From contig JAFQWY010000284.1 in NCBI GenBank assembly GCA_017407225.1, forward strand, positions 1-36,281: a stretch of DNA of 36,281 bases, read 5' to 3'. The notes under the pieces were generated by a model that was not told where the DNA came from, did not search any database, and saw only the letters and a list, made by a program, of their open reading frames with translations. Each line of letters starts with the position of its first letter. Position 1 is the first letter of the stretch. Source of the stretch: Clostridia bacterium. Lineage in GTDB: Bacteria > Bacillota > Clostridia > Oscillospirales > CAG-272. The translations under genes were made by a program, and so were the position numbers. Positions 1 through 36,281 of the stretch are shown piece by piece.

Positions 1-2
1 AC

Positions 3-833
3 CCCTCCTCCGTGCCGCTGTACTTCCTCTCCAAACTGGCGGCGGAACACGTTACCGTTGTTCTCTCCGGTGAGGGCGCCGACGAAATCTGGGCAGGCTA
101 TGAATGGTACGACGAACGGGGTCTGGCGGCAAAATACAAGAAAGCGCCCGGATTCCTGAGAAGATGTGCCGCGGATATCGCAAAGAAGCTTCCCTACTTC
201 AAGGGTCACGACTTCATCATCAAGAACAGCGGCGTACCGGAGGATTACTTCATCGGTCAGGCGCTGGTATTCCCGGAAGCCGAAGCACTGGCAATTCTGA
301 ACGAAAAATACAAGAAAGGCCCGGCGGTGCACGACATCACCCGCCCCATCTATGACCGGGTGAAGGGTCTGTCCGAGCTGGAAAAGAAGCAGTATCTGGA
401 CATGAATCTGTGGCTCCCCGGCGATATTCTGCTGAAGGCCGACAAGATGTCCATGGCACACTCCCTGGAACTGCGTGTTCCGTATCTGGACAAGGAAGTG
501 ATGGCGGAGGCTCAGATGCTCCCCGCTTCCTACAAGATCGACGGCAATGACACAAAAGCGGTTCTCCGCACGGCTGCCAACAAGACTCTCCCCGACGAAT
601 GGGCCCACCGTCCCAAGAAGGGCTTCCCCGTCCCGATCCGTCAGTGGCTGAGAGAAGATAAATACTACAATATTGTCCGTGAAGCATTCGCGTCCGATGT
701 GGCTGCGGAATACTTCAATCAGACCGCACTTCTGGGACTGCTGGATGCCCACAAAAACGGTACGGCAAACAATCAGAGAAAAATCTGGACGGCATACACC
801 TTCCTAACCTGGCACAGTCAGTTCATCGGCTGA
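3..833 (+). CDS. asnB: Asparagine synthase (glutamine-hydrolysing), C-terminal part
   Basis: The open frame runs in from the left edge, so the N-terminal glutaminase domain and the start are outside the window. What remains is the C-terminal synthetase domain. It opens with the SGEGADE pyrophosphate-binding segment followed by a tyrosine-rich stretch, and later shows DKMSMAHSLELRVPYLD and KKGFPVPIRQWL, both typical of AsnB. The family forms an aspartyl-AMP intermediate and amidates it with ammonia from glutamine. The gene is 44 nt upstream of a D-aspartate ligase-like gene, followed by aspartate racemase and murE. That context recalls Lactococcus AsnH, which amidates the D-Asp of the peptidoglycan cross-bridge, so the real substrate may be D-Asp on a wall precursor rather than free L-Asp. 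That role is inference; the family assignment is firm. Confidence 0.93.
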   Translation, partial: PSSVPLYFLSKLAAEHVTVVLSGEGADEIWAGYEWYDERGLAAKYKKAPGFLRRCAADIAKKLPYFKGHDFIIKNSGVPEDYFIGQALVFPEAEALAILNEKYKKGPAVHDITRPIYDRVKGLSELEKKQYLDMNLWLPGDILLKADKMSMAHSLELRVPYLDKEVMAEAQMLPASYKIDGNDTKAVLRTAANKTLPDEWAHRPKKGFPVPIRQWLREDKYYNIVREAFASDVAAEYFNQTALLGLLDAHKNGTANNQRKIWTAYTFLTWHSQFIG

Positions 834-877
834 GCCGGTCTCACAGATTTCCATAAAATCACCATCGGAGGAACATC

Positions 878-2113
878 ATGGAAAAGAAAATCACTCCCGT
901 CATTCTGGGCGCGGACCTGAACTGCTACAACATGGCCCGGGCATTCCACGAACAGTACGGTGTCAAATCCTACGCCTTCGGACGTTACGCAATTTCCGCC
1001 ACCAAATATTCCAGGCTGATCGAATTCAAGAGCATTCCCGACATGGACAAGGACGAAGTGATGCTGGATACCCTCCACCGCTTTGCCGACGCCCACATCG
1101 GGGACAAGCTGATTCTTCTGGCCTGCACCGACGACTATGCGGCCATGATCATCCGCAACCGTGAGGAGCTGTCCGACTATGTCATTCCCTATCCTCAGGC
1201 GGAAATGCTGACCACCGTTGCAAAGAAGGCGGAATTCTACGAAACCTGCGACAAGTTCGGCATTCCCTATCCCGCAACCGTAATCCTCACCGGAAAGGCG
1301 GCTGTCTCCGATCTCGCTCCCGAAAAGCTGGGATTTGAATACCCCATCATCGTCAAGCCCTCCTCCAGCGCCGACTACTGGAAGCACGAATTCGACGGCA
1401 TGAAGAAGGTTTATGTGGCCAAGACCCCCGAAGAAGCCGAAAAAATCATCAATCAGATTTACTCCGCAGGCTATCCCGACAGAATGATCCTGCAGGAATT
1501 CATCGACGGCGGCGACTCCCAGATGAGAGTATTCACCTGCTTCTCCGATGAAAAGGGCAGGGTCCGCGCCATGTGCCTCGGTCACACCATGCTGGAAGAA
1601 CACACCCCCAAGGGACTGGGCAACCATGCGGCCATCATCACCGAACCGGTTTCCACCCTGCCCCTCACCGAAAACATCAAGGCTCTGCTGGAAGATATCG
1701 GCTACACCGGTTTCTCCAACTTCGACATCAAGCTCAGAAAGGGCACCAAGGACGACTACCGGGTATTTGAAGTCAACCTGAGACAGGGACGAAGCAATTT
1801 CTACTGCACCGCTGCCGGTATGAATCTGGCAAAAATGGCGGCTGAAGTGTACGAATCCGAAGGAGACGACTGCATCCGCGTGGAAGATTCCGTATTCTGG
1901 CACCACATTCCCAAGTCCACCGCTTACGAATACACCGACGACATGGAGCTTGTGAACAAAGCAAAGGAACTGACAAAGGCGGGCAAGGAATCCTCCTCCG
2001 TCTGGTATCCCCATGACATGAAGTTCAATCCCCTGCGCACTGTCTGCGTTCTGGAACAGCTCCGCCGTCAGAAGAAGAAATACAAGATCTACTGCCCCAA
2101 GCCCCAGCGATAA
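878..2113 (+). CDS. ATP-grasp ligase, probable D-aspartate ligase of peptidoglycan bridge
   Basis: This 411-residue protein starts at an ATG preceded by GGAGG. It has ATP-grasp organisation: an N-terminal pre-grasp domain (VILGADLNCYNMARAFHE, residues 7-24), a central lysine-containing segment (IIVKPSSSADYW), and a C-terminal metal/ATP site FEVNLRQGRSN with E298 and N300. From memory, the N-terminus, the MCLGH-LLE-TP segment and the EVNLRQGRS motif all resemble Enterococcus faecium Aslfm, which couples the beta-carboxyl of D-Asp to the lysine side chain of UDP-MurNAc-pentapeptide in the cytoplasm. It is flanked by asparagine synthase, aspartate racemase and murE, which supports this role. The generic alternative is a carboxylate-amine ligase of unknown substrate. 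ATP-grasp is certain; D-Asp specificity is likely but not proved by sequence alone. Confidence 0.8.
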   Translation: MEKKITPVILGADLNCYNMARAFHEQYGVKSYAFGRYAISATKYSRLIEFKSIPDMDKDEVMLDTLHRFADAHIGDKLILLACTDDYAAMIIRNREELSDYVIPYPQAEMLTTVAKKAEFYETCDKFGIPYPATVILTGKAAVSDLAPEKLGFEYPIIVKPSSSADYWKHEFDGMKKVYVAKTPEEAEKIINQIYSAGYPDRMILQEFIDGGDSQMRVFTCFSDEKGRVRAMCLGHTMLEEHTPKGLGNHAAIITEPVSTLPLTENIKALLEDIGYTGFSNFDIKLRKGTKDDYRVFEVNLRQGRSNFYCTAAGMNLAKMAAEVYESEGDDCIRVEDSVFWHHIPKSTAYEYTDDMELVNKAKELTKAGKESSSVWYPHDMKFNPLRTVCVLEQLRRQKKKYKIYCPKPQR

Positions 2114-2135
2114 TTATTTACAGGAACAAACACCC

Positions 2136-2861
2136 ATGGAAGAGAAAAAACGTCAGCTTCTCGGTATCATCGGCGGTCTCGGCCCCATGGCCAGCGCCTA
2201 TTTCTACCAGCTCATCACACGCCACACCAAAGCCGTGCTGGATCAGGATCACATTGACATCATTCTGTCCAGCCGCTCCTCCACGCCCGACCGCACCGAC
2301 TACATTGTGGGACGGAGTGACAAGTCCCCTCTGCCCGCCATGATCGAGGACGCACGTTCTCTTGAGGTTTACGGTGCCACCGCCATCGTGATTCCCTGCA
2401 ACACCGCCCACTATTTTCTGGAGGAAGTGCAGAAATCCGTGAGCGTACCCATGCCCAGCATCATCACGGAGACCGCCGCACACATCAAAAAATGCGGATA
2501 CAGACGCGCCGCCATTCTTGCCACCGAGGGTACCATTCTGTCCGGATCCTATCAGCGTGAGCTGGAACGGATCGGTCTGGACTGGATGATTCCCGATGAG
2601 GCAGGCAAGGCAAAGCTGATGGACATCATCTACGGCAGTGTGAAGCAGGGTGTGATCCCGTCTCCGGAGGAGCTGTACAAGGTTTCCGGTCCCATGTTCG
2701 ACGCGGGATGCGACTGCGCCATTCTCGGCTGCACGGAGTTGTCCCTGATCGGCGAGAACATCTGTGACGGGCGGTTTGTGGATTCCCTGCTGGTTCTTGC
2801 CGCCTGCTCCATCAAGCTGATGGGACACGAAACCGTGGGACTGCCCGAAAGTTTTTCGTAA
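2136..2861 (+). CDS. Aspartate racemase (Asp/Glu racemase family)
   Basis: This 241-residue cytoplasmic enzyme is of the PLP-independent aspartate/glutamate racemase family. Visible marks are the N-terminal GIIGGLGPMAS (10-20), the first catalytic cysteine in PCNTAH (C88) and the second in GCTEL (C199). These two cysteines abstract and return the alpha proton in a two-base mechanism. The GGLGPMAS start and the spacing fit the aspartate racemase branch rather than MurI glutamate racemase. The gene begins 22 nt after the ATP-grasp ligase and ends 14 nt before murE, so it is in the same transcript. It is expected to supply D-Asp to the ligase, as the Enterococcus racemase does for Aslfm. Length is normal and nothing is missing. 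Confidence 0.88.
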   Translation: MEEKKRQLLGIIGGLGPMASAYFYQLITRHTKAVLDQDHIDIILSSRSSTPDRTDYIVGRSDKSPLPAMIEDARSLEVYGATAIVIPCNTAHYFLEEVQKSVSVPMPSIITETAAHIKKCGYRRAAILATEGTILSGSYQRELERIGLDWMIPDEAGKAKLMDIIYGSVKQGVIPSPEELYKVSGPMFDAGCDCAILGCTELSLIGENICDGRFVDSLLVLAACSIKLMGHETVGLPESFS

Positions 2862-2875
2862 CAAAGGTATTATAT

Positions 2876-4366
2876 ATGTCAATCAAACTGGATCAACTGA
2901 TCGCGGACTACCCCTGCCGGGTGGTCGGCAATCCTGACGGTATCGAAATTGATGCGGTGGAATACGACTCCCGGAAAGCCAAATCCAACCGGACTCTGTT
3001 TTTCTGTATGCCCGGCGCACGTCTGGACGGTCACGATTTCGCGCCTGCCCTGTACGATGCCGGATGCCGTGCATTTGTGGTGGAACGGGAGCTTTCCCTG
3101 CCCGAAGATGCGGTGCAGATCGTGGTTCCCCATGCCAGAGAATCCCTCGCCCATCTGTCCGCACGGTACTACGGCAATCCTGCCGACAAGCTGAAGCTGA
3201 TCGGGCTGACCGGCACCAAGGGAAAGACCACCACAGCCATCCTCATCCGGGAAATCCTCTGCTCCTGCGGAATTCCATGCGCCTATATCGGATCCAACGG
3301 GATTCTCATCGGGGATAAGCACTACGAAACCGTCAACACCACCCCCGAAAGCCGGGAACTTCACCGGTATTTCGCCATGATGGCAGAAGCGGGCGTGACC
3401 CACTGCGTTCTTGAGGTTTCCTCCCAGGCTCTCAACAACTACCGGGTCTGCGGACTGACCTTCGATACCGCGGTTTACACCAACCTGTCCGAAGATCACA
3501 TCGGTGCGGGCGAGCATGCCGACTTCGACGAATACCGGGATGCCAAGCGGAAGCTGTTCACCCGGTACGGCGTGAAGAATATCGTGTACAACGCGGACGA
3601 CAGCAACCATGCCTACATGATCGACGGTGTCAGTGCCAATCTGGTTTCCTGCAGCATTGCGGGTACTGCTGATTTCACGGCACAGGATATCCGTCCCTAC
3701 CGCGACAGCACCTCTCTGGGCATTGACTTTGATGTCCTGCACGACGGCGTAAAGACCGGTATCCGGCTGAGAACTCCCGGCGAGTTCAGCGTATACAACG
3801 GTCTGGAAGCCATCGCGGTCTGCACCCTCTGCGGTCTGAGTGTACGGCAGGCATCCGATGCCCTCCGCACCATCTCCATCACCGGGCGGTTTGAGATCGT
3901 GGATGCCCTCTCCGGAATCACGTTCATCATCGACTACGCCCACAACGGCTTCAGCCTGACCCACGCCCTGTCGGTTCTTCGGGAATACCGTCCCCGCCGT
4001 CTGATCTGTGTCTTCGGATGCATCGGCGGCAGAACCCAGGTACGACGGAAGGAGCTTGCGGAAGCCTCCGGGAAGCTGGCGGACTTCACCGTCATCACCT
4101 CCGACAATCCCGACAACGAGGATCCCGACGTGATCATCGAGGATGTGCTGACCTACTTCGACAAATCCAAACCCTACACGACCATCACCGACCGGGAAGA
4201 AGCCGTACGGTTCGTTCTGCGGATTGCAAAGGAAGGCGACATCGTCCTCTTTGCCGGCAAGGGTCACGAAACCTATCAGCTGGTGGCGGGCGAAAAGGTT
4301 CCCTTCTCCGAAAAGGCAATCATCCTTGACGAAGCGGCGAAAATACGCACCGCACAGCCTGTCTGA
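2876..4366 (+). CDS. murE: UDP-N-acetylmuramyl-tripeptide synthetase MurE, probably L-lysine type
   Basis: This 496-residue Mur ligase adds the third stem-peptide amino acid to UDP-MurNAc-L-Ala-D-Glu. The P-loop GTKGKTT is at 113-119, the substrate segment TTPESRE at 155-161, EVSSQAL at 180-186, NLSEDHIG follows, and the C-terminal domain has FAGKGHETYQ. The diamino-acid selectivity site reads DNPD (410-413). Meso-DAP enzymes carry DNPR there, with the arginine holding DAP, and lysine enzymes such as that of Staphylococcus carry DNPA. EVSSQAL also resembles the lysine-type enzymes of streptococci as I recall them. Lack of the arginine argues against DAP; lysine or ornithine is inferred. It is the last gene of the wall cassette, with an AAAGG site about 8 nt upstream and a strong terminator just after it. 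Confidence 0.92.
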   Translation: MSIKLDQLIADYPCRVVGNPDGIEIDAVEYDSRKAKSNRTLFFCMPGARLDGHDFAPALYDAGCRAFVVERELSLPEDAVQIVVPHARESLAHLSARYYGNPADKLKLIGLTGTKGKTTTAILIREILCSCGIPCAYIGSNGILIGDKHYETVNTTPESRELHRYFAMMAEAGVTHCVLEVSSQALNNYRVCGLTFDTAVYTNLSEDHIGAGEHADFDEYRDAKRKLFTRYGVKNIVYNADDSNHAYMIDGVSANLVSCSIAGTADFTAQDIRPYRDSTSLGIDFDVLHDGVKTGIRLRTPGEFSVYNGLEAIAVCTLCGLSVRQASDALRTISITGRFEIVDALSGITFIIDYAHNGFSLTHALSVLREYRPRRLICVFGCIGGRTQVRRKELAEASGKLADFTVITSDNPDNEDPDVIIEDVLTYFDKSKPYTTITDREEAVRFVLRIAKEGDIVLFAGKGHETYQLVAGEKVPFSEKAIILDEAAKIRTAQPV

Positions 4367-4375
4367 GCAAATAAC

Positions 4376-4413
4376 AAAAGCACATTGCATCAATTGTGAT
4401 ACGATGTGCTTTT
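4376..4413. terminator. Bidirectional intrinsic terminator between murE and the CDF gene
   Basis: AAAAGCACAT (4376-4385) pairs perfectly with ATGTGCTTTT (4404-4413), and inside the loop ATCA can pair with TGAT. The A-run on the left and T-run on the right let it work for both converging genes. Confidence 0.85.
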
Positions 4414-4421
4414 TGCTTGCT

Positions 4422-5582
4422 TTAATATCTGGTTGTGGTGTAGTCCCGGTCGATGGTGATGACTGCGTTGTACTCCTCGCCGAGCTTCTGTGCAATGTCG
4501 CCGCGGATGGCGTTCACCAGCTCGTCATTCGTCAGCGGAAACTCCGAGGTCACGGCGAGGTCGAAGATGATATTGGTGTGGGTTTTGCCGAAGACAGTGC
4601 GGAAATCGTGCATGGAAACGGGCGAGGAATACTGGGCCGCGATTCCGTCGATGATTTCGTGGACAATCATGTGCAGTTCGTTGATTCTTGGATCGTTGAG
4701 CGCGATGGGATCCAGATGCACCACCAGATCGATGCCCAGCTGTTTGCGGATCTCCACCTCAATCCGGTCGATCATGTCGTGGCTCTCCAGAACGTCCCGG
4801 TCGGCGTCAACCTCCACGTGAACGGAGGCAAAGCACCGGTCCGCGCCGTAGTTGTGAATCACCAGATCGTGGATTCCAAGAACACCGTTGTAGGATTTCA
4901 GTCTGCCAACGATGTTCTTCACCATCTCCACATCTGGTGCCTGCCCCAGCAGAATGTCGGAGGATTCCAGAATGAGCTTCACGCCCATGACGAAGATATA
5001 CACGGCGATGATGCAGCCGAAAATGCCGTCGATCTTTGCGCCGAACACCGGGGTCAGCGCCATACCCAGCAGAACCGCGCCGGTTGCACAGACATCCCCC
5101 AGACTGTCCATAGCGGATGCTTTCAGGGACTCGGAGTTGATCCGCTTCGCCGTTCTCCGGTAGAACACTGCCAGAATCAGCTTGGTCACCAGTGCCGCGC
5201 CCATAATGATCACGGAAACCACGCTGTAGGATGCCGCTTCCGTACTGTGGAGCAGGGAGTCAAAAGAAGAGCGGAACAGCTCGATTCCCAGGTAAGTGAC
5301 GATAATCGAGATGAACAGACCGCACAGGTATTCCATCCGCGCATGGCCGAAAGGATGTTCCCTGTCCGCAGGCTTTGCGGCGATCAGGTACCCCAGCATG
5401 ACTAAAATGGATGAACCAGCATCAGTCAGGTTATTGACGGCATCCGCGATGATGGACACGCTTCCCGAAAGAAGTCCGGCTGTCAGCTTGAATCCGAACA
5501 GTGCCAGATTTACACCGATGCCGATGATCCCCGCGTTTCTGCCGATTTTTGTACGTGTTGCCTGGCTGAGTGTTTCTGTCAT
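4422..5582 (-). CDS. Cation diffusion facilitator (CDF) transporter, Mn/Fe-like metal site
   Basis: This is a 386-residue inner-membrane metal/proton antiporter of the CDF family, with about six membrane segments and a cytoplasmic C-terminal ferredoxin-like domain. The HPFGHARMEYL motif after helix 2 is a family signature. The metal site reads N50 and D54 in helix 2 (VNNLTD) and D159 and D163 in helix 5 (MDSLGD). The zinc exporter YiiP has Asp/Asp and His/Asp at these places. The all-oxygen Asn-Asp/Asp-Asp set is seen in manganese- or iron-preferring members, so Mn2+ or Fe2+ export is the better guess. I chose the ATG at 5582 because GGAGG lies 4 nt before it. A GTG at 5603 is in frame but lacks such a site. 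It follows the ThyX-like gene in the hslO operon. Confidence 0.88.
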   Translation of the reverse strand: MTETLSQATRTKIGRNAGIIGIGVNLALFGFKLTAGLLSGSVSIIADAVNNLTDAGSSILVMLGYLIAAKPADREHPFGHARMEYLCGLFISIIVTYLGIELFRSSFDSLLHSTEAASYSVVSVIIMGAALVTKLILAVFYRRTAKRINSESLKASAMDSLGDVCATGAVLLGMALTPVFGAKIDGIFGCIIAVYIFVMGVKLILESSDILLGQAPDVEMVKNIVGRLKSYNGVLGIHDLVIHNYGADRCFASVHVEVDADRDVLESHDMIDRIEVEIRKQLGIDLVVHLDPIALNDPRINELHMIVHEIIDGIAAQYSSPVSMHDFRTVFGKTHTNIIFDLAVTSEFPLTNDELVNAIRGDIAQKLGEEYNAVITIDRDYTTTRY

Positions 5583-5595
5583 CTTGCCTCCGGTA

Positions 5596-6222
5596 TTATT
5601 CACTGCGGATACCCGTAATCAGCTCTTTGGCGTACGGCAGGGACTCAATCCAGCCGCAGTAAGTATGCCATTCGGGGAGCTTGTGATTCCGCCGTGCGTA
5701 GTAAATATTGATGAGATTTTCGTAATTGAGGGTGCAGGTGCGCATCTGGTTGTAGGACGAGGGCAGCAGCTGGATCATGTCGTGCCAGTATGCGGTATCC
5801 TTCGTTTCCAGATATGCCTGACGCTGTTCCTCCAGCACTTCGATCACGTTGTCCAGACAGGTGAGTGCCTTCTCGGACATACGGTCGCAGGAAAAATCTT
5901 CGCGGCCGAAGGCTTTTGCGTGAATCTTGTGCATGGTGGAGCAGGAATTGGCCACGGTGCCCACCTTGTAGGTATCGTATTCCTTCCACCAGTACAGGGG
6001 TGCGGTTACGTCAACGGATACAAAAATCATCCGCATATATTTCCGGTGATCGGAGCCCGCCTTCGCCAGACTGGATGCACGGCTCAGATCGTTCTCGCCA
6101 AGAATATAGTTTCCGTCGCAGTCGTAGTGACTGTCGATCCGGTCCCACGCGTTCATGGGATTTCTCATCCCGCGGATCGCGTTTTCCAGATTCATGACGG
6201 AGGTGCGCTCGATCAGAATCAT
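5596..6222 (-). CDS. ThyX-like protein lacking the catalytic signature
   Basis: This is a 208-residue soluble protein with no signal peptide or membrane segment. By eye its C-terminal half (LPSSYNQMRTCTLNYENLINI, then HKLPEWHTYCGWIESLPYA) lines up with flavin-dependent thymidylate synthase ThyX, where the same region reads LP-Y--W--T-N--SL, then HAQWEI--YA. The ThyX signature RHRxxSxNxxSxRY, which holds FAD and dUMP, should fall near residues 85-105. There the sequence reads YDTYKVGTVANSCSTMHK, keeping the S/N/S-like pattern but losing the Arg-His-Arg. It is therefore probably not a thymidylate synthase; the function is unknown. The start has AAGGAG 7 nt upstream. It lies between hslO and the CDF gene in one transcript. 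Confidence 0.6.
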   Translation of the reverse strand: MILIERTSVMNLENAIRGMRNPMNAWDRIDSHYDCDGNYILGENDLSRASSLAKAGSDHRKYMRMIFVSVDVTAPLYWWKEYDTYKVGTVANSCSTMHKIHAKAFGREDFSCDRMSEKALTCLDNVIEVLEEQRQAYLETKDTAYWHDMIQLLPSSYNQMRTCTLNYENLINIYYARRNHKLPEWHTYCGWIESLPYAKELITGIRSE

Positions 6223-6257
6223 TGTCTTCTCCTTATTCTATGAGGAACAGGTCGGAA

Positions 6258-7181
6258 TTATTCCGCATCTTCCCCGTTTTCGTTTTCGGATTCCGCCTTT
6301 GCAGCGGCTCTTGCTTCATCAATTTCGGACAGTTCAAAGGTGTACCTGGTTCCGCAGAACAGACAGCAGGTTTCCACGGGCTCGTTTGCATCGCGGAGTT
6401 CCTGCATATCCTTTTCGTTCAGGGATACCAGCGCCTTCAGGTACCGTTCCCGTTCGCAGTTGCAGCGGTATGCGATGTCGAATTCGTCGAACATCTGGTA
6501 TTCGATGCCTTCAAACAGATGGGCGATGATCTCGTCCCCGTCCATGCCGTCGGCGATGAGCTTGGAGACGGATCCTGCCATGTTCACGTTGGTTTCCAGA
6601 CGGTCAACGTCCGCGTCGTTGTAGCCGGGCATCAGCTGGATCAGGTATCCGCCGGCTGCGAAGCACATATTGTCCGTATCCACACGCACCCCGAGGGCAC
6701 ACACAGTGGGAGTCTGTTCGCTGTTTGCAAAATATTCGGTGATGTCTTCCGCGATCTCGCCGGTCACGATGGGGGACACGCCGATGTAGGGCTCGTTCAT
6801 ACCCATGTCCTTGATGACATACAGGGTGCCCTGTCCCACAGCACCGCCCACATCCAGCTTGCCGAGTTCATTGGGAGGCAGTTCCACGGTCATGTTGTCC
6901 GCATAACCGCGCACATTGCCCTTGTAGTCGCCTACACAGACAACGGAGCCGCAGGGACCATCGCCCCGGATCTGCAGGGTCAGGGTATTGTCCATATCCT
7001 TCAGCAGGCTTGCCATCAGGGAGGTTGCGGTCAGTGCACGACCCAGAACGGCGGTCATGGTCTTGGATGTATGATGAATTTCGCAGGCACGGCGCACGAT
7101 CGCGGTGCTGTCGCAGAAAAGCACACGGATTCCGCCGTCCGCAGAAATTGCACGTTTGATAATACTGGTTTCTCTGGGCAT
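6258..7181 (-). CDS. hslO: Redox-regulated chaperone Hsp33
   Basis: This 307-residue cytoplasmic holdase binds unfolding proteins when oxidative stress releases zinc from its C-terminal cysteines. The zinc centre is intact: C240-N-C242 and C273-L-F-C276 (with an extra C272). The N-terminal domain carries GDGPCGSVVCVGDYKGNVRGY, typical of the family. The C-terminus is an acidic, alanine-rich tail (from about 285) beyond the usual end. I start at 7181 because AAAGGA lies 10 nt before it. An in-frame ATG at 7214 would sit at the transcription start implied by the promoter at 7223-7251 and has no ribosome site. It is the first gene of a three-gene run with the ThyX-like and CDF genes. Confidence 0.92.
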   Translation of the reverse strand: MPRETSIIKRAISADGGIRVLFCDSTAIVRRACEIHHTSKTMTAVLGRALTATSLMASLLKDMDNTLTLQIRGDGPCGSVVCVGDYKGNVRGYADNMTVELPPNELGKLDVGGAVGQGTLYVIKDMGMNEPYIGVSPIVTGEIAEDITEYFANSEQTPTVCALGVRVDTDNMCFAAGGYLIQLMPGYNDADVDRLETNVNMAGSVSKLIADGMDGDEIIAHLFEGIEYQMFDEFDIAYRCNCERERYLKALVSLNEKDMQELRDANEPVETCCLFCGTRYTFELSEIDEARAAAKAESENENGEDAE

Positions 7182-7222
7182 TGTATTGAGATCCTTTCGG
7201 TGGATTGTTTTCATATCATATT

Positions 7223-7251
7223 ATTATACCACACACAGCCCGGCATTTCAA
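7223..7251 (-). promoter_or_regulatory. Promoter of the hslO operon
   Basis: Read on the minus strand, TTGAAA (7251-7246) and TATAAT (7228-7223) are 17 bp apart. The -35 overlaps the last codons of the LysR gene. Transcription would begin near 7216, about 35 nt before the chosen hslO start. Confidence 0.75.
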
Positions 7252-8144
7252 TAGCTCTCTCCGTTTTCGGTATTTTTTCTGCATATCGCAAGAAAATCCA
7301 GGGCAGCGGCGGTCAGCTTTTTGTCCCGATGATACACGATTTTGTACTTTCTCGTAAAACTGAGTCCTTCCGCAAAGATTTCGGAAACCGTTCCCGCCCG
7401 GATCCGCTCCGCCGCCATTCTCCACGGCACCACTGCAGCTCCGATTCCGGCTTCGGCTGCATTCATCAGAGCGGCTGTACTGAGGCTCTCCCACATCGGT
7501 TCGGGCAGCGGAAGGGATTTCGCACCGAGAGTGGCCTCAAAAATCTCCCGTGTTCCCGATCCGTGTTCCCGGAGAAGGAACGGCATCGCCAGAAAATCCT
7601 CCGCAGACAGAACCGAGCCGTTTTTCTGCCGATCCGGTGCCACGATCACGGCAAGCCTGTCCTCCATATAATCCTCGCAGAACAGATTGCTGTCGTGCAC
7701 CATACCTTCGATGAGAGCAAAGTCGATGTTGTTTTCAAAAATAGCCTGCTCCAGTTTATCGGAACGGTGGATTTTCACCTTCACCGTGGTGTCCGGATGG
7801 CTGTCCCGGAATTCCTTCACATACCCCGGCATCAGCATGGAACCGATGGAAATGCTGGCACCGACCCGGAGCATCCCCCGTGCATCCCAGTCGCGGACCG
7901 TCCGTTCCATGTCGTCAAAGGTGAGAAGAATGGTTTTGGCGTATTCCCGGAACCGGATTCCCGCATCGCTGAGATACAGCCGCCGGGCAATCCGGTCAAA
8001 CAATCTGATGCCGTAATAGGTTTCCAGCTCACTGATGGCAAGGCTCACCGCCGGCTGGGTCATATGCAGGGATTCCGCCGCCTTTGTGGTATTGCATCCG
8101 CAGGCGCAGACCGCTTCAAAAATCCGGATATGTCGTATGGTCAT
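7248..8144 (-). CDS. LysR-family transcriptional regulator
   Basis: This 298-residue regulator has the LysR N-terminal winged helix-turn-helix (about 1-60, with TKAAESLHMTQPAVSLAISELE as the recognition region). A two-lobed effector domain follows (from about 90, beginning LRVGASISIGSMLMPGYV). It is full length. It starts at an ATG with GAAGG upstream and is divergent from the chromate-transporter pair, with only 109 bp between the starts. LysR proteins usually control the divergent neighbour and themselves, so it probably regulates these transporters; the effector is unknown. Its own promoter overlaps theirs. Its 3' end overlaps the -35 box of the hslO promoter by a few bases. Confidence 0.9.
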   Translation of the reverse strand: MTIRHIRIFEAVCACGCNTTKAAESLHMTQPAVSLAISELETYYGIRLFDRIARRLYLSDAGIRFREYAKTILLTFDDMERTVRDWDARGMLRVGASISIGSMLMPGYVKEFRDSHPDTTVKVKIHRSDKLEQAIFENNIDFALIEGMVHDSNLFCEDYMEDRLAVIVAPDRQKNGSVLSAEDFLAMPFLLREHGSGTREIFEATLGAKSLPLPEPMWESLSTAALMNAAEAGIGAAVVPWRMAAERIRAGTVSEIFAEGLSFTRKYKIVYHRDKKLTAAALDFLAICRKNTENGESY

Positions 8145-8184
8145 GACGGCACCTTCATTAGTAATTCAATATGATTTCCATTAA

Positions 8185-8213
8185 ATTATATCATTTTACA
8201 TATTCAATTGCAA
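8185..8213 (-). promoter_or_regulatory. Promoter of the LysR gene
   Basis: On the minus strand TTGCAA (8213-8208) and TATAAT (8190-8185) are 17 bp apart. It overlaps the opposite-facing chrA promoter at 8195-8223, so RNA polymerase could not occupy both. Confidence 0.7.
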
Positions 8214-8223
8214 GGTGTATAAT
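8195..8223 (+). promoter_or_regulatory. Promoter of the chromate-transporter pair
   Basis: TTTACA (8195-8200) and TATAAT (8218-8223) are 17 bp apart, giving a start near 8230 and a leader of about 24 nt. A short inverted repeat, ATGAT (8171-8175) and ATCAT (8190-8194), lies just upstream. It could be part of a LysR site, though this is weak evidence. Confidence 0.75.
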
Positions 8224-8253
8224 GGGATCAGAGTAAATTATTTCGGAGACAAC

Positions 8254-8811
8254 ATGAAAAAACACCTGTACCTGAACCTGTTCTGGCGTTCCCTTGTCCT
8301 CTCTGCCTCCACCATAGGCGGCGGATTTGTGATTATCTCCGTCATGCGGCGGATTTATGTAGTAAAGCTGGGCTGGCTGACGGAGGAGGATATGCTGGAC
8401 ATCACTTCACTTGCCCAGACCTGCCCGGGAGCAGTGGCTGTGAATGCGTCCATTCTTGTGGGACACCGTCTGGGCGGAATTTTCGGGGCGGTTCTGTCGG
8501 TACTGGGAACCGTTCTCCCTCCCCTCGCCATCATGTCGGCAATTGCCGCACTTTACAGCGGGCTCGGCGGAAGCGGAATCATGGAAAAGCTGATGACCGG
8601 GATGCAGGCCGGCGTCAGCGCGGTTCTTCTGGATACGGCTCTGGTGCTGACCAAAAACGCGGTATCCGGGGGATTTCTGCGGATTCTGATCTTTGTATGC
8701 GCCTTGTATCTGGCTGTTTTCACGGGAATCAGTACGGCGTTTGTCATCCTCGGTGCCGCCGCTCTGGGAATTGCCGCTCATGCCGTCTCCGTCATCCGCC
8801 GGGAGGTGTGA
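8254..8811 (+). CDS. chrA: Chromate transporter family protein, first half of a pair
   Basis: This 185-residue membrane protein of the CHR family is about half the length of a classical ChrA and so belongs to the short-chain type, which works as two different subunits. It has a glycine-rich first segment (STIGGGFVIISVMRR), the W-L-TEE-D---ITSLAQTCPGAVAVNAS family motif, and several hydrophobic helices. I start at 8254, preceded by GGAG. An upstream in-frame GTG at 8217 or nearby would overlap the -10 box and cannot be transcribed. Chromate is the named substrate of the family, but many gut members have no proven role, so sulfate/chromate-like anion export is only inferred. The next gene starts 1 nt after this stop. 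Confidence 0.87.
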   Translation: MKKHLYLNLFWRSLVLSASTIGGGFVIISVMRRIYVVKLGWLTEEDMLDITSLAQTCPGAVAVNASILVGHRLGGIFGAVLSVLGTVLPPLAIMSAIAALYSGLGGSGIMEKLMTGMQAGVSAVLLDTALVLTKNAVSGGFLRILIFVCALYLAVFTGISTAFVILGAAALGIAAHAVSVIRREV

Positions 8812-8812
8812 G

Positions 8813-9370
8813 ATGCTGCTGCTTACACTGTTTCTTGAATTCTGCAAAATTGGTGCCCTCAGCTTCGGCGGCGGATACGCGGTTCTGCCCCTGATCGAGG
8901 AAACCGCGGTGCTCCGGTACGGCTGGATCAGCTATGAATCGCTGGCGGATCTGATCACCATCTCGGAAATCACGCCCGGGCCGATTGCCGTAAACGCCGC
9001 GTCCTTCACCGGATACACGGTCGGCGGATTTGCTGGTGCGGTCTGTGCCACACTGGGGTGCATTTTTCCCTCCTGCCTGATCATGGCGGCTCTCGCGGTT
9101 CTGTATACAAAATTCCGGCAGAGTACCGGCTTTGATACGGTCATGTCGTCCATCCGACCGGCGGTCTGTGCGCTGATCTTCTCCGCGTTTCTGACCGTTG
9201 CCCTGCTGACCTTCTTCGGAATCTCCTCCTTCAGCGAAATCGGCAGCACTCGGGTCAATGCACCTGCGCTGCTTCTGTTTGCCGGAAGTTTCGCGCTGTG
9301 CCTGACACGGAAAGTGCCGCCGATGGTAGTGATTCTGCTGTCGGGAGTTCTTGGGGTATTCCTGCTTTGA
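8813..9370 (+). CDS. chrA: Chromate transporter family protein, second half of a pair
   Basis: This 185-residue membrane protein is the partner of the preceding subunit. The N-terminal motif SFGGGYAVLPLIEE and the later EITPGPIAVNAASFTGYTVGG are CHR-family signatures, repeated in related form in the first subunit. This fits two half-size proteins in an antiparallel pair. Start: ATG at 8813 with a GGGAGG site that overlaps the end of the upstream gene, one base after its stop, so translation is likely coupled. The gene ends directly against the stop of the convergent HD-domain gene. No terminator is visible at that junction. Confidence 0.87.
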   Translation: MLLLTLFLEFCKIGALSFGGGYAVLPLIEETAVLRYGWISYESLADLITISEITPGPIAVNAASFTGYTVGGFAGAVCATLGCIFPSCLIMAALAVLYTKFRQSTGFDTVMSSIRPAVCALIFSAFLTVALLTFFGISSFSEIGSTRVNAPALLLFAGSFALCLTRKVPPMVVILLSGVLGVFLL

Positions 9371-10030
9371 TTACATGAGAACCTGATCGTTGATGGTCAG
9401 AGTGAAGCGCAGTCCCAGTCTGTCCGCCGCTTTTCTGCAGAGGATCATTCTCTCGAGGAAGATTTCAAAATACTCCGTCACGCTGGAATACTGGGTATCG
9501 ATTTTGAGGATCAGTGCGATTTCCGTCTTTTCCTCGTTGATCTTCAGTTCGGAGGAAGACACGGAATAGTTGACACGGTCGTGAATGTCGAATTCCGTGG
9601 GCTTGATGTTGCGGACGCGGGATCTGCGAACGTCGGATTTGTCGGCAAGGAACAGTGCCGCCGCGATGGCGTTTACGGGAGTGCCGGTGCCCTCGTCGTG
9701 GTTGCCGATGGCGGTGACAACAGGAGCGATATCCTCCGGTTCCATGCCCATCTTATCCAGAATACGGAATGCCATAACCGCACCGCTCTGGGAATGCTCC
9801 ACGCGGTTGATCAGGTTGCCGATATCGTGGAGGTATCCGGCAATTTTTACCAGCTCCACTTCTCTGTCCGAATAGCCGAGTGTTCTGAGGATGTATCCTC
9901 CGACCTCGGCTACTTTTGTTACGTGGGCAAAGCTGTGTTCGGTGTAGCCCAGTGCCACGAGGGATTCGTCCGCACGGGTGATGTAGGTTTTTACGGCTTC
10001 GTTCTGCCGCACCATATCGTAGGTAATCAT
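9371..10030 (-). CDS. HD-domain metal-dependent phosphohydrolase
   Basis: This is a 219-residue soluble protein with the HD metal-binding set in order: H36, H68-D69 (GYLHDIGN), H79, H111-D112 (GNHDEG) and D130 (LADKSD). The HD family hydrolyses phosphate esters of nucleotides or cyclic (di)nucleotides; the substrate here cannot be told. The last 70 residues hold a small beta-rich domain (SVSSSELKINEEKTEIALILKI) of unknown role. I start at 10030 because AAAGG then lies 6 nt upstream; an ATG at 10036 would sit directly against it. It is a single gene with its own promoter at 10074-10102. Confidence 0.85.
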   Translation of the reverse strand: MITYDMVRQNEAVKTYITRADESLVALGYTEHSFAHVTKVAEVGGYILRTLGYSDREVELVKIAGYLHDIGNLINRVEHSQSGAVMAFRILDKMGMEPEDIAPVVTAIGNHDEGTGTPVNAIAAALFLADKSDVRRSRVRNIKPTEFDIHDRVNYSVSSSELKINEEKTEIALILKIDTQYSSVTEYFEIFLERMILCRKAADRLGLRFTLTINDQVLM

Positions 10031-10073
10031 AGTCATCCTTTATCTTTGTGAATTTCAATTTTTCTTCAATTTA

Positions 10074-10102
10074 ATCATATCACAAAATCCGGTGCGCTTC
10101 AA
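10074..10102 (-). promoter_or_regulatory. Promoter of the HD-domain gene
   Basis: On the minus strand TTGAAG (10102-10097) and TATGAT (10079-10074) are 17 bp apart, about 44 bp from the start codon. Confidence 0.6.
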
Positions 10103-10125
10103 TAGTTTTTCTGAAAATTTCTGTG

Positions 10126-10131
10126 TATAAT
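10126..10131 (+). promoter_or_regulatory. Possible -10 box for the surface O-acylation operon
   Basis: A perfect TATAAT lies 55 bp before the lipoprotein start. I find no good -35 box at the usual distance, so it is either an activated promoter or a chance match. Confidence 0.4.
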
Positions 10132-10186
10132 CGTCCTTCGGGTGAGCATACTAATGCCGAAAACCTTGAAAGGATGATGATTGAAT

Positions 10187-10948
10187 ATGAAAAAATTTCT
10201 TGCACTCGCTCTGCTGACCTCCCTCCTGCTCACCTCCTGCGGCAGGGACAAAAACGAAGACACCGGCAATGGCAATAACAATCAGAACGGCAGCGACACC
10301 TCCGCGATGGACGAAATGGGCGAAACCGTGGAAAGCATCGCGGACGACATTCTGCCCGGCGATCAGACCGATCCCGACAGCACGCTGGGCGATGAAAACG
10401 GCGACGGCACGGTGGAGACGGACGGGGACAACACCATGATGAACGGGAATGAAACCGGCGGCATTGACGGGGAGATGACTCAGTTTGAGCCGGTGACGGA
10501 GATCAACAACGCTGACGATGCGGTGAATTTCATTGCCGCCAATGTGTACAGCAAATGCGCCGATGCGGTGCCCATGATGACCGAAACCCGGATTCTCTCC
10601 AAGGATGATCTGGAATCGGTGACCTACAACACCGGTCTGACGGATGTGACCGGCATCCACGACATCATCCTCTCCGAATCCATGGTGGGTTCCTTCGCCT
10701 ATTCCCTGGTAATGCTCCGCACCGACGGCACCTCCACCGCTCAGCTCCAGCAGGCCATGAACGAGCAGATCAATCCCGCCAAATGGGTGTGCGTTGCGGC
10801 GGAAGCTGTCCGTTCCGTGACCCTTGACGATGATGTGCTTCTGGTCATGGGCGGCGCGGAACAGGTTGACACCATCATGAATGCCGTCACCGAAGCGGCT
10901 GCCGATGTTTACACCGACGTCGGTTCCGTCATGAGCGTCCTTGGCTGA
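10187..10948 (+). CDS. DUF4358-like lipoprotein
   Basis: This 253-residue exported lipoprotein has a KK-start, a hydrophobic core and a lipobox (LLLTSC) placing the lipidated cysteine near residue 18. About 75 residues of Asp/Asn/Gly/Thr-rich linker follow, then a C-terminal domain (from about 95) with LSESMVGSFAYSLVMLR and NPAKWVCVAAE, which I recognise as DUF4358-like. The function of that domain is unknown, but it commonly sits beside MBOAT and DHHW genes, as here. The ATG at 10187 is 12 nt after AAAGGA and an in-frame TTG at 10181 is 6 nt after it. Either gives the same mature protein. Its stop overlaps the next start by one base. Confidence 0.82.
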   Translation: MKKFLALALLTSLLLTSCGRDKNEDTGNGNNNQNGSDTSAMDEMGETVESIADDILPGDQTDPDSTLGDENGDGTVETDGDNTMMNGNETGGIDGEMTQFEPVTEINNADDAVNFIAANVYSKCADAVPMMTETRILSKDDLESVTYNTGLTDVTGIHDIILSESMVGSFAYSLVMLRTDGTSTAQLQQAMNEQINPAKWVCVAAEAVRSVTLDDDVLLVMGGAEQVDTIMNAVTEAAADVYTDVGSVMSVLG

Positions 10949-12402
10949 TGGTCTTCTCGGGACTCCCGTTCCTGTATTTTTTCCTGCCCGTTCTGCTGAT
11001 CGCGTATTTCGCTGTCCCCCGTCGGGCGAAAAATCCGGTTCTCCTGCTGTTTTCCCTTTTGTTCTACGCCGCAGGGGAGCCGGTTTTCATTCTGGTGATG
11101 CTGTTTTCCTGCACACAGGCGTGGATCACCGCTTTACTCATGGGGCATCCCACACAATATACAAACTCCACGGTCGTGGGATTGCCATCATGTTCGGCTT
11201 CGGAAAATCCGGGTATGGCTGCCCCAACTTCCGGGCTGGAGAAGAACCGGAGATTCTGGCTGATCGTCACACTGATTCTGTCCCTGGCTCCTCTGATCTG
11301 GTTCAAGTACGCGGGATTTTTTGCGGAAAACCTGAACCGGATTCCGGGCGTGTCCCTCTCCGTGCCCCGGCTGTCACTGCCCGTTGGGATTTCGTTCTAC
11401 ACTTTCCAGCTGATCGGGTATTCCGCGGATGTGTACCGGGGACGTGTTCCGGCGCAGAAAAGCTGGCTGAAGCTGACCCTGTACGTCTCCCTGTTCCCGC
11501 AGCTGATCGCAGGCCCCATCGTCCGGTATTCGGATGTGGAAACGGCATTGGCTCACCGGGAGCACAGCCTTGAGGGATTTTCCCGCGGGATTCTGCGTTT
11601 TTCCGTGGGACTGGGCAAGAAGGTGATTCTCGCCAATGTGCTGGGAGAATTCACGGCATCCCTGGGTCAGTCCATGCTGGGGATGTGGGCATATGCCGTC
11701 GGTGCTTCCCTGCAGATCTACTTCGATTTCTCCGGATACTCTGACATGGCCATCGGTCTGGGGCAGGTCTTCGGCTTTGACTTTCCGGAAAACTTCAATT
11801 ATCCCTATATTTCCTCGGGAATTGCGGAATTCTGGCGGCGGTGGCACATCTCTCTGGGATCCTGGTTCCGGGACTATGTGTACATTCCCATGGGCGGCAA
11901 CCGGGTCAGCTTTCCGCGATGGATTCTCAACGTGGGTGTGGTGTGGCTCCTCACCGGATTCTGGCATGGTGCTGAGTGGACATTTGTCCTGTGGGGCGTG
12001 TATTTTGCTGTGCTTCTGGTGCTGGAAAAGCTGTGTCAGCCGGTTCTGATGAAAATCCCCGCCTATCTCAGACGGATTCCGGTGCTGTTTCTGATTATGG
12101 TCAGCTTCATCCTCTTTGATTCGTCGGGGATCGGGGATGCGTGGCGGAAAGTTCTGCTTTTGTTTGATTTCTCATCTCCCGCCGATCCGGTGTCGGTGTA
12201 TTATGTCCGGAGCTATGCCCTGACTCTGGCCGCCGGGATGATCGGTGCCACGCCCCTGCCGGCAAAACTCGTCCGTACCGTCACGGACAAAGTTTCGGCT
12301 CTGCGGTGGGTTGAGTCCCTTGCCTGCATCGGGGTTCTGCTGATTTCCACGGCATATCTTGTGGACGGATCCTACAATCCTTTTCTGTATTTCAGGTTCT
12401 GA
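10948..12402 (+). CDS. MBOAT-family membrane O-acyltransferase (AlgI/PatA-like)
   Basis: This 484-residue polytopic membrane enzyme moves acyl (usually acetyl) groups across the membrane toward a surface polymer. Marks are the N-terminal FSGLPFLYFFLPVLL, the YFDFSGYSDMAIGLG and FNYPYISSGIAEFWRRWH segments, and the catalytic histidine in LTGFWHGAEW. Residues 66-98 are odd: GHPTQYTNSTVVGLPS and onward is polar, unlike the short cytoplasmic loop relatives have there, and is encoded by an insert with its own stem-loop (11142-11241). The frame is kept and the conserved parts are intact, so the enzyme may still work. Translation is coupled to the lipoprotein gene upstream (TGATG overlap), and the DHHW partner follows after 1 nt. 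Confidence 0.9.
   Translation: MVFSGLPFLYFFLPVLLIAYFAVPRRAKNPVLLLFSLLFYAAGEPVFILVMLFSCTQAWITALLMGHPTQYTNSTVVGLPSCSASENPGMAAPTSGLEKNRRFWLIVTLILSLAPLIWFKYAGFFAENLNRIPGVSLSVPRLSLPVGISFYTFQLIGYSADVYRGRVPAQKSWLKLTLYVSLFPQLIAGPIVRYSDVETALAHREHSLEGFSRGILRFSVGLGKKVILANVLGEFTASLGQSMLGMWAYAVGASLQIYFDFSGYSDMAIGLGQVFGFDFPENFNYPYISSGIAEFWRRWHISLGSWFRDYVYIPMGGNRVSFPRWILNVGVVWLLTGFWHGAEWTFVLWGVYFAVLLVLEKLCQPVLMKIPAYLRRIPVLFLIMVSFILFDSSGIGDAWRKVLLLFDFSSPADPVSVYYVRSYALTLAAGMIGATPLPAKLVRTVTDKVSALRWVESLACIGVLLISTAYLVDGSYNPFLYFRF
11142..11241 (+). repeat. In-frame insert with stem-loop inside the MBOAT gene
   Basis: About 99 bp encode roughly residues 66-98, which have no counterpart in the family loop as I know it. 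GGCATCCCAC (11144-11153) pairs with GTGGGATTGCC (11176-11186) apart from one bulged base. An outer GGGGCA (11142-11147) matches TGCCCC (11220-11225). This looks like a small palindromic element that inserted without breaking the frame. I see no second copy in this window, so calling it a repeat is inference. Confidence 0.45.
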
Positions 12403-12403
12403 T

Positions 12404-13474
12404 ATGAAAAATCGCGTTTGTTCTCTGGTATTTGCGGGAATTCTGCTGATTCTCGGTGGCCTTCATGTGATTCTGCCGGATAAAACCCTCTCCTACACCG
12501 AGCGGCGGTCGCTGGCGCGGTTTCCGAAGGTCACATTCTCCTCGGTCATGGACGGTGTCTTCATGCAGAACATGGAGAAATACCTGCCCGATCAGTTCCC
12601 GGCGCGTGAGGAATTCCGTTCGGTGAAATCCCTCTTCGAGCGGCTGTCCGGGCGGCTGGATGTAAACGACATCTACGATGCTGACGGGTATCTGGCCTCC
12701 GTTGAGTTTGGATATTCCGAATCCGCAGTGAAAAAATCGGCGGAAAAGCTGAACCGGATCCGCGAGCTGTTCGACGGGTGTGAGGAAGCCGTACTCTGTG
12801 TGATTCCGCCGAAGAATTATTATATGCATGACGGGGTGCATCCCGTCCCGGATGTTCAAGGACTGACGGAAATTCTGGCGGAGCATACGGAGGGATACGG
12901 CTTCTGCGCCATTGAGGACACGCTGTCACTGGAATCCTACTACCGCACCGACTCCCACTGGCGGCAGGAAACTCTGGATGAAACGGCGCGTGCAATCTGC
13001 TCTTCCCTCGGCGTTCACTATGTGACGGAGGAGTTCACCGAACACCGGATGGAGGATTTTTACGGAGTCTATGCCGGTCAGTCCGCTCTGCCGGTGAAGC
13101 CGGATGTGCTGGTGTACCGCTCGTCCCCGTCCGTGGAGTCCGCATCGGTCACAGCGGTTGGCAGCGAGATGACTTCGGTATATACACCCGACCGGATCGG
13201 AATGGATTTCTACGATGTATTTCTCGGCGGCGCCGTTCCCGTGATCGAGATCGTCAACGAAAGTGGCACGGGGGATCTGATCGTGGTGCGGGACTCCTTC
13301 GGCTCCAGTCTGATACCCCTGCTGATCCCGTCCTTTCACCGGATCATGGCAGTGGATCTGCGGTACATTTCGTCGGAGTATCTGGAGCGGTATGTGAACG
13401 ATGACGGTGCGGCTCTTCTGGTTCTGCTGAGTGCGGGAATTCTGAACAACAGCGAAATGCTGAAAATCCAGTAA
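12404..13474 (+). CDS. DHHW/AlgX-like protein, partner of the MBOAT acyltransferase
   Basis: This 356-residue protein has an N-terminal signal anchor (about 6-24) and an extracytoplasmic SGNH-hydrolase-like domain. The DHHW motif appears as D183-S-H-W186 in YYRTDSHW, and the serine segment as VVRDSFGSS (S298). In AlgJ/AlgX/PatB-type proteins the Asp, His and Ser form the catalytic triad that passes the acetyl group to a surface polysaccharide. So it should complete the O-acetylation begun by the MBOAT protein. The start at 12404 lies 1 nt after the MBOAT stop; longer in-frame starts would lie inside that gene and add a non-signal leader. A two-way terminator follows directly. Confidence 0.85.
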   Translation: MKNRVCSLVFAGILLILGGLHVILPDKTLSYTERRSLARFPKVTFSSVMDGVFMQNMEKYLPDQFPAREEFRSVKSLFERLSGRLDVNDIYDADGYLASVEFGYSESAVKKSAEKLNRIRELFDGCEEAVLCVIPPKNYYMHDGVHPVPDVQGLTEILAEHTEGYGFCAIEDTLSLESYYRTDSHWRQETLDETARAICSSLGVHYVTEEFTEHRMEDFYGVYAGQSALPVKPDVLVYRSSPSVESASVTAVGSEMTSVYTPDRIGMDFYDVFLGGAVPVIEIVNESGTGDLIVVRDSFGSSLIPLLIPSFHRIMAVDLRYISSEYLERYVNDDGAALLVLLSAGILNNSEMLKIQ

Positions 13475-13507
13475 AAAAAGTCACCGGGAAATTCTCAGTG
13501 ACTTTTT
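13475..13507. terminator. Bidirectional intrinsic terminator
   Basis: AAAAAGTCAC (13475-13484) pairs perfectly with GTGACTTTTT (13498-13507) around a 13-nt loop. It ends the O-acylation operon and the converging GH43 operon. Confidence 0.88.
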
Positions 13508-13514
13508 GAGTTAT

Positions 13515-14399
13515 TTACAGCTCGAAGGATTCGGTCATCACAACCGGGTCGATCACGCCGTCGTGGAGGTTCATTCTGTCGATGCACAGCACCCGGTGAT
13601 GCGGGATATTGTCACCCGGAATGCGGCGGTGATAGACGATCAGGTACTGATCCTTCTCGGGCAGGTACAGAAATCCGTGATGTCCGGGGCCGTTTGCCAG
13701 AGGAAGCTGCTCTTCCAGAACCGGAATGGCGCCGCTGAATCCTCCTGTGGGGGAATCGGATACCGCGTAGTTGACATGGTAGGTACCGTTCGTCCAGCTT
13801 CCCGAAGACCACATGAAGTAGTATTTCCCGTGATCCCTGATCATGCAGGGGGCTTCCACATAGTCGTCGGGGGTGATTTCCCGGAAGTATTCGCCGTCGT
13901 CCAGCGGAACAAGTCCCGTCATGTCGTCGTTCATCCGGCAGACATTGCAGTGCCGCCATCCGCCGTAGTACAGGTATACCGTGCCGTCGTCGTCCTTGAA
14001 CAGGTGGGCGTCGATGGGCTGTGCGCCGTTGTGGAATTCCCCGACCAGCGATCCTTCGATGACAGCATGGAAAGGACCTTCCGGTCTGTCGGCAGCCGCA
14101 ATTTCCAGTCCGCCCAGTTCGCTGTCGCTGTGGATGTCGTTGGAAGCGAAAATCAGGTAATACTTCCCGTTTTTGTCGATGACGGTGGGTGCCCAGACGC
14201 ATTTATGTACGTGGGGGAACTCCTCCATGGCGATCACGCCCACGTGCTTCTCCCAGTGCACCAGATCGGATGAGGAAAAAGCGTCAAGATTGTTCTTTTT
14301 CTCGCTTCCGGTGACGTAGACATAGTATTTATCGCCGTACTTCCGTGCCTCGGGATCCGCATACCAGCCGTCAACGATGGGATTCTTGACAGTAATCAT
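13515..14399 (-). CDS. Glycoside hydrolase family 43 (beta-xylosidase/arabinofuranosidase type)
   Basis: This 294-residue single-domain five-bladed beta-propeller has no signal peptide, so it acts in the cytoplasm on imported oligosaccharides. The GH43 triad is visible: general base D15 in WYADPEA, pKa modulator D129 in QPIDAHLF and general acid E181 in YVEAPC. The family removes xylose, arabinose or galactose from plant polysaccharides; the exact substrate cannot be read. I start at 14399, one base after the aldo/keto reductase stop and after a GGTGA-like site. Longer frames run back into that gene. It is the last gene of the nag-type operon and is followed by a terminator. Confidence 0.9.
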   Translation of the reverse strand: MITVKNPIVDGWYADPEARKYGDKYYVYVTGSEKKNNLDAFSSSDLVHWEKHVGVIAMEEFPHVHKCVWAPTVIDKNGKYYLIFASNDIHSDSELGGLEIAAADRPEGPFHAVIEGSLVGEFHNGAQPIDAHLFKDDDGTVYLYYGGWRHCNVCRMNDDMTGLVPLDDGEYFREITPDDYVEAPCMIRDHGKYYFMWSSGSWTNGTYHVNYAVSDSPTGGFSGAIPVLEEQLPLANGPGHHGFLYLPEKDQYLIVYHRRIPGDNIPHHRVLCIDRMNLHDGVIDPVVMTESFEL

Positions 14400-14400
14400 C

Positions 14401-15273
14401 TCATTCACCGAAAGCAATGGCGTCCGCCGGTGCTGCTTCGGCATAGAATCCGCTGAAACCGGTGCGGGGCATGGAGTCCAGCGTCTTCATTTCGTCCGCG
14501 GTCAGCTCAAAATCGAACACATTGGTGTTGTCCGCGATTCTGGAGGGAGTGACGGACTTGGGCAGGGGCAGAACATCATGCTGGAGAGCATAGCGGATGC
14601 AGACGTGCGCCGCAGTCTTGCCGTGTGCTTCTGCGATGGCGTTGACGGTGGGATCTCCCAGAACCTTGCCGCATCCCAGAGGGCTCCACGCTTCCACCAG
14701 AATGTTGTGGGCCTTGCAGTAGTTCACCAGCTCGGGCTGGGTGTAACCGGGGTGGAACTCGATCTGGTTCACGTGGGGCATGATTTCCGCGGTCAGCTTC
14801 AGGGCTTCCAGCTGATTAGGCAGGAAGTTGCTGACGCCGATGGATTTTACCTTGCCGTCCTTGTACAGCTTTTCAAAGCCGCGCCAGGTATCCGCGTTGA
14901 CTTCGCGCCAGTTTTCGCCGCGCTTTTCCACCATGGGCCAGTGGATCAGGTAGAGATCCAGATAATCCATGCCCAGCTGACGGAGGGATTCTTCGCAGGC
15001 GGCGATGGTCTTTTCGTAGCCGCGCTCGGTGACCCAATGCTTGGTGGTGATGAAAATTTCCTCACGCTTCACGCCGGAGAGACGGACAGCCTCGCCCACG
15101 CTTCCTTCATTGGCATAACCTGCGGCGGTATCGATGTGGCGGTAGCCGTTTTCCAGGGCGCACTTCACGGAGTTGACAGCGGTTTCCCCGTCGGGAGTCT
15201 GCCAGGTGCCGTAGCCGATGCAGGGGATTCCCAAGCCGTTTGCCATGGAGAAGGTATCAGTAAGTCTGTTCAT
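14401..15273 (-). CDS. Aldo/keto reductase
   Basis: This 290-residue NAD(P)H-dependent reductase has an (alpha/beta)8 barrel. The catalytic tetrad is complete: D48 and Y53 (HIDTAAGYANE), K78 (ITTKHW) and H111 (LIHWPM). SIGVSNFLPNQL and LPKSVTPSRI are standard for the family. It resembles the AKR5-type 2,5-diketogluconate reductase group, which reduces small sugars and aldehydes, but substrate use in this group is broad. AAAGGA lies 9 nt before the start. It sits between trxA and the GH43 gene in one transcript with sugar oxidoreductases upstream, so it may finish a reduction in the same pathway (inference). Confidence 0.92.
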   Translation of the reverse strand: MNRLTDTFSMANGLGIPCIGYGTWQTPDGETAVNSVKCALENGYRHIDTAAGYANEGSVGEAVRLSGVKREEIFITTKHWVTERGYEKTIAACEESLRQLGMDYLDLYLIHWPMVEKRGENWREVNADTWRGFEKLYKDGKVKSIGVSNFLPNQLEALKLTAEIMPHVNQIEFHPGYTQPELVNYCKAHNILVEAWSPLGCGKVLGDPTVNAIAEAHGKTAAHVCIRYALQHDVLPLPKSVTPSRIADNTNVFDFELTADEMKTLDSMPRTGFSGFYAEAAPADAIAFGE

Positions 15274-15295
15274 GCAGTTGTATCCTTTCGTTTTC

Positions 15296-15601
15296 TCAGC
15301 CGATGAACGCCAGAACGTCCTTCTTGGGCTTATAGCCGACGGAGGTGCTCTTCACTTCGCCCTTGTCCAGCAGAATCAGGGTGGGAATGCTCATCACGCC
15401 GAACTGAGCTGCCAGTTCGCTTTCGTTGTCCACGTTTACCTTGCAGACCTTGATGTCGTCCCGTTCTTCCGCGATTTCATCCACGATGGGGGACAGCATT
15501 CTGCAGGGGCCGCACCAGGCTGCCCAGAAGTCGATGAGAACGGGCTTTTCGGATTTAACAGCTTCGGTTTCAAAATTTTCCTTGGTAAGTTCGATAATCA
15601 T
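15296..15601 (-). CDS. trxA: Thioredoxin
   Basis: This 101-residue cytoplasmic thioredoxin has the active site WCGPC (C30, C33), the conserved IDFWAAW before it and the cis-proline segment SIPTLILLDKG. Length and all key residues are normal. It reduces disulphides in target proteins with electrons from thioredoxin reductase, which is not in this window. AAAGGA lies 8 nt before the start. It lies inside the sugar operon, 53 nt after nagA and 22 nt before the aldo/keto reductase. A TATGAT in the 53-nt gap could be an extra -10 box, but no -35 is clear. Confidence 0.96.
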   Translation of the reverse strand: MIIELTKENFETEAVKSEKPVLIDFWAAWCGPCRMLSPIVDEIAEERDDIKVCKVNVDNESELAAQFGVMSIPTLILLDKGEVKSTSVGYKPKKDVLAFIG

Positions 15602-15654
15602 AGTAAATATCCTTTCTTTTTGTTCGGTTTTATCATATCCCGTCCGGGGATTCT

Positions 15655-16818
15655 TTATCCGTGAATCACCCGGTCGGCAACGATTGTTTTGATGACACTG
15701 ATCTCACGGTCAAACACTGTGAAATCCGCCCGGAGTCCCGGCTGTACGGCACCTCGGTCGGTCAGTCCCATGATCCGCGCAGGTGTGGTGGTCAGCATAT
15801 ACACCGCATCGTGAAGGGGGACTTGTGCCAGATTCACCATGGTGCGGATCCGCAGATCGCAGGTGGCGACAGATCCGGCAAAGGCTGAGCGGTCGGTGAG
15901 CTTGGCAACGCCGTCTTCCACAATGACGGGGAGTCCGTTGTCCAGCGCTCCCAGTACACTCTCGCCGGGACCCATTCCGGCCGCACGCATGGAGTCGGTG
16001 ACAAGGGCAATTTTCTCCCGTCCCTTGAATTTCACCACGTATTTCAGCAGTTCTGCGGGCAGATGGGATCCGTCTGCGATGATTTCCACGGTCATGCCGT
16101 CCAGATAGTACGCCGCTTCCAGCACGCCTGCCACCCGGTACGCGTTGACCCGGTGGACGGTGCTCATGCAGGAGTAGAGGTGGGTGATGTGGGTGAATCC
16201 CTTACGGAATGCCTCCTCGGTTTCGGAGAAAGTGGCGTCCGTGTGCCCGATGCAGGGGAGAATTCCCCGCGCCGTCAGGTTTTTCGCGAATTCTCCGGCA
16301 CCGTCCAGCTCGGGTGCGGCGGTCCAGCGTAGAATCTTGTCGGATGCGGCGAGGATTTCGTCGGTTTCGGCGGTATCGAAGGGATGGATGAACCGGTCTT
16401 CCTGCGCGCCTTTCTGGGAAGACGCCAGATAGGGTCCTTCCAGATGCAGACCGGGCAGATCGGGGATATCGTCAAATTTTTTCGCTTCTTCGAATGCCGC
16501 CGCTGCCTGCACGATCCGGTCACGGTCAACGGAGGTTGTGGTAGGCAGAATTGTGGTCGCTCCGTGGATTCCGTGCATCCGCGCCGCTGTGTGATAGGCT
16601 TCGGGGGTTCCGTCAAGGAAATCCGCGCCGCCCGCACCGTGGGTGTGAATGTCGATCCATCCGGCCGAGAGATAGTTTCCGCCGCAGTCGATCACGCGGT
16701 CCGCAGGCAGGTTCTCTTCCGTCACTGCCGAGATGACACCGTCTTCGGTATAGAGATTCTTCTCCGTTTCGCATCCGTCAGGGGTGACAAGGATCAGGTT
16801 TGTGTATTTTGTCTTCAT
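15655..16818 (-). CDS. nagA: N-acetylglucosamine-6-phosphate deacetylase
   Basis: This 387-residue amidohydrolase removes acetate from GlcNAc-6-phosphate in the cytoplasm, giving GlcN-6-phosphate for NagB. Metal and substrate residues are seen in order: H58-T-H60 (IDIHTHGAGG), E127 (LEGPY), H192 (GHTDATF), H213 (THLYSCM) and catalytic D275 (VTDSM). The C-terminal ADFTVFD closes the metallo-hydrolase fold. It begins 5 nt after the upstream Gfo/Idh gene, so it is in the same transcript. Together with the nagB-like gene it points to N-acetylhexosamine as the sugar used by this operon. Confidence 0.95.
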   Translation of the reverse strand: MKTKYTNLILVTPDGCETEKNLYTEDGVISAVTEENLPADRVIDCGGNYLSAGWIDIHTHGAGGADFLDGTPEAYHTAARMHGIHGATTILPTTTSVDRDRIVQAAAAFEEAKKFDDIPDLPGLHLEGPYLASSQKGAQEDRFIHPFDTAETDEILAASDKILRWTAAPELDGAGEFAKNLTARGILPCIGHTDATFSETEEAFRKGFTHITHLYSCMSTVHRVNAYRVAGVLEAAYYLDGMTVEIIADGSHLPAELLKYVVKFKGREKIALVTDSMRAAGMGPGESVLGALDNGLPVIVEDGVAKLTDRSAFAGSVATCDLRIRTMVNLAQVPLHDAVYMLTTTPARIMGLTDRGAVQPGLRADFTVFDREISVIKTIVADRVIHG

Positions 16819-16823
16819 ATTGT

Positions 16824-17687
16824 TTATAAAGCAGGGGTTGTTTCCGCGCCGCCGCTTTCCATGGAGCGGATCAGTGCATCGATGACGTAAACCGGGTACA
16901 CCACTTCCTCGGGGGTCTGGCGGACGTGATTGTTCCGCAGCATATCCGCCATTTCAAGAAGCTCCGCCATGTAGTAGTCACCGGCGAGGTTCACTTCCTG
17001 ACACTTGACGCCGTAGCCGCCCAGATATGCGGTAATGGAGTAGCCCGCGCCGAAGTATGCGGTCACATCATAGTCGGGATAGTGGAGGATTGCGTGAACG
17101 CCGTCCTTCTTTTCCCTGGCTTCCACGGATGTGATGTGCTGACCGAACACTTCCGTGATCATCTGCACCAGATGCTGGGAATAGAACCAGAAGTTGCCGT
17201 AGTCGTTGACCAGATTGACGGGGGCCGTTACATGACCTCCGCTGACCTTCGCAGCGTTGTCCCGGACGAACTTCGCCATGTTCACGGTACCTTCCGCGCC
17301 TGCCAGAGAGGATCCGCCGCAGAGAAGCAGATTTTTCTCCTTCACGATGCGGACGACTTCTCCGGCATCTTCCACGGAAGCGGTGATGGGCTTGTCCAGC
17401 CAGATTTTGCATCCCGCGTCCATGTAGGGTTTGGCATATTTCAGATGCACGCCGCCGTGACGGGAGGTGACCATGATACCGTCCACCTTGCCGAGAAATG
17501 CGTTCGGATCGTCGGTGAAGCAGGTGACGGCTGTCTTTTCCGCGATGGCTGCGTTGGATTTTTCATCCCCGCACACGCCGATCAGCTCGATATCCGGGAA
17601 TTTCCGCTCACCGGATTTGGGAGCCAGCACGGAGGCAAATCCCATGGCGTGGCTGTTTTCGCTGCCGATGATAGCAATTTTATACAT
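16824..17687 (-). CDS. Gfo/Idh/MocA-family oxidoreductase (short form)
   Basis: This 287-residue protein has an N-terminal Rossmann fold (KIAIIGSENSHAMGF, nucleotide-binding loop less glycine-rich than usual) and the LDKP motif, which stands for the EKP that places the catalytic lysine by the nicotinamide. The C-terminal alpha/beta domain is shorter than in typical 330-380-residue members. The family oxidises or reduces sugars and cyclitols with NAD(P); some members act as glycosidases with bound NAD. The substrate is unknown. GAGGAGG lies just before the start, and it is 10 nt after the other Gfo/Idh gene. The unusual GSENSH loop may mean altered cofactor binding. Confidence 0.82.
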   Translation of the reverse strand: MYKIAIIGSENSHAMGFASVLAPKSGERKFPDIELIGVCGDEKSNAAIAEKTAVTCFTDDPNAFLGKVDGIMVTSRHGGVHLKYAKPYMDAGCKIWLDKPITASVEDAGEVVRIVKEKNLLLCGGSSLAGAEGTVNMAKFVRDNAAKVSGGHVTAPVNLVNDYGNFWFYSQHLVQMITEVFGQHITSVEAREKKDGVHAILHYPDYDVTAYFGAGYSITAYLGGYGVKCQEVNLAGDYYMAELLEMADMLRNNHVRQTPEEVVYPVYVIDALIRSMESGGAETTPAL

Positions 17688-17697
17688 AGCAGCCTCC

Positions 17698-18765
17698 TCA
17701 GCACCAGGTGGGCATGGGATTCTGTGCGTGGATCAGCTCGATGACACGGATCTGCTGAAGGAGCTTTTCCGGCTTGATGAGAAGATCCGCGCCGTCAGTC
17801 AGGTGATCGTACAGATTTGCGTAGAACTTTGCCGGTGCATAGTCGAAGGGAGAACCGGACATATCCTCCTCGAATTCGTTCCAGTTCAGCTTTTCGGAGC
17901 AGTACGCCGGGGACAGTCCGTCCGCCTTGGTCAGGGGCTCGAAGGTGAATTTCGGCATTTCGCATTCATCGAAATACTTCCACTTGATCTTGGACAGAGT
18001 TGCGGTGAGAGAGCCTCTGGAGCCGTGGATCCGGTATGTGAAATCGTTGTAGGCATCCGCCGGGCTGATTTCCAAATCGATCAGCGGTCTGCCGGGGGCG
18101 GTGAGGATGACCTTTGCATAGTCTTCCGCATCCCCTGCCGAGTTGATCCGCTTGAGAACGGAGAATACGTTCGGCATTTCTTCGGTATCGAGAAGCTGCA
18201 GTGCCTGATCCAGCGGGTGCGGTCCGGTGTTCAGCAGGCATCCGCCGTAGTATCTGCGGGAGGTCTGCCAGTCCCATCTGCGGGAGTATCCGGAGAAGTG
18301 AATGGTGATCTGGGCGATATCCCCCAGCTTGCCGGAGTCGATGATCTCGCGGATTCTGGTGAAATACGGCGCCACACGGGACTGCTGGAACACGGTGAGG
18401 GTCACGTCGTTTTCCTTTGCCGTGCGGATCATGTCCTCGCATTCGATTGCGAACTTGGAGAAGGGCTTCTCGGACACCACGTTCTTTCCGTGACGGAGTG
18501 CGTCCATGGTCACGGGATAGTGGAGATAGGAGAAGGTGGAGTTGACAACCACATCGATATCCTTCCGCTGCAGAAGCTCACGGTAGTCCTCGTACACGTC
18601 GCATCCCGGGTATTCTTCTCTGGCACGGACGCGTCTGGCTTCGATTTTGTCGGAGACAGCGACCACGTTGTACCGTTCACGTCCGGCTTCGGTGAGGAAG
18701 TACTTCCCGTGAATATCCCGGCCGCTTCGTCCCTGACCGATGATGGCAACATTCAGCTTTTTCAT
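17698..18765 (-). CDS. Gfo/Idh/MocA-family oxidoreductase
   Basis: This 355-residue protein is of normal family length. The N-terminal Rossmann fold begins NVAIIGQGRSGRDIHGKY, the EKPFSK motif carries the family's catalytic lysine, and the second domain has RRYYGGCLLNTGPHPLDQALQLL, matching the usual G-G---D-G-H--D substrate site. It most likely oxidises or reduces a sugar or sugar derivative with NAD(P). In this operon it follows a NagB-like gene and precedes the short Gfo/Idh gene. The pair may act in sequence, for example oxidising and later re-reducing a sugar ring as in NAD-dependent glycoside cleavage; that is speculation. The ribosome site AAAGGA lies before the ATG. Confidence 0.88.
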   Translation of the reverse strand: MKKLNVAIIGQGRSGRDIHGKYFLTEAGRERYNVVAVSDKIEARRVRAREEYPGCDVYEDYRELLQRKDIDVVVNSTFSYLHYPVTMDALRHGKNVVSEKPFSKFAIECEDMIRTAKENDVTLTVFQQSRVAPYFTRIREIIDSGKLGDIAQITIHFSGYSRRWDWQTSRRYYGGCLLNTGPHPLDQALQLLDTEEMPNVFSVLKRINSAGDAEDYAKVILTAPGRPLIDLEISPADAYNDFTYRIHGSRGSLTATLSKIKWKYFDECEMPKFTFEPLTKADGLSPAYCSEKLNWNEFEEDMSGSPFDYAPAKFYANLYDHLTDGADLLIKPEKLLQQIRVIELIHAQNPMPTWC

Positions 18766-18812
18766 GTTGTTTTCCTTTCCGTTTGATGGTTATAGATAAA
18801 TATATGATTCCG

Positions 18813-19577
18813 TTACAGAAGATCCGCGCCGCTGTCGCTGTCAACGTACATGACGGCATGATCGTGGAGCCGCATGATGGTTGCGGGACAGTCCTCGCTG
18901 ATCCGTTCGCTGACGGTACGGGTGACCGCTTCCCTCTTGGTTTTCGCAGGCACGGAGCAGAACATGGCCTTCGCCTTTGTAAGTGCCGGAATGGTGAGGG
19001 ACAGGGCGTGGGTGGGAACGTCTTCCAGATCCGGGAAGCATCCGTCGTGCACCTGCTGCATCCGGCAGACCTCGTCCAGCGGCACCTTCTTGATCATGCA
19101 GTCGTCGTTGAACTGTGCGATCCACGGGTCGTTGAAGGCGATATGTCCGTTTTCTCCGATGCCCAGGCACACGATATCCGTGGGGTATTCCTCCAGCAGT
19201 GCGGTATATCTGGCGCATTCCGCCTCGATGTCTTCCTCAAATCCGCGGATGCAGAAGATGTTTTTAAAGGGCAGTTTTCCGAAAATATGATCGTACAGAT
19301 AGGTGACGAAGGTCTGGGGATCACCTTCCGCCAGTCCGATATATTCGTCCATGTGGAAGGCGTTGACTCTCGTCCAATCGATTCCCTCAGCCGCGCACAG
19401 TGCCTCCAGCGTTTCGTTCTGGGACGGCGCCGCCGCAAAAATCATGTTGACTTCTTCCTGTCCGGCAAGCAGCTTCCGCAGACAGTCCGCGATGTCACGT
19501 CCTGCCATGTCGCCCATTTCCCTGCGGGTTTCACAGATCTGTACGGTCAGTTTGTCCTTGGTGATGGTTTTCAGCAT
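18813..19577 (-). CDS. nagB: Glucosamine-6-phosphate deaminase-like protein (variant active site)
   Basis: This 254-residue cytoplasmic enzyme has the NagB/6-phosphogluconolactonase fold. It keeps the catalytic-base segment FHMDEYIGL (D77, E78) but its ring-opening site reads G-I-G-E142-N143-G-H145-I-A-F-N-D150. E. coli NagB has Asp and Glu where N143 and D150 stand. This fits a known divergent NagB-like group, and it might accept another amino sugar phosphate or do another isomerisation. The start at 19577 has GAGGTG 4 nt upstream and lies one base after the GH-like stop; earlier in-frame ATGs lie inside that gene. nagA in the same operon supports a role in amino-sugar breakdown. Confidence 0.82.
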   Translation of the reverse strand: MLKTITKDKLTVQICETRREMGDMAGRDIADCLRKLLAGQEEVNMIFAAAPSQNETLEALCAAEGIDWTRVNAFHMDEYIGLAEGDPQTFVTYLYDHIFGKLPFKNIFCIRGFEEDIEAECARYTALLEEYPTDIVCLGIGENGHIAFNDPWIAQFNDDCMIKKVPLDEVCRMQQVHDGCFPDLEDVPTHALSLTIPALTKAKAMFCSVPAKTKREAVTRTVSERISEDCPATIMRLHDHAVMYVDSDSGADLL

Positions 19578-19578
19578 G

Positions 19579-21336
19579 TCACACCTCATAAGTAAATCCC
19601 GCAAATCCGAACGGGAGAATTTCGCTCAGTTTTATCCTGTTTCCGTCGGCACATCCCGTGCAGTTCACAAACCGGATGTTCTTCGGCTCGTCCGCAAGGG
19701 TGATAACCGGCTCGTCAATGGCGTCCTCGAACACGTTCCAGAGACCCACTGCCTTTTCCATCTCATCCTCCGCCGTCATGATGTATGCATCGGGACAGTC
19801 GGTGATCATGGCGGATACCGGACGGCGGGAAATCCATCCGCCGATTTCATACAGCTCACGCTGGCGGTCGTAGTTCCGGAAGAACCGGGTACCTTCATTG
19901 GGAACGGCATGGAAGGGACAGACAGCAAACCGCTGACCTTCGGCGTTTTCGTGCCGGGCGATCCCGGAGTCCGCCGGATCAGAACCTGTGTCAATTCCCC
20001 GTTTTCTCAGGATATCTGCAGCCGTCAGATCGAGGACTGCACCGTTTTTCAGCTCAGCTTCGGGGATGTACTTTGCGTTTTCGCCGAAGACCACCGTAAT
20101 TCCGCTATCAAAGGACACGGGAACGGAGGCATCGGTGAGATACGCTGTGGTCAGTCCCCGGAACTGCTCGTATGCGGTCAGGTTGCCCGCTGCGGGATCC
20201 TCCTCCGGCAGATCCGCTCCTGCGAACAGACTGCGGAATTCCCACGCACGGAATCCGGTCTGTATCCTGCCGGCAAACAGTTCCGTGATCTGCTCAGCAA
20301 GGGCGCGGTTTTTCACGTGCTTGTCAATGAAGCCGTGCTCCCACCGTGCGGGCTTGCCGTAGTCCATCATATATTTCTGAATGCCGGTAAAGTTCCCGTC
20401 CGCCCGGAGAATCTGGTCGAAAATCTCAAGATAGGCGGCAGGGCAGGCGGTTCTGGGTCTGGGGTAAACATCGCCCTCCGCCAGAACCTCGGCATTGGTC
20501 TTTTCTTTCCATTCCTTTGCGAAATGTGCGATCATCCGCTCGGTGGTGATGACCGTGGTCAGGTCACGGGTGCATTTTGCCCAGTAGGGCGCGCCGATCA
20601 GACGGACATAGGGTCTTGTGTTCCCCGCCAGTGCGGATGTGATTTCCATGAAATCGGAGCCGTCCAGATCCACCACGGAGGGTGCGGTGCAAAGCCCGAT
20701 CCGGCATTCGGGATTGACGGCATCCACCGCTTCCCGGATTTCCCGTGCCAGTCTCAGCATATCGCCGCCCATCAGCTGCTGCCAGATCTCCCGGTACCGG
20801 CTTGCCGATCCGGTGAATACCTTCTTCGCAATCTCCTCCCGGGTCAGGGTTTCTCCTGCCATCTCACAATATCGGCGGATATGGTCTTCGCACATACATC
20901 CGGCAAAGGTTCCGTCGCCGTGGGAGGACATACGCCAGTCGTCATCAAGGAGGATCAGCTTCGCACCGGCTTCTGCGGCATTGGCTGCCCAGATGCACAC
21001 ATCCCGTCGGAAGTTCTCATCGGCACAGCAGAATCCGCCGTCGGCTTTCCTGCCGTTGATGCTGGTGAAGGGGGTGTAAACCGTTTCAATCACCGGTCCC
21101 CAGCCGTGGCCCATGGTCTCGCCGAGCCACACGCCAACGTCAAGTCCCGTGTTCTCGTAGTCCCGGATGCACTCCTTCATCCGGTCCAGCTGAATCTCCG
21201 TGTCGATCCTTCCGTCCCGGAATGCACGGTTCACCGCCAGAAGCACGCGATCAGCTCCCGCACGTTTCAGCTCGCTCAGAGTGTCGTCCCTGTCGAAATC
21301 ATCCCGCAGCATTACGGGGATTGTCACACTGTACAT
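19579..21336 (-). CDS. Uncharacterised large glycosidase-like protein
   Basis: This 585-residue protein has no signal peptide or membrane segment. I do not recognise a named family. It has a barrel-like order of hydrophobic strands, each followed by acidic residues: VGVWLGETMGHGWGP, KLILLDDDWRMSS, a cysteine pair in GCMCEDHIRRYC, RIGLCTAP, VLAEGDVYPRP and FTGIQKYMMDYG. The DDDWR/CMCEDH arrangement recalls GH42-like and other uncharacterised TIM-barrel hydrolases, with E or D as catalytic candidates. The C-terminal 200 residues look like a trimer/Rossmann-type plus beta domain. I start at 21336 with AGGAGG 6 nt upstream; a longer frame exists to 21390. It is the first gene of the nag-type operon, so the substrate probably contains N-acetylhexosamine. 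Confidence 0.7.
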   Translation of the reverse strand: MYSVTIPVMLRDDFDRDDTLSELKRAGADRVLLAVNRAFRDGRIDTEIQLDRMKECIRDYENTGLDVGVWLGETMGHGWGPVIETVYTPFTSINGRKADGGFCCADENFRRDVCIWAANAAEAGAKLILLDDDWRMSSHGDGTFAGCMCEDHIRRYCEMAGETLTREEIAKKVFTGSASRYREIWQQLMGGDMLRLAREIREAVDAVNPECRIGLCTAPSVVDLDGSDFMEITSALAGNTRPYVRLIGAPYWAKCTRDLTTVITTERMIAHFAKEWKEKTNAEVLAEGDVYPRPRTACPAAYLEIFDQILRADGNFTGIQKYMMDYGKPARWEHGFIDKHVKNRALAEQITELFAGRIQTGFRAWEFRSLFAGADLPEEDPAAGNLTAYEQFRGLTTAYLTDASVPVSFDSGITVVFGENAKYIPEAELKNGAVLDLTAADILRKRGIDTGSDPADSGIARHENAEGQRFAVCPFHAVPNEGTRFFRNYDRQRELYEIGGWISRRPVSAMITDCPDAYIMTAEDEMEKAVGLWNVFEDAIDEPVITLADEPKNIRFVNCTGCADGNRIKLSEILPFGFAGFTYEV

Positions 21337-21360
21337 ACCTGCCTCCTGACCTTTTTTCTT

Positions 21361-21389
21361 ATTATAGCATACACGGCTGATTTTTGCCA
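21361..21389 (-). promoter_or_regulatory. Promoter of the amino-sugar operon
   Basis: On the minus strand TGGCAA (21389-21384) and TATAAT (21366-21361) are 17 bp apart. The -10 is extended by TGC directly before it, which makes up for the weak -35. It is the only clear promoter before the eight genes ending at 13515. Confidence 0.65.
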
Positions 21390-21435
21390 TATTTTTTAGA
21401 TATTTTCACGAAAAATTCCCCGAAAATGCGGAAAA

Positions 21436-21468
21436 CTCCGTCCCCATGGCAGTCCCGCGGAGACGGAG
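21436..21468 (-). terminator. Intrinsic terminator after the MATE gene
   Basis: On the minus strand CTCCGTC (21468-21462) pairs with GACGGAG (21442-21436), with a 19-nt loop, followed by four T. The T-run is short, so strength is moderate. Confidence 0.6.
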
Positions 21469-21475
21469 CAGTCGT

Positions 21476-22867
21476 TCATTTGTCTTCCACCAGACGGGTT
21501 TTGTCCAGTCTGACGGTTTTGAAGTAGATGATGGTCAGCGCACTGCACAGGAGCCAGCCTGCGGGATAGCTCATGGCGATGGGCAGAACGGTATTGGAGA
21601 TGAAATTGGATACCACAAACAGGTACACCTGACGGAATGCCACAAACGATACGAGCATGATGATCATGGGAACCTTGCTGTTGCCGGCACCTCTCAGTGC
21701 ACCGGACAGGATCTGGTTGGCACAGCACAGCACGTAGAAGGGAGAAATCCACCGCAGCAGCATGGTGCCGTACTCAATGATCAGCGGCTCATCGTTGAAG
21801 AATTCCACCAGATAGGGTGCAAAAATCATGATGGGAATGAGACAGATCAGCGTACACAGGGTCGCCATCACCATTGATTTGCGGATTCCCTCATATGCAC
21901 GATCCACCTGATTCTTCCCCAGATTCTGACCGACGAAGGTTGTGGATGCCAGCGCGATGGACTGCATGGGCATGAACATCAGCTGGTCAATCTTGGCGTA
22001 TGCCGTCCAGCCGCCCATGAATTCCTTGCCGAAGAAATTGATGTAGGACTGTACAAATACATTGGAAAATGCGGTGATGGTCATCTGGATGGCTGCGGGA
22101 ATGCCCACCTTGATGATTTTCGCCATCATATCCCAGTGCACCTTCAGATGGGACGGATAAAACCGGATGCAGGTGTCCGTCCGCAGAAGCGTGAGGATGC
22201 AGAGGACAGCGGAAACACCCTGGGAGAGAACGGTCGCATAAGCCACGCCTGCCACGCCCATGTGGAACACGATGACGAATACCAAGTCAAGTACCGTGTT
22301 CAGAACGGCGGATACGACCAGGAAGTAAAACGGTCTCTGGGAGTCACCCACTGCACGGAGGATACCGGATCCGATATTGTAGAACATCAGTCCGACAATA
22401 CCGGAGAAATAGATGGTCAGGTATCTCCGGGCTTCCGGCAGAACATCGTCGGGCGTGTTCATCAGATCAAGCATGACGGGCGTCATAATGATTCCCACCG
22501 CTGTGAAAACCACTGCCAGCACGATCGTCATGACGATGCAGGTGTGGACGGTGTCGTGCACCCTGTCATATTTCCGTGCGCCGTAATACTGGGAAATGAC
22601 CACGCCGGCACCGCTGGACAGACCCATGAAAAATCCGATGAGCATATTGATGATTGGTCCCACGGATCCCACGGCGGAAAAGGCTTCTCCGCTGACATAA
22701 TTGCCCACCACCCAGGTATCCACTGTGTTGTACAGCTGCTGGAACAGATTTCCGATCAGCAGCGGCAGGGCAAACAGGATGATATGCTGAACAATATTGC
22801 CCTCGGTCATATCCACATCCCTGCGACGGCCGCCGAACAGAAGCCGCATCGTTTCACCGAATTTCAT
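21476..22867 (-). CDS. MATE-family efflux transporter
   Basis: This 463-residue inner-membrane protein has twelve hydrophobic segments in two similar halves. The first helix region LPLLIGNLFQQLYNTVDTWVVGNYV and the matching second-half segment (IPAAIQMTITAFSNVFVQSYINFFG) are MATE hallmarks. GLSSGAGVVISQYYGA and the later FVGQNLG carry the conserved loops. Members export drugs or metabolites in exchange for Na+ or H+; the substrate is unknown. GAGG lies 8-10 nt before the ATG. It is transcribed alone from its own promoter, divergent from the methionine importer. Confidence 0.93.
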   Translation of the reverse strand: MKFGETMRLLFGGRRRDVDMTEGNIVQHIILFALPLLIGNLFQQLYNTVDTWVVGNYVSGEAFSAVGSVGPIINMLIGFFMGLSSGAGVVISQYYGARKYDRVHDTVHTCIVMTIVLAVVFTAVGIIMTPVMLDLMNTPDDVLPEARRYLTIYFSGIVGLMFYNIGSGILRAVGDSQRPFYFLVVSAVLNTVLDLVFVIVFHMGVAGVAYATVLSQGVSAVLCILTLLRTDTCIRFYPSHLKVHWDMMAKIIKVGIPAAIQMTITAFSNVFVQSYINFFGKEFMGGWTAYAKIDQLMFMPMQSIALASTTFVGQNLGKNQVDRAYEGIRKSMVMATLCTLICLIPIMIFAPYLVEFFNDEPLIIEYGTMLLRWISPFYVLCCANQILSGALRGAGNSKVPMIIMLVSFVAFRQVYLFVVSNFISNTVLPIAMSYPAGWLLCSALTIIYFKTVRLDKTRLVEDK

Positions 22868-22911
22868 AGGATCGTCCTCTTGAATTATTGAAATTTTCGT
22901 TGCTGTTTATA

Positions 22912-22940
22912 ATAATACACCTTTTATAGGTTTTCGTCAA
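22912..22940 (-). promoter_or_regulatory. Promoter of the MATE gene
   Basis: On the minus strand TTGACG (22940-22935) and TATTAT (22917-22912) are 17 bp apart, about 45 bp before the start codon. Confidence 0.7.
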
Positions 22941-22958
22941 GTATTTCGGCGTATTTCT

Positions 22959-22990
22959 TGTGAAAATTTGACAAAGCTTTATTTTTCACA
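22959..22990. promoter_or_regulatory. Inverted repeat upstream of the met promoter, possible operator
   Basis: TGTGAAAA (22959-22966) and TTTTCACA (22983-22990) are perfect inverted copies 16 bp apart, ending 6 bp before the -35 box of the metNIQ promoter. A second TTGACA lies between them. The place suits an activator or repressor dimer; no protein can be named. Confidence 0.45.
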
Positions 22991-22996
22991 AACCAC

Positions 22997-23025
22997 TTGA
23001 CAAGTTCGGAGTGTGGTGCTATAAT
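22997..23025 (+). promoter_or_regulatory. Consensus promoter of the metNIQ operon
   Basis: TTGACA (22997-23002) and TATAAT (23020-23025) are both perfect and 17 bp apart. Transcription should start near 23032, leaving a leader of about 210 nt before metN. So strong a promoter suggests control happens afterwards, in the leader. Confidence 0.9.
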
Positions 23026-23071
23026 ACCTTTATACAATAATTTCTGACTATTTCAAACAAGTGAGGCCGTT

Positions 23072-23152
23072 ATGACTTACAGAACAAGAGAAGCCCTCGC
23101 ATGCGAGGTATATCGAATGTTCGCCGCCCGGATTTTCCGTCGGGCGTTTTAA
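23072..23152 (+). CDS. Possible 26-residue leader peptide before metN
   Basis: An ATG with GAGG 5 nt upstream opens a 26-codon frame (MTYRTREALACEVYRMF, then AARIFRRAF) ending in TAA. Six of the 26 residues are arginine, with AGA, CGA and CGG among the codons; only two are methionine. It covers the P1-P3 junction of the leader exactly, so a translating ribosome would disrupt that structure. It may be a true leader peptide or a chance frame in a structured RNA. It is unlikely to have a stand-alone function. Confidence 0.35.
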   Translation: MTYRTREALACEVYRMFAARIFRRAF

Positions 23153-23183
23153 GTCACGCTGTTGTCACTTTTGTGCAGAGGAA

Positions 23184-23225
23184 AGTCCGGATCATTCATG
23201 AAGATGAGGGTTCCGGGCTATTTTT
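23184..23225 (+). terminator. Intrinsic terminator (attenuator) in the metNIQ leader
   Basis: AGTCCGGA (23184-23191) pairs with TCCGGGCT (23212-23219), with one G-T pair, and TCAT/ATGA pair inside. ATTTTT follows at 23220-23225. It ends 4 nt before the metN ribosome site (GGAGG, 23230-23234), the classic place for a conditional terminator. Confidence 0.75.
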
Positions 23226-23241
23226 GTGTGGAGGTATCATT

Positions 23242-24234
23242 TTGATCGAGCTGTGTCATGTAACCAAGACCTTCCAGACCGACCACGCCTCCGTGGAAGC
23301 GGTGCGGGATGTGTCCCTGACCATTGAAAAGGGCGACATTTTCGGCATCATCGGTCTCTCGGGCGCCGGCAAATCCACGCTGGTGCGGTGCATCAATTTT
23401 CTGGAAGTTCCCACGTCCGGTGAAGTGAAATTCAAGGGAACGTCCCTGTCTTCCCTCTCCAAGAAGGAGCTGCTGGAAACCCGCCGTTCCATTTCCATGA
23501 TCTTTCAGGGCTTCAACCTGCTTTCCCAACGTACCGCGCTGAAGAATGTGTGCTATCCCATGGAGATCGCCGGGGTTCCCAAGAAGGAGGCAGTCGCGAA
23601 AGCGAAGGAACTGCTTGAAATCGTAGGTCTGGGCGACCGGATGAACAACTATCCCGCTCAGCTGTCCGGCGGTCAGAAGCAGAGAGTGGCAATTGCCCGC
23701 GCCCTCGCCATGAATCCCGAGGTTCTGCTGTGCGACGAAGCCACTTCCGCCCTCGACCCCAACACCACCCGTGCCATTCTGGATCTTCTGGCGGAGATCA
23801 ACAAAACCATGGGCGTCACCATCATCGTCATCACCCATGAAATGAAGGTTGTGGAACAGATCTGCAACAAGGTAGCGGTTCTGGATCGCGGCTCCGTTGC
23901 GGAAACCGGTTATGTGAAGGATATCTTCATGGCACCCCAGTCCGCCGTTGCAAGGGATCTGATTCTTCCCAAGGGATCGGAAGCCATGTCGGCTCCGGAA
24001 GGCAGGATCATCCGTCTGGTCTTCAACGGAAGCCAGTCCGATGAGCCCATCATTTCCGGTCTGTCCATTGAATGCCGTACGGCTGTCAGCATCCAGGCAG
24101 CGGACACCAAGCTGATCGGAGACAAGATGTACGGACAGATGCTTCTCAGACTCCCCGAGGACGAAGGCTCCGTTCAGCGGATCTACAATTATCTCGGCAC
24201 CCGAGGCATTACGTTTGAGGAGGTGAAGGTATAA
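23242..24234 (+). CDS. metN: Methionine ABC transporter, ATP-binding protein MetN
   Basis: This 330-residue ATPase drives methionine uptake through MetI. Walker A is GLSGAGKST (38-46), the signature LSGGQ is at 141-145 and Walker B is VLLCDEATSA (161-170). The C-terminal 80 residues (about 250-330) match the NIL regulatory domain, which in E. coli binds methionine and inhibits transport when the cell is full. I start at TTG 23242: GGAGG lies 7 nt upstream and the protein then begins MIELCHVTKTF as MetN proteins do. An ATG much further upstream is in frame but lies in the leader RNA and has no family match. The stop overlaps the metI start (TAATG). Confidence 0.93.
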   Translation: MIELCHVTKTFQTDHASVEAVRDVSLTIEKGDIFGIIGLSGAGKSTLVRCINFLEVPTSGEVKFKGTSLSSLSKKELLETRRSISMIFQGFNLLSQRTALKNVCYPMEIAGVPKKEAVAKAKELLEIVGLGDRMNNYPAQLSGGQKQRVAIARALAMNPEVLLCDEATSALDPNTTRAILDLLAEINKTMGVTIIVITHEMKVVEQICNKVAVLDRGSVAETGYVKDIFMAPQSAVARDLILPKGSEAMSAPEGRIIRLVFNGSQSDEPIISGLSIECRTAVSIQAADTKLIGDKMYGQMLLRLPEDEGSVQRIYNYLGTRGITFEEVKV

Positions 24235-24920
24235 TGGAATTCCTTCAGACCCTTTTCGGGAACGGCAATCTGGCCATGTACGGTGAGGCGATTCTGGATA
24301 CCCTGAAGATTACCCTCGTCAGCACCCTTCTCGCCTACCTCATCGGCATTCCTCTGGGCGTTCTGCTCTACGTCACCTCCAAGGACAGCATCATGCCCAA
24401 TCCCCATGTGAACACCGTTGTGGGATATGTGGTCAACATCATCCGCTCCGTGCCGTTCATGATCGCACTGGTCATGCTCCAGCCTCTGGCGAAGATCACC
24501 GTAGGCTCCATGATCGGCGACAATGCCTTCATCTTCTATCTGGTGATCGCATCCGGTCCCTTCATCGCACGTATGGTGGAATCTTCCCTCAAGGAAGTGG
24601 ATCTGGGCGTCATCGAGGCGGCTCAGTCCATGGGCTCCGGCAACTGGCAGATCATCTGGAAGGTTCTTCTCCCCGAAGCAAAGCCTTCCCTGATCACCGG
24701 CAGTGCCATCGCCATCACCACCATTCTCGGCTACACCCCCATGGCTCAGCTGGTCGCAGGCGGCGGTCTGGGTCAGCTGGCAATCCAGTACGGTCTGTAC
24801 CGGTACGACAAACCCATCATGTATATCTCATCCCTGCTTCTGATTCTCCTTGTCCAGATCTTCCAGGAAGTTCTCAGCCGACTGGCAAGACACTCCGACA
24901 AGCGGATCCGCGGCAAATGA
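24234..24920 (+). CDS. metI: Methionine ABC transporter, permease MetI
   Basis: This 228-residue inner-membrane permease has about five helices. The coupling loop that docks on MetN has the EAA-type motif EAAQSMGSGNWQIIWKVLLPEA, and the N-terminus IRSVPFMIALVMLQP and ILGYTPMAQLVAGGGLG are typical of MetI. Two copies form the channel with two MetN and one MetQ. It overlaps the metN stop by one base, so the two are made in step. Length is normal. Confidence 0.93.
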   Translation: MEFLQTLFGNGNLAMYGEAILDTLKITLVSTLLAYLIGIPLGVLLYVTSKDSIMPNPHVNTVVGYVVNIIRSVPFMIALVMLQPLAKITVGSMIGDNAFIFYLVIASGPFIARMVESSLKEVDLGVIEAAQSMGSGNWQIIWKVLLPEAKPSLITGSAIAITTILGYTPMAQLVAGGGLGQLAIQYGLYRYDKPIMYISSLLLILLVQIFQEVLSRLARHSDKRIRGK

Positions 24921-24952
24921 TATATAAAATAATTCTGAAAAGGAGCAAAATC

Positions 24953-25753
24953 ATGAAGAAAATTCTCGCTCTCGTTCTTGCGGCAGTTCTCTGCACCTTC
25001 GCGTTCGTTTCCTGCGGCGCGTCCGACGACAAGACCATCACCGTAGCGGCAAGCTCCACTCCCCATGCGGAAATCCTGGAGCAGTGCAAGCCCATCCTTG
25101 CCGAAAAGGGCTACACCCTTGACATCAAGGTAATGTCCGACTACATCACTCCCAACACCGCTACCGACAGCGGCGACGTGGATGCCAACTACTTCCAGCA
25201 TCAGCCCTACCTGGATTCCTTCAATGCGGAAAAGGGTACCAAGCTGAGCACCGTTGTCAAGGTTCACTACGAACCCCTCGGCATCTACGCAGGCACCTCT
25301 TCCTCTCTCGATCTGGCTGACGGCGCGGTTGTTATCATCCCCAACGACCCCACCAACGGTGCACGCGCTCTCCTTCTTCTGGAAGCAAACGGTCTGATTG
25401 AACTGAAGGACGGCGTTGGCGTAAACGCTACCGTAAAGGACATCACCTCCAATCCCAAGAACCTTGACATCCGTGAAATGGAAGCTGCTCTGATCCCCGG
25501 CGTGCTCTCCGAAGCTGCCATCGGCGTAATCAACGGCAACTATGCAATCGGTGCAGGTCTGAAGGTTGCTGACTCCCTGGCACAGGAAGAAGCTGACTCC
25601 GAAGCTGCTCAGACCTATGCGAACATCCTCGTTGTCAAGGAAGGTCACGAAGACGATGAAAAGATCAAGGCTCTGGCCGACGCTCTTCTCACCGACGCAA
25701 TCCGCGACTACATCAACAACTCCTACGAAGGCGCGGTTGTTCCGATCTTCTGA
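24953..25753 (+). CDS. metQ: Methionine-binding lipoprotein MetQ
   Basis: This 266-residue surface lipoprotein has the signal MKKILALVLAAVLCTFAFVS followed by the lipid-bearing C21. The NlpA/MetQ domain follows: ITVAASSTPHAEILEQ, then DVDANYFQHQPYLD, which is highly typical and lines the methionine pocket, then HYEPLGIYAG and IPNDPTNGARALLLLE. It captures methionine outside and hands it to MetI. AAAAGGAG lies before the ATG at 24953; a frame extending upstream into metI is not used. A perfect terminator follows 30 nt after the stop. Its codons look highly biased, suggesting strong expression. Confidence 0.95.
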   Translation: MKKILALVLAAVLCTFAFVSCGASDDKTITVAASSTPHAEILEQCKPILAEKGYTLDIKVMSDYITPNTATDSGDVDANYFQHQPYLDSFNAEKGTKLSTVVKVHYEPLGIYAGTSSSLDLADGAVVIIPNDPTNGARALLLLEANGLIELKDGVGVNATVKDITSNPKNLDIREMEAALIPGVLSEAAIGVINGNYAIGAGLKVADSLAQEEADSEAAQTYANILVVKEGHEDDEKIKALADALLTDAIRDYINNSYEGAVVPIF

Positions 25754-25782
25754 GATCGCATCTTCTAAGCAATTCTGACAAC

Positions 25783-25828
25783 AAAAGCACTTATGAGCTG
25801 TACATCCTGCACAGTCATAAGTGCTTTT
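25783..25828. terminator. Bidirectional intrinsic terminator
   Basis: AAAAGCACTTATGA (25783-25796) pairs perfectly over 14 bp with TCATAAGTGCTTTT (25815-25828). It ends metNIQ and the converging mannoside operon. Confidence 0.92.
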
Positions 25829-25840
25829 TCTTATTTCAGT

Positions 25841-26473
25841 TTATTCCGCGAAAAATTCTTCCTCCACCCGGGCGCACAGCCAGTGGTACACCGGCAGATG
25901 CAGCTCCTGTACCCGGTAGGTCTCGCAGTCGTCCGCATGAATGGCGATATCCGCAAGATCATCCAGCCTGCAGGGGCGGTTTCCGGTGAGGGAGATCACC
26001 TTTACCCCCATGGCTCTGGCGATTTTCGCGGCGTTGACCACGTTCTTCGAGTTTCCGGAGGTGCTGATGGCGATGAGGCAGTCCCCGGCTTTTCCCATGG
26101 CGTACAGGGTCTGGGCATACATCATGGACGGTTCCACGTCGTTGACAAATGCCGTCAGCAGTGCGCTCTGGGAATGGAGGGACACGGCTGCAAGTCCACA
26201 CTGGAGATTGTCAGCCAGAAATTCCCCGTCATCGGGAAATGTTTCCTTCAGTTTTCCGCGGAATTCTCTGTCCACCGGGCGTTTTTTCAGAAATCCCTTC
26301 ATCAGCTCACCAACGATGTGGTCGGAGTCCGCCGCGCTGCCGCCGTTGCCGCAGGTGAACAGGCATCCGCCGTTCCGGTAGGTTTCAATGATGAGATCCG
26401 CCGCTTTTTCGATTTCCGTACTACAGTGTGCGAGTCCCGGATACCGGGCGGTCAGTTCTTTGATGGTTTCCAT
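25841..26473 (-). CDS. SIS-domain sugar-phosphate isomerase (GmhA-like)
   Basis: This 210-residue soluble protein has a single SIS fold. CGNGGSAADSDHIVGELMKGF and ISTSGNSKNVVNAAKIA bind the sugar phosphate, and the C-terminal ELHLPVYHWLCARVEEEFF holds the histidine used by GmhA as acid/base. GmhA turns sedoheptulose-7-phosphate into a heptose phosphate, but no other heptose gene is near. In an operon with alpha-mannosidases and a sugar kinase it may isomerise the kinase product instead (inference). I start at 26473 because AAGGAG lies upstream, five bases after the ROK stop; longer frames run into that gene. Confidence 0.82.
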   Translation of the reverse strand: METIKELTARYPGLAHCSTEIEKAADLIIETYRNGGCLFTCGNGGSAADSDHIVGELMKGFLKKRPVDREFRGKLKETFPDDGEFLADNLQCGLAAVSLHSQSALLTAFVNDVEPSMMYAQTLYAMGKAGDCLIAISTSGNSKNVVNAAKIARAMGVKVISLTGNRPCRLDDLADIAIHADDCETYRVQELHLPVYHWLCARVEEEFFAE

Positions 26474-26478
26474 TGGTT

Positions 26479-27429
26479 TCACTCTCCTTGTCTGTCGATG
26501 GAGATGGCAAGGGACAGTGCCGCCAGATCTCCCAGATTCTCCCCAAGCCCGGCAGGAACCACCTGCACCGCATCCAGGGAGGGCGCCAGGCATTCTTCTG
26601 CCATCACCCGTTCCATGGCGGGAATCAGCAGATCCGCGCTCCGCTGGAAGATGGATCCGATGACAATCCGCTCAGGGTTGAGGATATCCACAAGGAGGGA
26701 CAGTCCCCGTCCCAGCATCTCGCCGCACCGGGCGTACACCTGCTTTGCGGTTTCGTCCCCTGCATATGCCGCTTCCGCCACGGATTTTGCGGTGACGGTG
26801 TCAAGCTCAGCAAAGGACTTGCAGTATCCGGTGGATTTGCCCTGCTGGAGAAGCTCCGTAGCCGCGGTTTTTGCCGACTGTGCGATGCCGCCGCCGCTGC
26901 AGAATCCCTCAAAGGATCCCTGCTTGCCGTAGCCCACGGGACCGAACCGTTCCAGTCTCATGTGACCCACTTCCCCGGCGTTTCCGTTAGTGCCGTTGTA
27001 CAAGCGTCCGTCCAGGATGATCCCCGCGCCCAGACCGGTGCCGAAGGTGAGGAAAATCATGTTTTCGCATCCCCGTCCCGCGCCGAAGGTCCATTCCGCC
27101 AGAGCGCAGGCATTGGCATCGTTGCACAGCACTGCGGGCAGATTCAGCCGCTCCCGGATCCTGTCCACGATTTTGATATTGTCCCATCCGGGCAGATTGG
27201 GCGGGGACTGGATGATGCCGAGCTTCGGATCGAGGGGGCCTCCGCAGCTGATGCCCACGGATACCGCCTCTTCCGTTCTGATATTTTCGGCTTCGGTGAG
27301 GATCTGCTCAAGAGTTTCCGCGACGGTTGTGGTGGGGAATTTCACTTTTTCAAGAATATTCCCCTCTCCGTCCCCCAGAACCACGGCGCATTTCGTCCCC
27401 CCGATGTCGATTCCGATGTATTTTTTCAT
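26479..27429 (-). CDS. ROK-family sugar kinase lacking the zinc cysteines
   Basis: This 316-residue ROK kinase has the ATP loop GIDIGGTKCAVVLGDGEG (5-22), the sugar site CNDANACALAEW, FGTGLGAGIILDG and the GEVGHMRLE segment. Most ROK enzymes follow this with C-G-C-G-x-x-G-C, which binds zinc with the histidine. Here the histidine remains but the stretch reads GYGKQGSFEGFCSGG with no such cysteines, marking a zinc-free branch. The likely substrate is mannose or another hexose released by the two upstream alpha-mannosidases. The start at 27429 gives the usual MKKYIGIDIGG; a frame reaching 27456 overlaps the mannosidase. Confidence 0.88.
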   Translation of the reverse strand: MKKYIGIDIGGTKCAVVLGDGEGNILEKVKFPTTTVAETLEQILTEAENIRTEEAVSVGISCGGPLDPKLGIIQSPPNLPGWDNIKIVDRIRERLNLPAVLCNDANACALAEWTFGAGRGCENMIFLTFGTGLGAGIILDGRLYNGTNGNAGEVGHMRLERFGPVGYGKQGSFEGFCSGGGIAQSAKTAATELLQQGKSTGYCKSFAELDTVTAKSVAEAAYAGDETAKQVYARCGEMLGRGLSLLVDILNPERIVIGSIFQRSADLLIPAMERVMAEECLAPSLDAVQVVPAGLGENLGDLAALSLAISIDRQGE

Positions 27430-27439
27430 TTTTTCAGCC

Positions 27440-29812
27440 TTATTCCAGGAAATCACATTCTTTCACGTCGTCCCCGAAGATGAAGGTCTTCACCTGTCCG
27501 GGCGCAAACTCAGTCTCAAAGGATCTGCCCATTACGTCAACGGTGCAGGTTCCGGAGCCGCCGGAGGCACGGTAAGCACGGAGCACCAGAGCATCGGAGT
27601 CCTCGTGCTTCTTCACGGCTGTGACAATCACGCCGGGATCGGACACGCGGATGCCGGTGAACTCGCAGGACAGCTTGCCGCGATGGAAGGTTTCCATGAC
27701 CACAAAGGGGACAGTGTTGATCTCCCTTGCAAAGCGGATGGTTTCGATATCGTTTTCGTAGGGCATGATACCGTAAGTGAATTCGTGGATGCCCTGATCC
27801 ATGTAGATGCAGAAATCGTCGCGGACTCCGTAGTGATCGGCGAAAATGGCGCCGCGCAGTACGGTCAGGCGCAGTTCGTTTCCTTCCGCGGAGTAGCTGT
27901 ATTTGGAATCGTTGACCGCCGCAAGTCCGGTCTTTCCGTCGGTCAGCGTCACCCAGGACTGGCAGGTCTGTTCACTTCCGTCGGTGGGACGCTCAATCTT
28001 GCCGAAGGGGATTTCACAGGTGCTGACGGGTGTTTCCGCATTCACGGGCAGAGCGAACTTCAGCATCCGATGCTTTTCGTGGAAGTCGATGCGGCACTTG
28101 ACGGTGATCTTCGGGGAGCCTGCGGTGATGGAGTAATCCCGGATCACAGAGGAGTTTTCGCCCCGGGCGATGCATCGCATGGTGGATCTGACAGGTCCCT
28201 GCTCGATGGGGGTGCAGGAGCCGGTCGTGAAGGTTTCCGCCAGTTTCCGGAACTCGGTGATGCCGTGGGACCAGGTGTCGGAGTCGGTTTCGTCCATGAG
28301 AATGGTGCGGGAGGGTGCGCTCATCAGCTGTTTTCCCGTCCGCTTATCGGTGATGCCGGTCAGCTCGCCGTTTGCCGGATCGAATTCCAGCTTCACGCAG
28401 TCGTTTTCAAGTGAGGTATCGGTGCAGATGAAGGGATTTTCGTATTCGGGTCTGCCGCCTTCAAAATACATCCGGTAGACGCGGTAGCCGAGAGCGGGAA
28501 TTTCTGCAATGAATCCGGTTTCCCACTTGTCGTCTCCGCCGTTGGTTCTGGAGGCGCGTACTTTCTGGATTACCACGGCCTTGCCGCCGCAGTCGGTGAT
28601 CCGCAGAGGATTGTCACGGACGGGTACGAAGGTTTTCACCGACCACGGATGGGAGTTGAATACCACCACGGGCGTGCCGATGCCTTCCGCGTTCCATGCC
28701 GCACCCCAGCCCCGCTTTGCCGCACGGGAATCGCAGTCGCCGATGGTGTCGATGTTCCAGGAAATCTGCTGGAGAGCAAAGTTGATATTCCGGTCTGCGA
28801 TTGACTGTGTTTCACCGTGCTGGATCGCCGCGTCGTCGTAGGCTTCCCGGATGCTGCATCCGCCGAGGATATCGTGGAACTGGTTGAACAGGGTGTTCTT
28901 CCAGCCCCGTTCCAGCTCGGTCGTGGGATATGCCGTTCCCATGAGATGCCCGGAAAGCACCGCGTATTTTTCCGCCGCGATCAGGGCGTTTTCGCTCTTT
29001 CTGTTGTTCTGCTTGATCATGGAGCAGGCGCTGTAGCATCCCTTTGCGTGGAACTGCAGATCACCCTTCACGGTATGAGCGGGTGTGACTGAGTCGAAAT
29101 ACTCCTCTGCGGTGGAATAGACATAGTCAGCGTCAAGCTCCCTGTGCATCCGGTCAAGCAGCTCGAAGGTTGCGCCGCCGCCGTGGTTTCCAATGCCGTA
29201 GAACGCCATCATGGCGTGTTCCGATGCCATTTCCTTCACTCTGCCGAAGCAGTCGAAGGCACCGTAGTCAATATTATAGCGGATCGGGATCCGGTAGGTG
29301 GGGATTCGCGTGCCGCTGACATCCTCCCACCAGAACAGGCTGTCGGGTACATCGGGCTTTTCGTGAGGACCGGGACGCATGAAAATGTACGCCTCCATGC
29401 CGCTGTTTTTCAAAATGGTGGGCAGGGATCCGTTGTGACCGAAGGAGTCCACGTTGTAGCCCACTTTTGCGATTTTGCCGAAATTGTCCCGGAAGAACCG
29501 CTGGGATACAAGACCGTGGCGTGCAAAGGATTCGCCGGAGGGGATGTTGCAGTCGGGCTGGATGTACCAGCCGCCGGTGATGCTCCATCTGCCTTCCGTT
29601 ACCCGCTGACGGATTTCCTCGAACATATCCGGGTCGCTGTCGCGGATCCATTCGTAATAAGCGGCACAGGCGGAGGTGAATTTGAAGTCCGGGAATTCTT
29701 TCATCCGGTCAAGGGCGGAGCGGAAGGTTGCCTTCACTTCCATGTAGCCTTCATGCCACTGCCACAGCCACACGGGGTCGAGATGGGCGTTGCCGATAAG
29801 ATGTATTTTCAT
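27440..29812 (-). CDS. Glycoside hydrolase family 38 alpha-mannosidase (first of two)
   Basis: This 790-residue enzyme lacks a signal peptide, so it is cytoplasmic. The GH38 zinc site opens with H10 and D12 (GNAHLDPVWLWQWHEG), and the nucleophile is D122 in NVDSFGHNGSLP. The rest follows the family plan: alpha/beta barrel, three-helix bundle, then beta-sandwich domains. It removes alpha-linked mannose by a retaining mechanism. The start has AAGGAG 7 nt upstream, 10 nt after the stop of the second GH38. The two GH38 proteins are clearly different in sequence at their active sites, so they probably cut different linkages rather than being a recent duplication. Confidence 0.94.
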   Translation of the reverse strand: MKIHLIGNAHLDPVWLWQWHEGYMEVKATFRSALDRMKEFPDFKFTSACAAYYEWIRDSDPDMFEEIRQRVTEGRWSITGGWYIQPDCNIPSGESFARHGLVSQRFFRDNFGKIAKVGYNVDSFGHNGSLPTILKNSGMEAYIFMRPGPHEKPDVPDSLFWWEDVSGTRIPTYRIPIRYNIDYGAFDCFGRVKEMASEHAMMAFYGIGNHGGGATFELLDRMHRELDADYVYSTAEEYFDSVTPAHTVKGDLQFHAKGCYSACSMIKQNNRKSENALIAAEKYAVLSGHLMGTAYPTTELERGWKNTLFNQFHDILGGCSIREAYDDAAIQHGETQSIADRNINFALQQISWNIDTIGDCDSRAAKRGWGAAWNAEGIGTPVVVFNSHPWSVKTFVPVRDNPLRITDCGGKAVVIQKVRASRTNGGDDKWETGFIAEIPALGYRVYRMYFEGGRPEYENPFICTDTSLENDCVKLEFDPANGELTGITDKRTGKQLMSAPSRTILMDETDSDTWSHGITEFRKLAETFTTGSCTPIEQGPVRSTMRCIARGENSSVIRDYSITAGSPKITVKCRIDFHEKHRMLKFALPVNAETPVSTCEIPFGKIERPTDGSEQTCQSWVTLTDGKTGLAAVNDSKYSYSAEGNELRLTVLRGAIFADHYGVRDDFCIYMDQGIHEFTYGIMPYENDIETIRFAREINTVPFVVMETFHRGKLSCEFTGIRVSDPGVIVTAVKKHEDSDALVLRAYRASGGSGTCTVDVMGRSFETEFAPGQVKTFIFGDDVKECDFLE

Positions 29813-29822
29813 GTTGTACTCC

Positions 29823-32420
29823 TTATTTTGTCAGTTTTACGGTAGCGATCTTCCACTTGGTCAGTGTCAGGCGGATTTTTCCGTCGGTCACGGGAAGCTC
29901 TTCGATGAGTCTGCCGTCGATATGGGTGAGGGATGCTTTGGTGTATCCCTCAGGAAGGGTAATTTCTCCGGTTTCGGTGTCGTCGGAGCAGTTCCACAGA
30001 CGGAATTCCATGCCGTCAGCCAGCTTGTTTGCGGTGGAGAAAATGAAGCTGTTCTCCGGCAGTTCCAGACCGACGGGATAGGTCTTGCCGGTGACGTCTT
30101 CCGCTGTTACAGTGACCACATCCGTGCGGAACGCGTCTTCCAGACGGATCAGACCGGAGTCCGCCTTCTTCACAGGAGCAATCAGGTATTCGAATTCGTG
30201 AGTGCCGATCAGCTGGCCGTCCGGTTCACCGTTGGTACCCACGGTCTTCCGGTAGCAGCGCAGGAGGGTGATATCCATGTCGCCGTTTTCATACACCGCA
30301 CATTCGTGGAGACCGTATTTCGAGATGAACGCCAGTCCCGCTTCCCCGTTTGCCTTGACCACAACCCCTTCGGTTGCTTTTTCGGCTACGGCGGTTTCCT
30401 TCCAGTCGGCGGTATCGGGATCGGATCCGGTTTTTCTCTCCACAAGAGCAAATGCCTGGGATGCCTTGTAGCTGTCGCCGAGAATTCCGGTGGGCAGTCT
30501 CAGCTTCAGACGGTGATCCTTTGCCCTGTTGTCCACAATGGTCTTCACCTGCACGTACTTTTCGGTGCGGTACAGGGTGACTTCGTGGATCACGGGACAG
30601 TCCACGGTTTCTTCCGCACGGCGTGTGCCGAAGTTATGACGGTCAATTTCGACGGGCAGGCGCAGGTTCACATGGATCCGGAAGGTGGCGGCGTTGATGC
30701 TGTTCTCACACTTTTCCACGGAAACCACGGTCTGGGTCACAATTCGGTCGATCTTCGGGGAGCAGTGGAACCATCCGTCGCCGATTTCCCCGTTGTCCAT
30801 AAGAGTAAGCAGATTGTCGGCGGTGTATCCGGTTTCCTTGTCGGTAAGGGACACGGTGCCGTTCGATTCGTTGACAGTGAGAATGAGCCACTGATTCTCC
30901 GCAGTATATGCGGTGCCGGACAGCTTTTCCAGATACCGGGTAGGCTTGTCGGAGGGACGGACTTCCAGATCGGTGTATCCGCTGGGCAGGAGTTCCGTTT
31001 CGATGTGGATGGTATACACATCCTCGTGTCCGTAGGTGGTGATGTCGCGGATGCCGTAGGGGACTTCCGTGCCGTCGGCGGTGTACAGCTTGAACGCACA
31101 CACATCTTCGTATCCGAAGGGCTCGCTGTATTTGTTCCAGTTTTTCGGCAGGCGCAGATCGCAGCGGATCATCTTCTTCATCCGGTACGGCAGAGGATTA
31201 TAAATCCGCAGAATCCGGGCGGGTCTGCTGTCGTCCGCAATCTTCACGGGTGCGGCAAAGGAACCGTCACGGAGGGAATATTCCACGCGGCTCATGATTT
31301 CGTCGAGAATCAGGCGGGACTGATCGAACCGGTGCATCATATCCCGGTGAACCTGGTCGATGGAGCATCCGCAGATGGAATCGTGGGGGTGGTTCTGAAT
31401 CAGGTACTTCTGCGCCAACTTCAGGAAGCCGTCCCGGGATCTGCTCATGCCGCAGGCGTACAGCGGCTGTACGATTTTCTCAAGGCGTGTCTGAATGATA
31501 TCGTTTGCCTTCTTGATGGGATAGCGGCTGGAGAGCACGTTGGTAATCAGGTGGGCATATCCGCCGGGCAGTTTTGTGGTTTCGTTCAGTTCTCCGTCAC
31601 GGAAGGGCAGCTGATCCTTGTATTCATCCACGGCGCGGCAGAACTCAGCGATATCGGTGTGGTAAACCTCCGCATCCGGGAACACCTTCTGCAGTGCCTT
31701 CACGTAGGTGGGGGAATCCGCGTGCCAGTTGTTGTGATCCAGTGCATCCAGATACATGACCACGGGTATATTGGCCTCGTCCGCTCTTGCGGTGACGTAC
31801 TCCCGAATCCTCTTCACGATTTCTTCCTCGGGCACACCTTCCGCAGGTCCTGTGGTTCGCGCGCCCACTTCGGTGAAATCGCTGTATCCTTTGGCGTCTT
31901 TCAGCTTGAACGTACGCACATCGGTACCGTCGGGAGAACGCCAGCGGAAGTGCATCGGCACGTTGTGCTCGTTGGTTCCCCGTCCCAGTACGGCGTGATG
32001 GATGTTCATGCCGTCGAAAATCTGGGGCATCTGGGCGATATGTCCGAAAATATCGCAGATGTAGCCTTCGCATGACGGTTCCACGCCCCATCTGTGACAG
32101 ATTTCCCTGCCGATCTGCAGATTCCGGATCAGGCTCTCACCGGAGATGATGAATTCGTCGGGCATACAGTACCAGGGGCCGATCACGATTCTGCCGTCTT
32201 TGATATACTTTGCCAGACGCGGCTCCAGATCGGGGGCAATTTCCAGAATGTCTTCCAGAACAATGGTCTGTCCGTCAAAATGAAACACGCCGTAGTCGTC
32301 CCGCCGGTCCAGTCCGTCCAGCATCAGATCCGTCATTTCCACCAGACGATGGCGGAAGCCCTGGAAGGTCTGATACCATTCCCTGTCCCAATGGGTGCCG
32401 GAATACAGAAATATCTTCAT
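29823..32420 (-). CDS. Glycoside hydrolase family 38 alpha-mannosidase (second of two)
   Basis: This 865-residue cytoplasmic enzyme is of the GH38 type closer to the MngB branch. H10 and D12 (GTHWDREWYQTFQGFRHRL) begin the zinc site and D123 (YICDIFGHIAQMPQ) is the nucleophile. MngB cleaves 2-O-(6-phospho-mannosyl)-glycerate, but no PTS gene is near, so a non-phosphorylated mannoside is possible. The chosen ATG at 32420 gives the family N-terminus; an open frame upstream to 32552 passes through the promoter and is not coding. It is the first gene of the operon, with a near-perfect promoter about 60 bp before it. Confidence 0.93.
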   Translation of the reverse strand: MKIFLYSGTHWDREWYQTFQGFRHRLVEMTDLMLDGLDRRDDYGVFHFDGQTIVLEDILEIAPDLEPRLAKYIKDGRIVIGPWYCMPDEFIISGESLIRNLQIGREICHRWGVEPSCEGYICDIFGHIAQMPQIFDGMNIHHAVLGRGTNEHNVPMHFRWRSPDGTDVRTFKLKDAKGYSDFTEVGARTTGPAEGVPEEEIVKRIREYVTARADEANIPVVMYLDALDHNNWHADSPTYVKALQKVFPDAEVYHTDIAEFCRAVDEYKDQLPFRDGELNETTKLPGGYAHLITNVLSSRYPIKKANDIIQTRLEKIVQPLYACGMSRSRDGFLKLAQKYLIQNHPHDSICGCSIDQVHRDMMHRFDQSRLILDEIMSRVEYSLRDGSFAAPVKIADDSRPARILRIYNPLPYRMKKMIRCDLRLPKNWNKYSEPFGYEDVCAFKLYTADGTEVPYGIRDITTYGHEDVYTIHIETELLPSGYTDLEVRPSDKPTRYLEKLSGTAYTAENQWLILTVNESNGTVSLTDKETGYTADNLLTLMDNGEIGDGWFHCSPKIDRIVTQTVVSVEKCENSINAATFRIHVNLRLPVEIDRHNFGTRRAEETVDCPVIHEVTLYRTEKYVQVKTIVDNRAKDHRLKLRLPTGILGDSYKASQAFALVERKTGSDPDTADWKETAVAEKATEGVVVKANGEAGLAFISKYGLHECAVYENGDMDITLLRCYRKTVGTNGEPDGQLIGTHEFEYLIAPVKKADSGLIRLEDAFRTDVVTVTAEDVTGKTYPVGLELPENSFIFSTANKLADGMEFRLWNCSDDTETGEITLPEGYTKASLTHIDGRLIEELPVTDGKIRLTLTKWKIATVKLTK

Positions 32421-32478
32421 ATTCACTCTCGCTTTCTGTAATTTTTTGCTGTCCCTGTTTTCGCAGTTTCTTGTCAAT

Positions 32479-32506
32479 ATTATAGCAAATTCACGGGGAT
32501 TGTCAA
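32479..32506 (-). promoter_or_regulatory. Promoter of the alpha-mannoside operon
   Basis: On the minus strand TTGACA (32506-32501) and TATAAT (32484-32479) are perfect boxes 16 bp apart. A second TTGACA follows the -10 within a few bases. The leader to the GH38 start is about 50 nt. Confidence 0.82.
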
Positions 32507-32538
32507 GGGGATTTTGTTCATTCGGCGGAATTTTGCCC

Positions 32539-32567
32539 TTGATTCCCGTCATATGGTGTGCTATAAT
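32539..32567 (+). promoter_or_regulatory. Promoter of the EamA transporter gene
   Basis: TTGATT (32539-32544) and TATAAT (32562-32567) are 17 bp apart. The start codon is about 32 nt past the expected transcription start. Confidence 0.72.
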
Positions 32568-32605
32568 AGATCAACAACAATTTTTCGGCAAATCAGGTGT
32601 TTATT

Positions 32606-33481
32606 ATGAATCAGGAAAACAAAGCCCGGCTTCTGCTGGCGCTTTCCATGGGCATTTTCGGCACACTGGCACCCTTTGTGCGGAACATTTCCGTCTCCTC
32701 CGCCGAGCTTGCCCTGTACCGTGCGGCACTGGCATCCGTCCTCATCGGCGGCTGGCTTCTGCTGGCGGGCAGAAAAATCCCATTTGACAAAATCAGGAAA
32801 TCCATTCCCCTGCTGCTGTTCTCGGGTGTGGCCATGGGGATCAACTGGATCCTTCTGTTTGAAGCGTACAAGTACACCACCGTTTCCGCGGCCACTCTGA
32901 GCTACTACTTCGCTCCCTGCATCGTCACGGCGGTCTGTCCCATCCTGTTCCGGGAAAAGCTGACAGCAAAGCAGATCGTCTGCTTCCTTATGTCCACGGT
33001 GGGCATCGTTCTCATCACCGGAACCGTCAGCATCAGCGGCAGCGGCACCGATCTGATCGGAATTCTCTTCGGGCTGGGCGCGGCCGTGTTCTATGCCGCA
33101 GTGGTTCTGCTGAACAAATTCATCCGGGATGTGGACGGCATCCACCGCACGCTCCTGCAGTTTCTGGCAGCCGTGGTGACCCTGATCCCCTATGTGGCAC
33201 TGACGGGAGGCGTGACGCTCGGATCCATGGACGGCATGGGCTGGATCTGTCTGCTGATCGTTGGTCTGGTTCACACGGGCGTGACCTACTGTATGTACTT
33301 CACTTCCCTGCGCCACCTGCCCGGTCAGGAAGCGGCCATTCTCAGCTACATCGATCCGCTGACCGCCGTGCTGATCTCCGTCACGGTGCTTGGTGAGACC
33401 ATAACCGCTCCCCAGATCATCGGCGGCGTGCTGATTCTGGGATTCACCCTGTGGAACGAAATCCCGGCAAAAAAGAAATAG
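32606..33481 (+). CDS. EamA/DMT-superfamily transporter
   Basis: This 291-residue membrane protein has ten hydrophobic helices made of two EamA repeats. The second repeat begins near SGTDLIGILFGLGAAVFYAAVVL, and the end carries LSYIDPLTAVLISVTVLGET, a family hallmark, with LSYYFAPCIV as the matching part of the first repeat. Members export amino acids or other metabolites; the substrate cannot be read. The start at 32606 has CAGGTG upstream; a GTG at 32597 is in frame but has no site of its own. It is a single gene with its own promoter and terminator, divergent from the mannoside operon. Confidence 0.92.
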   Translation: MNQENKARLLLALSMGIFGTLAPFVRNISVSSAELALYRAALASVLIGGWLLLAGRKIPFDKIRKSIPLLLFSGVAMGINWILLFEAYKYTTVSAATLSYYFAPCIVTAVCPILFREKLTAKQIVCFLMSTVGIVLITGTVSISGSGTDLIGILFGLGAAVFYAAVVLLNKFIRDVDGIHRTLLQFLAAVVTLIPYVALTGGVTLGSMDGMGWICLLIVGLVHTGVTYCMYFTSLRHLPGQEAAILSYIDPLTAVLISVTVLGETITAPQIIGGVLILGFTLWNEIPAKKK

Positions 33482-33482
33482 A

Positions 33483-33523
33483 AAAAGGCACATTCGCCCG
33501 GTGAACCGGTGAGTGTGCCTTTT
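33483..33523. terminator. Bidirectional intrinsic terminator
   Basis: AAAAGGCACA (33483-33492) pairs perfectly with TGTGCCTTTT (33514-33523). It ends the EamA gene and the converging pyr genes. Confidence 0.88.
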
Positions 33524-33532
33524 GTGTCGGGT

Positions 33533-34624
33533 TTACAGCTTCATCTTGTTTTCGCAGTAGTGGCAGCGTGCGGTTCCCGCTTCCGCTTCACTTACTTCGA
33601 ACAACTGATCAAGCTCCTGCTCCACAGTGGTGATGCATCTGGGATTGTCACATACCAGCTTGTTTTCCAGCAGATGGCTGAGATCTTCTTCGTGAAGAAC
33701 AGGATCCTTCTCTGCCTCTTCCAGAAGCTTGAGAATCAGTGCCATGCGGATGTACTTTCCGTTGAGAACCTGCTTGAAATAGCACGCACGGGGATCCTTG
33801 TCCACCTTGATGCTGATTTCGTTGACGCGCGGCAGAGGATGGAGAATGCACATATCGGACTTTGCGTTCTTCAGCTTTTCGGGAGTGAGAACGTAGCTGT
33901 CCTTCAGGCGTTCGTATTCTTCCTGGCTTTCGAAGCGTTCGCCCTGGATTCTGGTCATGTAGAGAACGTCCAGATTGGGGAGAACGTCTTCCAGAGATTC
34001 GGTGCCAACGTAGGGAACTCCGTTCTTTCTCATGATATCCTTGCGGACATAGCTGGGAAGCATCAGTTCCAGAGGAGAGATGAGAACCACGCGGATGCCG
34101 GTGTAGCGGGACAGGGCGGTAATCAGGGAGTGAACGGTGCGTCCATACTTCAGGTCGCCGCAGAAACCGATGGTAAGATCGTTCAGACGACCTTTTTCGC
34201 GGTAAATGGTCAGAAGGTCGGTGAGGGTCTGGGTGGGATGTGCGTGGCCGCCGTCGCCCGCGTTGATCACGGGGATGGTCGCATTGCGGGACGCCACATA
34301 GGGTGCGCCTTCCTTGGGATGACGCATGGCGATGATATCCGCATAGCAGCTGATTACCTTCGCGGTGTCGGCAACGCTTTCACCCTTGGATGCGGAAGAG
34401 CTTGCCGCCAGGGAGAATCCCAGGCAGGATCCGCCCAGTTCCAGCATAGCCGCTTCAAAGCTCAGTCTGGTTCTGGTGGAAGGCTCGAAGAACAGGGTTG
34501 CCAGCTTCTTGCCCCTGCACTTTTCGGAATACTTACCGGGATTATCAATAATATCCATGGCCGTCCGGATCAGCTCATCGATTTCAGCCGTGGAAAGATC
34601 CGGAATATCAATTAAACTTCTCAT
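33533..34624 (-). CDS. pyrB: Aspartate carbamoyltransferase fused to a PyrI-type zinc domain
   Basis: This 363-residue protein makes carbamoyl-aspartate, the first committed step of UMP synthesis. The catalytic chain is complete: FEPSTRTR (46-53), SSSASKGES with the lysine of the active-site loop (76-83), [10 protein letters not shown] (123-132) and HPLPR (262-266). The usual chain ends near residue 305. Here about 55 more residues follow with C325, C330, C354 and C357, spaced X4-X23-X2 exactly as in the zinc domain of the E. coli regulatory chain PyrI. The PyrI nucleotide-binding domain is absent. I start at 34624 (AAAGGCGG 6 nt upstream, family N-terminus [11 protein letters not shown]); an ATG at 34648 is also in frame. 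Confidence 0.93.
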
Positions 34625-34644
34625 ATTTTGCCGCCTTTCTTCAG

Positions 34645-34728
34645 TCATTTACTCTGGTTTACGCTTACAATATGTTCATAGCCCGGAACGCTCCGCACAG
34701 ACAACAAGTCCGTGGGACAAATGGACAT
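34645..34728 (-). CDS. Possible small ORF in the pyrF-pyrB spacer
   Basis: An ATG at 34728 (or 34740, in frame) opens a 27-codon frame ([20 protein letters not shown], then VSVNQSK). It ends in TGA, which overlaps the upstream in-frame pyrB ATG at 34648 as ATGA. There is no good ribosome site. Its codons (TTG TTG TCT) differ from the neighbours' preference for CTG and TCC. It could be a pyr leader peptide or noncoding spacer; the overlap with pyrB is the only positive sign. Confidence 0.25.
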
Positions 34729-34769
34729 CCTGAACGGCATGCCCACGGGTCTGAATCCCGCTCAGCGGG
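34710..34769 (-). promoter_or_regulatory. Stem-loops in the pyrF-pyrB spacer
   Basis: Right after the pyrF stop the minus strand has CCCGC/GCGGG around TGA (34769-34757), then CCGTGGG (34748-34742) pairing with CCCACGG (34716-34710) over a 25-nt loop holding two ATGs. No T-run follows, so these are not plain terminators. They may process the mRNA or control pyrB. Confidence 0.4.
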
Positions 34770-35468
34770 TCAGTCGCAGAATTCGGATACGCAGCGCTTG
34801 TATGCGGCTACCGGATCTTCAGCGGCAGTGATGGGACGGCCTACTACGATGTAGTCGGAGCCGATCTTCTTCGCTTCTGCGGGAGTCATAACGCGCTTCT
34901 GGTCGCCGATGTCGCCGTCAGCAAAACGAACGCCGGGAGTTACGGTTACAAAGTCCTTACCGCAGCGGTTGTGAACAGCTTCCGCTTCCAGGGGAGAGCA
35001 TACAACGCCGTCCAGACCGGACTTCTTTGCGTTTGCGGCGTAGTGCATGACAACTTCAGCGATGTTTTCCTTGATGAGAAGGTCGTTTTCCATGGTTTCC
35101 TGGTCGGTTGAGGTCAGCTGGGTTACAGCGATCAGCAGAGGACGGGTGCCGTCGGGTCTGGTCAGGCCTTCGATTGCGGCTTCCATCATACGGCAGGTAC
35201 CGGCTGCGTGGAGATTGCACATATCAACGTCCAGACGGGACAGAACTGCCATGGATTTCTTCACGGTGTTCGGAATGTCGTGGAGCTTCAGGTCAAGGAA
35301 AATCTTGTGGCCTCTTGCCTTGATTTCACGGACGATTGCGGGACCTTCCGCGTAGTACAGTTCCATACCGATCTTCACATAGGGCTTTACGTCGGTGAAC
35401 TTGTCGAGGAATGCAAATACCTGCTCTGCGGATGCAAAGTCACAGGCGATGATTACGTCTCTTCCCAT
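34770..35468 (-). CDS. pyrF: Orotidine 5'-phosphate decarboxylase
   Basis: This 232-residue cytoplasmic TIM-barrel enzyme turns OMP into UMP, the last step of the pathway. The catalytic D-K-x-x-D array is in [13 protein letters not shown], the first strand holds ACDFAS, and the phosphate-binding end has [11 protein letters not shown] and [10 protein letters not shown]. Length is normal. The start codon overlaps the pyrD stop by one base (TAATG), and GGAGG lies upstream inside pyrD, so translation is coupled. The downstream gene pyrB follows after a structured spacer of about 120 nt. Confidence 0.95.
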
Positions 35469-36280
35469 TATTTTCTGCCTCCAATAATATCTGTAAGATT
35501 TTCGATTCTGTATTTTTCCATGACTGCGGGGAGCTGTTCGATAATGTCCCGGCAGACGAAGGGGTTCACGAGGTTTGCGGCGCCGATTTCAACTGCGCAG
35601 GCGCCTGCCATCATCATTTCGATGACATCTTCGGCGGTGGTGATGCCGCCCATGCCCACAACGGGGATTTCAACTGCGTGCGCTACGTCCCAGACACAGC
35701 GGACCGCTACCGGGAAAATTGCACTGCCGGAGTAACCGCCGGTACGGTTTGCCAGAAGGGGCTTGCCGGTTCTGAGATTCATGCGCATACCCAGCAGAGT
35801 GTTGATGAGGCTGATGCCGTCCGCGCCCGCCTTTTCACAGGCTACGGCGATTTCGGCGATATTGCCCACGTTGGGGGACAGCTTCATGATGACGGGCTTT
35901 TTGGTAACTTCCTTGACGGCACGGGTCACTTCCGCAGCCGCTTCGGGAGAAGTGCCGAAGGACATGCCGCCGCCGTGTACATTGGGACAGCTGATATTCA
36001 CTTCCAGCCAGCCCACCTGATCGCATTTGTCCAGCATTTCGGAAGTGTAGGCATAGTCTTCGATGCAGAAGCCGCTGACGTTTGCCATGACGGGCTTATT
36101 AAACACCTTTTTGAGCTTCGGAAGCTCATCGCTCATTACCTTTTCCACGCCGGGATTCTGCAGTCCGACGGCGTTTATCATGCCCGAGGTACATTCTACG
36201 ATTCTCGGCGTAGGATTGCCGAATCGCGCATCCTTCGTCGTACCCTTGAAGGAGAAGGTGCCAAGGCAATTTATGTCGTA
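35468..36280 (-). CDS. pyrD: Dihydroorotate dehydrogenase (class 1B type), N-terminus cut off
   Basis: The frame runs off the right edge, so the start and about 30-40 residues are missing. The visible part has [23 protein letters not shown], the active-site cysteine segment [31 protein letters not shown] and the FMN-phosphate site [27 protein letters not shown] followed by a GG segment fits the NAD-linked class 1B enzyme, which needs the electron-transfer subunit PyrK; pyrK would be expected just upstream, outside the window. It oxidises dihydroorotate to orotate with FMN. Its stop overlaps the pyrF start. Confidence 0.95.
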
Positions 36281-36281
36281 A

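Follow-up and report, generated by a model that had tools for sequence, protein, structure and literature searches.

The metNIQ leader of a Clostridia bacterium is probably a translated attenuator with an invariant CGA-AUG codon pair

Comparative sequence analysis indicates that the metNIQ leader on a 36,281-nt contig from a Clostridia bacterium (the whole contig is called the window below) is probably an attenuator with a translated leader open reading frame (ORF) rather than a riboswitch. Homologous leaders were found in relatives, in most of which the ORF is under coding selection; an invariant CGA-AUG codon pair lies at a fixed spacing from the RNA switch, and the antiterminator covaries. 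With moderate confidence we take the leader to be a ribosome-controlled transcription attenuator, most likely sensing Met-tRNA at CGA-AUG.

Organisation of the leader

The leader and the genes which follow it comprise these features.

22997 to 23025, + strand: sigma-70-type promoter TTGACA-17-TATAAT (TTGACA 22997-23002, TATAAT 23020-23025, TG ahead of the -10 box)
23060 to 23066, + strand: Shine-Dalgarno-like AGTGAGG, 5 nt 5' of the ATG of the leader ORF
23072 to 23152, + strand: leader ORF encoding MTYRTREALACEVYRMFAARIFRRAF and ending in a stop codon; homologous leader ORFs in relatives
23073-23079 with 23150-23156, + strand: P1, TGACTTA/TAAGTCA, 7/7 pairs, joining the start region of the ORF to the segment 3' of P3
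23095 to 23108, + strand: P2 hairpin CCTCGCATGCGAGG, inconsistent in relatives
23114 to 23119, + strand: CGA-AUG (Arg-Met) pair, the proposed stall site
23125-23131 with 23140-23146, + strand: P3 hairpin with a CGCCCG/CGGGCG core, competing with the antiterminator
23128 to 23138, + strand: antiterminator 5' arm CCGGATTTTCC
23180 to 23190, + strand: antiterminator 3' arm GGAAAGTCCGG, overlapping the terminator 5' arm
23184 to 23225, + strand: intrinsic terminator
23242 to 24234, + strand: metN, TTG start, GGAGG at 23230-23234
24234 to 24920, + strand: metI
24917 to 25753, + strand: metQ, given as the longest frame; the real start may be slightly downstream

The promoter boxes match the consensus at 12/12 positions with a spacer of 17 and, like the three stems, the terminator and the complementarity between GCCCGGA and TCCGGGC, they were found where the original prediction had placed them. 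That prediction had missed the short ORF with its ribosome site (23072-23152), the stop codon of which lies directly 3' of P3. The best NCBIfam models for the downstream genes are metN (E 5e-100), metI (E 6e-55) and metQ (E 3e-51), all three under the curated cut-offs. The fold of the leader is moderately more stable than those of shuffled sequences (z -2.1, 6/200 shuffles as good).

The leader had been described as having neither an S-box nor a T-box core, and the Rfam 15 covariance models bore this out, giving no gathering-score match in the window and thus none to a known riboswitch or T-box. Between 22950 and 23300 there were two Rfam matches at E up to 10, both far under their cut-offs, and at 13 related loci two tRNAs were the only matches at gathering score. 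SAM-I riboswitches are present in 21/25 genomes of the genus; that of the window's own genome (L134, G000:C124:9077-9164) precedes metK.

Homologous leaders before metN

When 59 genomes were searched with DNA, 45 contained at least one match within an E limit of 1, and four clear matches outside the window's genome (E 2e-5 or better) are homologous leaders. MetN was found at E up to 1e-60 in 10/25 genomes of the genus, nine of the ten having a homologous leader before metN. Five of these leaders, including the window's, are of the window type, and four (L041, L042, L044 and L045) have an ORF such as MKNYFELLVRNNFRCGRMFSTRMILVGYSCRACSSC. The motif CGAATGTN6CCCGG gave 16 matches in the genus, nine of them before metN, and its backward control gave one. 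The seven other matches (L051, L054, L056, L058, L059, L061 and L062) showed no such leader by eye, and L006, L011, L012 and L023 were dismissed on reading as chance matches. The metN leader of L043 has lost the core of the ORF and kept the terminator, ie it is a natural deletion.

Across the family, MetN was found at E up to 1e-80 in 61/246 genomes; 30 of the loci were taken up, and the 28 new ones among these were all examined. Seven have leaders of the NFRCGRM type, named after their peptide, in three genera beyond the window's own (g188, g201 and g9); one of the seven, L067, reads NFKSGRM. Ten in other genera (L069, L072, L073, L074, L075, L080, L081, L082, L084 and L086) have Met-rich leader ORFs; in nine of them the internal Met codons were counted and number 4 to 9, and several of the ten share CHA or CHV near the end. 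These are probable classical Met attenuators. A further ten loci (L070, L077, L078, L079, L083, L085, L087, L088, L089 and L090) have neither kind of leader in the ~330 nt upstream; a leader further upstream is possible at these, that of L071 having needed a longer stretch. The one remaining locus, L076 (g198), carries at 113-202 a leader ORF with an in-frame CGA-AUG and more Met codons, without NFRCG and without CCCGG. It is possibly an intermediate kind of leader and was included in none of the tests. A MetI similarity search of the genome contigs gave one distant locus.

CGA-AUG is in frame among the internal Met codons of L086 as it is in L076, and this, together with the Met-rich leaders of other genera, fits control by Met-tRNA. 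The ten Met-rich metN leaders would also suit a classical Met-codon attenuator and nothing more, in which CGA-AUG was kept by chance or by RNA pairing and the peptide was irrelevant. The window ORF, however, has one internal Met codon, and in most homologues the peptide is strongly conserved; we consider that explanation highly improbable.

The CGA-AUG codon pair

In an alignment of 28 leaders the six columns of CGA-AUG, codons 15-16 of the window's leader ORF, are invariant (28/28) and no other column is. The invariance is partly one of selection, since being a leader of this kind was what admitted a sequence to the set; 16 of the 28, however, 5 of the window type and 11 of the peptide type, were retrieved by their similarity in DNA or in MetN, and no codon was demanded of them. 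Where a ribosome-mediated attenuator would be expected to have regulatory Met codons, the 28 leaders have one invariant Met codon, directly after CGA. No Arg codon is rarer here than CGA, which makes up 17/583 Arg codons in 31 window ORFs, and the other Arg positions of the leader peptide are encoded by CGT, CGC, AGA, CGG, AGG and, once, CGA. Salmonella his-leader assays (PMC4046918) found translation of CGA to be slower than that of CGU and CGC, with attenuation relieved.

A Shine-Dalgarno-like box lies ahead of an in-frame start in 27/28 leaders (none was recognised in L127). Because starts were looked for in that frame alone, their in-frame position is no independent finding. L004 has an additional, out-of-frame ATG closer to its Shine-Dalgarno-like box. 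The start codon is 16 codons before CGA in 19/19 peptide-type leaders outside the family f61 and 19 codons before it in 4/4 leaders from f61, the window-type leaders having it 10 to 16 codons before. Translation of the window's leader is supported indirectly, by its ribosome site, its start and its homology.

Coding selection and the conserved peptide

A conserved peptide, MKNYFExLLRxNFRCGRM, is the product of most of the homologous leaders. Among the 11 metN leaders retrieved independently of the peptide pattern, pN is 0.272 and pS 0.734 in frame (ratio 0.37), the shifted frames giving ratios of 1.27 and 1.98; the end of the conserved peptide reads NFRCGRM in nine, NYRCGRM in one and NFKSGRM in one. 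Over 19 non-redundant leaders pN is 0.311 and pS 0.793 (ratio 0.39), with 1.28 and 1.83 in the shifted frames, which contain 7 and 12 stops. Differences at codon positions 1, 2 and 3 are 0.34, 0.18 and 0.61. The near-duplicates L093, L099, L105 and L115 were left out of the codon table and of the pN/pS values. Ratios of 0.37-0.39 are those of a translated leader ORF in these relatives. The Phe of NFRCGRM (codon -5) is TTC in 18/18 peptide-type leaders which have Phe there, possibly reflecting a constraint at the level of the bases.

The five window-type leaders have no such peptide conservation, pN being 0.562 and pS 0.565 over the last 8 codons before CGA, a stretch in which the window's two other frames are likewise free of stops. 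Judged by its sequence, the leader of the window has diverged from the peptide type: the NFRCG peptide has been lost, and CGA-AUG, its spacing and the RNA switch remain. No family in NCBIfam or Pfam matches the NFRCGRM peptide. The suggestion of a new methionine- or SAM-sensing RNA is not supported by these results, the invariant columns being the ORF codons CGA-AUG and the ORF being under purifying selection in most relatives.

Leaders before other genes

With CGA fixed, the pattern N-F/Y-R-C-G-R-M was found in 12/395 family genomes and no control match was seen; in g12 an NFRCGRM-type leader precedes metY (L098, L099). Allowing any Arg codon, the pattern matched in 4/253 genomes of the class, three true and one by chance, with 6 matches of the backward control. 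With a control of that size the pattern alone proves little and gene adjacency decides. The same pattern matched in 20/108 genomes of f61 (control 0), all in one of five genera; all 21 matches lie just before metY, but with the same 21 bases matched in every one they are little independent evidence. It matched at six places in 5/245 genomes of the order (control 2) and in 0/199 genomes of the phylum sample (control 1), the known spread lying within the class. One match, L106, was by eye a chance match within an unrelated gene.

NFRCGRM leaders precede metY at L125, L126, L127 and L128. At L129 (1470-2821) such a leader and a terminator precede an SsuA-like binding protein, and the same genome has a second copy before metY; the only NCBIfam match of the L129 substrate-binding protein is SsuA, under the cut-off. 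The CCGG switch and a terminator are present in L125, L128 and L129, and by eye there is no such terminator in L126, L127, g12 and the f61 leaders examined. In one f61 genome the ORF of the metY leader (L115, 1150-1720, minus strand) contains an in-frame tandem duplication of NFRCGRMCCSCSNS.

The leaders before metY and the SsuA-like gene were found by a pattern which required the peptide, and within that limit their recurrence there would suit a ligand-dependent arrest peptide, ie one in which the nascent NFRCGR(M), lying in the exit tunnel, would stall the ribosome on sensing a small molecule such as methionine, cysteine, SAM or a different sulfur metabolite, the stall being read by the same RNA switch. 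NFRCGRM in 9/11 of the pattern-free metN leaders, and its fixed length from the start codon, point the same way, and a stall one codon later would weaken the antiterminator, as would suit shut-off induced by a ligand. A conserved peptide beside the proposed stall codon is, however, found in the peptide-type relatives and is missing from the window type: NFRCG is absent in the window and in four relatives, all of which keep CGA-AUG, the spacing and the switch. The invariance of CGA, moreover, is a feature of a codon and not of a peptide. We regard the arrest peptide as a possible but rather doubtful explanation.

Antiterminator, terminator and stems

The window's antiterminator (23128-23138 with 23180-23190) has 11 contiguous pairs. 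In 20/20 terminator-bearing leaders CCCGG (ACCGG in L129) starts 7 nt past the AUG and pairs either in P3 or with the terminator 5' arm, and in all 20 the antiterminator and the terminator share bases. Cognate arms gave a mean antiterminator energy of -20.1 kcal/mol, as against -15.7 kcal/mol for non-cognate arms, and 0/20,000 permutations, in which the kinship of the leaders is ignored, were as stable. Among the metN peptide-type leaders alone 8/20,000 were as stable, and among the window type alone 12,011/20,000, the test being powerless there. One antiterminator pair shows compensatory change (A-U in 17 leaders, G-U in 1 and G-C in 2), and another occurs as five standard pair types and is paired in 16/20. 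L093 was left out of some of the permutation tests of the antiterminator and of P1 and P3, and L005 out of one test of P1 and P3.

The antiterminator had originally been drawn between P3 (GCCCGGA, 23126-23132) and the 3' arm of the terminator (TCCGGGC, 23212-23218). The complementarity is real; as an antiterminator the pairing failed, with 4461/20,000 permutations as good and no cognate preference. It was rejected, the pairing with the 5' arm being stronger in 20/20 leaders (19/19 without L125, where the 3' arm was misplaced) and co-varying. The stretch 23178-23190 of the window, GAGGAAAGTCCGG, is similar to a conserved RNase P RNA motif, which is accounted for by the antiterminator and terminator pairing.

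The core pairs of the antiterminator and their spacing are kept in all 20 terminator-bearing leaders, which argues against two further readings, that an RNA-binding protein has its site here or that the leader has decayed and its terminator is no more than partial. Either might be suggested by L043, which keeps its terminator without the ORF core, and by the loss of the peptide in the window type; we think both extremely unlikely.

Of the stems originally proposed, P1 and P3 have counterparts in relatives, and P2, present inconsistently, was rejected as a conserved stem. For P1-like pairing 0/20,000 permutations were as good over all leaders, and 839 and 748 of 20,000 within types. For P3 the numbers, again of 20,000, were 257 in the peptide type, 729 over all leaders and 16,013 in the window type. 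Covariation is supported for P1 overall, is weaker for P3 and is not supported for P2. A new riboswitch class, in which a P1-P2-P3 junction with a conserved CGAAUGU bound Met, SAM or something similar and the ORF was incidental, would be consistent with the lack of an Rfam match, with the cognate preference of P1 over all leaders and with the unconserved peptide of the window type. The same stretch is nevertheless under in-frame coding selection in relatives, P1 is weak within types and P2 inconsistent, and what the core conserves is two adjacent codons at a constant distance from the switch, so we judge such a class most unlikely. The leader had been put forward as an unclassified riboswitch or attenuator. 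The second term is retained, P3, the antiterminator and the terminator sharing bases and recurring in relatives, and the first is dropped.

Proposed mechanism

In the preferred model, an attenuator responding to Met-tRNA, a ribosome would translate the leader ORF and arrive at CGA-AUG. If Met-tRNA is ample the ribosome would pass, P3 (and P1) would form, the terminator would follow and transcription would end before metN. If Met-tRNA is scarce, we infer that the ribosome would wait with the slow CGA in its P site and AUG in its A site, covering the first bases of the P3 arm and so blocking P3. The remainder of the P3 arm could then pair with the terminator 5' arm before the terminator 3' arm was made, and metNIQ would be transcribed. 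In most relatives the nascent NFRCGR peptide, started 16 codons upstream, would probably aid the stall.

To mimic a ribosome that holds CGA in its P site, the RNA was masked before p+15 or p+16, where p is the first base of CGA. Under this masking the antiterminator keeps means of -14.3 and -12.3 kcal/mol and the P3 region -7.2 and -6.6 kcal/mol, respectively, and with masking before p+15 the residual antiterminator is stronger than the residual P3 region in 19/20 leaders, L125 being the exception. Without masking, the antiterminator exceeds P3 in strength in 20/20 and is itself exceeded by P3 plus terminator in 20/20. With masking before p+15 the antiterminator beats the terminator in 1/20, and since it so seldom does, readthrough would require that the antiterminator form first. 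Masking from p+17 on reduces the antiterminator to -8.5 kcal/mol and below; it is largely lost if the ribosome stops one codon later, so control could then be reversed, to termination. CGA in the P site is preferred to the later stall because conservation of the peptide ends at Met and because the importer would be expected to be on when Met is scarce.

The energies alone allow the usual attenuation logic, with the antiterminator first, and leave the direction of control unfixed. They do not by themselves favour the antiterminator over the terminator, and for that reason our confidence in the best explanation was lowered from somewhat better than even to even. Against that explanation, a classical attenuator would be expected to have more than a single internal Met codon, the NFRCG peptide is unnecessary for plain sensing of Met-tRNA, and L043 retains its terminator without the ORF. 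In a wider reading, for and against which we are evenly divided, the NFRCGRM family would be new leader peptides of sulfur amino acid genes, the stall being set by a peptidyl-tRNA that reads a rare wobble codon, CGA, in the P site while AUG occupies the A site. Within one class, several families would have such leaders, ahead of metNIQ, of metY and of a gene for a sulfonate-type importer. The window would hold a peptide sensor decaying to a bare codon-pair sensor, and in other genera Met-rich attenuators would have replaced it.

Comparison with known systems

In the titles and abstract openings of openly licensed PMC literature there was no apparent description of an RCGRM peptide or of such Met, metY or metNIQ leader peptides. 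The leader peptides of trp, his, leu and ilv are the standard cases of ribosome-mediated transcription attenuation. The present leaders resemble them in having a leader ORF, a competing hairpin and a mutually exclusive antiterminator and terminator, with the position of the ribosome deciding between these. They differ in having no run of regulatory codons, but a single invariant rare CGA followed by AUG, in the conserved peptide of most members and in preceding sulfur amino acid genes. The Met-rich leaders of other genera precede the same gene in the same position, with a leader ORF and then, by eye, a terminator-like hairpin; unlike the present family they have several internal Met codons and no NFRCGRM.

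TnaC, SpeFL and SecM are regulatory arrest peptides, the first two of which stall the ribosome on a ligand. These and the present leaders have in common a conserved nascent chain whose last codon is fixed and whose length from the start is constant, a likeness of layout only; in the present leaders a stall is proposed.

The usual leaders of Met genes in Firmicutes are the SAM-I riboswitch (RF00162) and the T-box. These too lie upstream of Met genes and have a terminator as output, but neither matches in the window, and in this genome SAM-I is found before metK. If the proposal is correct, a leader-peptide route to Met control would be added in a lineage for which textbooks give riboswitches and T-boxes, with a principle of codon-level sensing at CGA-AUG that could be tested by one synonymous base change.
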